Assembly (NCBI RefSeq): GCF_037076455.1
Contig: NZ_AP028679.1
Location: forward strand, 2,309,501-2,373,500
DNA: 64,000 nucleotides
Direction of reading: 5' to 3'
Source: Desulfoferula mesophila
GTDB lineage: Bacteria > Desulfobacterota > Desulfarculia > Desulfarculales > Desulfarculaceae
Program-made: the position numbers and the translations under genes
Shown here: in pieces, positions 1-64,000 of the stretch
Numbering within the stretch: position 1 is the first letter of the stretch
Layout of the letters: every line of letters begins with the position of its first letter
The notes under the pieces: generated by a model
The model's input: only the letters and a program-made list of their open reading frames with translations
The model's database searches: none
Told to the model about the DNA's origin: nothing

Positions 1-1176
1 CACCAGCTCGGCCTTGGCCAGGTCCACCGCTTCCTCGGAGGCGTTCAAGGCCTCCTGGCAGCGGGCCACCTCCTGGGAGGCCTCGCCCACGGCCAGGTCG
101 CTCTGGCGGCTGCGGCCCTCGGCCTCGGCCAACACGCGCCGGGCCCGGTTCAGCTCGTTCTGGTTGGTGACCAGGCCGGCCTTGAGCTCCACCCGCTCCT
201 CTTCCAAACGCTGGGATTGGCGCTTGAGGTTCTCGGCCTCGCGGCCCAGGAGGATCAGCTCGTTTTCCGCCTTTTGGATGGCCCCCTGGGCCTCCAGGCG
301 GCGCGCCCCGGAGTCGCGGATCTCCTCCTCGGCCTCCAGCAGCTCCAGCCGGGCGGTTTCCAGGTCGGTCTCCAGGGCAGCCAGGCGCTGGTTGGCCAGC
401 TCCAGGCTGGTGCCCGCCGCGTCGGCCTCGGCCCGCACCTGGGAGATTTCCTGGTTGTAGTGGCGATATTCAAAGCTGGAGACATTGAGATCCAGCGCAC
501 GGATCTCTTCGCGCAGGGTCTTGTGCACCTGGGCTTTTTTGGCCTGGCGTTTGAGACGCTCCATCTGGGTGGAGACCTCGGCCAGGATGTCCTGCAAGCG
601 GGCCAGGTTGTCCCTAGTGCCCTCCATCTTGCGCAGGCTGACCTTCTTCTGGTTTTTGAAGCGGGTGATGCCCGCCGCTTCCTCCACCCACAGGCGGCGC
701 TCAATGGGCTTGGCCTCGATAAAGGCGGCCACCCGGCCCTGCTCGATGATGGCGTAGGCCCGGTTGCCCAGGCCGGTGTCCATGAGCACCTGCTGTATGT
801 CCTTGAGACGGCAGGGCATCTTGTTAATGCGGTACTCGCTGTCGCCGTTGCGGTACAAACGGCGGGTGACCATGATCTCGCTCAGCCCAGCGTAGGGTTC
901 GGCGGTGACGCTGCCGTCGTTTTCAAACACCACGTTGACTTCGGCCAGGCCCGCGGGCTTGCGGCCGTCGGCCCCGTTGAAGATCACGTCTTCCATGCTT
1001 TGGCCGCGCAACTGGCGGGCGGATTGCTCGCCCAAGGCCCAGCGCACGGCGTCCACCACGTTGGACTTGCCGCATCCATTGGGACCCACCACCGCGCACA
1101 GACCTTCGGGAAAGTCCATGATGGTGCGGTCGGCAAAGGACTTGAAGCCAATGATGTCCAAACGGCGAACCTTCAT
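1..1176 (-). CDS. smc: Chromosome segregation ATPase SMC, N-terminal part (cut by window edge)
   Basis: Condensin ATPase that compacts and segregates the chromosome. Read from the ATG at 1176, the protein opens with KVRRLDIIGFKSFADRT, the typical SMC start, followed by the Walker A loop GPNGCGKS at residues 31-38 and the SMC head motif VRWALGEQSA. After about residue 165 the sequence becomes rich in E, R, A, L and Q, as expected for the long coiled-coil arm. Only 392 codons lie in the window, so the hinge, the second arm and the Walker B/signature half are outside. No ScpA or ScpB gene is nearby. A candidate promoter with a large inverted repeat lies just upstream. Family assignment is very secure. 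Confidence 0.97.
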   Translation of the reverse strand, partial: MKVRRLDIIGFKSFADRTIMDFPEGLCAVVGPNGCGKSNVVDAVRWALGEQSARQLRGQSMEDVIFNGADGRKPAGLAEVNVVFENDGSVTAEPYAGLSEIMVTRRLYRNGDSEYRINKMPCRLKDIQQVLMDTGLGNRAYAIIEQGRVAAFIEAKPIERRLWVEEAAGITRFKNQKKVSLRKMEGTRDNLARLQDILAEVSTQMERLKRQAKKAQVHKTLREEIRALDLNVSSFEYRHYNQEISQVRAEADAAGTSLELANQRLAALETDLETARLELLEAEEEIRDSGARRLEAQGAIQKAENELILLGREAENLKRQSQRLEEERVELKAGLVTNQNELNRARRVLAEAEGRSRQSDLAVGEASQEVARCQEALNASEEAVDLAKAELV

Positions 1177-1225
1177 GGTCACCCCAAGCTAGTGTTCACT
1201 CGAAATTAACAAAAACAGGGCCTCT

Positions 1226-1259
1226 AGTCAACCCACTCCACAATATTGAGTGGGTTGAC
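1226..1259 (-). promoter_or_regulatory. Perfect 12-bp inverted repeat overlapping a candidate smc -35 box
   Basis: GTCAACCCACTC at 1227-1238 and GAGTGGGTTGAC at 1248-1259 are exact inverted repeats with a 9-base loop. On the minus strand the inner end of the downstream arm supplies TTGACT at 1231-1226, a good -35 hexamer, with weak -10 candidates about 15-17 bases further on. Only a distant T run follows the hairpin, so it is not a clean terminator. It could be an operator for smc or a factor-dependent end for the upstream lipoprotein transcript. Confidence 0.5.
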
Positions 1260-1331
1260 CAAAGTGTTACAACAAGATGTAGGGGTAAGAGATTTTTCGG
1301 AAATCAGCCCGGGTGCACTAGGAGGTCCGGA

Positions 1332-2096
1332 TCATTTTTTCGCCTTGGCCGAATGGGCCAGCAGGATTCCCGCCATGGCCGCCGCCAGGGGGCCGCGCAT
1401 CTGGCCCCGGGGCAGCCAAACCTGCTCGTCGCCCAGCACCCGCACCTGGCCGATTTCGCCCTGATCGTTCAGGAATTTGTACACCTTGGGAGGCGAGCCG
1501 CCCATCTCCTCCACCGAGGTGGTGGCCTTGGCGTGGATGCGTATGGTCACCGCCTCCTGGTCGCTCAGGGCGCCGGCCGCGTTGGGGTCCCGGTTGGCGT
1601 CGCGCCATTTGGAAGGCAACCGGTAGACGGACATGAGCCAGGTCTTGCCTCCCGCGGGCGGGGTCAGGATGCAGGCCAGGGCGTTGCGGCCGGTGGGCTG
1701 CAAGATAAAGGCGTCAGCGCCTGGATTGCTGAGGTTCAAATCCATGCCGCCGGCCTCGTTGCCCAGGGCGCAGCGGCAGCGCCAATCGCCCTGCGGGCCG
1801 CTGAAGATGAAACTGACCGCCTGGTTCATGACCAAGCCCCGCATGCCCACAAATTTCCAGTCGGATTGCACCGGCTTTTCGGCCTGGATGCCGTGGGCCC
1901 GGTAATCGCCGAACACGATGTCGCCCTTCCAGTTAAAGCCGTCCGGCCGCTGCACCTGCAAGGAGCCGCCCGGCTCCACATAGGCGGGCGTAGAGCCCGT
2001 GGAGGAGGCGCCGCAGGCCAGGGACAAAAGCAGCGCCAAGGCCGCCAGGCCGCCCACTGCGATATTGCAAGTCTTGGGGGAACCGATTTTGAACAT
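1332..2096 (-). CDS. Putative lipoprotein, paralogue of the upstream lipoprotein
   Basis: Predicted exported lipoprotein of 254 residues with no function I recognise. The N-terminus has a hydrophobic signal stretch ending in the lipobox SLAC with the modified cysteine at residue 28. I chose the ATG at 2096 because the purine-rich AAGGAAG lies about 6 bases upstream; a GTG at 2102 is also in frame. The protein shares features with its upstream neighbour: a paired Cys motif (WRCRCA here, WHCNCA there) after a WKFVG or AFLG segment, and an alanine-rich C-terminal helix following VWLP or LWLP. The two genes are 16 bases apart and probably cotranscribed. They look like a tandem duplication that has diverged strongly. 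Confidence 0.75.
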   Translation of the reverse strand: MFKIGSPKTCNIAVGGLAALALLLSLACGASSTGSTPAYVEPGGSLQVQRPDGFNWKGDIVFGDYRAHGIQAEKPVQSDWKFVGMRGLVMNQAVSFIFSGPQGDWRCRCALGNEAGGMDLNLSNPGADAFILQPTGRNALACILTPPAGGKTWLMSVYRLPSKWRDANRDPNAAGALSDQEAVTIRIHAKATTSVEEMGGSPPKVYKFLNDQGEIGQVRVLGDEQVWLPRGQMRGPLAAAMAGILLAHSAKAKK

Positions 2097-2112
2097 AACC
2101 ACTTCCTTGCGT

Positions 2113-2838
2113 CTACTTGCGATTTTGATGGTGCTGGAGCAACAGGGCCGCGGAGGCGGCGGCCATGGCTCCCTGGTCGGGCGAATCGGGCAGCCACAAC
2201 AGACCCGGATCGATCACCTGCACCGCCCCCACCGGACCCATGAGCGGCCCGTCCACGCGGAACACGTAACCGGTGGTTTGCCCCGAGGGGGAGTCCTCCC
2301 CTTCCAGCCTGTTTGTGCCCCGAACGGCTATGGTTAGCTTGGGGCCCTGCAAGACACCCCGCATGGGGGAGCCGGTCTCTTGGCCCGAGGCCAGGGCCAA
2401 GCGCCACAAGATGCCCTGGGGCGAGCGCAGGGAGCAGGCCAGGCTCCCCGAGGGCTTGGCTGGCCAATCGGGCTTGGCCGGACCGGCCATGGCCCCCAAC
2501 ACCTCGGGGCTAACCCTGGCGGCGCAATTGCAATGCCAGGCTTCGCCGCCTTTTGACGTGGCGACCTGGTATTCAAAGGGCTGCCAGGCCTGATCCGTGT
2601 CGCGGCCCAGGAAGGCCCAGGCCTTCCCGTCGCTCCATCCCTGCCGGAAGCCCTGCGCGGTGTATGGTCCAAAAGAGAAAGGGTCTTGCCACCCGGCGCC
2701 CAGGCTCTGCTCCACCTGCCAGGCCGGCATCACGCTGGCCAGCTCTGTTGGGGCGGCCATGCGGGCCGAGCCGCCGCAGGCACTGAGCGTAGCGGCGAGC
2801 AGCAGGAAAAAGCCCGGGATCAACCAGCGGCGCGACAT
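2113..2838 (-). CDS. Putative lipoprotein, first of a tandem pair
   Basis: Predicted lipoprotein of 241 residues. A short positively charged start is followed by a hydrophobic stretch and the lipobox LSAC with Cys at residue 21. The start at 2838 is supported by AAGGAG eight bases upstream. The middle contains the cysteine pair WHCNCA, and the C-terminus is a short alanine/leucine helix after LLWLP, both shared with the downstream neighbour. No catalytic motif is visible. It lies downstream of the glyS terminator, so it likely has its own promoter in the roughly 190-base gap. Confidence 0.75.
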   Translation of the reverse strand: MSRRWLIPGFFLLLAATLSACGGSARMAAPTELASVMPAWQVEQSLGAGWQDPFSFGPYTAQGFRQGWSDGKAWAFLGRDTDQAWQPFEYQVATSKGGEAWHCNCAARVSPEVLGAMAGPAKPDWPAKPSGSLACSLRSPQGILWRLALASGQETGSPMRGVLQGPKLTIAVRGTNRLEGEDSPSGQTTGYVFRVDGPLMGPVGAVQVIDPGLLWLPDSPDQGAMAAASAALLLQHHQNRK

Positions 2839-2971
2839 GCAAGACTCCTTTTGGCCATAGATCAACGGGTGGTTTGATTTTGCCACGAAAGCCGAGGGGC
2901 TGAAAGCCTCTTGTGCGCTCCGGGGGCCTAAAGGCCTTAAGCGCGGCGCGGGATGCCCCCGCCCCAGGCCC

Positions 2972-3011
2972 TAAAAAGCGAGGCGCGGAGGGGTGATCCC
3001 CGCCGCGCCTC
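2972..3011 (-). terminator. Intrinsic terminator after glyS
   Basis: GAGGCGCGG at 2980-2988 pairs exactly with CCGCGCCTC at 3003-3011, and read on the minus strand the hairpin is followed by GCTTTTTAG. It sits 20 bases beyond the glyS stop codon and separates glyQS from the lipoprotein pair. Confidence 0.9.
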
Positions 3012-3031
3012 GTACACGGACAAGCTGATGC

Positions 3032-5122
3032 CTAGGATAGCTGCAAATACTCGAAGCGGGCAAAGCGGTTGAACAGGCTGCCCATGAGATTGAGCAGGGC
3101 CAGGCGGTTGCGCCGAGTGGCCTCGTCTTCCACCATGACCATCACGTCGTCAAAAAACTTGTCGATGGGGTCCTTGAGGGCGGAGACCCTAGCCAGGAAT
3201 CCCTGATAATCACCCGCCGCGAACAGCTCGGCCGCTTCGGCCTGCAGCTCGCTGAAGGCGCGGAACAAGGCCTTTTCCGCCTCCTCGCTCATCACCGCCT
3301 CGTCGGGCGCCTCGGCGGGCACCTGGGCCGCCTCCTTCTTGAGGATGTTCATCACCCGCTTGAGACCCACGGCCAGGGTGGCGAACTCCGGGGTGTCCTT
3401 GGCCTGGGCCAGGGCCTGGGCCCGGGCGGCGGTGTCCTTTAGGTCGTCCAGCCCGGCGGCCAGTACCGCCTGGGATACGTCGGTGGGCACCCCCTGGTCG
3501 GCCAGGATGCCGGACAGGCGAGCCGCGAAAAAGGCGGTCACCTCCTCGGCCACCGCTTCGGCCGGACCGGAGAGCCAGGGCCGCAGGCCCACCAGGGCCT
3601 GGCCCAGCAAACGGCCCAGGGACAGGCTGAGGTCCTTTTCAATGATCAGGCGGATAACCGCGATGGCCGCCCGGCGCAGGGCAAAGGGATCGGCCGCGCC
3701 CGAGGGCTTCTCATCGGCCGCGAACAGGCCGCAGATGCTGTCCAGCCGATCGGCGATGCCCACCAGCACCCCGGTCATCTCCCGGGGCAGGGGCGAGTCG
3801 GCCCCGGCCGGGAGGTAGTGCCCGGCAATGCCCGCGGCCACGGCCGGGGGCTCGCCGTCGCGGGTGGCGTACTCGCTGCCCACCACCCCCTGCAGGGTGG
3901 GGAACTCGCCCACCATCTCGGTGACCAGGTCGCACTTGGCCAGACGGGCGGTGCGCTCCACCTGGGCCTTTTCCTCGGCCCCCAGGCCCAGCTCGTCGGC
4001 CAGGAACCCGGCCAGGGCGCTGAAGCGCTCTACCTTGTCATAGCTGGTGCCCAGCTTGGCGTGGTAGGTGACCTGCTTCAGGTCCTCCAAGTAGTCGACG
4101 AGGGGCTGCTTGCGGTCCTCGGTGAGGAAGAAGCGGGCGTCGGCCAAACGGGCCCGCAGCACCTTCTGATGCCCGGCGGTGACCACGGCCGTGTCCTTGG
4201 GCTGGGTGTTGTTCACCGCGATGAAGTTGGGCAGCAGCTTGCCGTCGGCGTCCTCCAGGGCGAAGTAGCGCTGGTGCTCGCGCATGGCGCTGATGATCAC
4301 CGCCCGGGGGACCTCCAGGAACTCGCGGTCAAAGGTGCCGCAGCAGGCGGCGGCCCACTCCACCAGGTCGGTGTTTTCCTGCATCAGGGGCTCGTCGGGC
4401 ACCAGGCGGCCGCCCGCCTGAGCCGCGGCGGCCTCCACCTCGCCGCGCACCTTGGCCTGGCGCTCGCCGCGCTCGGCCAAAACGTAGGCCGCCCGCAGCT
4501 TGTTCAGGTAGTCGCCCGCCCCGCTTATCTCGATGGCGGCCGGAGCCAGGAAACGATGCCCCTTGGTGGTGTTGCCGCTGGCGATGCCCGCCAGCTCGAA
4601 GGGGATCACCGCGCCGTCCAACAGGGCCAGGAACCAGTGGATGGGCCGGGCATAGCGGAAGGACTGGCTGCCCCAGCGCATGGTCTTGGGGAAATGCAGG
4701 CTCTCCACCAGGCGGGGCAGCAACTCGGCCAACACCTGGTCGGTGGGACGGCCGGGGATGCGCTTGATCACCCCCAGGCGCTCGCCCTTGTCGGTGTCGA
4801 ACTTTTGCAGCTCCTCCAGCTCCACGCCCTGGCTCTTGGCAAATCCCAGGGCCGCTTTGGTGGGCTTGCCCTCAGCGTCATAGGCCGCCTTGAGCGGCGG
4901 GCCCAGGGCCTGCTCTTCCTTGTCCTCCTGACGCTCCTTGAGCCCGCGCACCAGCAGGGCCAGACGGCGGGGAGTGCCGAAGGAGAGCACCTCGGCCCCC
5001 TCTTCCAGCAGACCCTGGCGCTCCAGCTCGTCGCGCCCCTTGGCCAAGACCTGCTCCATGGCCGGGGCCACGAAGCGGGCGGGCATTTCCTCGCACCCGA
5101 TCTCGAAGATAAGCTCGGCCAT
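3032..5122 (-). CDS. glyS: Glycyl-tRNA synthetase beta subunit
   Basis: Beta subunit of the bacterial alpha2beta2 glycyl-tRNA synthetase, which binds tRNA(Gly) and completes the enzyme with GlyQ. The 696-residue protein begins [17 protein letters not shown], the characteristic GlyS start, and contains internal family landmarks such as MRWG, RPIHW and EFPTLQG. The length is normal for the family. The ATG at 5122 shares its A with the TGA stop of glyQ (TGATG), indicating translational coupling. A longer in-frame extension to 5290 is excluded because it would lie inside glyQ. A strong terminator follows. Confidence 0.97.
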   Translation of the reverse strand: MAELIFEIGCEEMPARFVAPAMEQVLAKGRDELERQGLLEEGAEVLSFGTPRRLALLVRGLKERQEDKEEQALGPPLKAAYDAEGKPTKAALGFAKSQGVELEELQKFDTDKGERLGVIKRIPGRPTDQVLAELLPRLVESLHFPKTMRWGSQSFRYARPIHWFLALLDGAVIPFELAGIASGNTTKGHRFLAPAAIEISGAGDYLNKLRAAYVLAERGERQAKVRGEVEAAAAQAGGRLVPDEPLMQENTDLVEWAAACCGTFDREFLEVPRAVIISAMREHQRYFALEDADGKLLPNFIAVNNTQPKDTAVVTAGHQKVLRARLADARFFLTEDRKQPLVDYLEDLKQVTYHAKLGTSYDKVERFSALAGFLADELGLGAEEKAQVERTARLAKCDLVTEMVGEFPTLQGVVGSEYATRDGEPPAVAAGIAGHYLPAGADSPLPREMTGVLVGIADRLDSICGLFAADEKPSGAADPFALRRAAIAVIRLIIEKDLSLSLGRLLGQALVGLRPWLSGPAEAVAEEVTAFFAARLSGILADQGVPTDVSQAVLAAGLDDLKDTAARAQALAQAKDTPEFATLAVGLKRVMNILKKEAAQVPAEAPDEAVMSEEAEKALFRAFSELQAEAAELFAAGDYQGFLARVSALKDPIDKFFDDVMVMVEDEATRRNRLALLNLMGSLFNRFARFEYLQLS

Positions 5123-6021
5123 CACGCGGCCTCCTTGCCCTTGAGCAAGGGATGGCCCATGGCATCCCGCTGGGCGGTGTAGTTCTCGGCCACGGTGCGG
5201 GCCATGCCGCGCACCCTGGCGATAAAGGTGGTGCGCTGGGTCACGCTGATGGCTCCCCGCGCCTCCAACAGATTGAACACGTGGCTGCACTTGAGGCAGT
5301 AGTCATAGGCGGGCAGCACCAGGTTGGCGGCGCTGGCCCGCTGGGACTCGGCCTCGTAGAGGTCGAACAGCTTGAAGAGCATGGCCGTGTCGGCCACCTC
5401 GAAGTTATAGGTGGAGTGCTCCCACTCGCCCTTGTGGTGCACGTCGCCGTAGGACAAGGTCTCGTTCCAGGCCAGGTCGTAGACGTTGTCCACCTGCTGG
5501 AGGTACATGGCGATGCGCTCCAGGCCGTAGGTCAGCTCCACGCTGATGGGGCTCAGGTCGATGGAGCCCGCCTGCTGGAAATAGGTGAACTGGGTGATCT
5601 CCATGCCGTCCAGCCACACCTCCCAGCCCAGACCCCAGGCGCCCAGGGTGGGCGACTCCCAGTCGTCCTCCACGAAGCGGATGTCGTGCTCCAGGGGATC
5701 GATGCCAAAGGCCTGCAAGGAGTCCAGGTAGAGCTGCTGCACCTCCAGGGGCGAGGGCTTGAGGATCACCTGGTACTGATAGTAGTGCTGCAGGCGGTTG
5801 GGGTTCTCGCCGTAGCGGCCGTCCGTCGGGCGGCGGCTGGGCTCCACGTAGGCCACCTTCCAGGGCTCGGGGCCCAGCACCCGGAGCAGGGTGTGGGGGT
5901 TGAAGGTTCCTGCCCCCACCTCCAGGTCGTAGGGCTGGCCGATGATGCAGCCCTGATCGGCCCAGTAGCGCTGCAAGGCCAAAATCAGCTCTTGAAAAGT
6001 CTTTACCGCCGGCGCGGACAT
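5122..6021 (-). CDS. glyQ: Glycyl-tRNA synthetase alpha subunit
   Basis: Catalytic subunit of the heterotetrameric glycyl-tRNA synthetase. The 299-residue protein has the highly conserved segments [50 protein letters not shown] and [19 protein letters not shown]. The ATG at 6021 is chosen because conservation starts there; an upstream in-frame ATG at 6102 would add 27 unsupported residues. The gene overlaps glyS by one base and the two form an operon. The C-terminus carries the expected [12 protein letters not shown]-like end ([12 protein letters not shown]). Confidence 0.97.
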
Positions 6022-6191
6022 GGCAAGGTATCTCCCGGTTATTCGCTGCGATAAGGGCCGGTTATGACGGCCGGTTGAAAATATGCATGCTATCACCGGC
6101 AAGGCGGCCTTGCAAGCAGAGCGCTGTTAGGGCGCTCAGGAAAACGCAAGCCGGCGTAAAGGGGGCGAGGTTAGGCGGCGGGCCCGGCAGT

Positions 6192-6226
6192 GAAACAAGC
6201 CTCCCCGCCCGGATGGGGGCGGGGAG
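6192..6226 (-). terminator. Intrinsic terminator after the flavodoxin gene
   Basis: CTCCCCGCCC at 6201-6210 is the exact inverse of GGGCGGGGAG at 6217-6226 with a 6-base loop. On the minus strand the hairpin is followed by GCTTGTTT. It lies about 25 bases past the flavodoxin stop codon. Confidence 0.8.
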
Positions 6227-6249
6227 ACGAATGACTTGCTTGGCGGAGG

Positions 6250-6684
6250 CTAGGCGGCCAGCTTGCCGATTTCCTTGCCATAACCCTGGGCCATCTGGGT
6301 GCCGCCTTCCAGGGAGACGGTTTTCAGGCGCAGGCAATCGCCGCCCATTTTCATCTTGTAGATGTTTTTCATGGTGTCGAAAATGCGCGGCGGGGCCTCG
6401 CCGCTCCAGCCGTAGGAACCGAAGGAGCCGCCGCACTTGCCCTCCAAATCGGCCTTTTCGGCCAGGAACAACAGCTGCTTCATGGACGGCATCATCTCGC
6501 CGTGATAGGTGGCCGAGCCGAACAAATAGGCGTCGTAGCCGTTCAACTCGGCCGGGTCCTTGATGGTCGAGGCGTTTTTGATATCCACCTCCATGCCGGT
6601 CATGCGCAGGCCCTCGGCGATAAGCTCGGCGATGCGCTCGGTCTGGCCGCTGCGGGTGGCGAAAACGATCAGGGCTTTGGACAT
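6250..6684 (-). CDS. Flavodoxin-family protein
   Basis: Predicted small FMN electron carrier of 144 residues, the normal length for a short-chain flavodoxin. The phosphate-binding loop ATRSGQTERIAE lies near residues 9-20 in the usual T-x-S-G-x-T form. The mid-protein GSYGWSGEAP matches a flavin-contact loop that also occurs in the flavodoxin domain of the flavodiiron protein at 17995-19224. The gene lies 29 bases downstream of the iron-sulfur flavoprotein gene and probably belongs to the same transcript, which ends at the hairpin near 6200. It likely serves as a low-potential carrier in oxygen defence or anaerobic redox metabolism; the partner cannot be read from sequence. Confidence 0.88.
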   Translation of the reverse strand: MSKALIVFATRSGQTERIAELIAEGLRMTGMEVDIKNASTIKDPAELNGYDAYLFGSATYHGEMMPSMKQLLFLAEKADLEGKCGGSFGSYGWSGEAPPRIFDTMKNIYKMKMGGDCLRLKTVSLEGGTQMAQGYGKEIGKLAA

Positions 6685-6713
6685 TGCTTGAACTCCTTAT
6701 TAGACGCCGCCGC

Positions 6714-7298
6714 TCAGGCGGCCCCCTCCACGATCTTGCGTCCCAGGGCGCGGGCCTCGTCCATGGTATGGGGCACGCTGGCGGCCCCGTCTTTTTTCTC
6801 CACCCCCTTGAGCAACATCCCGGCCTCGTAGGTCATGTCCAGGGCGTCGTAAAAATAGCGGGCGGTGAGTTCCATGCACTCGAACATGCGCGGGCCCTTG
6901 GTGGCCCCCACGGCCACCAGATATCCCCGGCCGCTGTCAAAGCTGCGGCGGGCCTCGGGGGTGGTCTTTTTGAGCACCCGCCCGGCCCAGCAGGCCTGGC
7001 TGCGGTCGATCAGGGCCTTGCACTGGGCCGGCACGTTGTAGAAAAACACCGGCGCGGCCAAGACCACGGCCTCGGCCCGCTCCAGCAGCGGGTAGACCTT
7101 TTGCATGTCGTCGTCCACCACGCACTGGCCGGTCTTGTCGCAGCCGCCGCACTCGATGCAGCCGCTCATCTTGAGGCGGCGGCAGTATACCTTTTCCACC
7201 TCGGCCCCGGTCTTGGCGGCCTCTTCCAGCACGGCGTCCAACAGCGCGTCGGTGTTGCCCCCCTTGCGGGGGCTGCCGTAGATGCCCAGAACCAGCAT
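6714..7298 (-). CDS. Iron-sulfur flavoprotein (Isf-type NAD(P)H/FMN reductase)
   Basis: A 194-residue flavodoxin-fold protein with the FMN-binding start GIYGSPRKGGNTDALL and a compact cysteine cluster C47-x2-C50-x2-C53-x5-C59, the spacing used for the 4Fe-4S site of Isf proteins. Isf family members reduce oxygen or peroxide with ferredoxin electrons in anaerobes. The ATG at 7298 is used because homology starts at LVLGIYGSP and because it follows the stop of the rubredoxin-like gene by only five bases. Neighbours are rubredoxins and flavodoxin, which supports an electron-transfer role. The exact physiological substrate is inference. Confidence 0.85.
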   Translation of the reverse strand: MLVLGIYGSPRKGGNTDALLDAVLEEAAKTGAEVEKVYCRRLKMSGCIECGGCDKTGQCVVDDDMQKVYPLLERAEAVVLAAPVFFYNVPAQCKALIDRSQACWAGRVLKKTTPEARRSFDSGRGYLVAVGATKGPRMFECMELTARYFYDALDMTYEAGMLLKGVEKKDGAASVPHTMDEARALGRKIVEGAA

Positions 7299-7303
7299 GT
7301 CGC

Positions 7304-7474
7304 CTAGACCAGACGGTCGTCGGTGCCGGGCCCGGCGCAATCAGGGGTGTAGCAGCTCACGTCGATGAACTCGCACTTCTCGTGACAGGAGGGGCATTCC
7401 TCGGCGGGTTTCTCGGCGGTGTAGGTGTAGCCGCACTTGGTGCACTTCCAGGTTACCTGGGGAATAACGGTCAT
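7304..7474 (-). CDS. Small rubredoxin-like cysteine-rich protein
   Basis: A 56-residue protein with two CxxC knuckles, C11-x2-C14 ([10 protein letters not shown]) and C27-x2-C30 (CPSC), the layout of a minimal rubredoxin or the C-terminal rubredoxin domain of rubrerythrin. Three more cysteines (34, 41, 46) lie in a C-terminal tail, which is unusual for rubredoxin and could bind a second metal or form disulfides. The start at 7474 (MTVIPQ) is preferred over an ATG seven codons upstream. The gene is five bases from the iron-sulfur flavoprotein gene and is likely its electron partner. Confidence 0.7.
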
Positions 7475-7563
7475 TTCGCTCTCCGGGTTTTGCAAGTTAT
7501 CTGCCTAGCGCCTGGGCGCTACCGTCTGCCTAATTAAGTATAAAGGAATTCCCGTCCGCGAGG

Positions 7564-7773
7564 CTATGAACCTTCCTCCACGCCGGCGCCAGGTCCGGCC
7601 AGGGGCCGGAACAGCTTTTTGCCCGCTCCGCAACTGGGGCATTTGTAATCCTCGGGGATCTCCGCCCAGCAGGTGCCCTTATCCACCTTGCCTTTTTTGC
7701 ATCCACGCTCCGGGTTGTAGATGTAGCCGCAGTTGTTGCCCTGGCATTGATACATTTCCTTGGGGTTGGGCAT
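7564..7773 (-). CDS. Rubredoxin with widened CX4C first knuckle
   Basis: A 69-residue rubredoxin, a one-electron Fe(Cys)4 carrier. The second knuckle is normal (C45-P-S-C48-G), but the first is C10-Q-G-N-N-C15, four residues between cysteines instead of two, followed by the usual GYIYNPERG. Two further cysteines (25, 35) lie in the middle loop. CX4C rubredoxins are known in some Desulfovibrio (type-2 rubredoxin), so this is a rare but precedented variant. The start at 7773 is fixed by GAGGT six bases upstream. A promoter with consensus-like hexamers lies directly upstream. Confidence 0.88.
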   Translation of the reverse strand: MPNPKEMYQCQGNNCGYIYNPERGCKKGKVDKGTCWAEIPEDYKCPSCGAGKKLFRPLAGPGAGVEEGS

Positions 7774-7807
7774 GGGGCACCTCGGCTGTTGATAATTATT
7801 ACTATTT

Positions 7808-7836
7808 AATATGCCGATACTGGCCCCCACTGTCAA
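7808..7836 (-). promoter_or_regulatory. Sigma70-type promoter of the rubredoxin gene
   Basis: On the minus strand TTGACA (7836-7831), a 17-base spacer and CATATT (7813-7808) form a good housekeeping promoter reading into the gene that starts at 7773. The sequence from 7790 to 7813 is nearly pure A/T with TAATAATTAT character, which could bind a Fur/PerR-type repressor; no exact box is claimed. Confidence 0.65.
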
Positions 7837-7967
7837 GCCGAGGAAGCAATCCGGAGCTGCAATTTATTTTAAATAAAGAGTATCCATTCACTAATGTATA
7901 CGTCGCTCCATACTCTTTTTTGCCTCACGTTAACTAAAATCGAGCCTCTATCTAATAGTCGGTTTCA

Positions 7968-8076
7968 TTTAGGGGTATTAACTTTGTGATTATCACGGCA
8001 ATTTTCAGTGCCACAATCAGGAATCAATATTTTTTAACAGATTTTATTTTTATTGCAATTTAGGGGTATTACCCAT
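7968..8076 (+). promoter_or_regulatory. Duplicated TTTAGGGGTATTA element and GGGTATTACCC palindrome
   Basis: TTTAGGGGTATTA occurs exactly at 7968-7980 and again at 8059-8071. In the second copy it extends into GGGTA-T-TACCC, a perfect 11-base palindrome. The 7-mers AGGGGTA (minus-strand TACCCCT) and TACCCAT fit the degenerate NarL/NarP heptamer TACYYMT, although the back-to-back arrangement differs from the classic 7-2-7 site. The position 100-200 bases upstream of the cytochrome pair suits an activator or repressor site. Confidence 0.5.
7986..7996 (+). promoter_or_regulatory. GTGAT-T-ATCAC palindrome, CRP/FNR-like
   Basis: GTGATTATCAC is a perfect 11-base palindrome within TTTGTGATTATCACGG. 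TGTGA...TCAC half-sites are typical of Crp/Fnr-superfamily regulators, which often control nitrite and hydroxylamine cytochromes, but the spacing is shorter than for E. coli CRP. It lies six bases after the first 13-base repeat. Confidence 0.4.
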
Positions 8077-8168
8077 TGTTTCGTCATGGAGGTCTTTGGC
8101 ATAATTTAATGAATAACGAGCGTCACCCAAGGCTATTGAGGGGGCGCGCCACTGGCGCGAGGTGATGG

Positions 8169-8720
8169 ATGGCCGAGTCTTTCCTAAAAAAACTCTGGCG
8201 CATAAAATATTTCAAACCAACATTCTTTATCGTTCTAGGCCTCATCTTGGCCTTTCCTCTTTTCAGCCTCACTTACTACAGCATGTACCGCACCTCTACC
8301 CCGGAGTTCTGCGCCTCGTGTCATGAAATTCAGGGTGCCTACAACGACTGGCGCACCTCCAGCCACGCGGTCAACCGCAAGGGCTTCGTGGCCGACTGCA
8401 TGGACTGCCACCTGCCCGCGCCCCACGACACCTTCAACTTTTTCTACGCCAAGACCGCCCACGGCCTGAAGGACGTGGCGGTGCACTTTTTCGGCGGCAA
8501 ATACGACCGCGCCGAGCAGCGGCGCAAGGCCTGGGGCAACATCAAGAACGACCAGTGCCTCAAGTGCCACCGCAACCTCTTGTACATGCCATACAAGCGC
8601 GGGGCCATGTTGGCCCACCGCAGCGTGCTCTACCCGCGCCCCGGATATGAAAAACGCTGTCTGGACTGCCACCGGCCCTTGGTGCACATGCCCAAGCCGC
8701 TCTACATCTATGGCAGCTGA
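8169..8720 (+). CDS. NapC/NrfH-type membrane tetrahaem cytochrome c
   Basis: Predicted quinol dehydrogenase that passes electrons from the membrane quinone pool to a periplasmic partner. The 183-residue protein has one N-terminal membrane helix (about residues 18-38) and four CXXCH haem sites starting at C48, C77, C130 and C164, the NrfH/NapC pattern and length. The gene immediately downstream encodes an octahaem HAO-family protein, so that is the likely partner. Campylobacterota have a comparable NapC-type gene next to hao. The start ATG at 8169 matches the usual short cytoplasmic head. Confidence 0.92.
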   Translation: MAESFLKKLWRIKYFKPTFFIVLGLILAFPLFSLTYYSMYRTSTPEFCASCHEIQGAYNDWRTSSHAVNRKGFVADCMDCHLPAPHDTFNFFYAKTAHGLKDVAVHFFGGKYDRAEQRRKAWGNIKNDQCLKCHRNLLYMPYKRGAMLAHRSVLYPRPGYEKRCLDCHRPLVHMPKPLYIYGS

Positions 8721-8765
8721 CGGTCTTACGGGTCTTTGGACAACGCAAGGAAGGGATGGAGGGAA

Positions 8766-10175
8766 ATGAAAAAGGCGATCATCCTGGCGGGGCTGGCTAT
8801 GCTGGCCGCGATCTGGTGCCTGGCGCCCGGGGGTGCGTGGGCCCAGGACAAGACCGCCCCCAACCAGGCCAAGGTGAAAGAGTTCCGCATTGTACGCGGC
8901 ATGTCCCCCCAGGCCCAGGCCTGCATCGAGTGCCACAAGATCGTGTCGCCGGGCATCTTCGACGACTGGGCGGGCAGTCGCCACGCCAACGCCAACATCA
9001 GCTGCCTGGACTGTCACCAGGCCAAGGATAGCGATCCCGACCTCTCCAAGGCCCACCAGGCGGTCTACGAAAAAGGCGACAACCCCTGGTCCAAAAGCGA
9101 GTACATGACCCCCATCGCGGGCGTGGTCAGCCCCAAAGATTGCTCCCGCTGCCACCCCGATGAGGCCAAGCAGTATTCGGTGAGCAAGCACGCCAACACC
9201 TTGCAGATAATCTGGACCATCGACCCCTGGCTCAACTTCGGCCTCAACAGCGGCCTGGAGCGGGTCAACGGCTGTTTCCACTGCCACGGCACGGTGCTCA
9301 AGCAGGACAAGGACGGCAGGCTTGATCCCATGACCTGGCCCAACGTGGGCGTGGGGCGGCTCAACCTGGACGGCTCCAAGGGCTCCTGCGCCGCCTGCCA
9401 CACCCGGCACCGCTTCTCGGTGGCCGAAGCCCGCAAGCCCGACACCTGCGGCCAGTGCCACCTGGGCCCGGACCATCCCCAGATCGAGATATGGAACGAG
9501 TCCAAGCACGGGGCCATCTATCACTCCGAAGGGGCCAAGTGGAACTTCGCCGCCGCGCCGGGCACCTGGACGCCGGGGGTGGACTACCGCACCCCCACCT
9601 GCGCCGCCTGCCACATGAGCGGCTCGGGCAAGGTGCTCACCACCCACGACGTGACCGAGCGCCTGTCCTGGGAGCTGCAAGCCCCCCTGACCATCCGGCC
9701 TCAGGACTTCAAGCCTTGGCCCGCCAAGAGCTCCTGGCAAGAGGAACGGGCCAAGATGCAGGCGGTGTGCAAGCAGTGCCACAGCGAGGAGTGGGTCAAG
9801 AGCCACTACGCCCAGATGGATGGGGTGATCAAGGACTACAACGAGGTCTACTTCAAGCCCACCAAGGCCAAGCTGGATGAGCTGTACGCCAAGGGCCTGA
9901 TGCCCAAGGACGCCTTCTTCAAGTCGCCCCTGTGGAACGAGTTCTATGAGCTGTGGCACCACGAGGGCCGCCGGGCCCGCATGGGCGCGGCCATGATGGC
10001 CCCGGACTATTCCTGGTGGCACGGCTTCTACGAGTGCAAGAAGCGCTATGTCAAGTTCCACGAGGAGGCCGATCGCCTGATCAAGGAGCACAAGAAGGCC
10101 TACGTGGCGCCCTACTTCCCCGGGGCCACGGGCAACACCACCAAGCCGCCCCAGATATTCGGCACCAAGAAGTAA
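8766..10175 (+). CDS. Octahaem cytochrome c, hydroxylamine oxidoreductase family
   Basis: Periplasmic octahaem enzyme of the HAO superfamily, 469 residues. A signal peptide ends at AWA-Q near residue 26. Eight CXXCH motifs start at residues 53, 80, 126, 170, 208, 228, 279 and 335, and the HAO-type C-terminal helices follow, with WHHEGRRARMGAAMMAPDYSWWHGFYE (listed here only as landmarks WHHEGRR and WWHGFYE). There is no CX15CH site, which argues against sulfite reductase MccA. Pairing with an NrfH-type quinol dehydrogenase suggests a reductive role (nitrite or hydroxylamine to ammonium). Whether the P460-crosslinking tyrosine is present needs an alignment. The start at 8766 follows GGAGGG. 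Confidence 0.9.
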   Translation: MKKAIILAGLAMLAAIWCLAPGGAWAQDKTAPNQAKVKEFRIVRGMSPQAQACIECHKIVSPGIFDDWAGSRHANANISCLDCHQAKDSDPDLSKAHQAVYEKGDNPWSKSEYMTPIAGVVSPKDCSRCHPDEAKQYSVSKHANTLQIIWTIDPWLNFGLNSGLERVNGCFHCHGTVLKQDKDGRLDPMTWPNVGVGRLNLDGSKGSCAACHTRHRFSVAEARKPDTCGQCHLGPDHPQIEIWNESKHGAIYHSEGAKWNFAAAPGTWTPGVDYRTPTCAACHMSGSGKVLTTHDVTERLSWELQAPLTIRPQDFKPWPAKSSWQEERAKMQAVCKQCHSEEWVKSHYAQMDGVIKDYNEVYFKPTKAKLDELYAKGLMPKDAFFKSPLWNEFYELWHHEGRRARMGAAMMAPDYSWWHGFYECKKRYVKFHEEADRLIKEHKKAYVAPYFPGATGNTTKPPQIFGTKK

Positions 10176-10190
10176 CTGCCTTCCACCCGC

Positions 10191-10230
10191 AATCCCCGCC
10201 TTGCCTCGCCAGGGCGGGGATTGTATTTTG
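10191..10230 (+). terminator. Intrinsic terminator after the octahaem cytochrome gene
   Basis: AATCCCCGCC at 10191-10200 is the exact inverse of GGCGGGGATT at 10213-10222, followed by GTATTTTG. It closes the two-gene cytochrome unit. Confidence 0.88.
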
Positions 10231-10367
10231 GGTAAGCGACACCTCGGCGGCTCTCCGGGGCCTTTTGCCGGCGCCGGCCCGCAGGGGCCGGCCTCCTGGC
10301 CGCCCGCCCGGTTCGCGTTGTATCAACCAATCGCTACGCGCGATTTTGTCCGATCACGGGAGGCTTC

Positions 10368-11483
10368 ATGCCCAAACATCTGGTCCTGGCCGGAGCGGGC
10401 CACGCTCATATGATGGTGCTGCAAAACCTGGCCCAGATCGTGGGGCAAGGGGTGGAAGTCACGGTGATCGGCCCCGGGCCGCGCCACTACTACTCGGGCA
10501 TGGGTCCGGGCATGCTGGGTGGGGACTACGAGCCCCAGGAGATCAGCTTCCCGGTGCAGGCCATGGTGGAGCAGGCCGGGGGCAGGTTCCTGCAGGACAG
10601 GATGGTGGGCATAGACCCCACGGCCAAGCTGGTGCTCACCAAGGACAGCGGGCCGGTGCCCTATGACGTGCTCTCCTGCAATACCGGCAGCGCCATCCCC
10701 GATGAGACGGTGGAGGACCAGGCGCGCATATACCGGGTCAAGCCCATCGAGAACCTGCTGGAGGCGCGCCTGCGCCTGAGCGAAATAGCCCGCCAGCGCA
10801 AGGTGAGCGTGGGGGTGGTGGGCGGCGGCCCGGCCTCCCTGGAGATCGCGGGCAACGCCTGGGCCCTGACCCGCCGCAACGGCGGCCAAGGCGCCGAGGT
10901 GCGCATCTACGCGGGCAGCCGTTTTTTGAAGCGAGCCCCGGAAGGCGTCGCCTCGCGGGCCAGGGAGATAATCGCGGGACGGGGCATCGAGATAATAGAG
11001 GGGGCCTACGCCAGGCACGTCGGCTCGGACCGGGTGGCCTTGGACGACGGCCGCGCCTTTGAGCACGACCTGGTGTTCCTGGTCACCGGCGTGAAACCGC
11101 GCCCCCTGTTCGGGCCCTCGGGCCTGCCCACCGGGCCGGAAGGCGGGCTCATGGTCAACCGCTTTTTGCAATGCCCCGATCACCCCGACATCTTCGGCGG
11201 AGGCGATTGCGTCTACTATGGGCCCCAGCCCCTGGCCAAGGTGGGGGTGTACGCGGTGCGGCAAAACCCGGTGCTGCTCAACAACCTCCAGGCGCGTCTC
11301 ACGGGCGGCGAGCTCGAGGCCTTTGAGCCGGGCGGGGCCTATCTGCTCATCTACAACCTGGGCGGCGGAGTGGGCATCCTGCACAAGTGGGGCCTAATCT
11401 TGCAGGGCAAGCTGGCCTTCAAGATCAAGGACCACATCGACCGCGGCTTCATGATCCGCTTCAAGCCGGAGTGGGACCGGTAA
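10368..11483 (+). CDS. FAD/NAD(P)-dependent oxidoreductase (NDH-2/SQR-like)
   Basis: A 371-residue two-dinucleotide-fold flavoprotein. FAD is bound by an unusual first loop GAGHAHMMVL at residues 9-18 in place of GxGxxG, a feature of the family often found fused to or beside SelD selenophosphate synthetase. The second nucleotide loop is VGGGPASLEIA in the middle, and the FAD ribityl motif appears as IFGGGDCV. No membrane segment and no redox CxxC pair is visible, so it is not a thioredoxin-reductase type. No selD is seen in this window. Role is probably quinone or other NADH-linked redox chemistry. Start follows GGGAGG. Confidence 0.8.
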   Translation: MPKHLVLAGAGHAHMMVLQNLAQIVGQGVEVTVIGPGPRHYYSGMGPGMLGGDYEPQEISFPVQAMVEQAGGRFLQDRMVGIDPTAKLVLTKDSGPVPYDVLSCNTGSAIPDETVEDQARIYRVKPIENLLEARLRLSEIARQRKVSVGVVGGGPASLEIAGNAWALTRRNGGQGAEVRIYAGSRFLKRAPEGVASRAREIIAGRGIEIIEGAYARHVGSDRVALDDGRAFEHDLVFLVTGVKPRPLFGPSGLPTGPEGGLMVNRFLQCPDHPDIFGGGDCVYYGPQPLAKVGVYAVRQNPVLLNNLQARLTGGELEAFEPGGAYLLIYNLGGGVGILHKWGLILQGKLAFKIKDHIDRGFMIRFKPEWDR

Positions 11484-11555
11484 ACAGGAGGTCAGGAACA
11501 AGCGTCCGGGTCAAAATATAAAAGGGAAGAGTTGTGAAAGAAAAAAGGGGGGAAC

Positions 11556-12206
11556 ATGACCGAACCACTCGACGCCCACGGACAACCGCTTATCAGGGCC
11601 TATAATTGCAAACAACACCACGACCGCACCTTGGATGAACTTCTCGGCCTGGCCAAGGGCATGGCCGCCGACGGGTGCATTAATCAGTTGGAGGCCGAAT
11701 TTCTGCAAAAATGGCTGATCAAAAACAACGATCTAAATGCCACCTGGCCGATTAACGTCATCAACAACCGCGTGAACCAGATGCTGTGCGACGGGGTTTT
11801 GGATGGCAATGAACAAAAAGAACTGCTGGAGCTTCTTTGTTCCTTTACCGGCCAAATTCCGGTGGAGCGGGAGTTGGAAAACATGTCCTGCACTCTGCCC
11901 CTGGACAGCCCGCCACCTGCTTTACAGTTTCAAGGAAGGGCCTACTGCTTTACCGGGAAGTTTGTTTCCGGTACCCGTAACGATTGTCAGACGGCGGTAT
12001 TGCAACTGGGCGGCGCGGTAAAAAACACTGTCTCCAAAAAAACTGATTACTTGGTTATCGGCGTTATCGGCAGCCGTGACTGGGTCCACACTTCCTACGG
12101 CCGTAAAATAGAACGTGCCATGGAACTGCGTGATGAAGGTCACGGGCTGGCCATAGTATCCGAAGACCACTGGGCCCAGCACGTTTACGGAACCGAACCT
12201 TTTTAA
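11556..12206 (+). CDS. BRCT-domain protein with TerB-like helical N-terminus
   Basis: A 216-residue protein. The C-terminal half (about residues 122-212) is a BRCT fold as in NAD-dependent DNA ligase: FQGRAYCFTG, then LGGAVKNTVSKKTDYLVIG and a closing SEDHW. The N-terminal half is helical, with repeated ADGCINQLEAEFL and CDGVLDGNEQKEL segments that look like TerB/EF-like helical hairpins. No catalytic domain is seen, so it is likely an adaptor in DNA repair or a mobile-element accessory protein. Base composition is less GC-rich than the flanking genes, which hints at acquisition. It is preceded by AAAAAAGGGGGGAAC, a strong purine-rich ribosome-binding region. Confidence 0.8.
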   Translation: MTEPLDAHGQPLIRAYNCKQHHDRTLDELLGLAKGMAADGCINQLEAEFLQKWLIKNNDLNATWPINVINNRVNQMLCDGVLDGNEQKELLELLCSFTGQIPVERELENMSCTLPLDSPPPALQFQGRAYCFTGKFVSGTRNDCQTAVLQLGGAVKNTVSKKTDYLVIGVIGSRDWVHTSYGRKIERAMELRDEGHGLAIVSEDHWAQHVYGTEPF

Positions 12207-12228
12207 CCACCATCGGAAAGGCCGCCCC

Positions 12229-13254
12229 ATGCCCATACCCGGCAACCTCTTGACCACGGCCATGGCCGTCATGCCCCACCGCGACGTGGACCGGGCCCTG
12301 GAACTGGCCCTGAGCCTGGATATCCCCTTCTGGCCCCAGCTACCCCACGTGAGCTACTACGAGGACATGTACGTGCAGGCCTCGGAGCACTTTCCCGGCA
12401 CGGTGGTGGATATGGAAAAGCAGACCCTGTCCTTTTCCATGGACAAGTTCATGGCCGAGTTCGAGGCCACCATGAGCCACTTCGACGAGCCGGGCTACTT
12501 CGACATCTCGCCGCAGTATTCGGCGGTGTACCACAAGTTCCTGGAGATGGACCTGGCCGACCGCCCGGCCATCCGGGGGCAGTTGGAAGGGCCCATCAGC
12601 TTCGGGCTCAACGTGAAGGACCAGAACGACCGCCCCATCCTCTTCGACGACACGGTGCGGCCCTTCTTGCTGGAAGTGATGGCCCGCCGGGTCAACGAGC
12701 AACTGGTGCGCCTCAAGCAGCTCAACCCCAACGCCTTCATGTTCATCGACGAGCCGGGGCTGCAATTCATCTTCAGCGCCCTGTCCGGCTATTCCGACAC
12801 CCAGGCTCATAAGGACCTGGAGCAGTTCTTTGCGGCCATCGAGCGTCCCCGGGGGGTGCACCTGTGCGGCAACGTGGACTGGGACTTCCTGCTCAACCTG
12901 GACATAGACGTGCTCTCGTTGGACGTGTACTCCAACGGCGAGATATTTGCCTCCTACGCCGGGGCCATCAAGCGCTTTTTGGATCGCGGCGGGGTCCTGG
13001 TGTGGGGCCTCACTCCCACCAACGTCGAGCCATTCGAGTCCGAGAGCATGGAGAGCCTGTACAACCTGCTCATGGACATGTGGAGCTTCTTGGAGCGCCG
13101 GGGTCTGGACCGCGACCAGTTGGTGGCCCAGGGGCTGATCTCCCCGGCCACCTGCTGCCTGGTAAATCCCGACGGCACCGCCACCGTGGAAAAGGCCTTC
13201 ACCATGGTCAAGCAGTTGTCGGCGCGGCTGAGGGGCGAGATGGGGGTGGGTTAG
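12229..13254 (+). CDS. Core-MetE-like cobalamin-independent methionine synthase family protein
   Basis: A 341-residue (beta/alpha)8 protein related to the C-terminal catalytic half of MetE. Zn-ligand regions are visible as GVHLCGNVDW (His and Cys) and ATCCLVN (Cys), and an acidic substrate region FIDEPGLQF. It lacks the N-terminal MetE half, as in the short core-MetE proteins of anaerobes and archaea, which can take methyl groups from a corrinoid protein rather than methyl-folate. No corrinoid protein or cobalamin riboswitch lies beside it, so the methyl donor is unknown. The gene is 22 bases after the BRCT gene. Confidence 0.75.
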   Translation: MPIPGNLLTTAMAVMPHRDVDRALELALSLDIPFWPQLPHVSYYEDMYVQASEHFPGTVVDMEKQTLSFSMDKFMAEFEATMSHFDEPGYFDISPQYSAVYHKFLEMDLADRPAIRGQLEGPISFGLNVKDQNDRPILFDDTVRPFLLEVMARRVNEQLVRLKQLNPNAFMFIDEPGLQFIFSALSGYSDTQAHKDLEQFFAAIERPRGVHLCGNVDWDFLLNLDIDVLSLDVYSNGEIFASYAGAIKRFLDRGGVLVWGLTPTNVEPFESESMESLYNLLMDMWSFLERRGLDRDQLVAQGLISPATCCLVNPDGTATVEKAFTMVKQLSARLRGEMGVG

Positions 13255-13262
13255 CCCGCGCG

Positions 13263-13291
13263 TTGACGCCCCCCCTCCCCTTGGGTATATT
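13263..13291 (+). promoter_or_regulatory. Sigma70-type promoter of trpS
   Basis: TTGACG (13263-13268), a 17-base spacer and TATATT (13286-13291) make a near-consensus promoter. Predicted transcription starts near 13298, leaving a short leader of about 33 bases before the trpS GTG. Confidence 0.8.
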
Positions 13292-13330
13292 GCCTGGGTG
13301 ATCCGCAACCGCACCAGGAGGACCAGGCAA

Positions 13331-14296
13331 GTGCGAGTTCTTTCGGGTATTCAGCCTTCGGGCACCCTGCACATAGCCAATTACTTCGCCATGATGCAGC
13401 GCATGATCCGCTTCCAACAGGAGCACACCCTGTTCTGCTTCATCGTGAACCTGCACGCCCTGACCACGGTCTACGACGGCGAGCGCCTCAAGACCGACAC
13501 CATGAACGCGTGCCTGGACTTCCTGGCCCTGGGCCTGGACCCGGAAAAGGCCTTCTTCTGGGTGCAGGGCGACGTGCCCGAGGTCTGCGAGCTCACCTGG
13601 ATCCTCAACAACCACACCCCGGTGGGGCTCCTGGAGCGGGCGCACTCCTACAAGGACAAGATCGCCAAGGGCTTCCAGCCCCACAACGGCCTGTTCTCCT
13701 ACCCGGTCCTGATGGCCGCCGACATCCTGCTCTACCAGGCCGACGCCGTGCCGGTGGGTAAGGACCAGAAACAGCATCTGGAGATCACCCGCGACATCGC
13801 CATCAAGTTCAACAACGCCTATGGCGAGACCTTCACGGTGCCCGAGCCCTGGATCGAGGAGGACACCGCGGTCATTCCCGGCCTGGACGGCCAGAAGATG
13901 TCCAAGAGCTACGGCAACACCCTGGAGATCTTCGCGCCGGAGAAGTACCTCAAGAAAAAGGTGATGAAGATCGTCACCGACTCCACCCCGGTGGAAGAGC
14001 CCAAGAACCCCGAGACCTGCAACGTCTTCGCCCTGGTCAGCCTGTTCATGGACGCCCAGGAAAAGGCGGCCCTGGCCGAGCGCTACCGGGCCGGCGGCAT
14101 GGGCTACGGCGAGGTGAAGAAAGAGCTCTTCGCCCGCATGTGGGAGTACTTCGCCCCCTACCGCGCCAAGCGCGAGGAACTGGCGGGCAACCTGGACTAC
14201 GTGCGCCAGGTCATGGCCAAGGGCGCGGACAAGACCCGGGCCGTGGCCAACGAGACCCTGGACCTGGTGCGCAGCCGGGTGGGGCTCAACTATTAG
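13331..14296 (+). CDS. trpS: Tryptophanyl-tRNA synthetase
   Basis: Class I synthetase charging tRNA(Trp), 321 residues. The protein starts (V)RVLSGIQPSGTLHIANY, where the HIGH-like signature is HIAN, and carries the second signature KMSKS in GQKMSKSYGN. I use the GTG at 13331, preceded by AGGAGG with a 9-base gap and matching the family's MRVLSGIQPSG start; an in-frame GTG at 13298 would coincide with the predicted transcription start and is unlikely. The glycine usually found in the HxGN position is alanine here, a small departure from the common form. Confidence 0.95.
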   Translation: MRVLSGIQPSGTLHIANYFAMMQRMIRFQQEHTLFCFIVNLHALTTVYDGERLKTDTMNACLDFLALGLDPEKAFFWVQGDVPEVCELTWILNNHTPVGLLERAHSYKDKIAKGFQPHNGLFSYPVLMAADILLYQADAVPVGKDQKQHLEITRDIAIKFNNAYGETFTVPEPWIEEDTAVIPGLDGQKMSKSYGNTLEIFAPEKYLKKKVMKIVTDSTPVEEPKNPETCNVFALVSLFMDAQEKAALAERYRAGGMGYGEVKKELFARMWEYFAPYRAKREELAGNLDYVRQVMAKGADKTRAVANETLDLVRSRVGLNY

Positions 14297-14360
14297 CCCG
14301 GCCAAGTTTCCCTTCAGCCCCCGGCGCTGGCGCCTGCGTCAGCAAGAGCTGGCCCGCGAG

Positions 14361-14789
14361 TTGGGCCTGCCCGCTCAGCGGCCCGCCCGGGAGCTGGCCC
14401 TGCGCATCTCCCAAACCTTGGAGCTACCCCGGCGGGTCTTCGCCCGCCATTGCCCGGAGCTGTGCCCCGATTGCGCCCGGCCCTGCTGCGCGCGCATCAG
14501 CCGCCACGGCATTCTGGACGCCGCCGATCTCATCCTCATGGCCGTACTAAACCCGGACGGCGCGCCCTATCCCTCGGCCCGCTCCGAGGCCTGCCCTTTT
14601 CTCAGCCCCGAAGGTTGCGAGCTGCCCTGGTCGGCCCGGCCCTATGCCTGCTTGCACTACGTGTGCGACGCCCTACGCCGGGCGATGTCTCCTGAAGAAG
14701 CGCAAGAGGTGGAGCGAGCCCTGGCCCGGGCCGGGGAGCTAAGGAGCGAGCTGGTGGCGGCCTACACCCAGGGGCGCGGGACGCCATAA
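14361..14789 (+). CDS. YkgJ-type cysteine-cluster protein
   Basis: A small protein with the CxxC...CC...C...GC...C...C pattern of the YkgJ zinc/iron-chelating family: CPDCARPCC, ACPFLSPEGC and YACLHYVC. Function of the family is not settled; metal binding is the accepted idea. The start is uncertain. TTG at 14361 is the first ordinary start codon, but the frame stays open and coding-like (ending FSPRRWRLRQQELARE) back to an ATT at 14292 that overlaps the trpS stop. The true protein may therefore be about 23 residues longer. It ends against a terminator shared with the convergent gene. Confidence 0.72.
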   Translation: MGLPAQRPARELALRISQTLELPRRVFARHCPELCPDCARPCCARISRHGILDAADLILMAVLNPDGAPYPSARSEACPFLSPEGCELPWSARPYACLHYVCDALRRAMSPEEAQEVERALARAGELRSELVAAYTQGRGTP

Positions 14790-14818
14790 AAAACGGCCCC
14801 GGCGCATCGCCGGAGCCG
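14788..14818 (-). terminator. Intrinsic terminator after the Old Yellow Enzyme gene
   Basis: CGGCCCCGGCG at 14794-14804 pairs with CGCCGGAGCCG at 14808-14818; the one imperfect pair is a G-U wobble only in the minus-strand RNA. On that strand the hairpin is followed by six U residues (14793-14788). It lies between convergent genes. Confidence 0.9.
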
Positions 14819-14842
14819 CGTTTGGTCTCGGTCGGGTGGTTT

Positions 14843-15946
14843 TCAGCCCTGGGCTTTTTCCTGCTTCTTGAGTTCCTGGCCGCAGCCCAGACCCTGTTGC
14901 ATGCCCACCTTGAAGCACTGGTTGCAGGAGATGCAGGTGGCCTTTTCCTCGCCCGCCTGCCAGCGCTTGGCCAGGTCGGGCTGGCGGATGAAGGGGCGGC
15001 TCATGGCCACCGCGTCCACCTGGTCCAGAGCCTTTTCCACCTGGGACTTGCTGCGCCAGCCGCCCACGCAGATCACCGGGCAGGACACCGCCTTTTTAAT
15101 GGCCGCGGCGTTGGCCAGGAAGTAGCCCTCTTCCTCGGCCTGCTTGACCACCCGCGAGGGCGAGAGCTTACCCGCCGCCGGGGTTCCGCCGCTCACCTCG
15201 ATGGCGTTCATGCCCCGCTGGGCCAGGCCCTGGGCCACCGGCAGGCTCTCTTCCAGAGTCAGCCCGCCCTCCACGGCGTCGTAGCTGTTGAGCTTGATGA
15301 ACACCGGGTACGTGGGCCCCACCGCCTGGCGGGTGGCGGCCAGCACCTCGTAGGCGAAGCGGGCCCGGTTGGCCGGGCTTCCGCCATAGTCGTCGGTGCG
15401 TTGGTTGGTCAGCGGGCTCAGGAACTGGTTGATGAGATAACCGTGGGCTCCGTGTAACTCAACCGCGTCGAACCCGGCGGCCCTTACCCGGGCGGCGGCC
15501 AGGGCAAAGGCCTCGATGGTGTCCTCGATCTGCATCAGGCTCATCTCGGCCACCTCCTCGCCAAAGGCGGGGTTGAGCATGGCCGAGGGGCCTATGGGCT
15601 GCTGCCCGATCCAGTCGGCCTTGGTCTGGCCGCCGGCGTGCACGATCTGCATGGCCACCAGGCCGCCCGACTTGTGCACCGCGTCGCTGATGCGGGTCAG
15701 GGGGCCCACCAGGGCGTCGATGTGCGCGCCGGTCTGCTTGGGCAGGCCCCTGCCCTCGGGGCTGATATAGGCGTAGCCGGTGATGATCAGCCCCACTCCG
15801 CCCTCGGCCAGGTCGGCCAGCGCGTTGATCAACTCGTGGGAGGGCACGCCGTCATCGTCGGCCAGGCCCTCCCAGGTGGCGCTGCGCACCAGGCGGTTGG
15901 GGATGCTCAGGTCTTTGATTTTCCAAGGGGTGAAAATGTCGGCCAT
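14843..15946 (-). CDS. Old Yellow Enzyme-family NADH:flavin oxidoreductase
   Basis: FMN-dependent TIM-barrel reductase, 367 residues, probably acting on an activated alkene or related electrophile. Landmarks include PNRLVRSATWEGLADDDG at the N-terminus, the QIVHAGGQ loop, the catalytic/substrate region ELHGAHGYLINQFLSP and NQRTDDYGGS, and the FMN phosphate loop near GGWRSK. The C-terminus has a cysteine motif CISCNQC followed by a further Cys, as in the longer Fe-S OYE/dienoyl-CoA reductase branch, but the protein stops before the second flavin domain. It is the last gene of a unit with a membrane protein and a GntR regulator. Confidence 0.9.
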   Translation of the reverse strand: MADIFTPWKIKDLSIPNRLVRSATWEGLADDDGVPSHELINALADLAEGGVGLIITGYAYISPEGRGLPKQTGAHIDALVGPLTRISDAVHKSGGLVAMQIVHAGGQTKADWIGQQPIGPSAMLNPAFGEEVAEMSLMQIEDTIEAFALAAARVRAAGFDAVELHGAHGYLINQFLSPLTNQRTDDYGGSPANRARFAYEVLAATRQAVGPTYPVFIKLNSYDAVEGGLTLEESLPVAQGLAQRGMNAIEVSGGTPAAGKLSPSRVVKQAEEEGYFLANAAAIKKAVSCPVICVGGWRSKSQVEKALDQVDAVAMSRPFIRQPDLAKRWQAGEEKATCISCNQCFKVGMQQGLGCGQELKKQEKAQG

Positions 15947-15977
15947 GATTTCCTCTTCGGGTTGAAAGAAGTGATGG

Positions 15978-16367
15978 TCAGCGGCCCGCCACTACCAAAG
16001 GTATGCCATAAGCCAGCATGGTCAACAGGAAGGCGACGCTAATGAGCAGGCTGGCCGGATGGACCATGCGAAAGAAGCGCTGCTGCAGGGCCAGGCGCAA
16101 CAACCAGAAGGCCGCGAACACGGCCAGCAGCTTGCGGCCCAGGGGGGTGCCCAGCAGCTCCGAGGAGTAGACCAGGGTCAGATAGGCGGCCACGGCAAAG
16201 TAAAAGGTCAGGCACAGGTTCAACACCTGCATGATGCTGCGGTTGAGCGAATCCAAGGGCTCCAGGGCGGTCTGCCACTTGAAGATGCGGGGGAAGAAAA
16301 AGTGAAACACCGCCCAGCCGATATGCATCACTCCGCCCGCGTACAGGCAGATCAGCGCGAATTTCAT
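15978..16367 (-). CDS. Small four-helix membrane protein of unknown function
   Basis: A 129-residue protein with about four hydrophobic helices (roughly residues 4-24, 46-68, 80-98 and 104-125), ending GIPLVVAGR. No signature motif was recognised. A few charged/aromatic residues sit between helices 1 and 2 (FHFFFPRIFKW). It lies 18 bases after the gntR stop and 31 bases before the Old Yellow Enzyme start, so it belongs to the same unit and may help take up or sense that enzyme's substrate; this is inference. Confidence 0.75.
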   Translation of the reverse strand: MKFALICLYAGGVMHIGWAVFHFFFPRIFKWQTALEPLDSLNRSIMQVLNLCLTFYFAVAAYLTLVYSSELLGTPLGRKLLAVFAAFWLLRLALQQRFFRMVHPASLLISVAFLLTMLAYGIPLVVAGR

Positions 16368-16385
16368 ATGCTCACCCAGCCGCCG

Positions 16386-17066
16386 CTAGAGTTCCAGTTC
16401 CTGGTCGATCATGCGCGAGACGATCCAATCCGCCCCGTGGGCCACGTGCTCCCGAGCCAGGCGGTGGGCCTTGGCCCCGTCCCCGGCCTTGATGGCCGCT
16501 ATGATGGCCCGGTGATCCTCGGTGGACCACTTGCCCGCGTCCATGTTGGAGATGATGGCCCGGGAGATGCGCTCCACCGTCTCCTGTAGCTCACCCAGCA
16601 GGCGCAAAAGCAGGGGCGATCCGGACGCCTCGCAGAGCAGCAGATGGAACTGGCTGTTGAACTCCACCAGCCGCTCCTCGTCCTCCTGGTCCAGGGCCTT
16701 CTCGAAATCGTCTACGTTGGCCTCCAGCTTGTCCACCGCCCCCTCGGGGGCCTGGCGCGAGGCCAATTCGGCGGCATATCCCTCCAACGCCGAGCGCACT
16801 CCCAGGGCGTCGCTGACCTCCTCGGGCGTGAGGGGCCGCACCTCATAGCCGCCTCGGGGCCGCTTGGAGAGCATGCCCTCCTGCTCCAAACGATGCAGGG
16901 CCTCGCGCACCGGGGTGCGGCTGATGCCCAGGTCATGGGCCAGGCGCTCCTCCACCAGGCGGTGCCCCGGCCTTAGCTCGCCGATGACCACCTGGCGCTT
17001 GAGATGTTGGGTGACTTCCTGCCCCAGGGAAGGGCGACGGAAGCTGCTGGGGGGTTGTTGGGCCAC
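16386..17066 (-). CDS. GntR-family regulator, FCD (FadR-type) subfamily
   Basis: A 226-residue transcription factor. The N-terminal winged helix-turn-helix contains LRPGHRLVEERLAHDLG and SRTPVREALHRLEQEG, diagnostic for GntR. The C-terminal FCD domain has the metal/ligand region around FNSQFHLLLCEA and a DHRAI segment. The GTG at 17066 is preferred: GGGAG stands nine bases upstream, and a longer frame would run into the operator-like repeat. It heads the unit with the membrane protein and Old Yellow Enzyme and probably responds to a substrate or product of that pathway. Confidence 0.88.
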   Translation of the reverse strand: MAQQPPSSFRRPSLGQEVTQHLKRQVVIGELRPGHRLVEERLAHDLGISRTPVREALHRLEQEGMLSKRPRGGYEVRPLTPEEVSDALGVRSALEGYAAELASRQAPEGAVDKLEANVDDFEKALDQEDEERLVEFNSQFHLLLCEASGSPLLLRLLGELQETVERISRAIISNMDAGKWSTEDHRAIIAAIKAGDGAKAHRLAREHVAHGADWIVSRMIDQELEL

Positions 17067-17105
17067 GTTATGTATCTCCCGCTCGCTTGGACCTAGGATG
17101 GCGTA

Positions 17106-17130
17106 TCGTTGCGTATTTCGTATACAACGA
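17106..17130 (-). promoter_or_regulatory. Candidate GntR operator (TCGTTG-N13-CAACGA)
   Basis: TCGTTG at 17106-17111 and CAACGA at 17125-17130 are inverted repeats; a GTATAC palindrome lies inside at 17120-17125. FCD-type GntR proteins commonly bind TnGTnnnACnA-like palindromes upstream of their own gene, and this site is 40 bases before the regulator start. Confidence 0.45.
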
Positions 17131-17291
17131 CAGTAGCCCAGGGAGCCATGTCCGTCAAGCGCTTGGGGCAGCATGGGCCAAGGAATTTCGGGCCATGAAA
17201 AATACGGACGGCGCTATATTTCGGGACTCCGGTGGAGGGGCAAGAAACAAAGGCATCTAAGATTAAGGCTATTTATGAGCAATACTGCTAT

Positions 17292-17984
17292 TTATATTGT
17301 ATTACTTATCTTTTCTATGGCCTCGGTGGCCAACTCGGCTACGGTGGCGCGGCGCAGTTCGCCACTGTCCCAAAGTTCGACCACGGCGGTGTCCTCGGCC
17401 ATCCGGCCCAGCGGTTCCAGGGCTTCAGCATCGCCCAGCCAACCCAGGGCCCAGGCCGCCATGCCCCGCACCGCCGGGTCGGGCCACTCCAGCAGTTGCG
17501 CCAGGCGCTCCAGGGCGCAGCAGCCCCGGGCCAGCTCGGGATGCACCGAGGCCAGGCGCCCCACCCCCCACACCGCGCCGCTGAGCAGGGGGCCGAATTC
17601 GATGAAGTTGCCCTGGGGCCAGATGTAGGAGGTCAGCAGGTTGGCGTATTCCCGGGCCAGCTCCGGGGAGTTGGCCGAGATCTCGCCCAGGGCTTCGGCC
17701 ACCCCCCAGGGCACCGCCCCGCTCTCTTCGTTGAGGCACCACAACAAGCGGCGCACGAACTCGCGGGCCGGTTCAAGATCACGGGCGGCCAAGCCCCGGA
17801 CCACCTGGCCCAGGGCCGTGACCGCCCGCCATTTCATGATGGGTTGCGCGGCCGGCAATCCGGCCTGCAATTGCTTTAACGTCGGCTCGGGCGGCAGGCT
17901 GGTCAGCTCTTGCAAGGAGGCCGCGAAGTCCTCGGCCTCCAGAAGCTGGCGCACCCGCCGCCGCGTAACCCCCTGCCCGGCCAT
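17292..17984 (-). CDS. HEAT-repeat protein (DVU0298-like)
   Basis: A 230-residue all-helical protein with repeated alanine/leucine-rich helix pairs, for example WGVAEALGEISANSPELA and GMAAWALGWLGDAEALEPL, typical of HEAT/PBS-lyase-type repeats. It resembles the HEAT-repeat proteins found in sulfate reducers. Conserved Trp-Gly pairs suggest a defined protein- or ligand-binding surface rather than an enzyme. It follows the flavodiiron protein gene by ten bases and is the last gene of that run, so it may be an accessory of oxygen defence or simply cotranscribed. Confidence 0.75.
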   Translation of the reverse strand: MAGQGVTRRRVRQLLEAEDFAASLQELTSLPPEPTLKQLQAGLPAAQPIMKWRAVTALGQVVRGLAARDLEPAREFVRRLLWCLNEESGAVPWGVAEALGEISANSPELAREYANLLTSYIWPQGNFIEFGPLLSGAVWGVGRLASVHPELARGCCALERLAQLLEWPDPAVRGMAAWALGWLGDAEALEPLGRMAEDTAVVELWDSGELRRATVAELATEAIEKISNTI

Positions 17985-17994
17985 GGCCGCTGGG

Positions 17995-19224
17995 CTAGGG
18001 GGTGCAGTGGATGGCCCGGCAAGAGGGCGGCAGATTCGCCGCCGCCACCGCCTGGCCTATCTTTTGTCCCAGTTCGCGGCAGGGCTTGAGGCTGTCGTGA
18101 TTGGGAGCCCACTGCACCCGCACCGGATCGGCGATCAGCTCCAGGTTCATCTCCTGCAGCTGGGCCGCGATCATCTTGGGGGCCTCTCCGCTCCACCCGT
18201 AGGAGCCGAAGGTGGCGCAGATCTTGTCCGTGGGCTTGAGCCCGCGCATGTAGTGCAGCACGTCGGCCATGCGGGGCAGCATGCCGTTGTTCAAGGTGGG
18301 CGAGCCGAAGACCAGGGCCTTGGCGTCCAATACCTCGGTCATCACCTCGCTGCGGTGGGTGTTGCACAGGTTCATCATCTGCACCGAGACGCCCGAGTCC
18401 AGGATGCCGTCGTAGATGGCCTTGGCCATGGCCTCGGTGCTGTGCCACATGGTGTCGTAGACAACCAGGGCCTTGGCCGTGGCCTTTTGCTGGCTCCAGG
18501 TCTGGTAGGCCTGAATGATCTGGCCGGGGTTGTTGCGCCAGATCAGGCCGTGGTCCGGGGCGATCATGTCGATCTCCAGACCCATCTCGCCCACCTTTTC
18601 CAACAGCTTGGCGATGAGCGGCGAATAGAGCATCAGGATGTTGGCGTAGTACTTGGCCGCCTGGCGCATCAGCTCGCCGTTGTCCACCTCGTCGTCAAAG
18701 CGTTCGCTGGTGGCCCAGTGCTGACCAAAGCCGTCGTTGGAGATCAGCAGCTTCTCCTCGGGGATGTAGGAGAACATGCTGTCGGGCCAGTGGACCATGC
18801 GCGCTTCCAGGAAATGCACGCTGTGCTTGCCCAGATTGAGCACGTCCCCGGTTTTGACCGTCTCGATGGGCCAGTTGTCGATCTTGTAATAACCGGCCAT
18901 GGACTTGGCGCCCATCACCGAGGTGTAGATCTTGCTGGGCTTGATGGCCTCGATGGTCTCCTTGAGCGAACCGGAGTGATCCGGCTCCATGTGGTTGACC
19001 ACCAGGTAGTCGATCTCGGTGGGGTCCATCAGGTTGTGCAGGCGGTGCACCAAATCCAGATAGAACGGCTTTTTGACCGTGTCGAAAAGCGCCACCTTTT
19101 CGTCCTTGGCCAGGTAGGCATTGTAGGTGCTGCCCTTGTAGGTGGAGTACCCGTGAAAGTCACGGATGTTCCAGTCCACGGCTCCCACCCAATAAATGCT
19201 GTCCTTTATTTCAACCGGTTTCAT
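17995..19224 (-). CDS. Flavodiiron protein (rubredoxin:oxygen/NO oxidoreductase)
   Basis: Reduces O2 to water (or NO to N2O) with electrons from rubredoxin. The 409-residue protein has an N-terminal metallo-beta-lactamase diiron domain with H78-x-E80-x-D82-H83 (NHMEPDHSG) and later HW and DG ligands, then a flavodoxin domain from about residue 255 with VVYDTMWHSTEAMA and GSYGWSGEAP. The start at 19224 (MKPVEIKDSIYWVG) matches the family; 13 extra residues are possible upstream. A rubredoxin gene is directly upstream, but a strong terminator lies between the two. No extra C-terminal rubredoxin or flavin domain is present, so it is a class A protein. Confidence 0.95.
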   Translation of the reverse strand: MKPVEIKDSIYWVGAVDWNIRDFHGYSTYKGSTYNAYLAKDEKVALFDTVKKPFYLDLVHRLHNLMDPTEIDYLVVNHMEPDHSGSLKETIEAIKPSKIYTSVMGAKSMAGYYKIDNWPIETVKTGDVLNLGKHSVHFLEARMVHWPDSMFSYIPEEKLLISNDGFGQHWATSERFDDEVDNGELMRQAAKYYANILMLYSPLIAKLLEKVGEMGLEIDMIAPDHGLIWRNNPGQIIQAYQTWSQQKATAKALVVYDTMWHSTEAMAKAIYDGILDSGVSVQMMNLCNTHRSEVMTEVLDAKALVFGSPTLNNGMLPRMADVLHYMRGLKPTDKICATFGSYGWSGEAPKMIAAQLQEMNLELIADPVRVQWAPNHDSLKPCRELGQKIGQAVAAANLPPSCRAIHCTP

Positions 19225-19268
19225 AACAGCTTTCGCTCTCAGATTGAATTGGCCTGATTCCACAAGTG

Positions 19269-19294
19269 AAAAAGGCCGGGCCCCAGGCCCGGCC
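19269..19294 (-). terminator. Intrinsic terminator between rubredoxin and flavodiiron genes
   Basis: GGCCGGGCC at 19274-19282 pairs exactly with GGCCCGGCC at 19286-19294, followed on the minus strand by five U residues. It would stop most rubredoxin transcripts before the flavodiiron gene, making rubredoxin more abundant than its partner or separating two promoters. Confidence 0.88.
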
Positions 19295-19305
19295 CCAAGA
19301 TGCTC

Positions 19306-19467
19306 TTAGTCTTCCGGCTCGAATTGATCCTTGGAAGCGCCGCAGACCGGGCAGGACCAGTCGTCGGGCAGATCTTCGAAGGCGGTACCCGCGGCCACGC
19401 CGCTGTCAGGGTCGCCCTTGGCCGGGTCGTAAACGTAACCACAAACTCCGCATACGTACTTCTTCAT
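19306..19467 (-). CDS. Rubredoxin
   Basis: A 53-residue classical rubredoxin, [16 protein letters not shown] at the N-terminus and [16 protein letters not shown] at the end, with both CxxC knuckles normally spaced. It donates electrons to the flavodiiron protein and to superoxide reductase and rubrerythrin, all encoded around it. The start ATG at 19467 is the only option consistent with the family. It is 29 bases downstream of the superoxide reductase gene. Confidence 0.97.
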
Positions 19468-19496
19468 TATTCAACAGCTCCCGTTGCAAGCGTGTA

Positions 19497-19880
19497 CTAG
19501 GCTTCGGCTTTCCAGTGCCCGTGCTTGTTGCAATACTCGCGGGCGGTGACCCCCGAGGCGTCGACCTTGAAAGTGGCCTCGGGCGCCTGGCCGGGGCTCA
19601 GGAACTCCATATAAGCCTTGTCGCCGGCCACCAGTTCGATCCACTGGATGTAGTGCTCGGCCTCCATGGGATGGGCCACGCTGCCGACCTTCACCTTGTA
19701 GCCGCCGTCCACCTTCTCGATCACCGGCACGTGCTTTTCCTTGGCCGCGTCCACGGTGTTCTCGCTCTGCAGCACCATGGGCTGGCCGCAGCAAACCAAC
19801 TCGCCGCCGCCGGCGATCAGCAATTCCACGATATTGCCACATACTTCGCATTTATAAACTTGCAGCCGTTGCTCGGCCAT
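19497..19880 (-). CDS. dfx: Desulfoferrodoxin (two-iron superoxide reductase)
   Basis: Reduces superoxide to peroxide without making O2. The 127-residue protein keeps the N-terminal desulforedoxin site (C11, C14, C30, C31) that defines the 2Fe class, and the catalytic square-pyramidal iron site: E48-K-H50, H70, H76 and C117-N-K-H120. Neighbours are rubredoxin, rubrerythrin and the flavodiiron protein. Start follows AAGGAGG. An 18-base inverted repeat lies 40 bases upstream. Confidence 0.97.
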
Positions 19881-19921
19881 GACGCGCCTCCTTGATAAAG
19901 CTATATCGATTTGGTTTAAGT

Positions 19922-19939
19922 CTTACTTTATATAGTAAG
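19922..19939 (-). promoter_or_regulatory. CTTACT-N6-AGTAAG inverted repeat upstream of dfx
   Basis: CTTACT at 19922-19927 and AGTAAG at 19934-19939 are exact inverted repeats around an A/T core that contains a TATAAA-type -10-like string on the minus strand. Its place between rbr and dfx suggests a regulator site or an internal promoter rather than a terminator. Confidence 0.4.
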
Positions 19940-19945
19940 CGCCGG

Positions 19946-20521
19946 TTACCAGTTTTCGCAAATCAGGGCGAAATGAGCCTGGGGATGGGCGCAGGCCGGG
20001 CACTCGTAAGGCGCGGCGTCACCTTCATGGATGTAGCCGCAGTTCATGCAGCGCCACACCACCGGGGCGGGGCGTTTGAACACCAGGCCGTTTTCGATGT
20101 TGGCGGCCAGGGCCAGGTAACGCTCCTCGTGGAACTTCTCGGCGACCGCGATGTTGCGGAATACCCGAGCGATCTCCTCGAAGCCTTCCTCGCCGGCCAC
20201 CTTGGCGAAGTCGGGGTACATCTGGCCCCACTCGTAGTTCTCGCCGGCCGCGGCGGCCTTGAGGTTTTCCACGGTGGCGCCGATGACGCCGGCCGGGAAA
20301 GCGCCGCTTATCATGACGTCGCCGCCCTCCAGGAACTTGAAAAAGCGTTTGGCGTGCTCCTTCTCCTGGTTGGCGGTTTCGGTGAATATCTCGGAAATCT
20401 GGCGGTAGCCCTCTTTCATGGCCTGCGAAGCGAAATAGGTATAACGGTTGCGGGCCTGGGACTCGCCGGCAAAGGCGGTTAGCAGGTTTTTTTCGGTTTG
20501 GCTGCCCACAAGGCTGGACAT
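19946..20521 (-). CDS. rbr: Rubrerythrin
   Basis: Peroxide-reducing diiron protein of 191 residues. The N-terminal four-helix domain has the carboxylate/histidine ligand segments [29 protein letters not shown] and [11 protein letters not shown]. The C-terminal rubredoxin domain has [10 protein letters not shown] and [10 protein letters not shown]. Domain order and length are classical. It is part of the oxygen-defence run and is preceded by a small winged-helix gene and a PerR/Fur-type regulator. Confidence 0.97.
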
Positions 20522-20570
20522 AAATCTCTCTCCGTTCAGCTTAGCGTGTAGTGAATGACGTGTAGCGGGG

Positions 20571-20789
20571 TTAGCCCTTGAGGGTCTTCTTACCCGAATC
20601 GGTGATAGCGTATTTGCAGCGAACCGGGCTGTCCACCAGGCCGTCCTTCTTGAGGGCGGTCATGGTGCCGGAAACTGATTTGCTTTCCATTCCAGCCTGT
20701 TCGGCCACTTGTTTGTTGCTCATGGGCTCTTTGGCCTTGGCGAGCACAGACAAAACCTTCTTGGCTTCAGACGTAGTCTGGGCGGCCAT
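20571..20789 (-). CDS. Small winged-helix DNA-binding protein
   Basis: A 72-residue protein that is essentially one winged helix-turn-helix: helices around [20 protein letters not shown] and [15 protein letters not shown] and a wing ending [14 protein letters not shown], as in MarR/ArsR-like domains. There is no sensor domain. It sits between rubrerythrin and the PerR/Fur-type gene, with AAGGAG before its start, so it is a candidate second regulator of the oxygen-defence genes. Target and signal are unknown. Confidence 0.75.
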
Positions 20790-20826
20790 TGGTAAATCTC
20801 CTTATAACTATACGGGAAAAGACAGG

Positions 20827-21237
20827 CTATTGTCTCGTTTTTAAAGCCTCCTGGCAGGTGGCGCAACGCCCCACGAATTCCAGGCGATGTCCCAACACCT
20901 CGAAGCCGGACTCATCGGCCACCCGGTCTTCCATGCCCGCCAAAAGATCCATGTCCACATCGAAAACCCTGCCGCAATCCACGCAGCGCAGGTGATAGTG
21001 GTTCATGGTGTTGCCGTCGAAACGCATTTCCTGACCGGCAACGTCTATCTTTTGAAGCATGCCCGCTCGGGACAGGATGTCCAAATTGCGGTATACGGTG
21101 CCCAAGCTGATGCGCGGCAGGCGCCGGCGCACCATATTGCAGAGCTCACCCGCAGTGGGGTGGCTGGTTACGCCTTTGAGCACCTCCATGATGACCTGGC
21201 GTTGGGTTGTCATACGAAGCTTTTCCGGGGTTTCCAT
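20827..21237 (-). CDS. perR: Fur/PerR-family metalloregulator
   Basis: A 136-residue regulator with the winged helix segment MTTQRQVIMEVL...TAGELCNMVRRRLPRISLGTVYRNLDIL (landmarks only) and metal sites HYHLRC-VDC and a terminal CATC, giving the two CxxC structural zinc knuckles. Position upstream of rubrerythrin, superoxide reductase and flavodiiron protein supports a PerR-type peroxide sensor over Fur. The regulatory-site residues that separate PerR from Fur were not aligned, so the symbol is provisional. Its promoter contains an AT-rich inverted repeat suggesting autoregulation. Confidence 0.8.
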   Translation of the reverse strand: METPEKLRMTTQRQVIMEVLKGVTSHPTAGELCNMVRRRLPRISLGTVYRNLDILSRAGMLQKIDVAGQEMRFDGNTMNHYHLRCVDCGRVFDVDMDLLAGMEDRVADESGFEVLGHRLEFVGRCATCQEALKTRQ

Positions 21238-21260
21238 GATGGCCTCCCAATAATCATTCC

Positions 21261-21297
21261 TAATATTTAAATTAAGCTAGAATCTCACTCTTGTCAA
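21261..21297 (-). promoter_or_regulatory. Promoter of the PerR-like gene with AT-rich inverted repeat
   Basis: On the minus strand TTGACA (21297-21292), a 17-base spacer and TAATTT (21274-21269) form a plausible promoter. The -10 overlaps TAAT-N6-ATTA at 21261-21274, which resembles half of a Per-box and could mediate autorepression. Per-box identity is not proven. Confidence 0.5.
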
Positions 21298-21493
21298 GCT
21301 CTTGGGAGGACATGCACCAAGAAGCCGCAAAGCAGGAGAGCTCGTGAAAACCGTTTGGCAGAGGAGAGTATGCATAGACAAAGGCGGTCATGTCAAGTTG
21401 TCGTGGTAGGCGTAACCATTACTTGTAAGCGTTATCTAGCCTAAAACCATAGCACTTACAGCGCCGACTGGCCAGGCAACGTACCGCCCTGGT

Positions 21494-22021
21494 CTACTGC
21501 CCCCTCAAAACCCGCGCAAAGGCGTCAAAGGCCGGTTGGCCGAAAAGCACAAAGCGCACCTCGTCGAACTTGCCGGGATTTTTCTCTATACCCTGACGCA
21601 CCGCCTCCAGGGCCACCTTGGCCGCCGCATCCAGCGGATAGCCGTAGGCCCCGGTGGACAGGCTGGGAAAGGCCACGCTCCTGAGTCCGTGTTGGGCGGC
21701 CAGGTCCAGGGAGCTCTTGTAGGCGCTGGCCAGCAGGCGCGCGTCCTCCGGCCGCCCCCGGTAGATGGGCCCCACGGTGTGGATGACCTTTTTGGCCTTC
21801 AAGCGCCCAGCGGTGGTTATCACCGCCTCACCGGTGGGACAGGAGCCGATCTTGCGGCACTCGGCCATGATCTCCGGGCCGCCCGCCCGGTGGATGGCCC
21901 CGTCCACACCGCCGCCCCCGGCCAGGCGGCTGTTGGCCGCGTTGACGATGGCCTCGGTATCGGCCTGGGTTATGTCCCCCTGGGTCAGCACCAGGCGGGT
22001 TTGGCCTATCATCTTTTCCAT
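21494..22021 (-). CDS. Macrodomain protein (YmdB-like ADP-ribose deacetylase)
   Basis: A 175-residue macrodomain. The ADP-ribose-binding landmarks are all visible: GDITQADTEAIVNAANSRLAGGGGVDGAIHRAGG (present as GDIT, NAAN and GGGVDGAIH), VIHTVGPIYRG and FPSLSTGAYGYP. MacroD/YmdB members remove O-acetyl-ADP-ribose or mono-ADP-ribose. It is followed by mltA with 11 bases between, and about 250 bases of non-coding sequence lie beyond its stop. Confidence 0.93.
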   Translation of the reverse strand: MEKMIGQTRLVLTQGDITQADTEAIVNAANSRLAGGGGVDGAIHRAGGPEIMAECRKIGSCPTGEAVITTAGRLKAKKVIHTVGPIYRGRPEDARLLASAYKSSLDLAAQHGLRSVAFPSLSTGAYGYPLDAAAKVALEAVRQGIEKNPGKFDEVRFVLFGQPAFDAFARVLRGQ

Positions 22022-22032
22022 GACTCACCCCC

Positions 22033-23253
22033 TCAATTGTTCAGCAGGGCGCGGGGAAAGAAGAAATACAGCTTGCCGATATTCTTCATGCGCCCGGCCA
22101 GGGCTCCGGCCTGGGGCCCGGAGCCGAAGAACAGGTCCAGCCGCCCCGGCCCCCGGATGGCCCCCCCGGTGTCCTGGTTGAACACGAAGCGGGCCAGCGG
22201 CGCGGTCTTGCCCTCCGGCGCGGGCAGCGTGCCGGTCACGTAGCCCAGGGCCAGGCCGGGGAACAGGCGGCGGTCGGTGGCCACGCTGCGCCCGGCGGTG
22301 AGGGGCTGGCCAAAGCAGCCCAAGGGGCCGCCGATGACCGGCAGGGGCCGGAAAAACACGTACGAGGGATTGTGACTGAGCACCTGGCGCAGGTACTGGG
22401 GATTGGCCTCCAAATAGGCCTGGATGCCCTGCATGGACATGCTGCCCGGTTCCATCATTTTTTTATTCAAGAGCATCTTGCCGATGGAGCGATAGGGGCG
22501 GCCGTTGCTGGCCGCGTAGCCCACCCGGCGGCGCGAGCCATCGGCGAACTCCAGTTGCCCCGAGCCCTGGATGTGCAGGAAAAACACCTCCACCGGGTCG
22601 GACACGTAGCCCAGCACCTCGGCCTTGCCCTCGATGACCTTGTTGAAGTCGATGGCCTCGCGGTCGGGATAGGGCCGCACCCGGTGGTTCTTGACCTGCC
22701 CCACCAGTTGCTTGGCCGGGTACTGCTCCCCGAACTGGCGCAGATCGATCCACACCAGGTCTTCGGGCAGGGCATACACCGGATACTGGAACGCGCCCTG
22801 GGGCTTGCGGCGGGCCTGGAGCACGGGCTCGTAATAGCCGGTCATGAGCACCTCGCCCTGGCCGTCGCGGCCCACCGACTCCAGCAGGACGTATTTTTCC
22901 TGCAGGGCCCGGGAGCGCTCCACCGGGTCGGGCAGGCGGTAGAGCAGGTCTTTTAGCTCCTCCAGCATGGCCGCCATCTGGGCCGCGTTCATGCGGTAGG
23001 GACCAAAGGTGAAGCTTTTGTCCTGATTGGTTTTGCGCAGATAGGCCAGGGAGGACTCGGCGGCCTGGAAAAATCCCCGCGCCCCCAGGTCGTCCAAGAG
23101 CAGCGGCCAGTCGTCATTGGCCACCAGCCGGAGGGTGTTCTGGGCGGTGGGGGCGGGCGGCGGGCCGGGCGTGGCGCAGGCGGCCAGCAGGGCCAAGACG
23201 GCCAGCAGCGTGATCCAGGCGAATCGGCATAGATTGGTTTGGCGCTTGTTCAT
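22033..23253 (-). CDS. mltA: Membrane-bound lytic murein transglycosylase A
   Basis: Outer-membrane lipoprotein that cleaves peptidoglycan glycan strands to anhydro-products, 406 residues. A hydrophobic signal ends in the lipobox LLAAC (Cys at 26). MltA landmarks include LMTGYYEPVL, FFLHIQGSGQL and the 3D-domain catalytic region with RFVFNQDTGGAIRGPGRLDLFFGSG (seen as QDTGGAI and DLFFGSG). The order and length match MltA. The Gram-negative envelope is consistent with the Lpt cluster in this window. Confidence 0.95.
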   Translation of the reverse strand: MNKRQTNLCRFAWITLLAVLALLAACATPGPPPAPTAQNTLRLVANDDWPLLLDDLGARGFFQAAESSLAYLRKTNQDKSFTFGPYRMNAAQMAAMLEELKDLLYRLPDPVERSRALQEKYVLLESVGRDGQGEVLMTGYYEPVLQARRKPQGAFQYPVYALPEDLVWIDLRQFGEQYPAKQLVGQVKNHRVRPYPDREAIDFNKVIEGKAEVLGYVSDPVEVFFLHIQGSGQLEFADGSRRRVGYAASNGRPYRSIGKMLLNKKMMEPGSMSMQGIQAYLEANPQYLRQVLSHNPSYVFFRPLPVIGGPLGCFGQPLTAGRSVATDRRLFPGLALGYVTGTLPAPEGKTAPLARFVFNQDTGGAIRGPGRLDLFFGSGPQAGALAGRMKNIGKLYFFFPRALLNN

Positions 23254-23285
23254 GGATTCATCCTAAGCGCAGCCCGGCCTTGGCA

Positions 23286-24164
23286 TCAAGAGCCAGGCAG
23301 GAACATCGCCACCCCCTGGCCCCGCTGCACCCCGGCCAGGCGGGCCACGGTGGCACATTTGGCCAGGAACAACATGAGCAGGGGCCAGGGCGCCCCGCCC
23401 CGCTCCAGCATGTCCCGGGCCAAGGCCAGGGTCTCGAAATGGCCCATACCCTTGGCCACCACCAGGTCGGCCCCGGCCAGCAGCTCGCTCAGCTCCGGCG
23501 GCGCGGCCAGGGGATCCAGGCCCACCGCCGCGGGGGCGATGCCCCGCACCTGGCCCAGCCCGAAGCTCTCGCCCGCCGCCTCCAGGTCGGCCAGGCTCAA
23601 GTCGTTCTGCACCGGTCCGGCCTTGACCACGTAGTGCACCTGGCAGCCCCGGCCCATGAGGTGCCCGGCCAGCAGACGGTCAAAGGACTGCTCCCCGCAG
23701 TTGTCGGCCAGAATTACTACCCGCGCGCCGGGGCGCAGCCGGGCCTCGGCCAGTTCCAGGTCGTCGCGGCCCAGCTCCAGGGCGCCCCCCTGTTCCCACA
23801 GGCGGCTGGTGTCGGCCAGGCAGAAATGGTCCAGGGCGTTGCCCATGATGGCCAGCCTGGCCCGGGCGGCAAAGGTGTCGGGCGCCTGGCTCAGGCGCTC
23901 GGCGGCCGAGCGGGCCGTCACGAAGTCATGCTGTTTCTTGGCGGCAAAGGGGTCCGCGCCCTTGGTGCGCCCGCCCACGTAGGCGAAAAACTCGCTGGCA
24001 ATAAAGGCCGGAGCCTCTTCCTTGGCCAGTCCTCGCGCGGTGATGCGCTCTATGTCCTGGCGCAGTTCCTTCTCCCGGGCGGGGGTCAGCTCCAACCCGG
24101 CCAGGACCTGCTCGCCCAGGCGCTGCAAACAGGCGGGGCATTCCTCGCCGGGGATGCGGCTCAC
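23286..24164 (-). CDS. DUF89/ARMT1-like damage-control phosphatase
   Basis: A 292-residue protein of the DUF89 metal-dependent phosphatase family, which removes phosphate from damaged or overflow sugar and cofactor phosphates. An N-terminal CPAC pair, the DNCGEQSFDR motif with the metal-binding Asp-Asn, and a C-terminal VVAKGMGHFE region are seen, matching the small prokaryotic subfamily. The GTG at 24164 overlaps the helicase stop as GTGA; a longer open frame upstream lies wholly within the helicase and is rejected. It is translationally coupled to the helicase gene. Confidence 0.82.
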   Translation of the reverse strand: MSRIPGEECPACLQRLGEQVLAGLELTPAREKELRQDIERITARGLAKEEAPAFIASEFFAYVGGRTKGADPFAAKKQHDFVTARSAAERLSQAPDTFAARARLAIMGNALDHFCLADTSRLWEQGGALELGRDDLELAEARLRPGARVVILADNCGEQSFDRLLAGHLMGRGCQVHYVVKAGPVQNDLSLADLEAAGESFGLGQVRGIAPAAVGLDPLAAPPELSELLAGADLVVAKGMGHFETLALARDMLERGGAPWPLLMLFLAKCATVARLAGVQRGQGVAMFLPGS

Positions 24165-27064
24165 GCCAGGCGCTCCCTGAGGCTGGGCCAGGACCAATCC
24201 ACCGGCACTCGTAGGCACTGTCCGTCGCGGTTGGCATACAGCAGGTGCCCGGCCTCCTGGCCGCGCAAAAACAAATCCCTGGTCAGCTCCACGTCGGCCT
24301 GGCAATAGGCGGTCAGCTCCTCCAGGCGGCCCTGGTTCCACCAATCCACCGCCTGCAAACCGTCGGCGGTCTTGGCCGCGCCCAGGGTGGCCCCGGCCAG
24401 GGCGTCCAGGCTCAGGCGGTGGCCCAGGGACTGCTGCACGTCCAGCATCAGGTCGAGGTTGGGCAGAGAGCGCAGGTCGGCCGCGGTGTAGGCGCTGAGC
24501 ACCTGATAGTCGAAACGCATGTGGTTGAAGCCGATGACCAGCTCCAGCTCGCTCAGGCGCTTGATCAAATCGAGCACCTGGTCTTCGCTATAAGAGATGA
24601 ACTCGTCCCTGACCGAGTCGTAGAGCACGGCCACGCTCACCCGCATGAGGTGGATGTTGTTCCAGCCGCCAACCTGGTTGGCCAGCTTCTGGGTCTCCAA
24701 ATCGAACACCCCGTAGGCCAGGGGGTGCTCCCTGGAGCGCACCGGGGGCGGAGCGATCACCTGGGGCGCGGGGGCGGCGCAGGGCTCCGCCTCTTCCAGG
24801 GGCAGCTTGCCCAGGAGCAGGCGGGTGAGCATCAGGGCCCCTAGTTTGTCCAGGGGCTTGTTGCCCGAGCCGCATTTGGGCGAGTACACGCAGGCCGGGC
24901 AGCCCTCCTCGCAATCGCAGGTGGCCAGTAGCTCCTCCACCTTTTCCAAGAGCTCCTCGATGAGCCCATAGCCCCGCTCGGCCAGGCCCACCCCGCCGGG
25001 CACCCCGTCGTAGATGAACACCCCGGCCTTGCCGGTCTGGGGGTGCAGGGGGATGGAGATGCCCCCGATGTCCCCCCGGTCGCACAGGGCGAACAAGGGG
25101 AACATGGCGATGGCCACGTGCTCCAGGGCGTGGATGGAGCCCATGAAGTGGCGGCCCGCCCGCTCCAGGCTGCGGCGCACCACGTCCTCGATGTCCATCC
25201 ACAGACCCACGGTCTCGAAGGTCAGCGGCGGCAGCTCCAGGGGATAGACCCCCATGAGGTCGCCCCCGGAGAGCCGGCGGCGCTCGTAGCCGTTGACCAC
25301 CTCGGTGACCTTGAGCCGCCCCTTGCGCACCAGGAAGTTGGCCACCGGGCGGCGGCCGGTCTCCTCCAGGATCTCGGTCTCCTTGTCGCTGCGGGCCCGG
25401 GTGTAATAGTCGGCATCCAAAGGAGTCACCCGCACCTTGCGGTGCTCCAGGTCCAGCTCCTTGACCAGGTAGGTGCGGCCCCGGTGCAAATACACCGCGC
25501 CGGGGTGGCCCTCCTTGAATACCCTCACCCCGTCGAAGGAGCCCACCACCGTGCCTTTGTGGTCCACGATGGCCAGGCTCTCCCCGGCCCCGCGCAGGTC
25601 CACCAGGCGCTGGGGCCGTTTGCGGGGGGTGAAATAGCGGGTGCCCGCCGCGTCCAGCAGCAGCTTGCCGTCCTCCATGGCCAGGCGCACCGCCTCGGGG
25701 TGGCCCACCGGGGGCAGGAACTCGTCGTCCACGGCCAGGGGCTCCTCGGCCGCCGCGCAGACCAGGTGCTGGGCCACTATCTGGGGGTTGGCCGCGTCCA
25801 AGACCGCCGCCTCCACCGGCTGGGCAAAAAACTCCGCCGGGTGGGAGAGCACCCATTGGTCCAGGGCGTCGGGCCCGCCCACCAGCACCACCGCGCTGTC
25901 GCGCCCGGCCCGCCCCACCCGGCCGCCCCGCTGCCAGGTGTTGATCTGGCTGCCGGGATAGCCCACCAGGATGCACAAATCCAGGCCGCCGATGTCGATA
26001 CCCATCTCCAGGGCGCTGGTGGTGACCACCCCGGCCAGGCGTCCGGCGGCCAGGTCGGTCTCGATGCCCCGGCGCTCCTCGGGCAGAAAACCGGCCCGGT
26101 AACCGGCCACCAGGCCCTTGAGCTCGGGATGGGCCCGCGTCACCCAGGTGTGGATCAGCTCGGTGTGGATGCGGCTCTTGGTAAAGCAGATGGTGGACAG
26201 GCCCTGCCCCACCGCCTGGGCCAAAAGGTAACTGGCCGTGGTGGAGGCCGCGCCGCTGGGGTTGACCAAGACAAAGGAGCGCCCGGCGGCCGGGGCCCCG
26301 CAAAAGTCGATGATCTGCTCCGGGGCGAAGGGCCGCCCGGTAAGGGCCTCGGCGTGCTCGCCGGGGTTGGCGATGGTGGCCGAGCTGAGCACGAAGCTGG
26401 GGCGGCTCCCCCGTTTGGCGGCCAGGCGCAACAGGCGGCGCAGCACCGAGGCCACGTGACTGCCGAACACCCCCCGATAGGCGTGCACCTCGTCGATAAC
26501 GATGTACTTGAGGCGGCTCAGGAAATTGTCCCAGGCCGAGGGAAAGGCGCAGATGGCCGCGTGCACCATGTCCGGGTTGGAGATGATCACCGGCGGCGGC
26601 TTTTGCCTGAGCTTGCGGCGGCGGCCGTCCGGGGTGTCGCCGTCGTAGATGTCGGCCACCGGCCCCAGGCCCGCGTGCAGGGCCAATTGGTTGAGCGCGC
26701 TCATCTGGTCCTGTTCCAGGGCCTTCAGGGGGAACAGGAACAGGGCCGTGGCCGAGGGCTCGGCCAGGATGCGCTCCAAGACCGGCAGGGCGTAGACCAG
26801 GGTCTTGCCCGAGGCGGTGGGGGTGGCCGTGACCACGTCACGCCCGGCCCGCACCAGGTTCAGAGCGGTGGCCTGGTGGGAGTAGAGCCGCTCAACTCCC
26901 TGGGCGGCCAGGGCCCGCACCAGGCCCGGCGGCAGCGGCGGGTCCGGCTCGCCGTAGGCGGCCTCGCGGGCGGCGATATCCTCCACGTGCACCACCTCGG
27001 CCGCCAGACGGTGGCTGCGTTTCAAAGAGGAAACAAAGCTCTTTAGCTCGCCGCTCATGGCCAT
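24161..27064 (-). CDS. MrfA/YprA-type DEAH helicase fused to YprB-type exonuclease
   Basis: About 967 residues. N-terminal superfamily 2 helicase: Walker A TATPTASGKT near residues 79-88, DEVH box, SSATIANP, and a helicase C domain with GRVGRAGRDS. Then a DUF1998 Zn-binding module with CDCEEGCPACVYSPKC near residue 720. The last ~180 residues are an RNase H-fold DEDD exonuclease: VFDLET, IGFNHMRFDYQVL and YCQADVELTRDLF. In Bacillus these are two proteins, MrfA and MrfB, that repair mitomycin-type crosslinks; here they form one chain. Start is uncertain: ATG 27064 or 27058, neither with a good ribosome-binding site. Confidence 0.9.
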   Translation of the reverse strand: MAMSGELKSFVSSLKRSHRLAAEVVHVEDIAAREAAYGEPDPPLPPGLVRALAAQGVERLYSHQATALNLVRAGRDVVTATPTASGKTLVYALPVLERILAEPSATALFLFPLKALEQDQMSALNQLALHAGLGPVADIYDGDTPDGRRRKLRQKPPPVIISNPDMVHAAICAFPSAWDNFLSRLKYIVIDEVHAYRGVFGSHVASVLRRLLRLAAKRGSRPSFVLSSATIANPGEHAEALTGRPFAPEQIIDFCGAPAAGRSFVLVNPSGAASTTASYLLAQAVGQGLSTICFTKSRIHTELIHTWVTRAHPELKGLVAGYRAGFLPEERRGIETDLAAGRLAGVVTTSALEMGIDIGGLDLCILVGYPGSQINTWQRGGRVGRAGRDSAVVLVGGPDALDQWVLSHPAEFFAQPVEAAVLDAANPQIVAQHLVCAAAEEPLAVDDEFLPPVGHPEAVRLAMEDGKLLLDAAGTRYFTPRKRPQRLVDLRGAGESLAIVDHKGTVVGSFDGVRVFKEGHPGAVYLHRGRTYLVKELDLEHRKVRVTPLDADYYTRARSDKETEILEETGRRPVANFLVRKGRLKVTEVVNGYERRRLSGGDLMGVYPLELPPLTFETVGLWMDIEDVVRRSLERAGRHFMGSIHALEHVAIAMFPLFALCDRGDIGGISIPLHPQTGKAGVFIYDGVPGGVGLAERGYGLIEELLEKVEELLATCDCEEGCPACVYSPKCGSGNKPLDKLGALMLTRLLLGKLPLEEAEPCAAPAPQVIAPPPVRSREHPLAYGVFDLETQKLANQVGGWNNIHLMRVSVAVLYDSVRDEFISYSEDQVLDLIKRLSELELVIGFNHMRFDYQVLSAYTAADLRSLPNLDLMLDVQQSLGHRLSLDALAGATLGAAKTADGLQAVDWWNQGRLEELTAYCQADVELTRDLFLRGQEAGHLLYANRDGQCLRVPVDWSWPSLRERLA

Positions 27065-27132
27065 GGTGTACCACGGGACGCAACGTACGTCTAGCTCCGT
27101 GCTAAAGAGGCCCTTTTCAAGGGCTTGACACC

Positions 27133-27161
27133 TTGACATACCAAGGCCGGTTTGTTATCAA
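27133..27161 (+). promoter_or_regulatory. Candidate pyrB leader promoter
   Basis: TTGACA (27133-27138), a 17-base spacer and TATCAA (27156-27161). A second TTGACA lies at 27125-27130. Predicted transcription starts near 27168, about 33 bases before the leader ORF. Confidence 0.6.
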
Positions 27162-27200
27162 GTGATGTTAGTTTATTAATAGCGCGGCAAGGCAAAGAGC

Positions 27201-27335
27201 ATGGCTGCAACCCCCAAAACCGGGGCTCCCGGCCCGGCGGGAAACCGCGGGACGGCCTCCACACCTAAAATGGTGTTTGGAGGTTTTTTTTGGGCCAACG
27301 CCGCCGATTTCACCCGTAATAAGGAGGGCAAGTGA
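27201..27335 (+). CDS. pyrB leader ORF, 44 codons, containing an attenuator
   Basis: ATG at 27201 opens a frame of 44 codons that ends at TGA 27333-27335, overlapping the pyrB GTG start (27332-27334) as GTGA. It begins [10 protein letters not shown] and ends [10 protein letters not shown] complete intrinsic terminator lies inside it (codons ~19-31), so a ribosome following RNA polymerase closely would cross the hairpin and prevent it forming. The enterobacterial pyrBI operon uses a leader peptide and UTP-sensitive attenuation in the same way. Expression of the peptide is inference; the AAGGCAAAGAGC upstream is a moderate ribosome-binding site. Confidence 0.6.
27256..27291 (+). terminator. Intrinsic terminator (attenuator) in the pyrB leader
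   Basis: CCTCCA (27256-27261) plus CACC (27262-27265) pair with GGTG (27272-27275) and TGGAGG (27278-27283), with a two-U bulge on the 3' side, followed by eight T residues (27284-27291). It ends 40 bases before the pyrB start and after the candidate promoter, so it must be bypassed for pyrBC expression. Confidence 0.9.
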
Positions 27336-28258
27336 GCCTCAAGCGACGCAACATGCTGGGTCTCTACGGGGTGAGCGCCGAGGAGATCACCACCGTTTTG
27401 GACACCGCCGAGTCGCTTAGGGAAATCAGCGCCCGGCCCATCAAAAAAGTCCCCACCCTCCGGGGCAAGACCATCGTCCATTTCTTCTACGAGGCCTCCA
27501 CCCGCACCCGCACCTCTTTTGAGATCGCGGCCAAGCGCCTCAGCGCCGACACGGTGAGCTTGTCGGCCTCCACCAGCAGCCTGACCAAGGGCGAGACCCT
27601 CATCGACACGGCCAAGAACCTCTTGGCCATGAGCCCGGACCTCATTGTGATGCGCCATTCCCAGAGCGGCGCGCCCCACCTGTTGGCCAAGCACATCCCC
27701 TGCTCCATCATCAACGCGGGCGATGGGGCCCACGAGCACCCCAGCCAGGGGCTTCTGGACCTACTCACCATCCGCCGGGCCAAAGGCCGCCTGGACGGCC
27801 TGAAGGTCTCCATCATCGGCGACATCACCCACTCGCGGGTGGCCCGCTCCGACATCATCGGCCTGAACACCATGGGCAGCCAAGTCACCGTCTACGGCCC
27901 GCGCACCCTGTTGCCCCCGGCGGTGGAAACCCTGGGGGTCCGGGTGGCCGGCTCCATGGAAGAGGCGGTGCAAGACGCGGACGTGATCATCATGCTCAGG
28001 GTGCAGCAGGAGCGCCTCACCGACGTGCTCTTCCCCTCCCTGCGCGAATACGCCCAGCGCTTCGGCCTGGGGCTCAGGCACCTCAAGGCGGCCAAGCCCG
28101 ACGTGGTGATCATGCACCCCGGCCCGGTGAACCGGGGGGTGGAGCTGGCCCCCGAGGTGGCCGACGGGCCCTGGTCGCTGATCCTGGATCAGGTGGCCAA
28201 CGGGGTGGCGGTGCGCATGGCCCTGCTTTACCTCTTGATCGGACCGGAGACCCCATGA
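27332..28258 (+). CDS. pyrB: Aspartate carbamoyltransferase catalytic subunit
   Basis: Commits carbamoyl phosphate and aspartate to pyrimidine synthesis. The 308-residue protein carries the carbamoyl-phosphate site STRTRTSFE near residue 55, [12 protein letters not shown], and the aspartate-loop and C-terminal MHPGPVNRG landmarks. GTG at 27332 follows AAGGAGG and overlaps the leader ORF stop. No pyrI regulatory subunit follows; the next gene is pyrC, overlapping by ATGA, as in class B/C bacterial arrangements. Confidence 0.97.
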
Positions 28259-29547
28259 GCCAGCCCAGGCCCCTACTCCTGAAGAACGGCCGTTTGCTGT
28301 GCCCGGACAGCAACACCGACCAAACCGGCGACCTCTTATTGGAAGGCGGACTCATCTCCGCGGCGGGCGGCGAGCTGCAGGCCCCGGAGGGGGCCGAGGT
28401 AATCGACTGCTCCGGCAAGTGGGTGGCGCCGGGTCTCATCGATCTGCACGTGCATCTGAGGGAGCCGGGCCACGAATACAAGGAAGACATCGCCAGCGGC
28501 ACCGCGGCGGCGGCGGCGGGCGGTTTCACGGCCGTGTGCTCTATGCCCAACACCAACCCGGTGAACGACAGCGCGGCGGTGACCGAGATGATCCTGGAGC
28601 GGGCCCGCAAGGTGGGCTCCTGCCGGGTCTACCCCGTGGGGGCCATCACGCCGGGCCTCAAGGGCGAGGGCCTCACCCAGATGGCCGAGCTGAAACAGGC
28701 CGGTTGCGTGGCGGTGAGCGACGACGGCCACCCGGTGAGCGACAGCCGCCTGTTGCGCCGGGCCATGGAATACGCCGCGGGCTTCGATCTGCCGGTGATC
28801 TGCCACAGCGAAGACACGGCGCTATCGGCCGGAGGGGCCATGCACGAGGGCCCCATGGCCACCGCCCTGGGCCTGCCGGGCATCCCGGCCGAGGCCGAGG
28901 TGAGCGCCGTGGAGCGCGACCTGACCCTGGCCGGGCTCACCGGGGCCCGGGTGCACATCGCCCACATTTCCTGCGCGGGCAGCGTGGCCGCCCTGGGCCG
29001 GGCCCGGGCGGCGGGCTGGGCGGTGAGCGGCGAGACCGCGCCCCACTACCTGGCCCTGTGCGATCAAGACGTGGGCGGTTACGACACCCACCGCAAGATG
29101 AACCCGCCCCTGCGCTCGGCCGCCGACCGCGAGGCGGTGCGCCAGGCCCTGGCCGAAGGGCTTATCCAGGCCCTGGCCACCGACCATGCTCCCCACTCGG
29201 TCTTGGAAAAAGAGCTGGAGTTCGGCTTCGCCGCCTTTGGGGTCACCGGCCTGGAGACCGCCCTGGGCGTCATGCTGGAGCTGGTCGCCGAGGGCCTGCT
29301 CAGCCCCCTGGCCATGATCGAACGCATGAGCGCCTCTCCGGCCCGCCTGCTGGGCCTGCCCGGCGGCGAGCTGGGCGTGGGCTCCCCGGCCGACGTGGTG
29401 GTCATCGACCCCCAGGCGGCCTGGACCGTGGACCCGGCCCGGATGCGCTCCAAGTCGGCCAACACCGCCTTTGCCGGGCGTGAACTGCCCGGCCGGGCGC
29501 TCCTCACCGTGTGTGGCGGCGAGGTAACCTTCCGCCTGGAGGGATGA
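28255..29547 (+). CDS. pyrC: Dihydroorotase
   Basis: Zn amidohydrolase forming dihydroorotate, 430 residues, type I (multifunctional-type) family. Metal-site landmarks: [16 protein letters not shown] near residue 62, the SDDGHPV and HSED loops, HISCAGS and ATDHAPH. Active-site residues look intact, so it is not the pseudo-dihydroorotase type. Translation is coupled to pyrB by ATGA overlap. Confidence 0.96.
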
Positions 29548-29939
29548 ACGTGAGACGCCTGCGCGGCCTTATCAGCTCCGAAGCCATCGCCCTGGTAAGC
29601 GCCATCTGCATCGTGCTCATACTCCTGGGGGCCCACTACCAGCGCCAGATAGACGACATGGACCAGCAGGCCCTCAAGGTGGCCCAGCAGGTCTACGAGA
29701 TATTGACCCCGCCTCCCTCCGCGCAGGCCGCGCCCACCGACCAGACCTCCCCGGCCGCGCCCGTGGCCCCCGCTCAGAACCCCGGCGAAATCCTGGCCAA
29801 GGAGCTCAAGGCCCCGGCGCCCATCGAGGTCAAGGTCCTGGACAACCACCCCCAGGCCTGGAAGGTGTTGGTGTGGCATCCCCAGGGCGTGGTGCATTAC
29901 CTGGTCACTCCCCAGGGAGTCACCCAAAAGGTGCGCTAA
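29544..29939 (+). CDS. Single-pass membrane protein of unknown function
   Basis: A 131-residue protein with one N-terminal membrane helix (about residues 14-30), a short amphipathic stretch, then a long Ala/Pro/Thr-rich linker and a small C-terminal domain ending GVTQKVR. I recognise no family. ATG at 29544 overlaps the pyrC stop by ATGA, so it is translated with the pyrimidine genes. Topology suggests the C-terminal domain faces the periplasm. Confidence 0.72.
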   Translation: MNVRRLRGLISSEAIALVSAICIVLILLGAHYQRQIDDMDQQALKVAQQVYEILTPPPSAQAAPTDQTSPAAPVAPAQNPGEILAKELKAPAPIEVKVLDNHPQAWKVLVWHPQGVVHYLVTPQGVTQKVR

Positions 29940-29943
29940 AGCC

Positions 29944-30690
29944 TTGGCTCGTAGGCAATCCCAAAAAGAAGACAACCTGGTGCGCATCCTGCGCTACGCC
30001 CTGGGCGTGGCCCCGGCCGAGTTCGCCCTGTTGCCCGACGACGAGGGCTGGGTACCGGTCAAGGAGCTCTTGGCCGCCCTGCACCAGGAGGAGGGCTGGA
30101 AGCACCTGCGCCAGGGCATGCTGAACGACGCGGCCTCCCGTCTGGTCCCGGAGCTGGTGGAACTGGATGACAAGCGCATCCGGGTGAGCGAGCGTAGCTT
30201 TCAGCCGCCCGACTACGGCGCGGCCCCCCCGGCCCACCTCTATCTGGGGGCCCGGCGCAAGGCCTGGCCGGTGCTCAAGCGCCGGGGCCTGGAAGAGACC
30301 CACGACGGCCGCCCCTGGATCTTGTCCGCCACCCCCGAGGCGGCCCTCAGGCTGGGGGAGCGGCGCGACTCCGAGCCGGTGCTGATCACCGTGCAGGCCC
30401 ACCAGGCCTCGGACCAGGGAGCTCTGTTCCCGGCCTGGGGCGAGTATTTCCTCTGCGCCTGGGCTCCGGCCGCCTGCCTCATGGGCCCTCCCATCGAAGA
30501 AACGGTCATCCCCAAGAAACCGGCCAAGCCCAAGCCAGCCCCGGCCGGACCGGCCATGCCCGCGGCGGATTCCATGCCCGGCTCGTTTTTGGTAGACCCG
30601 GACGACGTGGAGAAGCCCTACAAGCGCAAGGGCATCACCAAGGACATCCCCTGGAAGAGGGAGCGCCGTAAGGATCGGCGGGGGAAGTGA
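29944..30690 (+). CDS. Divergent KptA/Tpt1-like (RNA 2'-phosphotransferase fold) protein
   Basis: A 248-residue protein. Residues ~12-45 (LVRILRYALGVAP and DDEGWVPVKELL) match the KptA N-terminal winged-helix lobe, and the middle (HLYLGARRKAWPVLKRRGL, LSATPEAALRLG and SEPVLITVQA) matches its NAD-binding ADP-ribosyltransferase lobe. The canonical LRH is LRY here and the canonical YHGT is YLGA, so two conserved histidines are missing. A basic, proline-rich tail of ~65 residues is added. It may have a changed or lost NAD-dependent activity. It starts at TTG, five bases after the previous gene. Confidence 0.7.
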   Translation: MARRQSQKEDNLVRILRYALGVAPAEFALLPDDEGWVPVKELLAALHQEEGWKHLRQGMLNDAASRLVPELVELDDKRIRVSERSFQPPDYGAAPPAHLYLGARRKAWPVLKRRGLEETHDGRPWILSATPEAALRLGERRDSEPVLITVQAHQASDQGALFPAWGEYFLCAWAPAACLMGPPIEETVIPKKPAKPKPAPAGPAMPAADSMPGSFLVDPDDVEKPYKRKGITKDIPWKRERRKDRRGK

Positions 30691-30751
30691 TCCTAGGCGA
30701 TTCTACGAATGGTTGCTTCCATGAGCAATTTATAGTCTAAGGGGGGGGACA

Positions 30752-32485
30752 ATGAAACTTAAAGCTTTGACTATAACTAATTTCGCAGGTATTGGCGAAC
30801 CTGGGATCACGGTTCCCATAGATGATATCGTGGTCTTAATTGGACCGAACAATAGCGGAAAATCATCAGTCCTTGACGCATACGAGGCTTTTGCAAATAC
30901 AGGCGCAGCATTACCAGTAAAATCATTCCATAATGAAGACCCACATAACACAGTCGAAATAATAGGCATCTTTACCGAAATAACTGACGACGACAGAGAA
31001 GCACTTAGTAGCAAATGGGAATATCAAGATACTCAATTCGGTCATGCAATGAAATTAAAATGGGAATGGGCAAATCCCGAGCAAGGCGGGTTAAAATATT
31101 CCTGGAATCCAGAAAAAGGCGAATGGGTTAAGGGTGGCATGGGAGGCTGGGATACTTTAATTACAAGTAGAATACCTGTTCCGTTACGAATCAAGCCAAC
31201 AGATGATCACGAAATTACAGAAAAGCAAATAATTGATATTCTCACATCTGCTGCGAAAGCTGCACTTAAGAAAGATGGAACAAAGGCAAATAAAGTTCTC
31301 TCCGAGTTGCAATCTCTTGCAGATAGCTTTGTAAAAGAGGTACAGGAAGACCTTGATGATGTATGCAAAAATATAACAAATAAAATTAATCCAATTTTCC
31401 CAGGGCACAAAGTGGAGTTCCAACAATCGATCGGGAAAATAGATCCAGATAAAATAATCAGTACTGGAAGCCATATTCGCATAAGTGAACCTGATAAAGA
31501 CTCTATACCTCTTAGCCACCAAGGGGCGGGCATGCGGCGGACTTTCTTGTGGTCATCCCTTGGCACTCTGGCTGAGATGGGCAAAGTAAAACAAAAGAAA
31601 ACGGCCATTCCGCCAGAAAGGCAGAGAATTTTATTAATCGAGGAACCAGAGTCTTTTTTACACCCTCCAATGATACGAAGTGCACGTGACGCTTTATATC
31701 AATTAGCAGAAATCGCTGAATGGCAAGTAATGACATGCACACACTCGCCAATTTTTATTGATGTTTCAAAGCCTCATACAACAATTCTCAGAATTGAGAA
31801 AAAAACATTCGGATCACCTAGAGTGTTTCGTTCTAGCGACGCGAATTTTTCGGAAGATGACCGAGAACAGCTGCGAATGGTACGGTCTTGCCATCCCACA
31901 GTTGCAGAATTTTTCTTCGCTGATACGGTATTACTAGTTGAAGGCGAAACAGAACATGCCATATTTACCTACCTGATGTCTCAAGATAATGGCGATAGTG
32001 GCCATTGGTGTCATGTAGTAAATTGTATGGGAAAGCCAAACATACCGCTATTTGCTAAAATTCTTAATCAATTCGGTACTCCCTATACAATTATTCACGA
32101 TACAGACTCTCCCAAAGTGCAGAGATCAGGAAAATGGATCGCCAGTGGCATGTGGACAATTAATAAACGTATTGCGGAAGTGGTTGGGTTCCGTGATGGC
32201 AAACTACCACCATGCAGCTTGTTAGCTCACATTCCTGACTTTGAAGGATATTATTTTGGGGAAAAGATAAAAAGTAACAAGCCATATCATGCTATTTCTA
32301 AGGTAAGGAGTGCTGAATTTCAAGCGTCACCAAAATTTGCTGAACTCCTCAACATCATTCATGAGCCCAGCAAATGCGATCATGCTGGGATTTATTCGAG
32401 CTATAACGAGCTAAAAGTTAGAGTAAAAGACTGGGTCAGTGAAACGAAGCCTGCGCCTCCTGAGGCATGGGAGATAGAGGACTAA
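30752..32485 (+). CDS. OLD-family ATPase-TOPRIM nuclease
   Basis: A 577-residue overcoming-lysogenization-defect type protein. ATPase half: Walker A GPNNSGKSS at 31-39, ABC-type signature SHQGAGMRR, Walker B RILLIEEPESFLHP and H-loop THSPIF. TOPRIM half: VLLVEGETEHAIF with the catalytic Glu and IHDTDSP with the DxD metal site. Codon and base usage are clearly AT-rich compared with both neighbours, a sign of recent transfer. No UvrD-like helicase (GajB) partner is adjacent, so it is a class 1, stand-alone type. Likely anti-phage or DNA-processing role. Start follows a run of eight G. Confidence 0.92.
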   Translation: MKLKALTITNFAGIGEPGITVPIDDIVVLIGPNNSGKSSVLDAYEAFANTGAALPVKSFHNEDPHNTVEIIGIFTEITDDDREALSSKWEYQDTQFGHAMKLKWEWANPEQGGLKYSWNPEKGEWVKGGMGGWDTLITSRIPVPLRIKPTDDHEITEKQIIDILTSAAKAALKKDGTKANKVLSELQSLADSFVKEVQEDLDDVCKNITNKINPIFPGHKVEFQQSIGKIDPDKIISTGSHIRISEPDKDSIPLSHQGAGMRRTFLWSSLGTLAEMGKVKQKKTAIPPERQRILLIEEPESFLHPPMIRSARDALYQLAEIAEWQVMTCTHSPIFIDVSKPHTTILRIEKKTFGSPRVFRSSDANFSEDDREQLRMVRSCHPTVAEFFFADTVLLVEGETEHAIFTYLMSQDNGDSGHWCHVVNCMGKPNIPLFAKILNQFGTPYTIIHDTDSPKVQRSGKWIASGMWTINKRIAEVVGFRDGKLPPCSLLAHIPDFEGYYFGEKIKSNKPYHAISKVRSAEFQASPKFAELLNIIHEPSKCDHAGIYSSYNELKVRVKDWVSETKPAPPEAWEIED

Positions 32486-32489
32486 AAAT

Positions 32490-32516
32490 CCCATGACATC
32501 GCCTTGTCGTGGGTTT
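32490..32516 (+). terminator. Intrinsic terminator after the OLD nuclease gene
   Basis: CCCATGAC (32490-32497) pairs with GTCGTGGG (32506-32513) with one G-U wobble, then TTT. It starts four bases after the stop codon and isolates the OLD gene from the copper oxidase gene. Confidence 0.7.
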
Positions 32517-32524
32517 ACTCTGGT

Positions 32525-32554
32525 TTGACACCCTTCGCCTCCCCATCTCATACT
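32525..32554 (+). promoter_or_regulatory. Candidate promoter of the copper oxidase gene
   Basis: TTGACA (32525-32530), an 18-base spacer and CATACT (32549-32554). It is the only promoter-like pair between the OLD terminator and the gene. Confidence 0.5.
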
Positions 32555-32555
32555 T

Positions 32556-32582
32556 GAATGACTACCATCTTAGGAGTCATTC
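32556..32582 (+). promoter_or_regulatory. Hairpin covering the ribosome-binding site of the copper oxidase gene
   Basis: GAATGACT (32556-32563) and AGTCATTC (32575-32582) are perfect 8-base inverted repeats with an 11-base spacer. The Shine-Dalgarno TAGGAG (32571-32576) straddles loop and stem, and the right arm ends directly against the ATG at 32583. In RNA this would hide the ribosome-binding site; in DNA it could be an operator just after the transcription start. Confidence 0.6.
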
Positions 32583-34958
32583 ATGCGCCACCTGCCCCGC
32601 ATATTGCTCGGCCTCTTACTGGCCTCCCTACTGCTATGCGCCCCCGCTGGGGCGGCGGTGCGCGAATACACCCTGACCATCGCCAAAGAGCAGGTTAACC
32701 TCACCGGCAATCCGGTGGAGGCCATGACCGTCAACGGGGGCATCCCCGGCCCCACTTTGCGCTTTGTGGAAGGCGACACGGCCCGCATCCACGTACGCAA
32801 CCACATGGACGTGAACACCTCCATCCATTGGCACGGGGTGCTGGTGCCGCCGGGCATGGACGGCGTGCCGGACATCAGCTTCCCGCCCATCGCGGCCGGG
32901 ACCACCTTTACCTACGAGTTCCCCATCCGCCAGAGCGGCACCTACTGGTACCACTCCCACACCCGCTTGCAGGAGCAGCGCGGGGTCTACGGCTCCATCG
33001 TCATCGAGCCGCTTCATGCCAAGCACGTTGCCGATCGGGAGATGGTGGTGGTGCTCTCCGATTGGACCGATCACGACCCCGACTACGTCATGCACACCCT
33101 CAAGCGGGGCAGCGAGTGGTTCTCCCAGGCCAAGGGCTCCAAGCAGAGCCTTCTCGGCGCGGCCTCCCTGGGCATGCTGGGCGACTACCTGCAGCGCGAG
33201 ATGGGGCGCATGCCGCCCATGGACATCTCCGACGTGGCCTACGGTCGCTTCCTGGCCAACGGCAAGCCCATGAGCCAGGCTCCGGCCCAGCCCGGCGAGA
33301 CCATTCGCTTGCGCATCATCGACGGCTCCTCCACCACCTTCTTTCACCTGGAGTTCGCGGGCGGCCCCCTGACCATCATCGCGGCCGACGGCCAGGACGT
33401 GCAGCCGCTCAAGCAGCAGCGCCTGCTCATCGGGGTGGCCGAGACCTACGACGTGCTGGTGACCGTGCCCCAGGGCGGCTCCTTCGAGCTGCGGGCCACG
33501 GCCCACGACGGCTCCTCCTGGGCCTCGCTGTGGCTGGACCAGGGCACGCCCCACCCCGCCCCCACGGTGCCTCGGCCCAACCTCTACTACACCATGGGCC
33601 AGCCGACCCTGGGCAAGGTGCTGGCCCTGACCCCGGCGGGCAGCATGGGCATGAGCGACGCTATGGTGGAGGCGGGCAAGTTCGATCACCCCGGCATGAT
33701 GGGCGGAATGGGCGGCATGGACATGGGCCATGGCGCGGCCATGCCCGGCATGACGGGTCACGACAGCATGGACATGCCAAAGGCCGGCGAGGCGGGCATG
33801 AAGATGGGCGACACCGCAGCCCCCATGAAGATGGGCGCCCAAGCCGCTCCCATGAAGATGGCTCACTCGCCAAGCGCCATGGCCATGGCCCCTACCCCGC
33901 CGCCCAGCGGCACCCGCTGGGCCTATGACTTCGCCTTCCTGGGCGGCGATGTGGCTTCCTCGCCCAGCCTGGCCCACGACGGCGTGTCGCCCGAGCGGCC
34001 CTGGCCGCCCTATGCCCAGCTAAAGGCCACCCACTCCACCGCGTTCGCCCCCGACCGCAAGGTGCGCACCATCCGCCTGACCCTGGACGGCAACATGGAG
34101 CGCTACGTGTGGCTCATCAACAACCGCCCCCTGTCGGAGCAGGACGACATCCTGATCAAGCAGGGCGAGGTGGTGCGCTTCATCATGATCAACCGCACCA
34201 TGATGCACCATCCCATGCATCTGCACGGGCACTTCTTCCGGGTGATAAACGGCCAGGGGGATTACGCGCCGCTCAAGCACACCGTGGACGTGACCCCCAT
34301 GTCCACCACGGTCATCGAGTTCGACGCCAACGAAAAGGGCGACTGGTTTTTCCACTGCCACCTGCTCTACCACATGAAAGCGGGCATGGCCCGGCTGGTG
34401 CACTACCAGGGCTTCACCCCGCCGCCGGACGTCATGGCCGTGCGCCCCAACCTGTACCGCGAGTCCTGGTACCCCATGATCGAGGGCTCGCTCTTGAGCA
34501 ACATGAGCGAGGGCGTGGCCAGCCTGGCCTCCACCCGCAACGTGCTGTCCCTGGAATGGGAGGTGGGCTGGCAAAAGGTGGAGGACACCGAATGGGAGCT
34601 GATCCCCACCTGGGACTACCACTTGAACCGCTTCACCGCCTTGTTCATCGGCGGCGACTTTTTGGGGACTCAGAGCGATTTGGACACGGCCCGGGGCATC
34701 TTCGGGGTGAGCTATTTGCTCCCCTTCAACGTGGACTCGCGCCTGTGGGTGGATACCGACCTGGGAGGCCGGGTTGAGCTGGGCAAGGTGTTCGACCTCA
34801 CGCCGCGTCTGGCCCTTTACGGCAATTGGAGATATGATACCCACGAATTTTGGGAGGCCGAGGCGGGCCTCAGCTATATGATCACCAGCCACCTGTCGGT
34901 GGTGGGCCAGTGGAACTCGGACTACGGCTGGGGGGCTGGCCTGGGATTCAGCTTCTAG
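32583..34958 (+). CDS. Multicopper oxidase (CopA-type) fused to CopB-like outer-membrane barrel
   Basis: A 791-residue exported protein. After a signal peptide (cleavage near AGA-A, residue 24) comes a CopA-type laccase fold with copper ligands HWH at 82-84 and YHSH at 123-126, a Met/His-rich insert near residues 360-435 (repeats such as MGGMDMGHG and APMKM), and the C-terminal cluster MHLHGH (~545) and HCHLLYHM (~590). From about residue 620 the chain changes to alternating aromatic/polar strands typical of CopB and ends in Phe (GLGFSF), as outer-membrane barrels do. CopA and CopB are normally separate. Probable role: periplasmic Cu(I) oxidation and copper sequestration at the outer membrane. 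Confidence 0.88.
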   Translation: MRHLPRILLGLLLASLLLCAPAGAAVREYTLTIAKEQVNLTGNPVEAMTVNGGIPGPTLRFVEGDTARIHVRNHMDVNTSIHWHGVLVPPGMDGVPDISFPPIAAGTTFTYEFPIRQSGTYWYHSHTRLQEQRGVYGSIVIEPLHAKHVADREMVVVLSDWTDHDPDYVMHTLKRGSEWFSQAKGSKQSLLGAASLGMLGDYLQREMGRMPPMDISDVAYGRFLANGKPMSQAPAQPGETIRLRIIDGSSTTFFHLEFAGGPLTIIAADGQDVQPLKQQRLLIGVAETYDVLVTVPQGGSFELRATAHDGSSWASLWLDQGTPHPAPTVPRPNLYYTMGQPTLGKVLALTPAGSMGMSDAMVEAGKFDHPGMMGGMGGMDMGHGAAMPGMTGHDSMDMPKAGEAGMKMGDTAAPMKMGAQAAPMKMAHSPSAMAMAPTPPPSGTRWAYDFAFLGGDVASSPSLAHDGVSPERPWPPYAQLKATHSTAFAPDRKVRTIRLTLDGNMERYVWLINNRPLSEQDDILIKQGEVVRFIMINRTMMHHPMHLHGHFFRVINGQGDYAPLKHTVDVTPMSTTVIEFDANEKGDWFFHCHLLYHMKAGMARLVHYQGFTPPPDVMAVRPNLYRESWYPMIEGSLLSNMSEGVASLASTRNVLSLEWEVGWQKVEDTEWELIPTWDYHLNRFTALFIGGDFLGTQSDLDTARGIFGVSYLLPFNVDSRLWVDTDLGGRVELGKVFDLTPRLALYGNWRYDTHEFWEAEAGLSYMITSHLSVVGQWNSDYGWGAGLGFSF

Positions 34959-34991
34959 AGCGGCGCGGCCGCATTGCGCAAGGAGAGCAAG

Positions 34992-35363
34992 GTGTCACCT
35001 GAGCGGGATTCCAAGTGGGGCGATCTGGTGTCCGAGGCCAAGCGGGAGCGGGCCCAGCGGGAGAGGTCTTACCGGGAGCAGGCCCTGAAGCTGTTCCCCC
35101 ACGTGTGCGGCCGTTGCGGCCGGGAGTTCAGCGGCAAGCGCCTGAGCGAGCTGACCGTGCACCACAAGGATAGCGACCACAACAACAACCCGGCCGACGG
35201 CAGCAACTGGGAGTTGTTGTGCATCTATTGTCACGACAACGAGCACCAACGCGACGCGGTGGCCCAAGCCTACGAGGAACCGGCCCCGGAGCAGTCCAAG
35301 GGCGCGGACACCACCTTCAAGGCCTTTGCCGGGTTGGCCGATCTGCTCAAGGACAAGAAGTAG
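34992..35363 (+). CDS. YajD-type HNH nuclease
   Basis: A 123-residue HNH protein. CGRCG and CIYCH form the zinc knuckles and VHHKDSDHNNNPADGSNWELLC is the His-His-Asn catalytic region (HHKD and N). Length and motif match the YajD family, whose biological role is uncertain. GTG at 34992 follows AAGGAG with a 7-base gap; a TTG at 34974 is upstream in frame. It closely follows the copper oxidase gene. Confidence 0.85.
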   Translation: MSPERDSKWGDLVSEAKRERAQRERSYREQALKLFPHVCGRCGREFSGKRLSELTVHHKDSDHNNNPADGSNWELLCIYCHDNEHQRDAVAQAYEEPAPEQSKGADTTFKAFAGLADLLKDKK

Positions 35364-35407
35364 CAAATACAACAAACCGAACCGAAGTAAATTTTTGGGA
35401 GAGCAAA

Positions 35408-36076
35408 ATTCGTATCGCCACCTGGAATTGCTGCCGCGGTGACTACCTGAAAAAACGCGACGCAGTTATGGCATACACGCCGGACCTGACTATCGTCCAA
35501 GAGGCGCGTAAGGTAAAGACCACGGGCCTACCAGATATTTGGCGCGGACCGTCCCCCAACAATGGAATTTCTGTAATACCAGGAGACGATGTCAGGGTGG
35601 AGTTTTGCCACCAAAAGGAAAATGTTCTGTGGTCGATCATCCCGTTGGAAATTTCAGGAAAGCAAGATTTCCATGCCCTCGGGGTTTGGACCAGAAAAGA
35701 ACATGGCTACATGAATTCCTTAAAAACCGCTCTCACCTCGTATCGAGATTTTCTATCTGCGGCTCCCTGTGTGGTGCTGGGCGATTTTAATTGCAGCGCC
35801 ATTTGGGATAATAGTGCGGCAGGTTTCAGTCCTTTGGCAAACATATTGGAAGGGGACTTAGGCCTAAAGAGCGCCTATCACTCTTTCTATGGCGAGCAAT
35901 ATGGAGAGGAAACAAGGCCGACCTTTTATTTTCGTTGGAGTGCCTCCAAGCCATTCCATATCGATTACTGTTTTGTTCCCTCCGACTGGAACATTCTTTC
36001 CGTCGAAGTTGGATCATACGATGGTTGGGCATTATTGAGCGACCACAGGCCGCTCATTATAGACGTGGATATGTGA
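35408..36076 (+). CDS. Endonuclease/exonuclease/phosphatase-family protein, apparent ATT start
   Basis: A 222-residue EEP-fold protein. Landmarks in order: RIATWNCCRGD (metal-site Asn), VQEARK (Glu), VVLGDFNC (Asp-x-Asn), FHIDYCF and LLSDHRPL (Ser-Asp-His). No ATG, GTG or TTG lies between the preceding stop and RIATWN. ATT at 35408 stands exactly where related proteins have Met, with GGGAG six bases upstream. A start at 35219 would run out of frame through the HNH gene and give a non-conserved N-terminus. Base usage is more AT-rich than flanking housekeeping genes. It may be a defence or DNA-repair nuclease, or a gene partly disabled by an ATG to ATT change. Confidence 0.75.
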   Translation: MRIATWNCCRGDYLKKRDAVMAYTPDLTIVQEARKVKTTGLPDIWRGPSPNNGISVIPGDDVRVEFCHQKENVLWSIIPLEISGKQDFHALGVWTRKEHGYMNSLKTALTSYRDFLSAAPCVVLGDFNCSAIWDNSAAGFSPLANILEGDLGLKSAYHSFYGEQYGEETRPTFYFRWSASKPFHIDYCFVPSDWNILSVEVGSYDGWALLSDHRPLIIDVDM

Positions 36077-36136
36077 GTTAGGGTTCATAACCCCATTCAA
36101 AAACCGATATTATTAGTCCTCGCTGCTTTTCCAACC

Positions 36137-36213
36137 TCACCCCGTCTCCGCTAGCCCCAGCCGCCGACCCCAGCGACGGATGGCCTCTTTTTTCACCGGG
36201 GCTAATTTCTCAC
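36137..36213 (-). pseudogene. Remnant copy of the recG 3' end
   Basis: Positions 36156-36213 match 37222-37279 (the end of intact recG) at 55 of 58 bases. All three differences are synonymous in the RecG reading frame, which reads EKLAPVKKEAIRRWGRRLGL and then AETG and a stop. The frame is closed by a stop upstream, so no protein is made. Synonymous-only change implies the fragment descends from a functional recG allele and not from long decay. Confidence 0.85.
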
Positions 36214-36284
36214 AACCTGGCTCTCCCAAAAAACCTTATGATCCCTCCCCTCAGCCCTACCCCGCCAAAAGAGTATGCGCCCTT

Positions 36285-36311
36285 CCAATTAATATTCACT
36301 AATTTAATTGG
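36285..36311 (+). promoter_or_regulatory. CCAATTAA-N11-TTAATTGG inverted repeat upstream of peroxiredoxin
   Basis: Perfect 8-base arms at 36285-36292 and 36304-36311 in an AT-rich promoter region about 105 bases before the start codon. Size and symmetry suit a dimeric regulator such as a LysR/OxyR or Fur/PerR type; identity is not determinable by eye. Confidence 0.45.
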
Positions 36312-36415
36312 TATTAACTAATAGACAACTTTGATTCCTAACTTTAGCCTTTAAAAAGGCCGGTTTTTTGTAGCCTATTCCTGCCCAATCAAACTCCCCA
36401 GGCAAAGAGGAACTT

Positions 36416-37138
36416 ATGCCCAAAGAAAAATCAGTTGGTTGCGCCACCCCTACCGGTGGTCTGGTGGGAGAGCCCCAAGCAAACCAACCGCAACAATCCA
36501 ACCAACCCGCGGCTCCGGAGGCCCCTAAAATGATGCAAATCGGTAAAAAGGCCCCTGATTTCAACGCCCCCTGCTATTACCAGGGCAAGTTCGCCTCCGT
36601 CCAGTTGAGCGAATACCTGGGCAAGTGGGTGGTGCTTTGCTTCTATCCCGGCGACTTTACCTTTGTCTGCGCCACCGAGGTTTCAGCCTTGGCCGCCAAA
36701 TACCAAGACTTCCAGGATTTGGGGGTGGAGGTGCTTTCCATGAGCGTGGACTCGCCCTTTGTGCACAAAATGTGGCAGGAGCATGAGCTGTGCAAGATCG
36801 TGGACGGCGGCGTGCCTTTCCCCATGCTCAGCGACGGCTCGGGCCAAGTGGGCGCGGCCTTTGGCGTGTATGACGCCGAAGGCGGGGTGGACGTGCGTGG
36901 CCGCTTCCTCATCGATCCCGACGGCGTGGTGCAGGCCATGGAGGTGATCACTCCCTCCGTGGGCCGCAACGTTGCCGAGACCCTGCGCCAGATCAAGGCC
37001 TTCCAATTGGTGCGCGAGAGCGGCGACACCAAGGTGACCCCCTCCGGCTGGAAGCCCGGCAAGACGGTGCTGACGCCCGGTGAGGATCTGGTGGGCAACG
37101 TGTGGAAGGAGTGGAAGCTGGAAGACGCTTTCAACTAG
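36416..37138 (+). CDS. Peroxiredoxin (AhpC/Prx1 type) with N-terminal extension
   Basis: Thiol peroxidase of 240 residues. Peroxidatic cysteine C85 lies in PGDFTFVCATE (P-x3-T-x2-C). The usual C-terminal VCP resolving cysteine is absent: the tail reads WKPGKTVLTPGEDLVG. Other cysteines (9, 53, 75, 126) could resolve, so the mechanism may be 1-Cys or atypical 2-Cys. An additional Gln/Pro-rich N-terminus of about 38 residues precedes the thioredoxin-fold start (MQIGKKAPDF). Start at 36416 follows GAGG. It stands alone between the recG remnant and recG, far from the PerR cluster. Confidence 0.92.
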   Translation: MPKEKSVGCATPTGGLVGEPQANQPQQSNQPAAPEAPKMMQIGKKAPDFNAPCYYQGKFASVQLSEYLGKWVVLCFYPGDFTFVCATEVSALAAKYQDFQDLGVEVLSMSVDSPFVHKMWQEHELCKIVDGGVPFPMLSDGSGQVGAAFGVYDAEGGVDVRGRFLIDPDGVVQAMEVITPSVGRNVAETLRQIKAFQLVRESGDTKVTPSGWKPGKTVLTPGEDLVGNVWKEWKLEDAFN

Positions 37139-37161
37139 ATCGCAACAGAATTTTTGATCAA

Positions 37162-37199
37162 CACGGGGTGGTGGCGGGCTGGGCCCACGCCGCCCCGTG
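37162..37199. terminator. Convergent terminator between peroxiredoxin and recG
   Basis: CACGGGG (37162-37168) pairs with CCCCGTG (37193-37199), with an inner GGGC/GGCCC-like pairing region. On the plus strand it is followed by GCTTTAGCTTT. It is placed between convergent genes and could serve both. Confidence 0.6.
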
Positions 37200-37202
37200 G
37201 CT

Positions 37203-39317
37203 TTAGCTTTCCCCTGCCAATCCCAGCCGTCGACCCCAGCGACGGATGGCCTCTTTTTTCACCGGAGCCAATTTCTCACCGGCCAGCTCCGGGTCTTCGG
37301 CCAGCCATGCGGCGATGATCTCCCGCAGCCGGGGCACCTGCTCGGCGTCCTTTTCCCAGCGGGCCACCCGGAAGGGCGGCAGGCCGGACTGGCGCTGGCC
37401 CATGGCCTCGCCCGGCCCGCGCAAATGCAAATCCGCCTCGGCGATCTCTCGGCCATCGCTGGTGCGGGCCAGCACGGCCAGGCGCTGCTGGGCCAAGTCG
37501 CCGGGGTTGGGCCCGGCCACCAAAATGCAGCGTCCCGGCTTGGCTCCCCGCCCCACCCGGCCCCTAAGTTGGTGCAGCTGGCTCAGGCCGAAGCGCTCGG
37601 CTCCCAGCACGATCATCAAGGTGGCCTCGGGTACGTCCACCCCCACCTCCACCACGGTGGTGGCCACCAGCACTTGGCTCTCGCCCGCGCGGAAGCGGGC
37701 CAGCGCCGCTTGTTGTTCCGGGCCGTCCATGCGCCCATGCAACAGCTCCACCCTATGCTGGGGGAAATAGCGGGCCAGGTTGCGGGCCGTGGCCACCGCG
37801 TCCTGGGCCTCGATCTTGTCCGAGGCCTCCACCAGGGGGCAGATCACGTAGGCCTGCTCACCCCGCTCCAGCACCCGGGCCAGCTCGTCCACCGCGGCCT
37901 TGCGGTGGGCAAACTCCAGCAGCATGGTGGCCACCTGGTGGGGGCCCTGGGGCCGCTGGGGCAGGTCGCTGATCTCCAAATGCCCGGCCAGGGCCAGGGC
38001 CAGGGTGCGGGGAATGGGGGTGGCCGAGAGCACCAGCAAGTGGGGGCTCCGGGCCTTGGCGGCCAGGGACATCCGCTGGTGCACCCCGAAGCGGTGCTGC
38101 TCGTCGATGATCACCAGGCCCAGGTTGGCGAAAGAAAGCCTCTGCCCCAAAAGGGCGTGGGTGCCCACCAAGACCTGGGCTCCGCCCTGGGCGGCGTCTT
38201 GGCGGGCGGCCTGATCGGCTCCGTTGCCCCCGCCCACGGCCAAGGCCACGCCGACCCCCAGGGGCTCCAAATAGCGGCTCAGGGTGGCCAGGTGCTGGCG
38301 GGCCAGCACCTCGGTGGGGGCCATCACCGCCACCTGGGCCCCGGCCTCCACCGCCAGGCAGGCGGCGGCGGCTGCCACCACCGTCTTGCCGGTGCCCACG
38401 TCGCCGCAGAGCAGGCGGCCCATGGGGTGGGCTTGGGCCAAATCGCCCTGGATCAGCTCCACCGCCTCGCGCTGGCCGGGGGTAAGCTCAAACGGCAGCG
38501 CCTTCAGCATCCCGGCCAACAGGGCGCCCGGCGGGTCCAAGGCCTGGGCCGGCGAGGCCTCCCGGCGGCGGCGCTTGAGCACCAGGCCCAGCTCGAAGTA
38601 CAGCAGCTCGTTGACGGCCAGGGCCCCACGCCAGGGCGCCTCTTGGGGGTCCAGGTCCAGCGGCTGGGCGTCGTGGGGCGGCTGGTGGGCCCGGCTCAGG
38701 GCCTCGCCGGCCGCCAGAGGGTAGAGATCGGCGGGCAGCAGCCCGGCCAGGGGGTCGGGGATCAGCGGGGCGCTGCGTGCCAGCATCTCGCCCATGAAGC
38801 GGCGCACCGTGCCCGCGCCCACCCCTTCCACTTCGGGATACACCGGCACGATGCGCCCCACCGAGGGGTGGTCCGGGCCCACGTCCGGCGCGCGGTACAG
38901 CTCGGGGTGGATCATCTGGGCCTCGCCCCGTTGGCCCAGGCTCACCTCGCCCACCGCGAAAAGTTCGTCACCGGCAGCGAAACTCTCCAAATGGGCCCGT
39001 TTGAAACGAAACCACAAGCAGGTGAGCAGGCCGGAAGAATCCTCCAGGGTCAGGCGAAACACCTTGCCCTTTTTGCCCAACAGGCCGCCGCCTTTCACCC
39101 GGCCACGCACCACGGCCAGGCGGCCTTCCTCCAACTCCGCCACCGGGGTGGGGGTGCGGCGGTCCTGGTAGCGGGCTGGCAAAAAGAACAGCCCGTCGCC
39201 CCAGGTCTTGATGCCCCTCCCGGCCAGGCGCTGGGCCGTAACCGGGCCCACGCCGCCCAGGGCGGCCAAGGACGAGGCCAAAAGAGGCAAATCAAAAGGG
39301 GTCACCGAGGCTTGCAA
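37203..39317 (-). CDS. recG: ATP-dependent DNA helicase RecG
   Basis: Branch-migration helicase for stalled forks, 704 residues. N-terminal wedge/OB region starts near GGVGPVTAQRLAGRGI, Walker A is GDVGTGKT, the DEAH-type box is DEQHRFGVHQR, followed by SATPIPRTLA, and the C-terminal helicase motifs include VGVDVPEATLM, QLRGRVGRG and TSDGREIAEADL. The C-terminal TRG region is intact. Length is normal. Its last 58 bases are duplicated about 1 kb downstream. Confidence 0.97.
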   Translation of the reverse strand: MQASVTPFDLPLLASSLAALGGVGPVTAQRLAGRGIKTWGDGLFFLPARYQDRRTPTPVAELEEGRLAVVRGRVKGGGLLGKKGKVFRLTLEDSSGLLTCLWFRFKRAHLESFAAGDELFAVGEVSLGQRGEAQMIHPELYRAPDVGPDHPSVGRIVPVYPEVEGVGAGTVRRFMGEMLARSAPLIPDPLAGLLPADLYPLAAGEALSRAHQPPHDAQPLDLDPQEAPWRGALAVNELLYFELGLVLKRRRREASPAQALDPPGALLAGMLKALPFELTPGQREAVELIQGDLAQAHPMGRLLCGDVGTGKTVVAAAAACLAVEAGAQVAVMAPTEVLARQHLATLSRYLEPLGVGVALAVGGGNGADQAARQDAAQGGAQVLVGTHALLGQRLSFANLGLVIIDEQHRFGVHQRMSLAAKARSPHLLVLSATPIPRTLALALAGHLEISDLPQRPQGPHQVATMLLEFAHRKAAVDELARVLERGEQAYVICPLVEASDKIEAQDAVATARNLARYFPQHRVELLHGRMDGPEQQAALARFRAGESQVLVATTVVEVGVDVPEATLMIVLGAERFGLSQLHQLRGRVGRGAKPGRCILVAGPNPGDLAQQRLAVLARTSDGREIAEADLHLRGPGEAMGQRQSGLPPFRVARWEKDAEQVPRLREIIAAWLAEDPELAGEKLAPVKKEAIRRWGRRLGLAGES

Positions 39318-39475
39318 AGCATCTCCAGGAAAAAAGGACTCCTGTATTTCTGCCCTGCCGAGGGCCCCGCGTCAAGCCCATGGCCCTGCTTTATGCTGAC
39401 CGGGTTTTCTGCTAAGGTTAAGCCGCGTATTTCATGAGGGCTAAGGCCGGGTTAAACACGAGGAGATTTGGGCCC

Positions 39476-40522
39476 ATGAGCCAGGACGACCGCTACCGCG
39501 AAGCCGGGGTAGACATAGAAAAAGCCGACCAGTTCATCAAAAATATCGGCAAGATGGTCAAATCGACCCACAGCAAACAGGTTCTGGGCGGCCTGGGTGG
39601 CTTTTCGGGCCTGTTTTCCCTGGCCGGTTTGGCCGGAGACGACCCGGTGTTGGTTAGCTCCACCGACGGGGTGGGCACTAAGCTCAAGATCGCCTTCATG
39701 ACCGACAAGCACGACACCATCGGCATCGACATGGTGGCCATGGTGGTCAACGACATCGTGGTCACCGGAGCTCAGCCGCTGTTCCTGCTGGACTACCTGG
39801 CCACCGGCCGCCTGGAACTGGGAGTGGCCGAGGCGGTGTTGGCCGGGGTGGTGCAGGGCTGCCGCCAGGCGGGCTGCGCCCTATTGGGCGGCGAGACCGC
39901 CGAGATGCCGGGCATGTATCCGGACGGCGAGTACGACCTGGCCGGTTTCGCGGTGGGCCTGGTGGACCGGCCCCAAATCATCGACGGCTCGGGGGTGACC
40001 CCCGGCGCAGTGGTGGTGGGGCTGGCCAGCAGCGGCCTGCACTCCAACGGCTTCTCCCTGGTGCGCAAGATCGTGTTCGAGGAGCTGGGCCTGGCGGTGA
40101 CCGATACCGCCGAGGGCCTGGAGCACAGCGTGGGCCACACCCTGCTCACCCCCACCCGCATCTACGTAAAGCCGGTGCTGGCGGTGCGCGACAACTTCGA
40201 TCTTTTGGCCGCGGCCCACATCACCGGCGGCGGCCTGCTGGAAAACCTGCCCCGGGTGCTGCCCGCGGGCTGCCGGGCGGTGATCGACGAGGGCTCCTGG
40301 CCGGTGCCCCCGGTGTTCGCCTGGCTGCAAAACGCCGGCGGCCTGAGCCAGCGGGAGATGACCCGCACCTTCAACTGGGGCCTGGGCATGGCCCTGGTGG
40401 TGCCCGCCGAGCAGGCGGCCGAGGTGATCGCCCTGCTCCAGGAAAAGGGCGAGCAGGCCTTTGTGGTGGGGCGCATCGAGCCCCGCCAGGACGGCCAGCC
40501 CCTGGTGGAGGTGCGGGGGTGA
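39476..40522 (+). CDS. purM: Phosphoribosylformylglycinamidine cyclo-ligase (AIR synthetase)
   Basis: Purine synthesis enzyme, 348 residues. Landmarks: YREAGVDIEKAD start, STDGVGTKLKIA, GGETAEMPGMY, SGLHSNGFSLVRK and HITGGGLLENLPR. ATG 39476 follows AGGAG and begins the conserved region; a longer frame to 39434 is not supported. The next gene overlaps by GTGA. Confidence 0.97.
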   Translation: MSQDDRYREAGVDIEKADQFIKNIGKMVKSTHSKQVLGGLGGFSGLFSLAGLAGDDPVLVSSTDGVGTKLKIAFMTDKHDTIGIDMVAMVVNDIVVTGAQPLFLLDYLATGRLELGVAEAVLAGVVQGCRQAGCALLGGETAEMPGMYPDGEYDLAGFAVGLVDRPQIIDGSGVTPGAVVVGLASSGLHSNGFSLVRKIVFEELGLAVTDTAEGLEHSVGHTLLTPTRIYVKPVLAVRDNFDLLAAAHITGGGLLENLPRVLPAGCRAVIDEGSWPVPPVFAWLQNAGGLSQREMTRTFNWGLGMALVVPAEQAAEVIALLQEKGEQAFVVGRIEPRQDGQPLVEVRG

Positions 40523-40983
40523 TCCTGGTCTCCGCCTGCCTCATGGGCCACCGGGTGCGCTACGACGGCCGCCACAGCCGCTGTGACCAGGTGCGGGGCT
40601 TGCTGGCCGGTGAGCCGGTGCTGGCCCTGTGCCCCGAGGTGTTGGGCGGCCTGGGCACCCCCCGGCCCCCGGCCCGCTTCGTGGGGGCCTGCTTCGGCCG
40701 CGAGGGGGAAGACCTCTTGGCGGGCCGAGCCCGGTTGGTCAACGACCAGGGCCGGGACGTGAGCCTGGCTTTTGCCCAGGGGGCGCGCGTGGCCGCCGAA
40801 CTGTGCGCCCGCCACGGGGTGCGCCTGGCCCTCTTGAAAGACCGCTCGCCCTCCTGCGGTTGGGACCCTGAAGGGGTCAATCCCCAGGGCGGGCCGGGCC
40901 AGGGCGTGTTGGCCGCCTTGCTCAGACAAATGGGCATAACCGTGCGCGAGGTCCGCTCCGGGGCCCGGGGCGAGAGGCGCTAA
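40519..40983 (+). CDS. DUF523-family protein
   Basis: A 154-residue protein of the DUF523 family: start ILVSACLMGHRVRYDG, then LCPEVLGGLGTPRPP and LKDRSPSCG. Conserved cysteines at SACLMG, LCPE and SPSCG suggest metal or Fe-S binding. Biochemical role is not established. It overlaps purM by GTGA and the next gene by TAATG. Confidence 0.88.
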   Translation: MILVSACLMGHRVRYDGRHSRCDQVRGLLAGEPVLALCPEVLGGLGTPRPPARFVGACFGREGEDLLAGRARLVNDQGRDVSLAFAQGARVAAELCARHGVRLALLKDRSPSCGWDPEGVNPQGGPGQGVLAALLRQMGITVREVRSGARGERR

Positions 40984-41546
40984 TGAGCCAAGCGGAACCC
41001 AACCCGGCCCAACACGCCCAGGCCCTGTACAACTTGTCGGCCCAGATCGCCGCCCTGTTGGGCGAGGCCCTGCGCCGCGACTTCACCTTCAGCGGTACCG
41101 CCCTGGGCCAGAGCGAGGTGGTGGACCAAGCCCTGGACGGCCAGATGCAATACGGCCTGTTGGCCTGCGCCCTGGACAAGATTGAGATCAACGAGGCCAC
41201 CGCGCCGGGCTATTGGGCCAAGCTGCACCAGGAACTTAAGCGGCTGGTGGCCCGCGAGGCCCACGCCTCTGCGGTGGAGATTTTACGGCCCCTGGCCGCC
41301 GTGGTCAGCGACCAGGAGATGGCCGCCATATCAGAGGCCATCTACAACCCCCTGGGCCCCTATGAGGAAAGCAGCCTGGCCCGTTTGCAGGAGGGCCTGG
41401 CCGGCACGCCTTTCGAGGTGCTGGCCGCGCGGGTGGTCAAGAGCTTCTTCGCCAAGGGTCAGGACCCCTCGGCCATCGCCGACCGGGTGATAGACCTGGC
41501 CTTGGAAGGCTCGCGCACCTTGTTCCTCAAGGGCGGCCTGGCCTAG
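40983..41546 (+). CDS. Conserved-looking protein of unknown function
   Basis: A 187-residue, mostly helical, soluble protein without signal peptide or membrane segment. No motif was recognised. The start is firm: ATG shares one base with the upstream TAA. It is sandwiched in a tight purM-DUF523-unknown-unknown-ispG order with good codon usage, so it is a real gene. Confidence 0.7.
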   Translation: MSQAEPNPAQHAQALYNLSAQIAALLGEALRRDFTFSGTALGQSEVVDQALDGQMQYGLLACALDKIEINEATAPGYWAKLHQELKRLVAREAHASAVEILRPLAAVVSDQEMAAISEAIYNPLGPYEESSLARLQEGLAGTPFEVLAARVVKSFFAKGQDPSAIADRVIDLALEGSRTLFLKGGLA

Positions 41547-41556
41547 GAGCGCGGCG

Positions 41557-41985
41557 ATGCCGGTGGCGGCCCGAGATTTTTACCAAGGCGCGGCCCTGAG
41601 CCTATTGATCAGGCACCCGGCCTATGCGAGCATACGGCCCCTTAGCGCGGGGCGTTTTTTGCTCAACGGCTCCATCCGCGTGTGGCTGAAGCACAGCAAG
41701 GACAAGTCGCCCTGGCACTTCGGCTTCAGCCCGGAAGAAGTGACCGCCCTGGGCCAAGACCTGGGCACGGAAGGCGAGACTTTTTTGTGCCTGGTGTGCC
41801 GCCGGGACTCCATCTGCGCCCTGGACGGCACCGAGGCGGCTCAGGCCTTTGACCTGGGCCTGACCGAGGAGCAGAGCCTGACCGTGACCCGGATTCCGGG
41901 CCGCAAGCTCCAGGTGAGCGGGCCGGGCGGCCAGGTAGCGGACATTATCATGGCCGCCGCCTTTCCGGACAAGGTGTTCGCCTAA
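41557..41985 (+). CDS. Small protein of unknown function
   Basis: A 142-residue soluble alpha/beta-looking protein beginning PVAARDFYQGAALSLL, with a compact middle SPWHFGFSPEEVTAL and a Cys-containing strand FLCLVCRRDSICAL. I do not recognise the family. Ten bases separate it from the previous gene and 43 from ispG, so it is in the same transcription unit. Confidence 0.7.
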   Translation: MPVAARDFYQGAALSLLIRHPAYASIRPLSAGRFLLNGSIRVWLKHSKDKSPWHFGFSPEEVTALGQDLGTEGETFLCLVCRRDSICALDGTEAAQAFDLGLTEEQSLTVTRIPGRKLQVSGPGGQVADIIMAAAFPDKVFA

Positions 41986-42028
41986 GGCTCCTGCAAAGGC
42001 CGCCCAGGAAGGGCGGCAAGGAAACGAG

Positions 42029-43126
42029 ATGATCCACACCCGCGACAAGACTCGGCGCATCATGGTCGGCACGGTGCCGGTGGGCGGCGGTGCGCCGGTG
42101 GCGGTGCAGTCCATGACCAACACCGACACCCGCGACCCGGCGGCCACCCTGGCTCAGATCGAGGCCCTGGCCCAGGCGGGTTGCGAGTTGGTGCGCTGCG
42201 CGGTGCCCGATATGGAGGCGGCCCTGGCCTTCGGCCCCATCACCCAGGCCAGCCCCTTGCCGGTAATCGCCGACGTGCACTTCGACCCGGCCTTGGCCGT
42301 GGTTGCCCTGGAAAACGGGGCGGCCGCCCTGCGCATCAACCCCGGCAACATCGGCGGCCCCTCGGCGGTGGCCCGGGTGGTGGACGCGGCTCAGGCGGCC
42401 GGGGCGCCCATCCGGGTGGGGGCCAACTCCGGCTCCCTGCCCAAAGAGGTGCTGGAGCGCTGCGGCGGTCCCGGCCCGGCGGCCCTGGTGGAGGCGGCCC
42501 TGGGCCACGTGCGCCTGTTGGAGGAACGTGGCTTCGACCAGATCAAGGTGAGCCTCAAGTCCTCCAGCGTGCTCACCACCCTGGAGGCCTGCCGCCTCTG
42601 GGCCCAGCGCTCGGACTACCCCCAGCATCTGGGAGTCACCGAGGCGGGGGGCCTCTTGGCCGGGGCCATCAAGAGCGCGGTGGGCATCGGGGCCCTGCTT
42701 TTGGAGGGCATCGGCGACACCTTCCGGGTGAGCCTAACCGCCGACCCGGTGCGCGAGGTGGAGGCGGCCTGGCACATCCTTAGGGCCTGCGGCCTGCGTG
42801 AGCGGGGGGTGGAGATCATCTCTTGCCCCACCTGCGGCCGCACCGAGATCGACCTCATGGGCCTGCTGGAAAAAGCCGAGCCCGAGCTGGCCAAGATCGA
42901 GGCCCCGCTCACCGTGGCCATCATGGGCTGCGTGGTCAACGGGCCGGGCGAGGCCAAGCACGCCCAGGTGGGCCTGGCCGGCGGCCGGGGCCAAGGGGTC
43001 ATCTTCGCCCACGGCGAAGTCATAAAAAAGGTGTCCGAAGCGGACCTTTTGGACGAGTTCATGAAAGAGGTTCGCCGGGCGGCCCAGACATATTCAAACC
43101 ATAATTCAGAACAAAGCGAGCAGTAG
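42029..43126 (+). CDS. ispG: 4-hydroxy-3-methylbut-2-enyl diphosphate synthase
   Basis: Fe-S enzyme of the MEP isoprenoid pathway (also gcpE), 365 residues. N-terminal TIM barrel has [19 protein letters not shown] and RINPGNIGG. The C-terminal Fe-S domain has [12 protein letters not shown] and [14 protein letters not shown] supplying the cluster cysteines and a Glu. Start at 42029 is preceded by AAGGAAACGAG. It runs into proS with only four bases between. Confidence 0.97.
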
Positions 43127-43130
43127 ACAC

Positions 43131-44843
43131 ATGCGCTTCTCTCAGGCATTCATCCCCACCCTCAAGGAAACCCCGGCCGAGGCCGAGGTGGTCAGCCATC
43201 AGCTAATGCTGCGCGCGGGCATGATCCGCAAGCTGGCCTCGGGCGTTTACACCTGGCTGCCCCTGGGCCTGCGCACCCTGCGCAAGGTGGAGCGCATCGT
43301 GCGCGAGGAGATGGACGCGGCCGGGGCCCGGGAGCTGTTGATGCCCGGCGTGCAGCCCGCCGAGCTGTGGCAGGAATCGGGCCGCTGGGAGCATTACGGC
43401 CGGGAGCTGTTGCGCTTCAAGGACCGGCACGACCACGACTTTTGCCTGGCCCCCACCCACGAGGAGGTCATCACCGACCTGATCCGCCACGAGGTGCGCT
43501 CCTACCGGGACATGCCGCTGAACCTCTACCAGTTCCAGACCAAGTTCCGCGACGAGGTGCGCCCCCGCTTCGGAGTGATGCGCTCGCGCGAGTTCATCAT
43601 GAAGGACGGCTACTCCTTTGATCCCGACGACGAGTCCTCGGCGGCCAGCTACCAGGCCATGCACCAGGCCTACAGCGCCATCTTCAAACGCCTGGGGCTG
43701 AACTTCGCGGTGGTGGAGGCCGACTCCGGGGCCATCGGCGGCTCCTTCAGTCACGAGTTCATGGTGCTGGCAGACACCGGCGAGGACGCCATCGCCTCAT
43801 GCTCGTGCGGATGGGCGGCCAACTTCGAAAAGGCCCAGGTGGCCCCGCCCCGGGGCGAGGCGCCCCAGGCCGCAGCCGAGGTAGTTCGGGTGGACACCCC
43901 CGGCGCCCACACCGTGGAGGAGGTGGCCGCCTTTCTCAAGGTTAGCCCGGCCCAGGTGGCCAAGACCCTGGTCTACCTGGCCGACGGCAAGCCGGTGGCG
44001 GCCATGGTGCGCGGCGACCGCCAACTCAACGAGATCAAGCTCAAAAACCTCATCGGCGCGACCGCGCTGGAGCTGGCCCCCGCTTCGGTGATCCAGGAAG
44101 TCAGCGGCGGGCCGGTGGGCTTTACCGGGCCGGTGGGCCTGAACATTCCGGTATACGCCGATCAGGAGCTCTACGCGGCCGAGGCCCTGGTGGTGGGGGC
44201 CAACCAGGGCGACGCCCACCTCACCGGAGTGCACCTGGGCCGCGACGTGGCCGGCGCCACCAAGGCGGACCTGCGCATCATCGAGCCCGGCGACCCCTGC
44301 CCCCGCTGCGGCAAGGAACCAACCTTTGCCCGGGGCATCGAGGTGGGGCACATCTTCCGCCTGGGCACCAAGTACAGCCAGGCCATGGGGGCCGAATACC
44401 TGGACGCCGAGGGCCAGAGCCGCCCCATCATCATGGGCTGCTACGGCATCGGGGTGACCCGCATCGTGGCCGCGGCCATCGAGCAGGGCCACGACGACTG
44501 GGGCATCATCTTCCCCCTGGCCATCGCCCCCTACTCCGTTGCGGTGCTGCCCCTAGCCATTGACGGCGAGGTGATGGAGACGGCCACCAAGCTCTACGAC
44601 GATCTCAGCGCCGCGGGCGTGGACGTGCTCATGGACGACCGCGACCTCAGGCCCGGCGTAAAGTTCAAGGACGCGGACCTCATCGGCATTCCGCTCCGGG
44701 TGGTGGTGGGGGCCAAGGGCCTCAAGGAAGGCGCGGTGGAGCTCAAGCACCGCCTAAGCGGCGACGTGGACATGGTCCCCGTGGCCGAGGCGGCGACTCG
44801 CCTGGCCCAGATGGTGCGGCGTGGCGGGGGTCGGTCGCTATAG
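43131..44843 (+). CDS. proS: Prolyl-tRNA synthetase, bacterial type with editing insert
   Basis: Class II synthetase, 570 residues. Motif 1 region [16 protein letters not shown], motif 2 around [16 protein letters not shown], the YbaK-type INS editing domain between about residues 225 and 390, motif 3 GCYGIGVTR, then the anticodon-binding domain with [18 protein letters not shown]. Length and domain order match E. coli-type ProRS. Confidence 0.97.
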
Positions 44844-44931
44844 AGGGCAAGTGGCGCTTGACCAACCGGCCCATAAGCGCAAAAGTAAAATGAGCGGCGA
44901 TAAACGATAACCTTACCAAGAGGCCCGGCGC

Positions 44932-47088
44932 TTGGCCCTGCAACGCATCAACGAAATCATCGACGCGGTCCGGGAATACCACCCCGGCGCCGACGTCAGC
45001 GCCATACAGAAGGCCTACGTGTTTTCGGCCAAGGTGCACAAGGGCCAGGTGCGCCGCTCGGGCGAGCCCTACCTGAGCCATCCCCTGGCCGTGGCCGCCC
45101 TGCTGGCCGAGATGCACACCGACGTGGCCAGCATCTGCGCGGCCCTGCTGCACGACGCGGTGGAGGACACCAACACCACCGTGGAGGACGTGGCCAACCT
45201 GTTGGGCACGGAGGTGGCTTCCCTGGTGGACGGGGTGACCAAGATCACCCAGATCAGCGCCACCACCACCAAGACGGCCCAGCAGGCCGAGAACATGCGC
45301 AAGATGATCCTGGCCATGGCCAACGACATCCGCGTGCTTCTGATCAAGCTGGCCGACCGTTTGCACAACATGCGCACCCTGGGCTACATGCCCCCGGCCA
45401 AGCAGCGCTCCATCGCCCAGGAGACCCGCGACATCTACGCCCCCATGGCCCACCGTCTGGGTATCCGCCGCTGGCAGGCCGAGTTGGAGGACTGGACCCT
45501 CTACTTCCTGGAACCCAACATCTACCAGCGCATCAAGGACGGGGTGGCCACCCGCAAGAGCGAACGGGAGCGCTTCATCGAAGAGGTGAAGCAGGTGCTC
45601 CAGGAGCAGATAGCCGAACAGGGCATCAAGTGCAGCGTGGACGGGCGGCCCAAGCACTTCTACAGCATCTACCGCAAGATGCAGCGCCGGGGCGTGGACA
45701 TAGACCAACTCTACGACCTCATCGCCTTCCGGGTGGTGGTGGAACGGCTGCGGGACTGCTACGAGGCCCTGGGGGTGGTGCACAACGTGTGGAAGCCCAT
45801 CCCCGGCCGCTTCCGCGACTACATCGGCATGCCCAAGCCCAACATGTACCAGTCGCTGCACACCTCGGTGGTTGGCCCCATGGGCCAGCGCATGGAGGTG
45901 CAGATCCGCACCGACGAGATGCACCGGGTGGCCGAGGAAGGCATCGCCGCCCACTGGCGCTACAAGGAGCAAGGCGCCGGCGACGAGGCCGAGGAGGGCC
46001 GCTTCGCCTGGTTGCGCAAGCTGATGGAGTGGCAGCGGGATCTGGAAGACCCCACCGAGTTCATGCAGTCGCTCAAGATGAACCTCTACCCCGGCGAGAT
46101 CTTCGTGTTCACCCCCGGCGGGGAGGTGAAAGCCCTGCCCCGGGGGGCCACCCCGGTGGACTTCGCCTATTCCATCCACACCGAGGTGGGCCACCAGTGC
46201 GTGGGGGCCCGGGTCAACGGCCGCATGGTGCCCTTGAAGAGCCAACTGGCCACCGGCGACCAGGTGGAGATCATAACCCAGAGCAACCACAAGCCCAGCA
46301 AGGACTGGCTGAACTTCGTGGTCAGCGGCCGGGCTCGCTCCAAGATACGTTCCTACATCCGCGAGTCGGAGCGCTCCCGCTCGGTGAGCCTGGGCAGCGA
46401 AATCCTGGACAAGGAGTTGCGCAAGCACAAGCTTACCCTGGCCGCGGTGCTAAAAGACGGCAAGCTGGCTCAGGTGATGAGCGATCTGTCCTTTCAGGAC
46501 AGCGAGCACTTGCTGGCCGCGGTGGCCTACGGCAAGGTGTCGCCGCGCCACATCGTCAACAAGATATTGCCCCGCCCCACCGAGGAAGAGCAGGAAAAAC
46601 CGGGGCTGATCGAGCGCTCCCTGAAGCGCTTGCGCCGCCGCCCCACCCCGGAAGGCATCAAGGTGAAGGGCCTGGACGACATCCTGGTGCGCTTCGCCAA
46701 GTGCTGCAACCCCCTGCCCGGCGACGAGGTGGTGGGCTACATCACCCGGGGCCGGGGGGTGACCATCCACCGGAGCGACTGCAACCATGTGGCCGACCTG
46801 GACCCCGAGCGGCGGGTGGAGGTGGAGTGGGACCTGGCCAAGGAAGAGGTGCGGCCGGTGCGCATCCAGGTGATCAGCGCCGACCGGGCGGGCATCCTGG
46901 CCGACATGGCCGGGGTGATGAAAAAGCACGACATCAACATCATGGAGGCCGAGGTCAAGACCACCGAGGAGCTCAAGGGCATCGCCACCTTCACCATCCA
47001 GGTGCACGACGCCAAACAGCTCCACCGGGTGCTCAAGGACATAGCCGGGCTCAAGGACATCCTGTCGGTGCGCAGAATGGATCATTAG
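44932..47088 (+). CDS. Bifunctional (p)ppGpp synthetase/hydrolase Rel
   Basis: Stringent-response enzyme of 718 residues. HD hydrolase domain: HDAVEDT (intact) and ADRLHNMRTL. Synthetase domain: RPKHFYSIYRK and YQSLHTSV with intact acidic residues. Then TGS (VFTPGGEVKALPRGATPVDFAY), a zinc-finger CCNPLPGDEVVGY...C and a C-terminal ACT domain. Both catalytic domains appear active, so it is a Rel/SpoT-type, probably the only long RSH. Start TTG at 44932 follows GAGG; an ATG is not available close by. Confidence 0.95.
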   Translation: MALQRINEIIDAVREYHPGADVSAIQKAYVFSAKVHKGQVRRSGEPYLSHPLAVAALLAEMHTDVASICAALLHDAVEDTNTTVEDVANLLGTEVASLVDGVTKITQISATTTKTAQQAENMRKMILAMANDIRVLLIKLADRLHNMRTLGYMPPAKQRSIAQETRDIYAPMAHRLGIRRWQAELEDWTLYFLEPNIYQRIKDGVATRKSERERFIEEVKQVLQEQIAEQGIKCSVDGRPKHFYSIYRKMQRRGVDIDQLYDLIAFRVVVERLRDCYEALGVVHNVWKPIPGRFRDYIGMPKPNMYQSLHTSVVGPMGQRMEVQIRTDEMHRVAEEGIAAHWRYKEQGAGDEAEEGRFAWLRKLMEWQRDLEDPTEFMQSLKMNLYPGEIFVFTPGGEVKALPRGATPVDFAYSIHTEVGHQCVGARVNGRMVPLKSQLATGDQVEIITQSNHKPSKDWLNFVVSGRARSKIRSYIRESERSRSVSLGSEILDKELRKHKLTLAAVLKDGKLAQVMSDLSFQDSEHLLAAVAYGKVSPRHIVNKILPRPTEEEQEKPGLIERSLKRLRRRPTPEGIKVKGLDDILVRFAKCCNPLPGDEVVGYITRGRGVTIHRSDCNHVADLDPERRVEVEWDLAKEEVRPVRIQVISADRAGILADMAGVMKKHDINIMEAEVKTTEELKGIATFTIQVHDAKQLHRVLKDIAGLKDILSVRRMDH

Positions 47089-47140
47089 ACGCGGGCGCGC
47101 GGGTGCATCGGCCGGCGTCCCGATGGACGGGCAAAAGCAA

Positions 47141-47175
47141 GCGGAGGACGCGAGGCGCCCTCCGCAAAATTTTTG
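47141..47175. terminator. Bidirectional terminator between rel and rpmB
   Basis: GCGGAGG (47141-47147) pairs with CCTCCGC (47159-47165). Plus-strand transcripts then meet AAAATTTTT; minus-strand transcripts meet TTGCTTTTG. It lies between the convergent rel and rpmB genes. Confidence 0.8.
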
Positions 47176-47186
47176 GGGTAAGGTTC

Positions 47187-47378
47187 TTAGGCGGGCTTGT
47201 TGATCACGCCCGAGCGCAGGCAGCGAGTGCACACCCTAACCCGACGCACATGCCCGTTTTCCACGGTGCGCACGCGTTGCAGGTTGGGGTTGAAACGCCG
47301 CTTGGTCTTCCTGTGGGCGTGGCTGACGTTGTTGCCCACCTGGGGCTTCTTACCGCAATATTCGCATACCTGGCTCAT
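47187..47378 (-). CDS. rpmB: 50S ribosomal protein L28
   Basis: A 63-residue L28 with a basic core [17 protein letters not shown] and CxxC pairs at the start (CEYCGKKP) and near the end (CTRCL), a zinc-binding form of L28. Start ATG 47378 ([10 protein letters not shown]) is the family start. Confidence 0.95.
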
Positions 47379-47621
47379 GGCTCGTTTCCTCCCGAAGCCG
47401 CCGGCCGCGCCGTAAAGTGGCCGGCCCTTTGCTGAAGTCGGAAATATACACACCACCCGAGGGGTTGACAAGTATTTTTCCGTAGCCCTCCCCCGCCGTG
47501 GCCTTGACGCCGCCCCTTGCCCGTGGCATAGTTGACCCGCCGCGTAACCTCTGGAAACTCCTGAGCAGCCGGGCGGTGAGTCCGGGCGGCGTGTTGTTTA
47601 TATTCAGACCGAGGAGGCAGC

Positions 47622-47840
47622 TTGAGCCGCGACGATCTTATCCACCTTGAAGGCCAGGTCACCCGCACTTTGGGCGGGGGGCAGATGGAAGTGGTCACCG
47701 AACAAGGACACACCCTGCGCGCCGTACTTAGCGGCAGGATGAAGCGATTCAAGATCAAGGTTCTGGTGGGGGACCGGGTTCGGGTCAGCGTTTCTCCCTA
47801 CGACCTCACCCACGGACTCATCACCTACCGGCTCAAGTAG
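47622..47840 (+). CDS. infA: Translation initiation factor IF-1-like protein
   Basis: A 72-residue single OB-fold protein matching IF-1: LEGQVTRTLGGGQMEVVTE, then RMKRFKIKVLVGDRVRVSVSPYD and HGLITYRLK. IF-1 stabilises the 30S initiation complex. It starts at TTG with GAGGAGG four bases upstream, a strong site that compensates for the weak codon. It is monocistronic with rpmB divergent upstream. Confidence 0.95.
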   Translation: MSRDDLIHLEGQVTRTLGGGQMEVVTEQGHTLRAVLSGRMKRFKIKVLVGDRVRVSVSPYDLTHGLITYRLK

Positions 47841-47869
47841 CGCTCCCAGCCTGGCCGCTCCCAGGGCCC

Positions 47870-48973
47870 CTAATCCTCGGCCCTGGGCGAAGTCGCTCCC
47901 ACCAAGGGTTCCATGACCACCCGGCGCACCAGGGTGCGGGCCGCGGCGCCTTGGTAGCCGGTAAGTATCTCTTCCAGCTCCTGGGCCGCCTCCCGCGCCT
48001 TGCGCCAGCCTTCCCCGCGCGCCTGTTCCACCGCGTCCCAGTCGCCGTGGTCCATGAAGGCGCGCACCGCGGGGCCTATTTCCGGGAATAGCAGCTTGAG
48101 GAAACCGGCCTGCCATACCGGGTACAGGCCCAGGGCGCCTTGGCTTTGGTGGGCTATGATTTGGGCCAAACGCCCCTGGGGGCCGCAGTCGGCCATGAGA
48201 TCCTTGATCCCCCGCACGAAGTGCTCCACGTCGCTGCCCGGATGCTCCCCCGCGGCCCGGGCCAACAGCTCCTGGGCCGGGGCCGCGTCCCCGGCCTCGC
48301 CCATCTCGTGCCACAGCACCGCCTCCATCTCACCCGCCAGCACCGGGGCCAAGGCCTCCCAGGAGGGATGGGCCACCACCTCGCGGTAGTCCCGGCCATA
48401 GGCGGCCAGGGCGAAGCGCTTGAAGGCGGTCTGGCTGGGCCGGGGATCGGCCAACAGGTCCCACACCAGGTAGGGAAAGGGGCTTTGGCGCAGGAAGATG
48501 TCGCTCCCCTGGCGCAGGCCGGGCAGGAAGAGGATGTCGTTGGTGAACTCCTCGCCCAGTTGGTGCACCAACAGGCCGTTTACCCGCCAGGTCTTCTCTT
48601 GCCGGGCCAAAAAAAACACCGGCGCGCCGCCGCCCACCACCCCGGCCCCGTAGTGCAGGCCCAGGGGGGCCAGCACCTGGTTGATCCCCTGGGTGTCAAA
48701 GGGATCGTAGCTGCGGCCGTCCAGGGAAAGTGGTTGGGGCTGCTTTTCCAGCACCTCCTCCCAGAGTTGCTCCCGCTGGCTCACCCACTCCAGCACCTGG
48801 CCGGTGTCCTGCTCCCGCCAGGGCGGCAGGCCCTGCTCCCATTTGTAGAGATTGCGCAGGCGCAAGAGCAGGCCGCACAGGCTGAAGCGCCCGGCCACCG
48901 AGGCGTCGGCTATGGCGCAGTTGGCCCGCACCTGCTCCAGCAGTCCGGGCGGCGGCGAAGCGGCCTGGCCCAT
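47870..48973 (-). CDS. Protein of unknown function
   Basis: A 367-residue soluble protein without signal peptide or membrane segment. It has a helical N-terminal third (CGLLLRLRNLYKWEQGLPPW), a middle with FFLARQEKTWRVNGLLVHQLGEEF and a long helical C-terminus. No catalytic signature recognised. It has two bases before the next gene on the same strand, so it follows the gamma-carbonic-anhydrase-like gene's unit in reverse order (this gene is transcribed after nothing else visible). Proteins of this look appear to be restricted to Desulfobacterota, but this is an impression. Confidence 0.6.
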   Translation of the reverse strand: MGQAASPPPGLLEQVRANCAIADASVAGRFSLCGLLLRLRNLYKWEQGLPPWREQDTGQVLEWVSQREQLWEEVLEKQPQPLSLDGRSYDPFDTQGINQVLAPLGLHYGAGVVGGGAPVFFLARQEKTWRVNGLLVHQLGEEFTNDILFLPGLRQGSDIFLRQSPFPYLVWDLLADPRPSQTAFKRFALAAYGRDYREVVAHPSWEALAPVLAGEMEAVLWHEMGEAGDAAPAQELLARAAGEHPGSDVEHFVRGIKDLMADCGPQGRLAQIIAHQSQGALGLYPVWQAGFLKLLFPEIGPAVRAFMDHGDWDAVEQARGEGWRKAREAAQELEEILTGYQGAAARTLVRRVVMEPLVGATSPRAED

Positions 48974-48975
48974 GC

Positions 48976-49509
48976 CTAGGCCCGGCGCCCGCCGTCGTCG
49001 GCCATGTGCTGGTGCATGGCCATGGCCTTGAGGTAGCGCTCCATGGTGGCCACGGTGGCCTGGCGCTGCTCAGGGGTGACCGGCCGGATGACCTTGGCCG
49101 GAACCCCAGCCACCATGGTGTCGGGCGGCACGATCATGCCCGGCGGCACCACCGCCCCGGCGGCCACGATGGAGCCCTCGCCCACTTGGGCCCGGTCCAG
49201 CACCACCGCGCCCATGCCGATGAGCACCTGGTCGCCCACGGTGCACGAATGCAGGACCACCCGATGGCCCACCACCACCTCGCTGCCCACCATGGTGCCT
49301 TGGCCCACGTGGGCCACGTGGATGACCGAGCCGTCTTGCAGGTTGGTTCTCGCGCCCACCCGGATCCAGTTGATGTCGCCACGCAGCACGCAGCCGTACC
49401 ACACGCTCACCTGCGGACCCAACTCCACGTCGCCCAGGACCACCGCTCCCGGCGCGATGAAGGCGCTGGGGTCCACTATGGGCGTTTTGCCGTTGATGGA
49501 TTCGATCAT
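48976..49509 (-). CDS. Gamma-carbonic anhydrase-family protein
   Basis: A 177-residue left-handed beta-helix protein with hexapeptide repeats and gamma-CA landmarks: GDVELGPQVSVWYGCVLRGD, DGSVIHVAH and VVVGHRVVLHSCTVG, giving three zinc-ligand histidines. Related proteins (YrdA, CaiE/PaaY-like) bind zinc but vary in activity. It is the first gene of a two-gene unit with the unknown gene at 47870-48973 and is divergent from the M23 peptidase. Confidence 0.9.
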   Translation of the reverse strand: MIESINGKTPIVDPSAFIAPGAVVLGDVELGPQVSVWYGCVLRGDINWIRVGARTNLQDGSVIHVAHVGQGTMVGSEVVVGHRVVLHSCTVGDQVLIGMGAVVLDRAQVGEGSIVAAGAVVPPGMIVPPDTMVAGVPAKVIRPVTPEQRQATVATMERYLKAMAMHQHMADDGGRRA

Positions 49510-49641
49510 GCGATAATCTTACGTCCCGTGGTGCACCCCGGCAAGCCGATTGAAACCCTGTATCCTTGACACCGCCCCTGCCCTAGCCTAACCTTTTTTT
49601 AACAGTAACCAACTCCTACCTTGGCAAGGGAGCTTCACTAC

Positions 49642-51012
49642 ATGGCCCGCGGAAAAAGCAGCCTTTGGCTGATAGTCCTCGTTTTGATCCTGGTTCTCAT
49701 CGGCGCCGGCGCCTTTTACGTCTGGCCCCATCTGGAAGGCGAGCCGCCCCAGATAGCTTTGGCAACTCCCTTGAAACACCTGGGCAAAAGCAGCTCGCTC
49801 ACGCTCAAGGTGAGCGACCAGGGACGCGGACTGTCCTGGGTGCGGGTCACCTTGGTGCAGGAGCAGCGCAAGAGCGTGCTGCTCAACCAGACCTCCGAGG
49901 TTCTCGGCGCGCCGCTGGCCACGCTGAAGCTGGATATCAAGCCCCTGGAGATGGGAATGCGCCAAGGCCAGGCCACCCTGGTGGTGGAGGCGGGGGACCG
50001 CTCCTGGCGGAGCTGGATGAAAGGCAATATGACGGTAAAGGAGTTCCAGGTGATGGTGGACACCACGCCGCCGCGCCTGGCCTCCCTTAGCCAGATCATC
50101 CACATCAACCGGGGCGGCGCGGGTCTGGCCGTGTACACGGTAAACGAAGCCGATTCCCAGCACGGAGTGCGGGTGGGAGACCTGGTGTTCACGGGATGGT
50201 CGCCCTGGCCCCAGCAGCCGGGCACCAAGCTGTGCTATTTCGCCTATCCCGAGGACGCCCCCAAGGACCAAGCCATAGAGCTGTGGGCCCAGGACCCGGC
50301 CGGCAACCAGGCCAAACTGCCTCTGAACGTCAAGGTGCACTGGAAGAACTTCCGCACCGACGTCATCAACCTCAACGACGCTTTCATGAACAAGGTGGCC
50401 GCCCGTTTCGCGGACCAGATCCCCGCCGACCGCCAGACCCCCTTGGCCAAGTTCCTGTGGATCAATCAGGATTTGCGCCAAAAGAACAACGCCAAGATAC
50501 ACGAGGCGTCCAAGCCCAGCCAGGCGTATCAGCTATGGCAAAACACCCTGGAGCGCCCCCTGGGAGCGCGCAAGGCCGCCTTTGGCGACCGCCGCGAATA
50601 CGTGTTGGACAAGAAGGTGGTCAGCCGCAGCGTGCACCTGGGGCAAGACCTGGCCCACACCGAGCGCAGCCCGGTCAAGGCCACGGCCAGCGGCATGGTG
50701 CGTTACGCGGCGGACATGGGCATCTACGGCAACTGCGTGATCCTCAGCCACGGACAAGGGGTGGCCACCCTGTACGGGCACCTCAGCGAGCTCAAGGTCA
50801 AGGCGGGCGACAAGGTGGCCCGCGGCCAGGTCATAGGCCTGTCGGGCATGACCGGCCTGGCCCTGGGCGACCATCTGCATTTCTCGGTGCTGGTGGACGG
50901 CGTGTTCGTCCAGCCCACCGAGTGGTGGGATCCCCACTGGGTGCAGGACAACGTGCTGCTGCGCTTCAAGGAGGCGGGGCTGCCCCAGCCGCTGCCTCCG
51001 GCCGGGAAATAG
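49642..51012 (+). CDS. M23-family (LytM) peptidase with N-terminal membrane anchor
   Basis: A 456-residue protein anchored by one N-terminal helix (about residues 8-29), with a long periplasmic part and a C-terminal M23 domain near residues 330-440. Zinc ligands: H in HLGQDLAH, D in the same motif, and HLHFS near the end; GNCVILSHGQGVATLYGHLS and AGDKVARGQVIGLSG are family landmarks. All catalytic residues look intact, so it is likely an active murein endopeptidase. ATG 49642 has GGGAG upstream. Confidence 0.92.
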   Translation: MARGKSSLWLIVLVLILVLIGAGAFYVWPHLEGEPPQIALATPLKHLGKSSSLTLKVSDQGRGLSWVRVTLVQEQRKSVLLNQTSEVLGAPLATLKLDIKPLEMGMRQGQATLVVEAGDRSWRSWMKGNMTVKEFQVMVDTTPPRLASLSQIIHINRGGAGLAVYTVNEADSQHGVRVGDLVFTGWSPWPQQPGTKLCYFAYPEDAPKDQAIELWAQDPAGNQAKLPLNVKVHWKNFRTDVINLNDAFMNKVAARFADQIPADRQTPLAKFLWINQDLRQKNNAKIHEASKPSQAYQLWQNTLERPLGARKAAFGDRREYVLDKKVVSRSVHLGQDLAHTERSPVKATASGMVRYAADMGIYGNCVILSHGQGVATLYGHLSELKVKAGDKVARGQVIGLSGMTGLALGDHLHFSVLVDGVFVQPTEWWDPHWVQDNVLLRFKEAGLPQPLPPAGK

Positions 51013-51016
51013 CAAC

Positions 51017-52201
51017 TTGTCCTTGGGGCGTCGCGGCGTGGGCTGGGCGGGCTTGGTTTTGCTCGCGCTGGCCCTGTCCGCGGGTTGCGCCGGCTTGAAC
51101 CCGGCGCCGCCCCGCGCCCTGGCGCCGGGGGATTGGCTGGCCCCGCCCGATCCCCGGCCCCTGAGCCCCGCTGAGTTGCAACAGCGCCTGTCTCGGGCCA
51201 GGGTGGTGCTGGTGGGCGAGCGCCACGACCACCCCGGCCACCACGCCATTCAACTGCAGGTGCTCAAGGCCCTGGCCGCCCAGGGCCCCCTGGTGTTGGG
51301 GGTGGAGTGGCTGGAGCAAGAGGCCCAACCGGCTTGCGACGCCCTGTCCGCCGGCAAGATCAGCCTGGAGGAGTTCCGCGCCCAGGTGCAATGGGATAAA
51401 AAATGGGGCTACCCCTGGAAGATGGCGGCCCCCATCTTTGCCGAGGTGCGCGCCAAAGGCCTCACCCTGGTGGCCCTCAACGCCCCCCAGAGCGTGGTAC
51501 GCCAGGTAGCGGCCAAGGGCCTTAAGTCCCTTACCCCAGAGCAGCGGGCCGAAATCGCCCCGGCGCTTAACCTGGACGATCCGATTTACCGCGAAAAAGT
51601 GGCCCGCCAGTTCGCCTTTCACGGCGTGAAAGATCCCCAGGCCCAGGAAGATTTTTTCGCGGCCCAGGTGGTGCGCGACGAAACCATGGCCCACAACCTG
51701 GCCCTGCGCCTGTATCCCTGGCCCGACGGCGGCAAGCGGGGCCTGGTGCTGGCCGGGGCCGGCCATTTGGCCGGGGATCTAGGCCTGCCCCCGCGCATCG
51801 CCCGGCGCCTGCCCGGGGCCAAGCCCCTGATCATCCTGCCGGTGAGCCCCAAAGGCGCCCAGGCCATGCTGGAGGCCACGCACCTACCGGCCGAGCTGTT
51901 GGCCGTGTCCACGCCGGCCCCTCCCCCGCCGCCGCGCCTGGGCCTGTTACTGCGGGTCAAGAACGGCGGTCTGGTGGTGGAGCGGCTGATCCCGGATAGC
52001 CCGGCCCAAAAGGCGGGGGTACTGCCCGGCGACCTGCTCTTGGCGGTGGACGGCAAACCCCTGACCTCGCCCAAGGGCATCCACGACGCCATCAAGGCCG
52101 CGCCCTTTGCGCCCCACGCCTACCTCCTGGAGCGCGACGGCCGGCGGATCACCATCAAAATTACTCTTTCCCAGCCGGTCCCCACCGCGCGGCCCAAATA
52201 G
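51017..52201 (+). CDS. ChaN-like haem-binding lipoprotein with C-terminal PDZ domain
   Basis: A 394-residue lipoprotein (lipobox LSAGC near residue 24). The middle is a ChaN/DUF399 domain with VVLVGERHDHPGHHAIQ, VEWLEQEAQP and AGAGHLAGDLG. Residues ~305-380 form a PDZ domain (LLLRVKNGGLVVERLIPDSPAQKAGVLPGD seen as IPDSPAQKAG and LAVDGKPL). ChaN binds haem in iron uptake; a PDZ tail suggests coupling to a periplasmic protease or receptor. TTG start is four bases after the M23 gene, so the two are probably coupled. Confidence 0.85.
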   Translation: MSLGRRGVGWAGLVLLALALSAGCAGLNPAPPRALAPGDWLAPPDPRPLSPAELQQRLSRARVVLVGERHDHPGHHAIQLQVLKALAAQGPLVLGVEWLEQEAQPACDALSAGKISLEEFRAQVQWDKKWGYPWKMAAPIFAEVRAKGLTLVALNAPQSVVRQVAAKGLKSLTPEQRAEIAPALNLDDPIYREKVARQFAFHGVKDPQAQEDFFAAQVVRDETMAHNLALRLYPWPDGGKRGLVLAGAGHLAGDLGLPPRIARRLPGAKPLIILPVSPKGAQAMLEATHLPAELLAVSTPAPPPPPRLGLLLRVKNGGLVVERLIPDSPAQKAGVLPGDLLLAVDGKPLTSPKGIHDAIKAAPFAPHAYLLERDGRRITIKITLSQPVPTARPK

Positions 52202-52242
52202 GCCTAGCCTATCTAACTACGTTTTAACTCTGACATTTATCG

Positions 52243-52271
52243 TTGCTTCTCGGCATACGGTTTGCTATAGA
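52243..52271 (+). promoter_or_regulatory. Candidate promoter of the partner-switching module
   Basis: TTGCTT (52243-52248), a 17-base spacer and TATAGA (52266-52271), 77 bases before the STAS gene. Confidence 0.5.
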
Positions 52272-52347
52272 TAGGCAGCCGTGGGCGATTCGTTCGCCCC
52301 GTGGCCGGCCGCAATGTCGGCACGATTAAGGCAAGCCAGGAGAAATA

Positions 52348-52659
52348 ATGGAAGTTAGCGTCGTCGCCAACGACGATCAAGTACGCATCGGCATCGTGGG
52401 CAACATTGATGAACGCGGCGCGGAAGAGGTAAAAAGGCGTTTTTTGGATCTGGACTTAGCCTCGTACAAGCAGGTTGTCCTGGACTTTAGCGGCGTCACC
52501 TTCATCGGCAGCTCCGGCATAGGCAAATTATTGCTCTTATACAAGAACTTGGCCCCGCATGGCGGCACGGTGCGCATAGACAACATGCCCAAGGACATCT
52601 ACAACATGTTCAAGGTGGTCAAGTTGGACAAGATTTTAAAGATATCCCTGGCCCCCTGA
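52348..52659 (+). CDS. STAS-domain anti-sigma-factor antagonist
   Basis: A 103-residue single STAS domain. The phosphorylatable serine region is DFSGVTFIGSSGIGKLLL, matching SpoIIAA/RsbV. Unphosphorylated antagonist binds the kinase and frees its client. The two following genes supply a PP2C phosphatase and a HATPase kinase, giving a complete partner-switch set. Start follows CAGGAGAAATA. Confidence 0.93.
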   Translation: MEVSVVANDDQVRIGIVGNIDERGAEEVKRRFLDLDLASYKQVVLDFSGVTFIGSSGIGKLLLLYKNLAPHGGTVRIDNMPKDIYNMFKVVKLDKILKISLAP

Positions 52660-52792
52660 AACGGTACCGGCCGGGCCGCGATGCTTGCCGGCCTAGCGCA
52701 AATTTGGCCGCGGGCCCATCGACCGGCTGCTAAAAGTTTGCCTCGCGCCGGCGGCCATAATCCGAAAAAACGGACGGGGGGAGCCGCAACCA

Positions 52793-53971
52793 ATGAGCCA
52801 CCAATGGAGTCAGAGTGCCTGGGATCCGCCGTCCTCTATTTTGGTGGTGGATGATTCGGCGCATTATCGCGACTTGCTTACCAACGGCCTCTCCCGGCAT
52901 GGCTATCGTTTTCACGAAGCCGCTCACGGGCTGGAGGCCATCGAGGCCCTGCGCCGTCACCCGGAAATCGACCTGATACTCCTCGACCTGATGATGCCCC
53001 AAATGGACGGCTTCTCTTTCCTGAAGTGGCGCGAAACCCGCCCGGAAATCAGCGATATCCCGGTTATAGTCAACAGCTCCTTGAACGATCCGGATTCCAT
53101 CGCCAAGGTATTGGCCCTGGATTGCTACGGCTATTTCGTTAAGCCCCTGAGCCAGGTGGACCTGGAACTGGTGCTGCCGCTCAAGATTCGCAATGCCATC
53201 AACAGCCGGCGCATGATGGCCGATCTGCGCGCCAAAAACCGGCTGATGGCCGAGGAGTTGGAGATGGCCGCCCGCTACCAGCAATTCCTGCTGCCCAAGC
53301 AGAGACGGCTTCCGGGTGTCCAGGCAGCCTGGTGGTTCCAGCCTTGCCGGGGGGTGGGCGGGGATTATTTCGATTTTTTCGAGCTGCCCGGCGGAGACCT
53401 GGGTCTGGTGATGGCCGACGTTTCCGGTCATGGCGTAGCCTCGGCCATGACCGCCAGCATTCTCAAGGCCTTGATTCCCCGCTACCTCAGCGAGCATCAT
53501 TCCCCTGCCGCGGTGCTGGGACTCTTGAACGAGGATCTTCTGCGTCTAACCCCGGATGACGTGTTCGTCACCACTTTTCTGGGCCGTTATGCCCCTCTTA
53601 CCAAGGAGTTGCGCTGGAGCCTGGCCGGTCATCCCTGCCCCCTGCTGCAAGAAGCCGAGGGAGAAATGGTAGCACTGGAGCAGTCCAGTCCCTTCCTGGG
53701 GGTGTTTTCAAAAGACCAGCCCCTGTTAAAATATTGTGATAGGAGTTGCACATTGCGCGAAGGCCAGCGTCTGGTGGTGTACACGGACGGATTGTTGGAC
53801 ACCGCCGGCGACCAGGGCAAGCCCAAGGGTAGGCAGCGCCTGGAACAGATGCTCAGGCAACACCGCGACCTGAGCGCCGGCCAACTGACCAGGAAATTGG
53901 CCGCCCAGCTAAACCGGAGTAACGGAGATTACCCTTCAGATGACATAGCCGTAATCATCATGGATTTCTAA
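52793..53971 (+). CDS. Response regulator with PP2C/SpoIIE phosphatase output (RsbU-like)
   Basis: A 392-residue protein. Residues ~15-130 are a receiver domain (ILVVDDSAHYRDLL, phospho-Asp in LLDLMMPQMDG, Lys in VKPL). A linker helix with AARYQQFLLPKQRRLPG leads to a PP2C/SpoIIE domain with GVGGDYFDFFELPGGDLGLVMADVSGHG and VTTFLGRY, and DDIAVIIMDF. It would dephosphorylate the STAS antagonist when the receiver is phosphorylated. No histidine kinase is adjacent. Confidence 0.93.
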   Translation: MSHQWSQSAWDPPSSILVVDDSAHYRDLLTNGLSRHGYRFHEAAHGLEAIEALRRHPEIDLILLDLMMPQMDGFSFLKWRETRPEISDIPVIVNSSLNDPDSIAKVLALDCYGYFVKPLSQVDLELVLPLKIRNAINSRRMMADLRAKNRLMAEELEMAARYQQFLLPKQRRLPGVQAAWWFQPCRGVGGDYFDFFELPGGDLGLVMADVSGHGVASAMTASILKALIPRYLSEHHSPAAVLGLLNEDLLRLTPDDVFVTTFLGRYAPLTKELRWSLAGHPCPLLQEAEGEMVALEQSSPFLGVFSKDQPLLKYCDRSCTLREGQRLVVYTDGLLDTAGDQGKPKGRQRLEQMLRQHRDLSAGQLTRKLAAQLNRSNGDYPSDDIAVIIMDF

Positions 53972-54838
53972 ATGTCACAAAAGGTCTGCAACGAGACGAT
54001 CGCCTTGCCCCAGGAAAATTACCATATTTTGGTCGTGGACGATGAGTCCATGATCATCGAGCTGCTTTTCAAGCTGCTCTCTGCCAAAGGTTATGAGGTT
54101 TCCACCTCCACCAATGGCCGGGAGGCCCTGGAATTTTTACGGGGCCACGCCTGTGATCTGGTCATTACCGACGTGCGCATGCCTTATCTGGACGGCCTGC
54201 AACTGCTCAAGGCCGTCAAGGACATGAACCCCCGCCTGCCGGTGATCATGATAAGCGGCTACGACGAAGCCGCCGTGGTGTTGGACGCCCTCAAGGCCGG
54301 CGCGGAAAACTTCCTGGCCAAGCCGCTCAACCTGGATATTCTGGATCAGGTCATCGGCAAAACCCTAAGCCTGGCCAGCATCCGCCCCAGGGGATGCTCC
54401 TTGCCCTCGGTGCGCCAGACCACCTACATGCGCTCCCCCAGCCAGCCGGGATGCGTGCAGGATATGGTTTATCAGATATCCTTGTCCGCGGTGGCCGTGG
54501 GCTTTGCCGATAACGACTTGGAAAACAACGTCAAGCTGGCCCTGGCCGAGGCCATCACCAACGCCATGGAACACGGCAACCTGTGGGACGAGGACAAGTT
54601 CGTGGAAGTTGACGTCGACTTGGACGGCAACACGCTGCGGGCCACGGTGCGCGACGAAGGGCCCGGTTTCGACTACAACGGACTGCTCAATCCCACTTCC
54701 AACGAACACCTCATGAGCGAGAGGGGGCGGGGCATTTTCCTGGCCAACGCCATCATGGACGAAGTGAGCTTCAACCAGATCGGCAATCAGGTAACCCTGG
54801 TCAAGCGCCGGCCCCCCCTAGCCGCCGAAAACGATTGA
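53972..54838 (+). CDS. Response regulator with HATPase (RsbW/SpoIIAB-like) output
   Basis: A 288-residue protein. Residues ~18-130 are a receiver domain (ILVVDDESMIIELL, phospho-Asp in LVITDVRMPYLDG, Lys in AKPL). The C-terminal part is a HATPase_c serine kinase with the N box AEAITNAMEHGN, G1 box VRDEGPGFDY and MSERGRGIFLANAIMD. It should act as anti-sigma kinase. It starts directly after the upstream stop (TAAATG). No sigma-factor gene follows, so its target is encoded elsewhere. Confidence 0.92.
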   Translation: MSQKVCNETIALPQENYHILVVDDESMIIELLFKLLSAKGYEVSTSTNGREALEFLRGHACDLVITDVRMPYLDGLQLLKAVKDMNPRLPVIMISGYDEAAVVLDALKAGAENFLAKPLNLDILDQVIGKTLSLASIRPRGCSLPSVRQTTYMRSPSQPGCVQDMVYQISLSAVAVGFADNDLENNVKLALAEAITNAMEHGNLWDEDKFVEVDVDLDGNTLRATVRDEGPGFDYNGLLNPTSNEHLMSERGRGIFLANAIMDEVSFNQIGNQVTLVKRRPPLAAEND

Positions 54839-54842
54839 CATC

Positions 54843-55355
54843 ATGGCCAAACCCGTCACCCCCCGTTTTTGCGCTTCCTGCGGCGGCGCCCTTTTGGCCA
54901 CCAAGGGCCTCAACGCCGGTGGAGCCCCCTTTGTCTGCTCCTCCTGCGGCCTGCCGGTTTATGAAGACCCCAAGGTGGCCGCCGCCGTGGTGGTGCGCAC
55001 CGAGGAGGGTATACTTTTGCTGCGCCGGGCCCAGAGGGACCGCGCCTACGGCAAGTGGATTTTGCCCGGCGGCCACGTGGACCGCGGCGAGGTGGTCCTG
55101 GAGGCCGCCCGGCGCGAGGTGCTGGAGGAGACCGGCCTGCGGGTGGAGATGACCGGCCTGTTGGACGTCTACTCCTATACAAACTACCCCTGGGTGCTGG
55201 TGGTCTACACCGCCACCGCCAACGGCGGCCGCCTGCGGCCCAGCCCCGAGGCCCTGGAGATAAAAGCCTTCAACCAAGAAGAAGTGCCTTGGGACGAGTT
55301 GGGCTACGAATCCACGGCCCACGCCCTACGGGACTATATCGCCCGACTTTCCTGA
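54843..55355 (+). CDS. Nudix hydrolase with N-terminal zinc ribbon
   Basis: A 170-residue protein. Two CxxC pairs (FCASCGGA and FVCSSCGLP) form a zinc ribbon, then a Nudix domain with GGHVDRGEVVLEAARREVLEETG (Nudix box; key residues G, E, RE, EE, G). The zinc ribbon before Nudix recalls NudC/NADH pyrophosphatase, but the protein is shorter and lacks the N-terminal NudC domain, and no SQPWPFP-like signature is seen. Substrate is an unspecified nucleoside diphosphate derivative. Confidence 0.88.
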   Translation: MAKPVTPRFCASCGGALLATKGLNAGGAPFVCSSCGLPVYEDPKVAAAVVVRTEEGILLLRRAQRDRAYGKWILPGGHVDRGEVVLEAARREVLEETGLRVEMTGLLDVYSYTNYPWVLVVYTATANGGRLRPSPEALEIKAFNQEEVPWDELGYESTAHALRDYIARLS

Positions 55356-55436
55356 GACCCTAGCGCCCTTGCCAAGGCCGCGCGCTGCTGGTATTTTCTC
55401 CTACCGAGAAAATGCCTTTTAGGAGATTGTTTAGTT

Positions 55437-56729
55437 ATGCGCCTCAATCCAGAGAAGATCGCCGACCTGAGCCCGGAGCGTCTGGACAGCATCCTGCGCC
55501 GTTCCATGCAGGACGTTTCGGAAATTTACAACTCCACCAAGACCATCCTGGACGACATCCGCCAACGGGGCGACGCCGTCAACGTGGAGCACTACCTCAA
55601 ACTCAAGGGCGATCTAAAGGCCGAGCATTTCCTGGTCACTCCTCAGGAGATCGAGGACGCCTATCGTCAGGTGCCCGACGAGGTGGTCAAGCACCTCAAG
55701 ATCGCGGCCAAGAACATCGTCACCTTCCACACCGCCCAGTTGGACCGGCCCCAGTGGCAGATGGAAGTGATGCCCGGCATCATCGCCGGCCGCAAGAACA
55801 CCCCCCTGGACTCGGCGGGTTGTTACGTGCCCGGCCGCCGGGCGGCCTACCCCTCCAGCGTGTTGATGACCATCCTGCCCGCCGTGGTGGCCGGGGTCAA
55901 ACGCGTGGTGGTGACCACCCCGCCCGATGAAGGCCTGGTGGCCAACCCCTACACCCTGGTGGCCTGCGACATCGCCGGGGTCAAGGAGGTCTACAAGCTG
56001 GGCGGGCCCTGGGCCGTGGGCGCCCTGGCCTATGGCACCGACACCATCACCAAGGTGGCCAAAATCGTGGGACCGGGCAACAAGTACGTGACCGCGGCCA
56101 AGATGCTGGTCTACGGCCAGGTGGATATCGACTCCCCGGCCGGTCCCTCCGAGGCCCTGCTCTTGGCCGATTCCACCGGGCGGCCCGAGTTTTTGGCCCT
56201 GGACTTCCTAAGCCAGGTGGAGCACGACCCCGACGCGGCGGCGGTGCTGGTCACCGACGACCCCGGGCTGGCCCAGGCGGTGTGCGACGAGATCGAGCGC
56301 CTCTACCCCACCATGCCCCGCACCGAGATCATGGACCAGGCCATGCGCTACTGCGCGATTCTGGTGGCCGAGGACATGGAAGCGGCCCTGGAGTTCACCA
56401 ACACCTACGCGGCCGAGCACCTGGAAATAGTCACCGCCGACCCCTTCCTGACCTTGCAGAAGGTGCGCCACGCGGGCAGCATCTTCATGGGTCCCTGGGC
56501 CCCGGTGCCGGTGGGCGACTACGCCAGCGGCACCAACCACGTATTGCCCACCGGCCAGGCGGCCCTGAGCTTCAGCGGCCTGAGCGTGGACGACTTCATC
56601 AAGAAGCCCACCTACCAGTACCTGACCAAAGAGGGTCTGGCCTCCCTGGGCACCACCATCACCACCCTGGCCGAGGCCGAGGGACTGCCCATCCACGCCA
56701 TGTGCATCAGAAAGCGCCTGGAAAGCTAG
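55437..56729 (+). CDS. hisD: Histidinol dehydrogenase
   Basis: Zn-dependent NAD enzyme for the last two steps of histidine synthesis, 430 residues. Landmarks: [34 protein letters not shown]-like [32 protein letters not shown] and YAAEHLEI. Length is normal. No other his genes are beside it, so the pathway is dispersed. Start is preceded by AGGAG. A strong terminator follows. Confidence 0.96.
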
Positions 56730-56750
56730 GCGCGCTCCCCTAGACGCCAC

Positions 56751-56785
56751 CGCCGCCGGTCACCCGACCGGCGGCGTTTTTTTTT
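56751..56785 (+). terminator. Intrinsic terminator after hisD
   Basis: CGCCGCCGGT (56751-56760) is the exact inverse of ACCGGCGGCG (56767-56776) with a 6-base loop and nine T residues after it. It separates hisD from the lpt cluster. Confidence 0.95.
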
Positions 56786-57111
56786 GGGGGGAGGCCCGGA
56801 ACCTTGAAGCAGGTTCCATAGCCACCACCTACCCTCGCGGGCGGCCTTTGGGGCCAAAAGCGATAAAAGATACCCCACGGGAGAATTTAGCCTCCCTCCA
56901 AGGGCCATTCAGGCAACGTCATGTGTCCTTTTCATGGGTTTTCGCCTTTGTCAATGCTTATTTGGCTCTGCATGCAAGAATTTTGCCTTTACCCGCTAGG
57001 GCCCACTATATATACTTGGGGCGCGGGAACTTGGCTTCAAGGGCCATATGTGCCGGGGTTAGCCCCGCGCCCGCGGAGAACGCCCACGCGGGCGGCTAGT
57101 GAGGGAGTAGC
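56786..57111. other. Non-coding region upstream of the lpt-rpoN cluster
   Basis: About 325 bases without a credible gene. It contains the promoter listed at 56988-57016 and otherwise no repeat or hairpin of note; an 83-codon open frame (56848-57099) lacks a ribosome-binding site and looks non-coding. Confidence 0.65.
56988..57016 (+). promoter_or_regulatory. Promoter of the lptC-lptA-lptB-rpoN cluster
   Basis: TTTACC (56988-56993), a 17-base spacer and TATACT (57011-57016), five of six matches in the -10. Transcription would start near 57023, 89 bases before lptC. Confidence 0.65.
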
Positions 57112-57705
57112 TTGAAGCGTCTTAGATGGATCATCCTGGCCGTGCTGGCGGCTATCGTGGTCGGCGCCGGCGCGGCGGCCTTGCTGCATCAGCCGACTCA
57201 GCTTCCCGTCATCAAGGCCGGCGACGCCGCGCCCACCGACAGCGACGGCCGTCCACGCCTCAGGGGTCTCAAATACACCCACGTGGAAAACGGCGTGCGC
57301 AAGTGGAGCCTCAAGGCCGAGAAGGCCCGCTATGAGGACAAAAAGGGCCAAGTCTACCTGGATCAGGTAGAGGTGGAGTTCTACCAGGAAAAAGGCGGCC
57401 CCATATACCTTTCCGGTGATGAGGGCATCTACAACCAGAAGACCCACACCATCACCCTGAAGGGTCACGTGGACGGGCGCACCACCGACGGAAACCGTCT
57501 GACGACCTCGGTGATCACTTATCGAGAAAAGGACAAAACCGCCGACACCGACGCCGAGGTGACCATCCAGGGCAAGCAGTACAAGGTGGTGGGCCAGGGC
57601 ATGTTGGTCTTGGTGGAAAAAAACAAGGTGATCCTCAAAAAGAAGGTTCGTTCCACCTTCACCCCCCAGGGCGACGGCCCGCCGCCCGGGGTAATGGTGG
57701 AGTGA
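57112..57705 (+). CDS. lptC: LPS export protein LptC
   Basis: Single-pass inner-membrane protein linking the LptBFG transporter to LptA. One N-terminal helix (about residues 4-24) and a periplasmic beta-jellyroll domain with YTHVENGVRKWSLKAEKARYED and GPIYLSGDEGIYNQKTHTITL, 197 residues as usual. It starts at TTG after GGGAGTA. The TTG reading matches the family head (KRLRWIILAV). Confidence 0.9.
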   Translation: MKRLRWIILAVLAAIVVGAGAAALLHQPTQLPVIKAGDAAPTDSDGRPRLRGLKYTHVENGVRKWSLKAEKARYEDKKGQVYLDQVEVEFYQEKGGPIYLSGDEGIYNQKTHTITLKGHVDGRTTDGNRLTTSVITYREKDKTADTDAEVTIQGKQYKVVGQGMLVLVEKNKVILKKKVRSTFTPQGDGPPPGVMVE

Positions 57706-57744
57706 AAATATGATTTGTCTCATCAGTTCCGAGGAGAGAGGGTT

Positions 57745-58308
57745 ATGAGTCGACTGCCGTTTTTCGCCACAGTGTTGATCCTTTGTCTGGCTCTTGCCGG
57801 TTTCGCGGGGGCCGCCACCATGCCCATGGCCTCCAACGACCAGCCCATCCACGTGGTGTCCGACTCTTTGGAGGTGGACAACAAAGCCCAGGTCGCCAAT
57901 TTCATCGGTAAGGTCAAGGCGGTGCAGGGCGACGTCAAGATCACCTGCGACAAGTTGAGCGTGTATTACGATCAGGACGCCAAGGACCAGCCCAAGGCCA
58001 AGGGCGCGGCCGGCGAAGGCATGCTGGACGGCGGCGGCAAGGTGCGCAAGGTGGTGGCCAGCGGCCACGTGAAGGTGGTGCAAAAGGACCGTATCGCCGT
58101 GGGACGCCAGGCCACCTACTGGGCCGGGGGCCGCAAGATGCTCCTGGAAGGCCAGGCCACCGTCTGGCGCGGCAAGAACCAGATCTCCGGCGAGCAGATC
58201 ACCGTGTTCCTGGATCAGGACCGCGCCGTGGTGCACGGCCAGCCCGGCAAGCGGGTGTCGGTGACCATCACCCCCAATTCCTTGAAGACCCAAGAGAAGA
58301 AAAAGTAG
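57745..58308 (+). CDS. lptA: LPS-binding periplasmic protein LptA
   Basis: Forms the periplasmic bridge that carries LPS to the outer membrane. A signal peptide (cleavage near AGA-A, residue 23) and a beta-jellyroll with [23 protein letters not shown] and [22 protein letters not shown] and a final [10 protein letters not shown]. 187 residues. ATG 57745 is used because it follows GAGGAGAG and begins the signal peptide; ten extra codons upstream are in frame. Confidence 0.92.
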
Positions 58309-58315
58309 AGACGCC

Positions 58316-59038
58316 GTGCCCTGTCTGCGCCTGGAAAACATGGTCAAGATCTACGGCGGACGCCGGGTGGTGGACGGCGTATCCCTGCAGGTGCGCGACC
58401 GCGAGATCGTGGGGCTCTTGGGCCCCAACGGCGCGGGAAAGACCACCTCGTTCTACATGACCGTGGGCCTCATCCGGCCCAACGAGGGGCGGGTGCTCCT
58501 GGACGACAAGGACATCACCGAGTTGCCCATGTACCAGCGCGCCCGTCTAGGTATAAGCTACCTTCCCCAGGAGTCGAGCATCTTCCGCAAGCTGACCGTG
58601 GAAGAAAACGTGCGGGGCATCCTGGAGACTCTGGACATCAGCGAGGCCGAGGAAGAAGCGCGCCTGGAGCGCCTGTTGGGCGATCTGGGCGTAGCCCATC
58701 TCAGGCGCAACCGGGCCTTCAGCCTTTCGGGCGGCGAACGGCGCCGGGTGGAGATCACCCGCCTGTTGGTAACCGATCCTTGCTTCATTTTGTTGGACGA
58801 GCCTTTTGCGGGCATCGATCCCCTGGCGGTGGCTGATCTGCAAAACATCATCCGTCAACTCAAGGACCGGGGTATCGGCATACTCATCAGCGACCACAAC
58901 GTGCGCGAGACCTTGGGCGTGTGCGACCGGGCCTACATCGTCAGTTCCGGCAACTTGATCGAAGAAGGCACCCCCGAAGACATCGCCTGCAGCGAAGTGG
59001 CGCGACGCATTTACCTGGGAGAGCAGTTCAAGCTGTAA
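58316..59038 (+). CDS. lptB: LPS export ABC transporter ATPase LptB
   Basis: 240-residue ATPase powering LPS extraction. Walker [11 protein letters not shown]-loop [11 protein letters not shown], signature [11 protein letters not shown], Walker [16 protein letters not shown] and H-loop SDHNVRE match LptB closely. It starts at GTG seven bases after lptA. LptF and LptG are not in the window. Confidence 0.97.
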
Positions 59039-59044
59039 AGCAAC

Positions 59045-60592
59045 ATGGCTCTGGAGATCAAACAAAGTCTGAAACTCAGCCAGCAACTGGTGATGACTCC
59101 CCAGTTGCAGCAGGCCATCAAACTGTTGCAGCTCAACCGCCTGGAGTTGGCCGAGACCATCAACCAGGAGCTCCTGGAAAATCCCCTGCTGGAGATAACC
59201 GAAGAAACCACCCAGGACGTGGAGCAGGCCGAGCTGGACGCCGGGGCCGAGCCCGAGAGCGACCTGGCCCTGCGCTCCGACGGCCAGGAAAGCGAGGGGT
59301 CCGGCGAGGGAGATGATTCAGGCTCATCCGAGGCCGCCGCCGAAGTCCCCTCCGAGCGCGAGGTGGAGGTGGACGGCCAGGTCAACGAGGAGTTCGACTG
59401 GGAGAACTACCTGGGCGAGTATTCCTCTGGCGGCACCGGCTACGAGAGCATCGTGCGCGAGGACAAGGACGCCCCCGCCTACGAAAACATGATCTCCAGC
59501 CCCCCTTCCCTGCGCGAGCATCTCCTGGAACAGCTGAGCATGACCGGGCTGGGGCCCGAGGAGCTGCGGGTGGGCGAGGTCATCATCGAGTCCCTGGACG
59601 CGGACGGCTACCTGCCCCTGGGGGTGGAGGAACTGGCCCAGGTGTCGGGCACCGACGCGGAGACCGCCGAGCGCACCCTGGTGGTGATCCAGGGCTTCGA
59701 TCCCACCGGAGTGGCCGCCCGGGACCTGCGCGAGTGCCTGCTAATCCAGGCCCGGGAGCTGTACCCGGACGACGAGGTGCTCCTGGCCATCATCTCCGAC
59801 CACCTGCAGGACCTGGAGCGCCGCCGCTATCAGGCCATCGTCAAGAAGCTCAAGATCGACATGGACCGGGTGGCCCAGGCCCTGGAGGCCATCCGCTGCC
59901 TGGACCCCCGCCCCGGCCAGGCCCTGAACAACGAGCAGGCCCAGTACATCACCCCGGACATCTATGTCTACAAGGTGGACGGGGAGTTCGTGATCATGCT
60001 CAACGAGGACGGCCTGCCCAAGCTGAGGGTCAACAACTTCTACCGCGAGTCCCTGGCCCTGGGCGGCGACGCCGAGGCCAAGGAATACGTGCGGGGCAAG
60101 CTCAGAAGCGCCCTGTGGCTCATCCGCTCCATCCACCAACGCCAGCGCACCATCTACAAGGTCACCGAGTCCATCATCAAGTTCCAGCGGGAATTTTTTG
60201 ATAAGGGCATCACCAGGCTCAAGCCCCTGGTGCTCAGGGACGTGGCCGAGGACGTGGGCATGCACGAGTCCACCATCAGCCGGGTGACCACCAACAAGTA
60301 CATGCACACCCCCCAGGGAGTGTTCGAGCTGAAGTTTTTCTTCAACAGCGGAATAAACCGCTTCCAGGGCCAGGCCATGGCCTCCGAGGCGGTAAAGGAT
60401 CGCATCCGGCGCGTCATTGCCGAGGAAGACTCTGCCAAACCTTTGTCCGATCAGGCCATCGCCGAAATCTTGGAGCGAGAAGACATCGACATTGCTCGAC
60501 GAACAGTGGCAAAGTATAGAGAGATGCTTGGCATCCTGCCCTCAAGCCGACGGCGGCAGGTACTCAAGGCCGCGGGCAAGGCCAAGGGGTAA
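59045..60592 (+). CDS. rpoN: RNA polymerase sigma-54 factor
   Basis: 515 residues. N-terminal Gln-rich activator region (LKLSQQLVMTPQLQQAIKLLQL), an acidic linker near residues 60-115, the core-binding region, the HTH-type DNA-binding domain with ESTISRVTTNKYMHTPQGVFELK and the C-terminal RpoN box ARRTVAKYREML. The standard lptB-rpoN-hpf-ptsN-rapZ order follows. Sigma-54 genes that it serves cannot be inferred here. Confidence 0.97.
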   Translation: MALEIKQSLKLSQQLVMTPQLQQAIKLLQLNRLELAETINQELLENPLLEITEETTQDVEQAELDAGAEPESDLALRSDGQESEGSGEGDDSGSSEAAAEVPSEREVEVDGQVNEEFDWENYLGEYSSGGTGYESIVREDKDAPAYENMISSPPSLREHLLEQLSMTGLGPEELRVGEVIIESLDADGYLPLGVEELAQVSGTDAETAERTLVVIQGFDPTGVAARDLRECLLIQARELYPDDEVLLAIISDHLQDLERRRYQAIVKKLKIDMDRVAQALEAIRCLDPRPGQALNNEQAQYITPDIYVYKVDGEFVIMLNEDGLPKLRVNNFYRESLALGGDAEAKEYVRGKLRSALWLIRSIHQRQRTIYKVTESIIKFQREFFDKGITRLKPLVLRDVAEDVGMHESTISRVTTNKYMHTPQGVFELKFFFNSGINRFQGQAMASEAVKDRIRRVIAEEDSAKPLSDQAIAEILEREDIDIARRTVAKYREMLGILPSSRRRQVLKAAGKAKG

Positions 60593-60682
60593 AAAGGTCG
60601 TTGACAAGCATCCGACTGAGGGGTAAGGCACATATTCACCAATTTGGCAGCTTAGATTTTTGAAGCAAGGAGAAGGCCAAAT

Positions 60683-61225
60683 ATGCAAATCCAGGTGACC
60701 TTCCGTCATGTTGAGGCGTCCGAGGCAGTGAAGGAATACGCGCGGGAAAAGGTCGGCAAATTACAAAAGTACCTGGATGGCCCCATGGAGGCCGGTGTGA
60801 CCCTGAGCGTGGAAAAGCACCGTCACCAGGCCGAGGTGAACATCATCGCCTCTGGCTTGAAAATCCACGGCAGCGAGACCACGGGCGATCTTTACTCGGC
60901 CATAGACCTGGTCATGGACAAGCTGGAAAAGCAGATCCGGCGCTACCGCGACAAGCTCAAGGACATCAGCCGCCGGGCGCGCAAGGAGATTCAAGAGCAG
61001 CCGTTCAAGGTGGACATCTTCGAGGCGCAGAGTCTGCCCGAGAAGACTCCCCACGTGATCATGAGCCAGAGCCTAACCGCCAAGCCCATGGACGCCGACG
61101 AAGCCGCCATGCAATTGGACCTTTCCGAGGACGACTTTTTGGTGTTCATCAACGAGCGCACTAACTCGCTCAACGTAATCTATCGCCGCGCCGACGGAAA
61201 CTTCGGCCTGATCGAGCCGCAGTAA
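60683..61225 (+). CDS. hpf: Ribosome hibernation promoting factor, long form
   Basis: 180 residues, the long HPF type that dimerises 70S ribosomes. N-terminal S30AE fold (MQIQVTFRHVEASEAVKEYAREKVGKL) up to about residue 100, a linker, and a C-terminal dimerisation domain with KPMDADEAAMQLDLSEDDFLVFINERT. Start follows AAGGAGAAGG. Confidence 0.95.
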   Translation: MQIQVTFRHVEASEAVKEYAREKVGKLQKYLDGPMEAGVTLSVEKHRHQAEVNIIASGLKIHGSETTGDLYSAIDLVMDKLEKQIRRYRDKLKDISRRARKEIQEQPFKVDIFEAQSLPEKTPHVIMSQSLTAKPMDADEAAMQLDLSEDDFLVFINERTNSLNVIYRRADGNFGLIEPQ

Positions 61226-61243
61226 AACCAAGGGTTCCGCCGG

Positions 61244-61705
61244 ATGAAGCTTACCGACATACTTACCGCCGACCAGGTCGTGGCGGACTTGAGCGGCCGC
61301 GGCAAACGCGCGGTCATGGAAGAGTTGTGCCGCCCCCTGGTGGCCGGTCACCCCCAACTGGAGATCGGCAAACTCATGGAGGTGCTGGTGGAGCGCGAAA
61401 AGTTGGGCTCCACCGGCATCGGCGACGGCATCGCCATTCCCCACGGCAAGATGGTGGGCCTGGACACCTTGCTGCTTTCCTTCGGGCGCTCCCGGGCCGG
61501 GGTGGATTTCGACTCCCTGGACGGCAAACCGGCCCACTTGTTTTTCCTGGTGGTGGCTCCGGACAACAGCGCCGGCACCCACCTCAAGGCCCTGGCCCGC
61601 ATCAGCCGCTTGCTCAAAAGCAACGCGGTGCGTCAACAGCTCATGGAAGCCTCCGACGCCCGCGAGATTTACGAAATCATAGAATCGCAGGACGAAGAAT
61701 TTTAA
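61244..61705 (+). CDS. ptsN: PTS IIA-type (nitrogen) regulatory protein PtsN
   Basis: 153 residues. Phosphorylated histidine lies in GIGDGIAIPHGK, with LGSTGIGDGIAIPH as the family landmark. In proteobacteria PtsN is part of the PTS(Ntr) chain that regulates potassium, nitrogen and envelope genes. Located between hpf and rapZ as expected. Confidence 0.93.
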   Translation: MKLTDILTADQVVADLSGRGKRAVMEELCRPLVAGHPQLEIGKLMEVLVEREKLGSTGIGDGIAIPHGKMVGLDTLLLSFGRSRAGVDFDSLDGKPAHLFFLVVAPDNSAGTHLKALARISRLLKSNAVRQQLMEASDAREIYEIIESQDEEF

Positions 61706-61743
61706 ACTGACCGGCATGCCCACCCAAGGCAAGCAGGCCTGAA

Positions 61744-62631
61744 ATGACGAGCGTAACCAACCAAGTGCCTGCCCGCTTCTTGGTCATCACCGGCCTGTCC
61801 GGCACGGGCAAAAGCACCGTCCTGAAGGCCCTGGAAGACTTGCACTACTACGCGGTGGACAACCTGCCGGTGGAGTTGTTGCCCTCCTTTGTGCAGCTGC
61901 CGCTGCGCCACGTGGGCGAGAGCTTCCAGGCCGCCCTGGTCATCGATGTGCGCGCCCACGATTTCGTGGAGCAGTTCTCTCCCACTTTCCTACGGCTGCT
62001 CCGGCAGGGCTACAATCTGGAGCTGTTGTTCCTGGAGGCCAGCGACGAGACGCTGATCCGCCGCTTTTCCCAAACCCGGCGCAAGCATCCCCTTTCCGGG
62101 GCCTCGGGATCGGTGATCGATGGCTTGAGTAGTGAGCGCAAGTTGCTGGCTCCGGTCAAGGAGCTGGCCAACCAAGTCATCGATACCAGTCGTTTCACGG
62201 TGCACGCCCTGCGCCAGGAGATTTTCAATCTCTACAGCCAAGGCGGCCAACTGGAACCCTTGCAGCTCAACTTCATCACCTTTGGTTATAAATACGGCAT
62301 CCCCCCGGAAGCCGATCTGGTGATGGACGTGCGCTTTTTGGATAACCCGTATTTTGACGATAACCTGCGCCACCTTGACGGCCGCGACCCGCGGGTGGTA
62401 GATTTTGTATTTCAAGGGCATGAGTCCGAGGAATTTCTCAAGAAGTTTAAGGATCTGCTGGAATTCCTCATCCCCGCCTACATAAGGGAGGGCAAAACCC
62501 GGTTGACGGTGGCGCTGGGTTGCACCGGGGGTCATCACCGCTCCGTGGCCGTGGCCGAGTGGCTGGCCCGCAACATTTCCACTCCCGGCGTACGCAGCAC
62601 CCTTCGTCACCGCGACATTGCCATGGAATAG
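61744..62631 (+). CDS. rapZ: RNase adapter / nucleotide-binding protein RapZ
   Basis: 295 residues. Walker A GLSGTGKST near residue 17, a YAVDNLPVELLPSFV landmark, RRFSQTRRKHPL, and a C-terminal domain with ALGCTGGHHRSVAVAEWL. In E. coli it directs RNase E to GlmZ; in this lineage the target is not known. In the usual rpoN-hpf-ptsN-rapZ order. Confidence 0.96.
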   Translation: MTSVTNQVPARFLVITGLSGTGKSTVLKALEDLHYYAVDNLPVELLPSFVQLPLRHVGESFQAALVIDVRAHDFVEQFSPTFLRLLRQGYNLELLFLEASDETLIRRFSQTRRKHPLSGASGSVIDGLSSERKLLAPVKELANQVIDTSRFTVHALRQEIFNLYSQGGQLEPLQLNFITFGYKYGIPPEADLVMDVRFLDNPYFDDNLRHLDGRDPRVVDFVFQGHESEEFLKKFKDLLEFLIPAYIREGKTRLTVALGCTGGHHRSVAVAEWLARNISTPGVRSTLRHRDIAME

Positions 62632-62636
62632 CTATA

Positions 62637-63035
62637 TTGATTGGACTTGTCATAATCACCCACGCCCGTTTGGGCCGAGAGTTGTTGAGCGCGGCCGAGT
62701 TCATTCTGGGCAAGGTGGAGCAGTCGGCTTCGGTTTCGGTGGAATCCAACACCGCGGCCGACAGCCTGCACGCCCGTCTGGAAGAGGCCATCGCCAAGGT
62801 GGACTCCGGGCAAGGCGTCCTGATCCTCACCGACATGTTCGGCGGCTCGCCCAACAACATTTCCCTGGCCTTTTTGGAAGAAGGCCGCCGCGAGGTGGTG
62901 ACCGGGGTCAACCTGCCCATGCTCATCAAGGCTGCCACCAGCCGCGAGGGAACCGACCTGGGCCGGCTGGCCCATACCGTGTGCGAGGCTGGACGTGACA
63001 GCATCTCCGCCGCCAGCGAGTTGCTCTCTACCTGA
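62637..63035 (+). CDS. PTS EIIA component, mannose (EIIA-Man) family
   Basis: A 132-residue EIIA(Man) domain: phosphorylated His in IITHARLGRELL, then LTDMFGGSPNNISLAFL. No EIIB, EIIC or EIID follows, so it is probably a regulatory PTS protein downstream of RapZ. Start is TTG at 62637, five bases after the rapZ stop and without a clear ribosome-binding site, suggesting translational coupling. An upstream GTG frame from 62520 overlaps rapZ and is rejected. Confidence 0.85.
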   Translation: MIGLVIITHARLGRELLSAAEFILGKVEQSASVSVESNTAADSLHARLEEAIAKVDSGQGVLILTDMFGGSPNNISLAFLEEGRREVVTGVNLPMLIKAATSREGTDLGRLAHTVCEAGRDSISAASELLST

Positions 63036-63495
63036 CATAGCCCCCCCCAGAGGCCTCGAGGTCGTCCTGCGCCCCCTGGCCCGGAATCATTTGGACCAGG
63101 TGACGGCCATTGAAAGGGCCTGTTTCAACAATCCTTGGTCCCGCTCCCTGTTCGTGGAAGAAATGTGTTTGCCCATGTCCATGGACCTGGTAGCGCTGAC
63201 CCTGGGCCAGGTTGCGGGGTTTTGCTGCGTGTGGGTTGTGGGCGCCAGGGCCAAGGTGCAAAACCTGGCGGTGCATCCGGCTTTCCAGCGCCGGGGCCTG
63301 GGGCGCTATCTGCTGCTCCAAGCCTTGTCCCAAGCTCGCGACCAGGGGGCCGTCCGGGCGGCCCTGGAGGTTCGCACCGGCAACCTTGCCGCATTATCCC
63401 TATATTATACCTTGGGTTTTTGCCTAGAGGGGCGACGTCCCGGCTACTATTATCCAGAGGGGGAAGACGCCCTGGTGCTGGGCCGCGATCTATAG
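62995..63495 (+). CDS. rimI: N-acetyltransferase, RimI type
   Basis: 166-residue GNAT protein. Acetyl-CoA loop HPAFQRRGLGRYLLL (Q-x2-G-x-G), EVRTGNLAALSLYYTLGF and C-terminal substrate region GYYYPEGEDALV, matching ribosomal-protein S18 alanine acetyltransferase. Start is probably GTG 62995, overlapping the previous gene by 41 bases; the first ~20 residues are weakly conserved, so the true start may be later. Confidence 0.88.
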   Translation: MTASPPPASCSLPDIAPPRGLEVVLRPLARNHLDQVTAIERACFNNPWSRSLFVEEMCLPMSMDLVALTLGQVAGFCCVWVVGARAKVQNLAVHPAFQRRGLGRYLLLQALSQARDQGAVRAALEVRTGNLAALSLYYTLGFCLEGRRPGYYYPEGEDALVLGRDL

Positions 63496-63731
63496 GCCGC
63501 GGAGCCTGTAAACCGGGAAAGTCCTTGACCCGAACCCTGGCGAAGTTTAAGTTTAGGTTACAGAGCGCAACGGCTTGAAAAGCCTTGCGCCTTTGCGAAA
63601 ATTCCCTTTCGGGCGATCAAGCGAACCATGGCGGCTCCCATTTAACCGGCGCCGTATGGGTGTTGGTTTGTTGGCCCTACTCAAATTTATGGAAAAGCAG
63701 CCCCACGCTAATCTTAAGGAGGTGCCGGGCA

Positions 63732-64000
63732 ATGGCGGTTAAAGTCGGCATAAACGGTTTCGGACGCATCGGGCGCCTGGCCACTCGCATTTTAGGCCAG
63801 GGACACCCCAATCTGGACCTGGTTTCCATCAACGCCAGGGCGGAAACTTCCCAGCTGGCCCACCTGTTGAAATATGACTCCGTGCATCGCACCTATGGCG
63901 GGGAGGTCGACTTCGAGGGCGACTTTATAATCATCAACGGCAAGCGGGTGACGGTTACCCGGGAAGCCAAACCGCTTGAGTGCAAGTGGGGCAACATCGG
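63732..64000 (+). CDS. gap: Glyceraldehyde-3-phosphate dehydrogenase, N-terminal part (cut by window edge)
   Basis: Class I GAPDH start: VKVGINGFGRIGRLATR, with the NAD-binding GFGRIGR, and LLKYDSVHRTYGG. Only the first 89-90 codons lie in the window; the catalytic Cys is outside. The start follows AAGGAGG nine bases upstream. It is separated from rimI by 236 bases with a candidate -35 TTGACC at 63525-63530. Confidence 0.95.
   Translation, partial: MAVKVGINGFGRIGRLATRILGQGHPNLDLVSINARAETSQLAHLLKYDSVHRTYGGEVDFEGDFIIINGKRVTVTREAKPLECKWGNI

Follow-up and report, generated by a model that had tools for sequence, protein, structure and literature searches.

A multicopper oxidase fused to a predicted CopB-like outer-membrane barrel in Desulfoferula mesophila

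Analysis of a 64,000-nucleotide stretch of Desulfoferula mesophila DNA (the window) identified a gene whose product joins a CopA-like multicopper oxidase, with its copper ligands intact, to a predicted 12-strand outer-membrane barrel related to CopB. The protein is probably a single-chain equivalent of CopA and CopB for periplasmic copper defence, which would convert Cu(I) into Cu(II) on the periplasmic side of the outer membrane and whose barrel would act both as an anchor and as a conduit for Cu(II). The oxidase-barrel architecture itself is known already, across many bacterial phyla and in Legionella. A newer point is that the fused form, judged from the signal sequences, seems to leave by another export route (Sec) than the separate enzyme (Tat).

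The fusion gene and its protein

The ATG-to-TAG frame at 32583-34958 (+) stays open over 791 codons (Table 1), with similar third-position GC in its two halves (0.92 vs 0.89). Full-length in-frame fusions are present in four congeneric genomes (G001, G003, G004 and G006) at 63-79% identity, and in the congeneric G005 and G007 the gene is partial and lies at contig ends. The fusion gene of G008 (L007, L014) is broken near residue 255 by a frameshift, due either to decay or to sequencing error, that leaves two overlapping frames. Upstream, the TTGACA-18-CATACT-like element is shared with the relatives L002 and L006 and, as a sequence motif, suggests that the fusion gene has its own promoter. A 9-nt perfect inverted repeat (32555-32583) overlaps the ribosome-binding site; as it is absent from the five relatives compared, no role was assigned to it.

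Table 1. Coordinates of the fusion gene, its upstream signals and the features of its protein in the window
Feature	Position	Strand	Basis
Promoter-like TTGACA-18 nt-CATACT	32525..32554	+	Directly 5' of fusion gene; also in L002 and L006
Shine-Dalgarno-like AGGAG	32572..32576	+	Direct reading; 6 bases 5' of ATG
Fused multicopper oxidase/12-strand outer-membrane barrel protein, 791 aa	32583..34958	+	Uninterrupted single frame; intact homologues in G001, G003, G004, G006
Sec-type signal peptide, residues 1-24, no twin arginine	32583..32654	+	Direct reading
CopA/PcoA-like oxidase region, three cupredoxin domains, residues 25-607	32655..34403	+	Pfam, NCBIfam; Foldseek to laccases and ascorbate oxidase
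HWHG copper ligands, residues 82-85	32826..32837	+	Direct reading
YHSH copper ligands, residues 123-126	32949..32960	+	Direct reading
Met-rich insert, residues 375-448	33705..33926	+	15 Met and 3 His per 74 residues
HHPMHLHGH copper ligands, residues 542-550	34206..34232	+	Direct reading
HCHLLYHMKAGM, type 1/type 3 copper ligands with axial Met, residues 591-602	34353..34388	+	Direct reading
Linker helix, residues 615-625	34425..34457	+	AlphaFold; directly N-terminal to barrel
12-strand CopB/PcoB-like barrel, residues 630-790	34470..34952	+	AlphaFold; profile match to 7pge

An initial annotation, made from the DNA sequence, had described CopA-type oxidase domains with intact copper ligands that run unbroken into a CopB-like region ending in Phe, and this description held for both halves of the protein. 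In the oxidase half, Pfam identified Cu-oxidase_3 (33-143), Cu-oxidase (153-306) and Cu-oxidase_2 (498-606), and all four copper-ligand motifs are intact (HWH 82-84, HSH 124-126, HPMHLH 543-548 and HCHLLYHMKAGM 591-602). The best NCBIfam model for the fusion protein was TIGR01480 (copper_res_A) at 416.5 bits, the next one scoring 148 bits; because 416.5 bits is under the subfamily cut-off of 478.95 bits, we class the protein, on its score, as CopA-like rather than as a member of TIGR01480. The Met-rich insert is disordered for the most part in the AlphaFold model.

The tail that forms the barrel half (residues 608-791) ends in ...GAGLGFSF, with Phe as the last residue and W783, A785, L787, F789 and F791 in alternation. 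AlphaFold, supplied with the mature fusion protein and 52 relatives (mean pLDDT 86.9, pTM 0.86), predicted 12 antiparallel strands over residues 630-790 (pLDDT 93-97) after the helix at 615-625, and the same 12 strands were predicted for the tail by itself (pLDDT 92.8). The model thus corresponds to a 12-strand outer-membrane barrel with periplasmic termini, as in CopB/PcoB, in agreement with the closed barrel that had been suspected, and a soluble C-terminal domain was ruled out by these models. Searched against the PDB, the modelled barrel had PcoB (7pge) as its first match both with Foldseek (E 3.7e-6) and with VIA-align (Z 15.4, 160 residues, 3.1 Å). Kinship is not settled by fold alone, however, since 12-strand porins score near PcoB in VIA-align (KdgM, Z 14.3).

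Sequence profiles provided additional evidence of a relationship to CopB. A profile of 58 fused tails had two matches below E 0.01 among PDB sequences, 7pge (E 2e-4) and a designed 12-strand barrel, 7pge being the only natural solved structure below that value, and the same profile also recovered stand-alone CopB-type frames. Pfam CopB was matched by 17 of the 58 tails (E up to 0.1; best E 1.2e-7), and an hhalign comparison of 21 fused barrels with eight CopB proteins was suggestive (E 4e-4, probability just 34%). Neither the Desulfoferula fusion protein nor its barrel matched Pfam CopB (PF05275) at E values up to 10; the best Pfam match of its tail was a weak one to OMP_b-brl (E 0.0033), and NCBIfam gave no match for the isolated tail. 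A profile comparison of the tail with CopB families, as proposed in the initial annotation, therefore failed for this protein alone and succeeded for the fused family, the relation to CopB being evident from family profile and fold and not from direct Pfam assignment. On this basis we regard the tail as a CopB-like homologue of CopB that falls outside PF05275 by the curated cut-off.

E. coli PcoB (7PGE; PMC9210255), the top structural match, has a 12-strand barrel like that of the fusion, but is a separate protein with ~13-17% identity to the fusion barrel, in which its pore acids are traceable in part. The acid pairs in question, E130-E223 and D97-E207, were mapped by hand on a weak profile alignment; in the resulting low-confidence reading, acids would be retained at E130 (E658) and E187 (D718), and lost at E223 (R750). 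Described PcoB proteins have a disordered His/Met-rich N-terminal tail (PMC12509749) that is missing from the fusion barrel: ~23 residues, including the helix, link oxidase to barrel and hold no His/Met cluster. The Met-rich insert may be a stand-in for that tail. Caulobacter PcoB has a short helix where the fusion has its linker helix (PMC12509749).

Distribution and known counterparts

The initial annotation had called the fusion a clear architectural novelty, a claim that cannot be maintained given that the same fusion occurs in many phyla and that fused PcoA-PcoB proteins, likewise an oxidase and a CopB-type barrel in one polypeptide, were reported from five Legionella species by Hernandez-Montes et al. 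in 2012 (PMC3548706). In the openly accessible literature searched, no described barrel fusion outside Legionella was found. We counted as a single-chain fusion one frame that contains the HCH motif followed by a tail of 177-220 residues ending in an aromatic residue, and the Desulfoferula protein has both the motif and such a tail.

A tail-profile search of 395 genomes of the phylum gave matches in 18, 17 of them within a frame that encodes oxidase sequence too. Sixteen of these 17 fusion frames have 715-876 codons, that of G005 being cut by the contig, and the 18th match (G307) is weak. A scan of GTDB contigs with a query including the fused junction, which is a measure of breadth and not of the relative frequency of fused and separate forms, found the tail fused to the oxidase in all of the 80 best of 581 loci, with F, Y or W as the tail terminus in 79 and L in L096. 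The taxa represented in these best 80 of 581 loci are Deltaproteobacteria, Nitrospirae, Acidobacteriota, Verrucomicrobia, Kiritimatiellae and Elusimicrobia, together with Planctomycetota, Bdellovibrionales, Gammaproteobacteria and many Bacteroidetes.

Tail-only searches are a fairer measure of fused versus separate forms than the scan with the junction query. Of 148 Bacteroidota genomes, 25 gave strong matches, almost all in long frames, whereas nine gave only weak matches of CopB-like type, located in separate frames of short length (manual count); among 369 Gammaproteobacteria, separate CopB-like frames were in the majority. The premise that CopA and CopB are normally separate is correct for the proteobacterial type; in the Bacteroidota sample, the fused form was commoner (25 vs 9 genomes). 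At L159 (G577), tail-profile matches fall in short frames of 126 and 220 codons, which may represent barrel copies that are unfused or broken.

Plasmids of Hymenobacter, Spirosoma and Ilyobacter also carry the fusion. These Bacteroidota and Fusobacteriota proteins, annotated as 'multicopper oxidase domain-containing protein' (Hymenobacter, Ilyobacter) or 'multicopper oxidase type 3' (Spirosoma), have the same fused architecture and align to or near the last residue of the Desulfoferula protein at ~38-46% identity; their genes sit among metal-resistance genes where examined, and their annotation is silent on the barrel. Separate CopA/PcoA and CopB/PcoB (Cupriavidus, Halomonas, Sphingobium, Caulobacter) have the same domains in the same order as the fusion, but as two proteins rather than one, encoded by genes that are mostly adjacent and often overlap by four bases.

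In a FastTree phylogeny of 85 oxidase domains (486 columns), the Desulfoferula clade had a support of 0.952 and separate CopA one of 1.0. A second fused type (L161, L162 and L170; support 1.0), which has a longer and fuller CopB-like barrel, lies outside the Desulfoferula clade and joins separate CopA with a support of 0.933; we infer that it may be the Legionella kind of fusion. Since the tree shows two fused clades, one origin for all fusions is without direct support. The oxidase tree is compatible both with two fusion events and with a single old fusion that was split once afterwards.

Export signals and gene neighbourhood

Sec or Tat export was assigned by motif and hydrophobicity rather than by a trained predictor, with one pattern applied to the same region of all fused and separate proteins. 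A twin-arginine motif precedes the hydrophobic stretch in 31/31 separate CopA proteins (11, and 20 more from the Desulfoferula phylum, Bacteroidota and Gammaproteobacteria), and no such motif is present in the Desulfoferula fusion protein. The pattern occurs in four of 96 fused proteins, which are not independent observations, the Sec/Tat association being phylogenetically structured with one or two events; three of the four matches (L084, L097 and L206) fall ahead of the probable initiator Met, and the fourth is in L133, whose start is ambiguous. As controls within the genus, Tat motifs of the TRRKFL/SRRRFL type are present in the unfused oxidases from G000, G001, G003, G004, G005, G006 and G007, unlike the fused proteins, which are without one. 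The same genome as the fusion holds a second, unfused multicopper oxidase (L019; G000:C1:4418406-4419314), with a Tat motif.

Tat carries folded proteins, and BAM needs unfolded barrels. The Sec-type signal of the fused form fits with this because its barrel needs to be delivered unfolded to BAM. Potentially, then, the fusion goes with a switch of export, separate CopA travelling folded via Tat and the fused form unfolded via Sec for BAM, a proposal whose chances we judge to be evenly balanced. If it is true, copper would have to be loaded into the fused oxidase in the periplasm, and the protein could be a natural obligate copper relay from oxidase to pore that is common outside the Proteobacteria.

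The neighbourhood of the fusion gene is conserved in the genus and includes a KptA-like gene, an HNH gene and recG. The first of these (29944-30690), a KptA/Tpt1-like RNA 2'-phosphotransferase gene (Pfam, 30.6 bits), is conserved next to the oxidase in the genus. An OLD-family AAA ATPase/TOPRIM nuclease gene (30752-32485), with 41% GC vs 64% for the window, stands between it and the oxidase; because it is missing there in L002 and L006 it looks like an insertion, possibly of a defence gene. The HNH gene is followed by an Exo_endo_phos gene (35423-36076; ~50% GC) that matched nothing in the regions flanking the congeneric loci compared, and then by an AhpC/TSA peroxiredoxin gene (36416-37138), whose order relative to the oxidase varies within the genus, as it comes before the oxidase gene in L003 and L004.

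No copper gene adjoins the fusion gene in the window and CopC had no match in the genome, so that the copper context comes from relatives only. The genome has one Cu-ATPase over the cut-off and several RND pumps of unassigned substrate. Cu-ATPase-like, RND-like and other metal genes are frequent neighbours of the fusion gene in relatives from other phyla, part of these neighbour families having been assigned by reading the sequence.

Proposed function and alternative explanations

In the mechanism we propose, Sec would export the chain unfolded from the cytoplasm and BAM would insert the C-terminal barrel, with the oxidase remaining at the periplasmic face. Chain order would put the oxidase in the periplasm because the termini of PcoB are periplasmic (PMC9210255), and the tethering of the oxidase at the outer membrane that had been suggested earlier is supported, in prediction, by the joining of a CopA-like oxidase to a CopB-like barrel. 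The oxidase would take up copper in the periplasm and, with copper as its specific substrate, turn Cu(I) into Cu(II) with O2, aided by the Met-rich insert. The barrel would anchor the oxidase and probably allow Cu(II) to cross the outer membrane; the direction of copper is disputed for PcoB itself, uptake being argued in PMC9210255 and efflux in PMC12509749. The covalent link of the fusion would replace the docking of PcoA that has been proposed for the disordered tail of PcoB (PMC12509749).

Possibly, the barrel is a mere anchor of the oxidase that conducts no copper, as would suit its shortness (~160 residues), its want of PcoB's His/Met-rich tail and pore acids that are not all clearly kept in the weak alignment. 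We consider this rather unlikely, as the barrel has homology to PcoB, a protein that conducts Cu(II) in liposomes (PMC9210255), and an equal number of strands, 12. With a Sec signal and an N-terminal passenger ahead of a linker helix and a C-terminal 12-strand barrel, the protein also resembles type Va autotransporters, and the barrels of BrkA and EstA score Z 12.6 and 11.5, so that helix and barrel might be thought to bring the oxidase to the cell surface as a laccase or metal oxidase. The chances of this appear very slim: no autotransporter Pfam match was obtained for 58 fused barrels, the barrel comprises ~160 residues, PcoB scores above in both sequence and structure, and a helix is found at the corresponding position in PcoB (PMC12509749).

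An oxidase substrate other than copper, whether Fe(II), Mn(II) or phenols, is improbable in our view given the lead of TIGR01480 among NCBIfam models (416 vs 148 bits), the presence of the Met-rich insert and the location of the gene near metal-resistance genes in other phyla, although three-domain multicopper oxidases are versatile, the fusion protein is under the cut-off of the CopA subfamily and the Desulfoferula gene is without copper neighbours. Separate copA and copB genes, with their frequent four-base overlap, could be joined by a single error, but the probability that assembly or a frameshift created the fusion is negligible: a joining error is excluded by the full-length in-frame relatives in four congeneric genomes, intact fusions exist in many independent genomes, and the export signal of the separate proteins differs, such that joining them would not yield the Desulfoferula sequence. 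The two outcomes that the initial annotation had named as contrary to its reading, a soluble domain and a frameshift, thus do not hold, in view of the models and the intact relatives.

As a putative single-chain equivalent of CopA and CopB, the fusion bears on questions that are open in the field, namely the manner in which PcoA and PcoB work together and the direction of copper flow through PcoB. A natural covalent fusion backs a direct partnership of PcoA and PcoB and offers a single protein in which that partnership can be tested, and the split between Sec and Tat signals provides a comparison for how multicopper oxidases acquire copper. The analysis also indicates a likely cell location for an unnamed family that is widely annotated as 'multicopper oxidase domain-containing protein'.
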